Assembly: GCA_030620115.1 (NCBI GenBank)
Contig: JAUXFG010000133.1
Span: 1-10,701 of the forward strand
Length of the DNA: 10,701 nucleotides
Reading direction: 5' to 3'
Source of the DNA: Candidatus Fermentibacterota bacterium
Lineage (GTDB): Bacteria; JAFGKV01
In this document: positions 1 to 10,701 of the stretch, piece by piece
How positions within the stretch are numbered: the stretch's first letter is position 1
Layout: every line of letters begins with the position of its first letter
Translations under genes and position numbers: made by a program
Notes under the pieces: generated by a model
Told to the model about the DNA's origin: nothing
What the model saw: only the letters and a program-made list of their open reading frames with translations
Database searches by the model: none

Positions 1-708
1 ATCAGGTCATTCATCAGCCCCTTTGTCACAACCGATCCACATGCCGAGAAGAGCCCCTCGTCCAGCTATGTGGTACGAAGCATCTACTATGACACTCCGG
101 GCTTTGATTTCTACTATCACAAGCTCGAAGGGTTGAAGGTCCGGAAAAAGCTCCGCGTGCGTGGTTACAACCACACACAGCCGGGCGCTCGAGTCTTCCT
201 CGAGATCAAACACAAGATGGGCAGAAGAGTCTTCAAGGAGCGTGCGCTTCTACCACTGGAGTACAGCAAGACACGTCTCAACGAAACCTTTGCCGGGTGG
301 GAAACACCGATTGGATCAAATCGAGATGGCGAGATGGCAGAGAACCGTTTCCTCTGGCTCAAGCATCGGCTCGGCCTCATGCCCGTGATTCTCGTCGTCT
401 ATGACAGGATTGCCTTTGTGGGGCGATTCGACCCGACTATTCGTCTGACTATGGACATGCGAGTCAGGAGCATGCTATTTCCCACAATGGAACGATTGTA
501 TGATGATCAAGGGCTCAGGCTCTGCACCGAGGAAAGAATCATCCTCGAGCTGAAGTTCAACGGAACCATGCCTTCGTGGATGGTTTCGCTGGTCAGATCC
601 GAGGGTCTGGCGCCCACATCGATTTCCAAGTATGGGCTTTGTCTCGAGAGCTGGATGGATCAAACATCGCAGCCTGAGCAGCTTCACTCCATGCCGCTGG
701 CGGTTTAG
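1..708 (+). CDS. VTC-domain protein (polyphosphate-polymerase-like), 5' truncated by window edge
   Basis: The reading frame is open from base 1 to a TAG at 706-708, giving 235 residues, so the true start lies left of the window; the GTG at 70 is internal. The protein matches the VTC domain of the triphosphate-tunnel metalloenzyme superfamily. Visible are SIYYDTP (residues 27-33), a basic strand with alternating Arg/Lys (VRKKLRVRGY, 47-56), FLEIKHK (66-72), an Arg-rich stretch around 137-150, and the late acidic/basic strand ILELKFNG near residue 180. In yeast Vtc4 this fold makes polyphosphate from ATP, and the alternating charged residues line the tunnel. Whether this bacterial homologue polymerises phosphate is not shown. 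No signal peptide can be judged because the N-terminus is missing. The next gene follows two bases after the stop, so the two are almost certainly co-transcribed. Confidence 0.85.
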   Translation: MRSFISPFVTTDPHAEKSPSSSYVVRSIYYDTPGFDFYYHKLEGLKVRKKLRVRGYNHTQPGARVFLEIKHKMGRRVFKERALLPLEYSKTRLNETFAGWETPIGSNRDGEMAENRFLWLKHRLGLMPVILVVYDRIAFVGRFDPTIRLTMDMRVRSMLFPTMERLYDDQGLRLCTEERIILELKFNGTMPSWMVSLVRSEGLAPTSISKYGLCLESWMDQTSQPEQLHSMPLAV

Positions 709-710
709 TC

Positions 711-1388
711 ATGTTCGACAGCCTTCTTGTAGAAGCGAGTACGCTGACAATCCGTGACGTCCTGACAAGGATTCTGTTGGCCTTCGTTTTGGGGCTCGCC
801 ACGGCCCTGCTCTACCGGAAGACGCACAACTCACCCAGTTGTTCGAGAAGCTTCATGAATACGCTTGCCATGCTCTCCATGGTTACCTGCATGGTGCTGA
901 TCGTCATCGGCAATAATGTCGCCCGCGCATTCACCCTCGTGGGCGCTCTTTCCATCATACGCTTCCGCACCGCGGTCAAGGATACCAGAGACACCGCCTT
1001 CGTCTTCCTGGCCCTGGCCGCAGGTATGGCAGCAGGCACGACGAGGCCTTCGCTTGTCATCGCCATCTACTGCGGAGTCGGTGTTTTGGTCTATCTGCTC
1101 CATGGAATCCCCCTTGGCCGCTCATCCAACGGCACGGTAGGCCTGAGGTTCTCGGTCCAGCCCGATGAGATTCCGGAAGACGTCTATTTGAGCGTGATCA
1201 AGAGCCATGCGAGAACAATTTCTTTGGTAGGGCTACAGAGTCAGAAACTTGGCCAATTGATGGAGCTTTCCTATCAGTTGGAGATGAGGAGGACCTCCTC
1301 TGCCCAGAATCTTGTGAGCCGGCTCTCCGCCCTCCCGGGCGTCATGAAGGTCGCCATCCTCAGCCTCGATCAGCAGGAAGAACCTTAA
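711..1388 (+). CDS. DUF4956 family membrane protein
   Basis: This 225-residue inner-membrane protein has about four hydrophobic segments, near residues 16-35, 50-68, 94-110 and 114-132. They are followed by a soluble C-terminal domain (about 142-222) with alternating strands and helices. The signature GALSIIRFRTAVKDTRDTAF (78-97) is characteristic of DUF4956. The ATG at 711 begins two bases after the upstream VTC-domain stop; a weak GGCGG about nine bases before it and the close spacing suggest translational coupling. DUF4956 genes often sit beside VTC-domain genes, which suggests a shared membrane-associated process, perhaps polyphosphate or cell-envelope related. The biochemical role is unknown. 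The gene ends convergently with the helicase gene on the other strand. Confidence 0.85.
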   Translation: MFDSLLVEASTLTIRDVLTRILLAFVLGLATALLYRKTHNSPSCSRSFMNTLAMLSMVTCMVLIVIGNNVARAFTLVGALSIIRFRTAVKDTRDTAFVFLALAAGMAAGTTRPSLVIAIYCGVGVLVYLLHGIPLGRSSNGTVGLRFSVQPDEIPEDVYLSVIKSHARTISLVGLQSQKLGQLMELSYQLEMRRTSSAQNLVSRLSALPGVMKVAILSLDQQEEP

Positions 1389-1389
1389 C

Positions 1390-1425
1390 CCGAGACTTCG
1401 TCCCGAACTTCGTCTCGAACTTCTT
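1390..1425. repeat. Three tandem copies of a 12-bp unit
   Basis: Just after the DUF4956 stop, three imperfect 12-bp units lie head to tail: ccgagacttcgt, cccgaacttcgt and ctcgaacttctt. They fall in the convergent gap between the two genes. No function is evident; slippage-generated repetition is the simplest reading. Confidence 0.6.
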
Positions 1426-1456
1426 CGCGTTGCCCCGAATTCTCTGCTTGAATGAT

Positions 1457-1472
1457 CTCGCCGGCTGGCGAG
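1457..1472. terminator. Small GC-rich hairpin in convergent gap (weak terminator candidate)
   Basis: The sequence ctcgcc-ggct-ggcgag forms a perfect 6-bp stem with a 4-base loop, between the ends of the DUF4956 gene and the SNF2-like gene. Such a hairpin could serve either strand, but neither side carries a T tract, so a classical Rho-independent terminator is not well supported. Confidence 0.3.
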
Positions 1473-1508
1473 CGGCGGCATATCGCGTAAACTCCTGACA
1501 ATCCGGAT

Positions 1509-4379
1509 CTATAACCGCTCTCTTGTGATCAGCTCGCGACCCAAGTCGATCAACTCCTTCACCGTGAGAATGAAGTCTTCGGTGGTTTCCGGGCTTGGGG
1601 GCGGGGACTCTTCTTCGTCATCCGTGGGTGGGGCACTCAGCGCGCGCACACGATCAACACGAGCTGAAAGGTCCGCAGGCAATCGCCCTTTGGCGACGAG
1701 TTCCGCTTCCACGAGCCGGGCCGATGGCAGCTGTTCAGTCGGCGTTCCCTCCTTTACCAACGAAATGTGCGCGGTCAAGGCCCATCCCAGCGCTTGACGC
1801 ACCGGCCTCATCACTTCCTCCGGAAAGCCGCCCTCGAGCACAACCGACGCGAGTTTGAGACGCTTGTCGGAAGTCTCAAGCGCCGTTGTCGCCTGTCTCG
1901 TTCGTTTCTCCCCTGCCTTTCGGAGCTTGTCCTGGTCTGGAGAGGGTATGGCCGGGGCACGGTAGCACATCGCTGACGAATCGGCCTCTTCCATCATTCC
2001 GCCCGTGAGAGCCATGAGCGTCCGGTAGCCCTCTTGCTCCATGAGCAGAAGGCCTGGGGGAGGAGATGCACCGTAGTGTTCCCCGAGCAACTGTTCCACC
2101 TTGGAGCGCAATGCTGCCGGCTCGCTGTCAACAACCACCAGGATATTGCCATTGCTTGACGCACCCGGCAGCTGCGGAGCCTCTCGCACGAGAAGAATGC
2201 GACCAGGATAACGTTCCAGCAACAGATCAGTGAATCCTTTGAGCGTTGGCTTCGGTGTGACTTCCGGTTCTGTCTTCTGAACCTCCGAGGGTACGAGCGT
2301 GAGCCGGGCCTTTGTCGGTTCTTCGGTTCCCAGCAAGACTTCAAGCCGTTGCAGAACCCCTTGTCCTGCTTCCTCAAAGGAGAGGTCGGTCACGGTGCTG
2401 TCCTCGGTGAGGGCGGCGTCGAACACGGCTCGCTTGGCAGCAAGAGTATCGAGCATGCGCTCCTCGATGGTGCCCTTGGCGATGAGATTCACCACATTGA
2501 CAGGACGACGCTGTCCGTGTCGGTGTGCCCGTGCGATCCGCTGCTCAAGCACCGCAGGGTTCCATGGCAAATCCAGGTTGATCACCATGCTGGCGGCCTG
2601 GAGGTTCAATCCAACCCCTCCCGCATCGGTGGAAAGGAACACCTTACACTGTGGGTCTTCAAAAAACCGTTCAATGAGCGCCCCTCGCTTGGCGGAAGGC
2701 ACGTCACCAGTGAGTTTCACCCAACCTAACTTGAGCTTTTTCAGTATCGGTTCGGTGAGCGAGAGCATATGAGTCCACTGGCTGAAGATGAGGGCCTTGT
2801 GACCGTTGCTTGCGATTTCTTCATGGAGAATCTCGCGTAGTTCACGCAATTTCGGGGCGGTTTTCTCACAGTCTTGGGGCTTGACCTCGGGATCATGAAG
2901 CGCCAAGGCGTTGCAGATCAGACGCATCTTGATGAGAGCGCCGAGAAGGACTTGGTGCTCCTCCGGGCGAAGAGGGCGACGCTGGGCAATCGCCATGATC
3001 CTCGCAACGATCTGCTGATATTCGAGGTAGGGGTCCCACTGGGGTTCGGTCATCTCCACGAAGTAATTGTTGTCGATGCGCTCGGGAAGGTCGAGCAGAA
3101 CGTCGTCGCGCAGGCGACGTTTCACATAGGGGGCAATGCGGCGACGCAGCTCATCCAAGTTCTTGTGGCCCAACACCTTGTATGAGCCAGTGGGGCGTCG
3201 TTGGACATCGTAGTAACGAAGATTGAATCGCCACAATGGACCCAAAATAGTGGGGTCAATGAACTGAAACACTGAATAAAGCTCGTCGAGCCGGTTTTCC
3301 AAAGGAGTGCCTGTGAGCACGAATGCATATGTGCTGCGCAGCCGCTTGACATTATCGGCAGTCTTGGTTCGCCAGTTCTTTATCCGTTGCGCTTCGTCAA
3401 GAATAACCAGGTCGAACTCCCTTGCCGCGAATTCCTTGTGGTCAAACCGGACGAGCTCATAGTTCACGATGTTGAAGAATTTCAGGTCCCGATAGAGATC
3501 CCGACGCACTATCGGGTTACCTTCGATGACTTGAACGGAGAGCGATGTGAAGCGGCGGATTTCGCGAGCCCATTGGTGCTTGAGCGATGCGGGGCAGACC
3601 ACCAGTACGTGCCGGATGTCACGCAGCTGTTTGAGAAGTGTCGCCGCTGCGATGGCTTGAATGGTCTTGCCCAGGCCCATGTCGTCGGCCAAGAGGACAC
3701 GATGACCGAAGGTGAGATGGAGTACTCCCTCATCCTGATAGCCATAGAGCGGCGTTGAGAGCACATTGAGCGATCGATTCCCCTTCTCCTTCTGATCAAG
3801 GAACCAGCGTTTCTGCTCCTCGACCGCTCCAATGTCCTGCTGGTTCTTCAGGTAGTCGTAAACTGCCTGATCGATATAGATCGCCTCACAATTACCATCG
3901 GTCATATGATCCAGTTCAGCAAGCAGCGACGGCAAGCTTTGAGTGATCGTACCCTGCAAGACACCTTCTGCATCGAAATGACGCGTCAGCAACTCATGCA
4001 GTTTCCCATCACTTGGAAGCGGCAGCGTGGCTCGGATCGTCGTTCGCTCACCATGATGCACATAGAGCTGGGTGATGGCGGGCGCGTCGGCAATGAGCTT
4101 CTCCCATCGATCGGAAAATTCTCGCTCCAGGTGTGCAAGCACACCCTCGATGTGCTTGCAGGTACCAATGGTGTTGGTACGGTAGTCGGGACAGGTACAC
4201 GTGTTGAGCCTCTGGGTGAGCGATCGAATCTGAACAACGTATTTCCGTTCAGACTTGGAGGTCACCTCGAATGTGCTGTATACCGGGCTTCTGCCCTTGT
4301 TGACGATTTCGACGAGTTCTTCCAGTCCGCGCTTGCGGCGACGCTGAATCTGCTCCTGAAGCATTTCCTCGCTTATCAT
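1509..4379 (-). CDS. SWIM zinc-finger SNF2-family helicase-like ATPase with C-terminal extension
   Basis: This 956-residue protein starts at an ATG (4379) preceded by AGGAG at six bases. A SWIM zinc finger lies near the N-terminus (C61, C63, C74, H76; CxCx10CxH), a putative nucleic-acid or protein binding element. The SNF2 motor follows. Walker A is DDMGLGKT (232-239), motif II is DEAQ (328-331), motif III is LTGTPLENR (355-363), motif V is STDAGGVGLNLQ (583-594), and motif VI is QRIARAHRHGQ (613-623). All catalytic signatures are intact, so an active dsDNA-translocating ATPase is expected. It resembles the HepA/RapA-type COG0553 group with a SWIM domain, but it is not clearly RapA itself. 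Residues about 710-956 are an extra module: an alpha/beta segment (715-790), helices (815-910) and an acidic Pro/Glu-rich linker (917-932). It appears monocistronic. Its role could be transcription recycling, repair or defence; the window does not decide. Confidence 0.92.
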   Translation of the reverse strand: MISEEMLQEQIQRRRKRGLEELVEIVNKGRSPVYSTFEVTSKSERKYVVQIRSLTQRLNTCTCPDYRTNTIGTCKHIEGVLAHLEREFSDRWEKLIADAPAITQLYVHHGERTTIRATLPLPSDGKLHELLTRHFDAEGVLQGTITQSLPSLLAELDHMTDGNCEAIYIDQAVYDYLKNQQDIGAVEEQKRWFLDQKEKGNRSLNVLSTPLYGYQDEGVLHLTFGHRVLLADDMGLGKTIQAIAAATLLKQLRDIRHVLVVCPASLKHQWAREIRRFTSLSVQVIEGNPIVRRDLYRDLKFFNIVNYELVRFDHKEFAAREFDLVILDEAQRIKNWRTKTADNVKRLRSTYAFVLTGTPLENRLDELYSVFQFIDPTILGPLWRFNLRYYDVQRRPTGSYKVLGHKNLDELRRRIAPYVKRRLRDDVLLDLPERIDNNYFVEMTEPQWDPYLEYQQIVARIMAIAQRRPLRPEEHQVLLGALIKMRLICNALALHDPEVKPQDCEKTAPKLRELREILHEEIASNGHKALIFSQWTHMLSLTEPILKKLKLGWVKLTGDVPSAKRGALIERFFEDPQCKVFLSTDAGGVGLNLQAASMVINLDLPWNPAVLEQRIARAHRHGQRRPVNVVNLIAKGTIEERMLDTLAAKRAVFDAALTEDSTVTDLSFEEAGQGVLQRLEVLLGTEEPTKARLTLVPSEVQKTEPEVTPKPTLKGFTDLLLERYPGRILLVREAPQLPGASSNGNILVVVDSEPAALRSKVEQLLGEHYGASPPPGLLLMEQEGYRTLMALTGGMMEEADSSAMCYRAPAIPSPDQDKLRKAGEKRTRQATTALETSDKRLKLASVVLEGGFPEEVMRPVRQALGWALTAHISLVKEGTPTEQLPSARLVEAELVAKGRLPADLSARVDRVRALSAPPTDDEEESPPPSPETTEDFILTVKELIDLGRELITRERL

Positions 4380-4385
4380 GATGGG

Positions 4386-4390
4386 CTCCT
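4386..4390 (-). promoter_or_regulatory. Shine-Dalgarno of SNF2-like gene
   Basis: On the minus strand AGGAG sits six bases before the ATG at 4379, which supports this start. Confidence 0.7.
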
Positions 4391-4572
4391 GGAAGGATGT
4401 GCAATTCCCCTGGTTGCTGCATGGATGCGCAGAAGAAGATCGTCCCCTGTGAGAGACGCAAGGCTCAAGGCTCGGTCAATAGAGACTCCCTGATTCCCTC
4501 GCCTGGATTTCCTTCGGATTCGGCCGACAGACGTGAGGGCACGGCACGCCGGAATGGGGGTCAGGCGATGCA

Positions 4573-4811
4573 CTAGCCCGGACTCCTCACCGGCTTTCGA
4601 AGCGAAGCCGCCGAGATGGCTCTGAATGCGAGGCTTGCGACTGAGGACACCGCAGGCGTATCCTCTGAGAGGAGCCTGTGCTGAGCGACAGCGAAGTATC
4701 TGGAGGCTGCCTGTCACGGCGTAGGCCTCGCGAAGACGGAATGGAGCGTAACGACGCAGGCAGTGCCATATCGGCGGCTGCAGCCGAAAATTGGTGAGAA
4801 GTTCGGGCTCA
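4573..4811. repeat. Hairpin-rich intergenic element bounded by imperfect inverted repeats
   Basis: The ends 4573-4591 and 4793-4811 are inverted copies of each other, matching at 15 of 19 positions (core agcccg and ctcacc). Between them are several self-complementary stretches. CGGCTT/AAGCCG pairs at 4591-4610. TCCTCT/AGAGGA lies at 4661-4673. CTGCCTG (4707-4713) pairs with CAGGCAG (4757-4763). A perfect 12-bp palindrome CGGCTGCAGCCG lies at 4775-4786. No credible protein is encoded. The arrangement suggests a non-autonomous dispersed repeat (MITE- or REP-like). It occupies the gap between the uncharacterised gene and the SNF2-like gene, its right end only seven bases from the former's stop codon. 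The remainder of the gap (4380-4572) shows nothing I recognise apart from the helicase ribosome binding site. Confidence 0.55.
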
Positions 4812-4813
4812 CC
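4787..4813 (-). terminator. Possible Rho-independent terminator of the pheS-pheT operon
   Basis: On the minus strand, a few bases after the stop of the uncharacterised gene, GGTGAG and CTCACC form a 6-bp stem around a 9-base loop (4793-4813). A short AATTTT follows (4787-4792). The stem is modest and the T run short, and this hairpin is also the right arm of the intergenic repeat. It would be a natural end for the three-gene transcript, but the call is tentative. Confidence 0.35.
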
Positions 4814-4817
4814 GCGC

Positions 4818-6599
4818 CTATTGCAGCAACCGTTCGAGATCGGCGCGCAACGATTCGAGGCGGGCGAGGAACTCGTCGCGTTGCCCGGAGACCAGCTGTG
4901 CCGCCAAGTCACGGTATTGCCGGATTCCCCGTAGCAGATTTTCCTTGCTCTCCGGTGAGAAGTGGCTGGTGGCAACGGCCAGGCCCTGCATGCGGCGCTG
5001 CACCTCGCTTTTGAGTCGATCGATGTGCAACGAGAGCTCACTGAGGAACATATGCGGGCGGCCCGTAGTCAGTGGCAGGCTGGCACGCCCGTAGATGTGA
5101 TCAATCATCTCATTCAAGCGGGCGATCCGGGAGAAGTACACGATGTTGGGGCCGCAGCAGACCGCGGTTGGCGCGGAAGGATCGATCCTGTTGGGGACCG
5201 TGACGCTGCCGGCCAAGTCATTGCAGATGCACGCCTTGGCCACGACCTGGTCATGCAGGTCCCGGCGCTCGACGTCGCGAAGATCAGCCTCCGCGAGCGC
5301 CTTGAGCTTGCGGCGCTGATATGCCGAGCTGGCGGTACAGAGGGGAGCCTCGGTGAATTCGGTATTGGAGAGCAGGAAACCCTTGAGGCAAGCACTGCCC
5401 GGCTTGCCGTGGGCGATGCGACTGACGCGCTGCTCTTCGCTCGTGGAGGTACGCAGGCTCCAAAATGGCACGCCCAACGGCGACGCCTCGCTTAGCTCAA
5501 CGTCGTCCTCCCCAGCCTCACACAACTTCTGCACGTGGAATTCGTCGAGGTTGACCACTTCCGGAACCAACAGAAAGGGGCTGGCCCAGCCCGTGCCATC
5601 GACCTCGTAGTGCTCATGGAGAAGATTGTCCTCATCCGCGGTGCCGATGCCGCCCTGCACCGTGACCCGGATCGGGAGCGGCTCGCCAAGAGCGGTGCGC
5701 CCAAACCGGGCAAGGGCTTTTTGCCAGATGGCCTGCAACTGCTTGGCCAGCTTCGCCTTCTCGCGCTGGAAATCCTCGAGGACCGGCCCAAGCAGCGTGC
5801 CCTTGCCACCGAAGGCGTGCCCGCCGCAGTTTAGGCCCGACTCGATACGGTATTCGGAAACCCAGAGACCCTTGCGCGCCAAGAACTTGCCCTGGACCAG
5901 AGCCGAGCGGAAATCGTTGACTTTCAGGATGATCCTCTTCTTGATCTCGCCCAGCTCGTCGGGGAAGAAGTCGTTGAACTCGGCCAGATAGCCGTACAGG
6001 CGCTGGTTGATGCCCGCCGACAGGATGATCGACGAGCGGAGCCGGCTGTGAGCATAGCCGCGCAGAGCGCTCAAGGCATCGGAAAAGACCGGCGGCAGGA
6101 GCTCGCCCTTGCGCATCCGGGGGCGGTCGACTTTAGTCATGATGTTCACATCGATGGCGCCGGGCACGGCCCGCCGGCGCAGCTCGTCCTGCAGCTCGGA
6201 CTTCTCCTGCGGATCGGGTGTCGCCAGCATCTTGTGGTAGAGCGCCTTGAGCGGCGATTCGGGCAGCATCTCGAAATAGCGGGTAATCTCGCTGCCCTTC
6301 TCGAAGAGGGAGCTGCGCAGTTTCTCCATCTGCCTGGTCACGAGGTCATCCAGCAGGTTCAGATAAGAGGTGATGCGGTCGGCGCGAGAATCCTCGGCCT
6401 CGGGCATGATCTCGGCAAATGGTCGGCCCGTGACGCCACTGAGCCAACAGCGCATCTGTTCGATGAGCATGTCGTCTACCAGGGAAACCACGGATGAGAT
6501 CCCGTAACGCGCCACCTTCAGCGGTGTATCTATGGTGAAACCGGTGCCCATGACCGGAATGTGGAACCGGTGCACGGAGTGGGTCAATGGATGACTCAC
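4818..6599 (-). CDS. Conserved uncharacterised Cys-rich protein, third gene of the pheST operon
   Basis: I chose the GTG at 6599 (593 residues) because AGGAGG lies 10 bases upstream; the frame stays open to 6695, but that extension overlaps pheT. The first conserved-looking block is FHIPVMGTGFTIDTPLKVAR (12-31). Other notable blocks are ITRYFEMLPESPLK (105-118), GLNCGGHAF (255-263), VQGGIGT (314-320), SNTEFTEAPLCTAS (411-424), CICNDLAG (457-464) and AVCCGPN (479-485). The tail (about 515-593) is helical and charged, probably coiled coil. No signal peptide or membrane segment is seen, so it is likely cytoplasmic. I recognise the family as one of conserved bacterial proteins without assigned function. 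The GGIGT loop followed by a hydrophobic strand recalls the phosphate-binding region of FMN-dependent TIM barrels such as nitronate monooxygenase. The clustered cysteines (C258, C421, C457, C459, C481, C482) could bind a metal or Fe-S cluster. Both ideas are inference. Confidence 0.85.
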   Translation of the reverse strand: MSHPLTHSVHRFHIPVMGTGFTIDTPLKVARYGISSVVSLVDDMLIEQMRCWLSGVTGRPFAEIMPEAEDSRADRITSYLNLLDDLVTRQMEKLRSSLFEKGSEITRYFEMLPESPLKALYHKMLATPDPQEKSELQDELRRRAVPGAIDVNIMTKVDRPRMRKGELLPPVFSDALSALRGYAHSRLRSSIILSAGINQRLYGYLAEFNDFFPDELGEIKKRIILKVNDFRSALVQGKFLARKGLWVSEYRIESGLNCGGHAFGGKGTLLGPVLEDFQREKAKLAKQLQAIWQKALARFGRTALGEPLPIRVTVQGGIGTADEDNLLHEHYEVDGTGWASPFLLVPEVVNLDEFHVQKLCEAGEDDVELSEASPLGVPFWSLRTSTSEEQRVSRIAHGKPGSACLKGFLLSNTEFTEAPLCTASSAYQRRKLKALAEADLRDVERRDLHDQVVAKACICNDLAGSVTVPNRIDPSAPTAVCCGPNIVYFSRIARLNEMIDHIYGRASLPLTTGRPHMFLSELSLHIDRLKSEVQRRMQGLAVATSHFSPESKENLLRGIRQYRDLAAQLVSGQRDEFLARLESLRADLERLLQ

Positions 6600-6609
6600 G
6601 TCGATTAGT

Positions 6610-6615
6610 CCTCCT
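6610..6615 (-). promoter_or_regulatory. Shine-Dalgarno of the uncharacterised gene, overlapping the pheT stop
   Basis: AGGAGG on the minus strand overlaps the pheT TAG (6614-6616) and lies 10 bases before the GTG at 6599. It decides the start of the downstream gene and suggests that ribosomes finishing pheT can re-initiate there. Confidence 0.75.
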
Positions 6616-8473
6616 ATTGTGTCTGGCTGATCCTGGCAGCAGACATGAGCTGCGCTGGCGGCCAGCCCTGGCCTGGGAGAAGGAGTTCGCCGCATATGAT
6701 GGGATAGGCCAACTTGAACCGTTCGAGTACCAGTGGATGCAGCTCACCGAATTCCCCCCTTACCTCACCATCCATGCCGAGAACCGCTGCCGACCGCCCC
6801 TCGAGATAGTACGGCCGCACGCATGGCTGTACGGAAAATGGCTCATCAAGTTCCTTGACAACTGCCTCCATCACTGAACGAACATTAGCAAAACCCGCGG
6901 TACTGCCGATGGTGGCCATGGCCACTTTCTTCAGATCCTTGGTTCCTGTCTCCGCGTCCGGATCAGCCACAGTCACATTCCCCACCTCAAAAACGCTCTG
7001 AGGAAGCTCTCGGGAAGTGTTTCGAGAAAGAATATCGAGCAGCCCCGGCAGCAACCATGTTCTTACCAACGTCTGCTCACGGCTTATCGGATTGGCAATG
7101 AGCACCGTGTAGGCCGGCACTTCCAAGCCAAACTTCGAGAAGTGATCCTCTTCATTCCCCAACATGAGCGACATGGCCTCGAGAAAACCAAGGCCCGTCA
7201 ATATCCTGCCTACCCGATCCGCCAAACCCTCCCCTTCAAGCTCGGAAGCCACCGTCATGGTGGGAACCATGGTTCGAGGTATACGATCATAACCATAGGC
7301 AACCGCTAACTCTTCCATCAGGTCACGCTCATGGAGAAAATCGGCGCGGTATGGCGGCATGCGAACAGCTGCCCGGGACCCCGGAATCAGCTCAGCATCG
7401 TGCCCCATGCGCCCTAACAAGGCGGGCGCGTCCTCGTCGGAGAAGTGAAACCCAAGGAGACGCCGGGCATGATCAAGGTCGAGGGTCATCTCCTGGGGCG
7501 ACAGATCGGGCGACTGCGCACAACGATCATCAGGTTGCCTTATGGTCACCGCCTCGCCTTGGCTCCCCACGAATATCTCGAGAATGCTGGTCATCATCAC
7601 ATTGAGTGTCTTGTTCACCAGGGTCGAGCCCGGTCCCGTGACGTCGATGAACACCTCTCGGGTGTCGAGGGTCACCTTCGTCTCCTCGCTGTTGATGATG
7701 GGCGGCATGGAGAGCACCTGACCCGCATCATCGATGAGCAGCGGATATCGAGAAAAACCGTTGAATAGCCGAGCAAAAAGGCACCCTTTGGGATGCGTCT
7801 TTAGAATCTGCTCCGGTGTGACGGGTGATTCCCATCCAAGCGGCGTGAATACCAGCTCGTCCGGACCCACCGGCCGATAGATAATCTGCCCGGAGATGCC
7901 CGCAAGGTCATATATCCCAATGGACGCCCGCTTTCGATCTCTCCCCATGGCCCAGTGAAGATTTTCCTGGAGCCGCATAATCTCCTTCAGAAGATCATGA
8001 TCGAACTGCAGGTTCCGGACTACACCACAGGCGATGGCGGGACGGAAGCTCTCCTCTTCGTCCAACCCCGGCATGACCTGTACCGAAAGACGCGGCTCGG
8101 CCAAGGCATACAAGGCCAAACCCGGCTCATGTCCAAGGTAGGCACGCAGTGTGCGTGCCAGGCCGCCCACATCAAACATGTCGGGGCGAACAGCCAATAA
8201 GTCGAGCCGAATCACATCTATGGAATCGAGCTCTTCCCGCAAATCGGGATCGGCAGAGAAATCGGCTGCACAATTGTCGCAGTATCCCGGATCAGCTTCT
8301 GTAGCCGTCTTCTCCAGTACAAAACCACAGCGGACGCAACGGAACCGCCTCATGATTCCAAACCCTTCGATGTCGCAGCCAAGACGCTCCAACGCCTTGA
8401 CCAGATCGTCTTGGGGTACGGGAGTCCGCAATAGATGCCCCAAACGTTCGATGGAGATCCCTACTACCGGCAT
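6614..8473 (-). CDS. pheT: Phenylalanine--tRNA ligase beta subunit, archaeal/eukaryotic type, with zinc-ribbon insert
   Basis: This is the beta subunit of the cytoplasmic heterotetrameric enzyme that charges tRNA-Phe. I place the start at the ATG at 8473, which gives MPVVGISIERLG, the usual archaeal-type N-terminus. AGGGAGG lies seven bases upstream; the frame extends 34 codons further, but that would lie inside pheS. The product has 619 residues, longer than the roughly 550 of typical archaeal PheT. It shows the B1 NRPD-like region (VIRLDLLAVRPDMFDVGGLA, 87-106), the B3/B4 editing region with HPKGCLFARL (227-236) and FIDVTG (275-280), a B5-like segment with HERDLMEELAVAYGYDRIP (381-399), and a B6/B7 catalytic-like core ending near ICGELLL. 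There is no bacterial EMAP-type tRNA-binding domain and no C-terminal FDX-ACB domain, which also marks it as archaeal type. An insert in B1 carries CxxC-x15-CxxC (C46, C49, C65, C68), a probable zinc ribbon. Confidence 0.95.
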   Translation of the reverse strand: MPVVGISIERLGHLLRTPVPQDDLVKALERLGCDIEGFGIMRRFRCVRCGFVLEKTATEADPGYCDNCAADFSADPDLREELDSIDVIRLDLLAVRPDMFDVGGLARTLRAYLGHEPGLALYALAEPRLSVQVMPGLDEEESFRPAIACGVVRNLQFDHDLLKEIMRLQENLHWAMGRDRKRASIGIYDLAGISGQIIYRPVGPDELVFTPLGWESPVTPEQILKTHPKGCLFARLFNGFSRYPLLIDDAGQVLSMPPIINSEETKVTLDTREVFIDVTGPGSTLVNKTLNVMMTSILEIFVGSQGEAVTIRQPDDRCAQSPDLSPQEMTLDLDHARRLLGFHFSDEDAPALLGRMGHDAELIPGSRAAVRMPPYRADFLHERDLMEELAVAYGYDRIPRTMVPTMTVASELEGEGLADRVGRILTGLGFLEAMSLMLGNEEDHFSKFGLEVPAYTVLIANPISREQTLVRTWLLPGLLDILSRNTSRELPQSVFEVGNVTVADPDAETGTKDLKKVAMATIGSTAGFANVRSVMEAVVKELDEPFSVQPCVRPYYLEGRSAAVLGMDGEVRGEFGELHPLVLERFKLAYPIICGELLLPGQGWPPAQLMSAARISQTQ

Positions 8474-10005
8474 AGAGGCACCTCCCTGAGCCATTCGATA
8501 TCTGAATGGTAGATATCGCGAATGGAGGCAAGCCCATATCTGAACATTGCCAGGCGCTCGAGACCAAGACCCCACGCCAGGACAGGTACATCACAGCCCA
8601 CCGGTTTGGTCACTTCATCTCGGAATACACCTGCTCCCCCCATCTCCACCCAATCCTTCTTCTCTTCATGCCACACAAATACTTCCACACTTGGTTCCGT
8701 ATAGGGGAAAAACGCAGGCCTGAACTCGAACTTGGAGAACCCCATCTTGCGGTAAAACTGATCCAATGTTCCCAACAGCGAGGAAAAGGAGCCCTGCTCG
8801 TCAACCACGATGCCGTCAACCTGGTGGAAGAGCGGCAAATGCTTGTAGTCTACGGTCTCCCGCCTGAATACCGTGCCTACGATGAATATCTTCTGCGGTG
8901 GATTCGGATTCGCCGCCAGGGCCCGTATCGTACCCGCGGTGGTGTGAGTGCGGAGTACGATCTCCCGTGCTTTGTCCTTGCTCCACGTGGAGCCCCATCC
9001 CCTGGATCCTGTTTCCCACCCACATTCATGTGTCTGCCGCACGCGCTCCACGATCTCGCCATCGGGGAGTCTCGCGACAGCCGGCCGCTTCACGTAGAAG
9101 GTATCCTGCATCTCTCGCGCAGGGTGATCTTGTGGCTGGAACAAGGCATCGAAACCCCAGAATGCGCTCTCCACGTGGGGCGATGTCACTTCGGTAAAGC
9201 CCATATCCAGGAATGCCCGCTTCGTGTCTTCGAGTATACGCCTGAAAGGATGTTTCTTCCCTGGTACAAGGCGTTTGCTCGCCAACTGGACGTCATATGG
9301 CCGGAAATCCACCGTGCGCCAAGCACCATCTTTCAGGAGCTCACGGTCCAAGATATTGACCGTCTCTCGCGCCACGATGTCATCCGAACGCAATGATTCT
9401 CCTTTTTCGGTCAGAGAGACCGACCAACGACGTCTCTCTTTGATGACCACTATCCCGCTTCGCCCCGACAGCGCGGCCATAGCCTCTTCCGCATTGATGC
9501 CCGCCTGCGAGAGCGTATCCACGGTCCCGCTCCCGTGGGTATGGAGATGCTTCAGGAGTTTCTCGTGTTCACCGGGTTCGGGAACAATCCCCTCGCTGAG
9601 CCGACCAACGGCAACGAGGTATCCCCCGTCTCTTGTGGCGGCCCCCATGCGATCTAGGGGTTTGATCGCCTTCCCCGCCTCCTTCTGCGGAAGCCCGGCG
9701 GTCTGCGCGAGATCTCTCATATGGATACGCCCGCCCTTGGCCACCAAGGCTTCCATGACGCGGCGTTCAGGAAGCACACCGTCCTCCAACGCCTTCCCCT
9801 TGGAACCAAGCATGAACTCCTCGCAGACCTCTTCCCTCAGTGTCACAAGCCCCCGTTTCGCCAAGCTCTGCAAAGCGCCTGCGATCTGGGGATACGGCGC
9901 GTCAAGAAGTTCCGCCACAGCCCCTATCTCAATCTCCTGTCCCTTTTCGATCAACAACTTCAGACTTAAGGCCTGGTGAACAGGAAAACTCAGCTGCTCG
10001 CTCAA
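8464..10005 (-). CDS. pheS: Phenylalanine--tRNA ligase alpha subunit, archaeal/eukaryotic type
   Basis: This is the catalytic alpha subunit of phenylalanyl-tRNA synthetase, 513 residues, close to archaeal PheS and much longer than the roughly 330-350 of bacterial PheS. The N-terminal 205 residues appear to contain three successive winged-helix-like units (about 5-75, 78-132, 145-203), as in archaeal and human cytosolic alpha subunits, in place of the bacterial coiled coil. The class II core follows. Motif 1 lies around 255-280, motif 2 is VGTVFRRETVDYKHLPLFHQ (376-395), the Phe-pocket region contains RPAFFPYTEPSVEVFVWHEE (429-448), and motif 3 is AWGLGLERLAMFRYG (477-491). All key elements are intact. 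The TTG start at 10005 is supported by AAGGAAGG seven bases upstream. The stop overlaps the start of pheT by 10 bp, indicating coupled translation. No T-box or Phe-rich leader peptide is visible upstream. Confidence 0.95.
   Translation of the reverse strand: MSEQLSFPVHQALSLKLLIEKGQEIEIGAVAELLDAPYPQIAGALQSLAKRGLVTLREEVCEEFMLGSKGKALEDGVLPERRVMEALVAKGGRIHMRDLAQTAGLPQKEAGKAIKPLDRMGAATRDGGYLVAVGRLSEGIVPEPGEHEKLLKHLHTHGSGTVDTLSQAGINAEEAMAALSGRSGIVVIKERRRWSVSLTEKGESLRSDDIVARETVNILDRELLKDGAWRTVDFRPYDVQLASKRLVPGKKHPFRRILEDTKRAFLDMGFTEVTSPHVESAFWGFDALFQPQDHPAREMQDTFYVKRPAVARLPDGEIVERVRQTHECGWETGSRGWGSTWSKDKAREIVLRTHTTAGTIRALAANPNPPQKIFIVGTVFRRETVDYKHLPLFHQVDGIVVDEQGSFSSLLGTLDQFYRKMGFSKFEFRPAFFPYTEPSVEVFVWHEEKKDWVEMGGAGVFRDEVTKPVGCDVPVLAWGLGLERLAMFRYGLASIRDIYHSDIEWLREVPLCR
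8481..8487 (-). promoter_or_regulatory. Shine-Dalgarno of pheT inside the pheS 3' end
   Basis: AGGGAGG on the minus strand, within the last codons of pheS, lies seven bases before the ATG at 8473. It selects this start over the longer open frame. Confidence 0.8.
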
Positions 10006-10012
10006 TCCTTTT

Positions 10013-10020
10013 CCTTCCTT
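10013..10020 (-). promoter_or_regulatory. Shine-Dalgarno of pheS, supporting a TTG start
   Basis: AAGGAAGG on the minus strand is spaced seven bases from the TTG at 10005. No in-frame ATG offers a better start nearby that would keep the first winged-helix unit intact. Confidence 0.65.
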
Positions 10021-10029
10021 CTCTGCGAG

Positions 10030-10113
10030 GCATTCACAGGTTCAGAGTTCCCCGTTGAAGGTTGCCTTCTCTTGTTGATCATCACCAACCCAGAACCTTG
10101 AACCTCTGAATCC
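10030..10113. repeat. Inverted pair of heptameric arrays in the pheS leader
   Basis: The plus strand at 10093-10113 reads gaacctt-gaacctc-tgaatcc, three imperfect heptads. The minus strand at 10050-10030 reads gaactct-gaacctg-tgaatgc. The two 21-base arms match at 17 of 21 positions and are separated by 42 bases, so a leader RNA of pheS could fold them into a long imperfect hairpin ending about 25 bases before the start codon. It may equally be a dispersed intergenic repeat with no regulatory role. Confidence 0.55.
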
Positions 10114-10323
10114 TTGAAATGATCCTCAAATCATTCTATTCCATGCCTTCTGCATCCAGAACTCACGAATCAACGGCTCAAGATGCGAAATCCACCCCCC
10201 TGGTCAACTCCAGCCATCTCCGCGCCAGCGGACCCATGGCTACGGCCTTCGCCCTCAGCCGTCAGCTTCCAAATCCCTCTCTTCTCGCACTCAAGCATTC
10301 CAGCATGCCACCCCTCATCCACC

Positions 10324-10424
10324 AGATTCTTCAGTCGCTCCACTCCTTCAGAATGACACGCATTCACGCACCCACTTAGGCAGTACCCCTGTCATTCTGA
10401 GTGACTGCAGGGAGCGAAGAATCT
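10324..10424. repeat. Large hairpin-forming inverted repeat with 35-bp arms
   Basis: Arm 10324-10358 begins agattcttc and ends cagaatgaca. Arm 10390-10424 begins tgtcattctga and ends gaagaatct, its reverse complement apart from internal differences and a small offset. The loop is 31 bases. This matches the familiar agattcttcgct...cagaatgaca element dispersed in intergenic DNA of many environmental bacteria. A shorter outer pair, aagatgcgaaat (10180-10191) and atttcgcatctt (10444-10455), surrounds it. Confidence 0.65.
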
Positions 10425-10564
10425 CTATCCCCCAAAATCCCGCATTTCGCATCTTTTTCCAATTCCCCCCTCCCCAGATTGCCAGATTCCAGCCGTTTTC
10501 AATTGGTTAGAAACTTCACAAACGAGTCAAGTTTTTTGACGACGTTGCTGGCGACTGGTTTCTT

Positions 10565-10640
10565 GATGCTGGATGCTGGAAGGAGAACGGAACGATCCGG
10601 GTTCCATCCGGTATCCAGAGACCAGTGACCAGCAACCAGC
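10565..10640. repeat. Two short heptameric tandem repeats
   Basis: gatgctg occurs twice in tandem at 10565-10578. The units gaccagt, gaccagc and aaccagc lie in tandem at 10620-10640. Both have a 7-base period, like the arrays beside pheS. Together with the inverted repeats they make up much of the gene-free stretch 10006-10701, in which I see no credible coding region, tRNA or well-formed promoter. Confidence 0.55.
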
Positions 10641-10701
10641 ATCGCTGCGCCTCGATGAATGGGTTATGGCATCATCACTCGTCGGTTTGAGGCGTAGCTT
10701 C

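Follow-up and report, generated by a model that had tools for sequence, protein, structure and literature searches.

A predicted FabX-like flavoenzyme of an unannotated, widespread family, encoded directly behind archaeal-type pheT

An unannotated gene that starts a few bases after pheT invites the question of whether its product serves PheRS and, if it does not, what the protein does. We address this for protein X, encoded in the window, a 10,701-nucleotide stretch of DNA from a Candidatus Fermentibacterota bacterium. The features discussed are collected in Table 1.

Table 1. Features of the window that bear on protein X
Feature	Position	Strand	Evidence
Protein X, divergent FabX/FabK/nitronate-monooxygenase-like flavoenzyme, predicted TIM barrel, 593 aa, GTG start	4818..6599	-	ORF, homologues, AF2 model, fold matches
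AGGAGG ribosome-binding site, overlapping pheT stop codon (6614-6616)	6610..6615	-	sequence
pheT, archaeal-type PheRS beta chain, 618 aa	6614..8470	-	TIGR00471 424.6 bits
pheS, archaeal-type PheRS alpha chain, 513 aa	8464..10005	-	NF003210 546.9 bits
P15-V16-M17-G18, aligned by eye with FabX QGGMG flavin loop; 47/47	6546..6557	-	conservation, FabX contacts in PMC8626469
E253..C258-G-G-H261, counterpart of FabX E175 and catalytic H182 (motif EGPLAGGH); E, C and GGH invariant	5817..5843	-	hhalign, conservation
V314-Q-G-G-I-G319, counterpart of FabX G220-G221 flavin loop	5643..5660	-	alignment, conservation
C404, invariant, candidate [4Fe-4S] ligand	5388..5390	-	conservation, hhalign
C421, invariant, candidate [4Fe-4S] ligand	5337..5339	-	conservation
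C457-x-C459, invariant, candidate [4Fe-4S] ligands, region of FabX C320	5223..5231	-	conservation, hhalign
C481-C482 of CCGPN, aligned with FabX F339-T340-G341 flavin contact	5154..5159	-	hhalign, conservation

The gene and its place behind pheT

The X gene runs on the minus strand from a GTG at 6599 to a stop codon at 4818-4820. The pheT TAG lies at 6616-6614, leaving 14 bases before the GTG. An earlier, sequence-only reading of this DNA had noted this gap and an AGGAGG on the pheT stop, and the minus-strand sequence ACAATAGGAGGACTAATCGACGTG confirms both. The GTG start is corroborated by homologues, whose N-termini coincide with that of X and resemble it in sequence. They open with MNHPLMHPVHKF, VSHPLINPVHKF or LSHPLTHPVHSF, and the start region is kept among them as HPLxxxVHxFHIPVMG. 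The open reading frame is real. Because the pheS and pheT frames overlap by a few bases and only 14 bases separate pheT from X, pheS-pheT-X looks like one transcription unit, and the spacing makes co-transcription of the three genes likely. A search near X for a tRNA, an Rfam RNA or a sigma-70-like promoter found none.

Both PheRS genes are archaeal-type equivalogs (NF003210, TIGR00471), and PheT has a single match in the window genome. Such a pair is seen in all three genomes examined of this small bacterial phylum, the window genome and its siblings G001 and G002, whose pheST genes are 57-67% identical to those of the window. The N-terminus of PheT carries a zinc-ribbon-like insertion, CVRCGFVLEKTATEADPGYCDNC, common to the PheT of both siblings. 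Binning contamination was considered as the cause of the odd neighbourhood and rejected, with pheT single-copy and 57-60% identical to the pheT of the sibling genomes. Elsewhere in the window, adjacent VTC-domain and DUF4956 genes (70-708 and 711-1388, plus strand) suggest a polyphosphate or membrane-linked module. A SNF2-family helicase (1509-4379, minus strand) has an N-terminal stretch resembling a SWIM zinc finger (CTCPDY...CKH); its likeness to defence helicases is confined to the helicase core.

The sequence-only reading had considered that X might be linked to the modification of tRNA-Phe, to amino-acid metabolism or to quality control by PheRS, to be checked by looking for recurrent pheST adjacency among homologues. 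The 14-base gap and the overlapping Shine-Dalgarno sequence in the window genome are what speak for such a functional tie, whether through modification, quality control or amino-acid supply. The adjacency does not recur. Searching with both PheRS subunits by tblastn, we found pheS or pheT beside none of 87 X loci, at least 2 kb being available upstream in 71 of them and at least 2 kb downstream in 55. The test is sensitive because the same query picks up diverged bacterial-type PheT in other loci. X is also absent from both siblings, which keep pheST, and its homologues adjoin unrelated genes with no fixed neighbour. A functional tie to PheRS or tRNA-Phe is therefore very improbable. Given these loci and the siblings, the pheT-X arrangement is specific to the window lineage as far as the examined genomes show, and from its place behind pheT X would at most be transcribed together with pheST, with no function in common. 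The gene is an example of how an operon-like place behind an essential gene can mislead about function.

A phosphomannomutase-like gene lies on the same strand 43-89 bases upstream of X in five Krumholzibacteria-type loci (L007, L008, L060, L137 and L143). Outside the window genome, no other same-strand gene recurs close upstream of X.

Predicted fold, flavin site and cysteines

Sequence models do not identify X. No credible model match was obtained in Pfam, NCBIfam, PHROGs or PADLOC, nor anything credible in the PDB by phmmer or hmmsearch, and neither X nor any of 46 homologues matched PF03060 or TIGR03151 at the curated cut-offs. A FabX-like profile (A2) run across the window genome found an IMP-dehydrogenase-like protein as its sole match and did not find X. 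Apolipoprotein matches were set aside because they reflect composition and fall on amphipathic helices at the C-terminus (residues 515-590).

An AlphaFold2 model built from 47 sequences has a mean pLDDT of 90.4 and a pTM of 0.92. It confidently predicts a TIM barrel and places X among the flavoenzymes of the nitronate monooxygenase/FabK superfamily. The top five structure matches by Z-score (22.9-24.1) are all entries for Helicobacter pylori FabX (HP0773, PDB 7E1Q), the FMN- and [4Fe-4S]-containing dehydrogenase/isomerase of unsaturated fatty acid synthesis, which acts on acyl-ACP. The best of these aligns 338 of 366 residues at 3.2 A and about 17% identity. The match lies between positions 7 and 363 of the FabX chain (357 positions), so with 338 aligned most of its cluster subdomain (267-363) must be matched. 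FabX leads the other matches by about 2.8 Z units; these are FabK (Z about 21), nitronate monooxygenase/NADH:quinone reductase, PfaD and the enoyl-reductase domains of fatty acid synthase.

At the level of sequence, the link to FabX was found only by profile-profile comparison. Comparing X by hhalign with five FabX-like proteins of other genomes gave 270 columns, an E-value of 5e-5 and a probability of 67%. Taken alone this match is moderate, but it is consistent with the structure comparison and brings the key residues together. FabX E175/GGH182 pairs with E253/GGH261 of X, N99 with N152, SPVGxP with SPLGVP, the region of the first cluster cysteine with C404, and YCI (C320) with the CIC at 457-459. 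The paired residues are all invariant or nearly so.

In FabX, the FMN contacts include N99, E175, Q240, T243 and glycines 22, 23, 25, 180, 220 and 221, with G22, G23, M24 and G25 forming the flavin loop contacts (PMC8626469). The catalytic histidine is H182, and the [4Fe-4S] ligands are C300, C304, C308 and C320, held in a subdomain that stands in place of the FabK NAD(P)H site (PMC8626469). The counterparts in X, N152, E253, G260-H261, G316-G317 and M17-G18, are each conserved in 47/47 homologues. FabX T243 corresponds to S/T340 of X, and Q240 is replaced (G337/W338).

The same alignment holds C258, C404, C421, C457 and C459 in all 47 sequences, C481 in 46 and C482 in 25. Because C404, C421, C457 and C459 are invariant and fall within the stretch corresponding to the FabX cluster subdomain, these four most likely hold a [4Fe-4S] cluster. 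Their spacing, C-x16-C-x35-C-x-C, departs from the C-x3-C-x3-C-x11-C of FabX, so the FabX pattern is not reproduced.

The sequence-only reading had taken X for a possible flavin or Fe-S redox protein and had proposed structure prediction as a check for a TIM barrel. The confident model does show the barrel and matches FabX, FabK and nitronate monooxygenases. Together with the invariance of the flavin-site and cysteine positions, this supports that idea. The motifs it named lie where it placed them (G316-G317-I318-G319-T320, C457-x-C459 and C481-C482). Its description of X as cysteine-rich does not hold, with nine cysteines in 593 residues, but the conservation it saw in the cysteine blocks does (C457 and C459 47/47, C481 46/47). 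Its list of cysteines, correct for CxC and CC, lacked the invariant C258, C404 and C421.

Distribution and fatty acid gene content

A scan of GTDB species genomes returned 68 X loci with best-segment identities of about 40-74%. They come from Krumholzibacteriota, Zixibacteria, Thermodesulfobacteriota, Myxococcota, Planctomycetota, Elusimicrobia, Acidobacteria, Spirochaetes and Bacteroidota, and include named species of Chryseobacterium, Cellulophaga, Eudoraea, Algibacter, Empedobacter and Chitinophaga. Viral contigs, plasmids and phages yielded no homologue. In the tree, the window protein sits inside a fully supported group with Krumholzibacteriota-type sequences. X appears to belong to an unannotated, widespread, FabX-like family.

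Other nitronate-monooxygenase-family proteins with a C..C..CxC..CG pattern (RKCLCNAL, TCGDD) were encountered at L108:829-2274, L110:1060-1830 and L106:1219-2439. Their cysteine order resembles that of X, and they are possibly another Fe-S-bearing subfamily. Direct kinship between X and the CxC-bearing proteins of L108 and L110 was supported over a short segment only and was not retained.

The fatty acid gene survey covered FabX, FabK, FabA/FabZ and PF00487 desaturases. In the window genome (98% complete) it found neither FabX nor a FabK-type protein, the single nitronate-monooxygenase-like match being IMP-dehydrogenase-like, and no PF00487 desaturase. The genome also has no separate FabA/FabZ. 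The only domain of that family found is in an LpxC-FabZ fusion (L155:1202-2536, minus strand), followed by lpxA. Sibling G001 encodes a true FabX (E-value 7e-194) and no X. This one comparison is suggestive of X replacing FabX.

We looked for the same relation in 80 genomes of Krumholzibacteriota, the phylum of L003, where 33 carry X; a weak match in a possible 34th carrier (G123) is probably spurious. Three genomes have both X and FabX, 30 have X without FabX, eight have FabX without X and 39 have neither. Mutual exclusion beyond chance was not seen in this set (Fisher p 0.51), nor was an association of X with the absence of desaturases (p 0.61), and none of the 80 passed the FabA cut-off. 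Complementarity of X with FabX, desaturase or FabA was accordingly dropped, there being no significant pattern in this phylum. In 29 of the 80 genomes none of X, FabX or PF00487 is present, so these bacteria either use another route or make no unsaturated fatty acids. Aerobic Bacteroidota with X, such as Chryseobacterium and Eudoraea, probably have further routes to unsaturated fatty acids. The distribution speaks neither for nor against a fatty acid role of X, and the proposed role rests on the modelled structural kinship.

Proposed activity, alternatives and known relatives

The best explanation, to which we give a probability of about 0.5, makes X a soluble, FMN-dependent member of the FabK/nitronate-monooxygenase superfamily that works as a dehydrogenase in unsaturated fatty acid synthesis and comes closest to H. 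pylori FabX. An acyl thioester, most likely acyl-ACP, would enter over the FMN. H261, the counterpart of FabX H182, would be the catalytic histidine, and hydride transfer to FMN would leave a 2,3-double bond. The cysteine-bearing subdomain, located where FabK binds NAD(P)H, most likely carries a [4Fe-4S] cluster, through which electrons would exit singly, with something other than NAD(P)H as their acceptor. By analogy with FabX, the cellular role may be unsaturated fatty acid synthesis. For X we infer bound FMN, the bound cluster, the acyl-ACP substrate and this role.

It is plausible, though less likely, that X is instead a flavoenzyme of the same superfamily with another substrate, for example a thioester, a quinone, a nitronate or a specialised lipid precursor, and no part in unsaturated fatty acid synthesis. 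The superfamily takes in nitronate monooxygenases, quinone reductases, PfaD and FabK, the presence of X does not track that of FabX or desaturases, and X is about 230 residues longer than FabX, with many invariant residues that have no FabX counterpart. Against this stand the first rank of the FabX entries, clear of all other matches, and the conserved cysteine-bearing subdomain at the position of the FabX cluster subdomain. An NAD(P)H-dependent, FabK-like FMN enoyl reductase, in which the cysteines would be structural or zinc-binding, agrees with the Z-scores of the FabK structures and with the lack of FabK in the window genome. We consider it unlikely, since FabX fits X better, X coexists with FabK-sized proteins of the nitronate monooxygenase family in many genomes, and its cysteine subdomain occupies the place of the FabK NAD(P)H-binding motif (PMC8626469).

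The FabX-like reading can be extended to the whole family. X would then found an unrecognised enzyme family of about ten bacterial phyla that uses FMN and a [4Fe-4S] site of different build to dehydrogenate acyl-ACP and so make unsaturated fatty acids, a proposal we regard as rather doubtful. To our knowledge, no gene for unsaturated fatty acid synthesis is recognised in many bacterial lineages. If true, the proposal would explain unsaturated lipids in bacteria that, like the window organism, lack FabA, FabX and desaturases. X represents a strongly conserved, unannotated flavoenzyme family whose predicted structure suggests kinship with FabX. Culturable genera carry it (Chryseobacterium, Cellulophaga, Eudoraea and Chitinophaga).

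Among known systems, PfaD and the trans-acting enoyl reductases (TIGR02814) resemble X in fold (Z 17-19) and have a similar length. We know of no [4Fe-4S] site in them, and the surroundings of X showed no recognisable genes for polyketide or PUFA synthases. Nitronate monooxygenase/NADH:quinone reductase (PF03060) shares the fold (Z 16.5-20) but has no cysteine cluster, and X lacks a PF03060 sequence match. FabK (enoyl-ACP reductase II, TIGR03151/PF03060) shares the fold and the position of the catalytic histidine; FabK uses NAD(P)H and has no [4Fe-4S] subdomain, and neither of its sequence models matches X. With FabX, X shares the TIM-barrel flavin fold, the GGH catalytic motif, the E and N flavin contacts, the SPxG motif, the C-terminal cysteine-bearing subdomain and a CGxN loop where FabX has TGxN. 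The two differ in length (593 versus 363 residues, at the roughly 17% identity given above), in the W338/P341 of X where FabX has its QMATR loop, in the C-terminal helices of X, and in that the PF03060 and TIGR03151 sequence models miss X. On the modelled structure, X is a divergent relative whose nearest neighbour among solved structures is H. pylori FabX.
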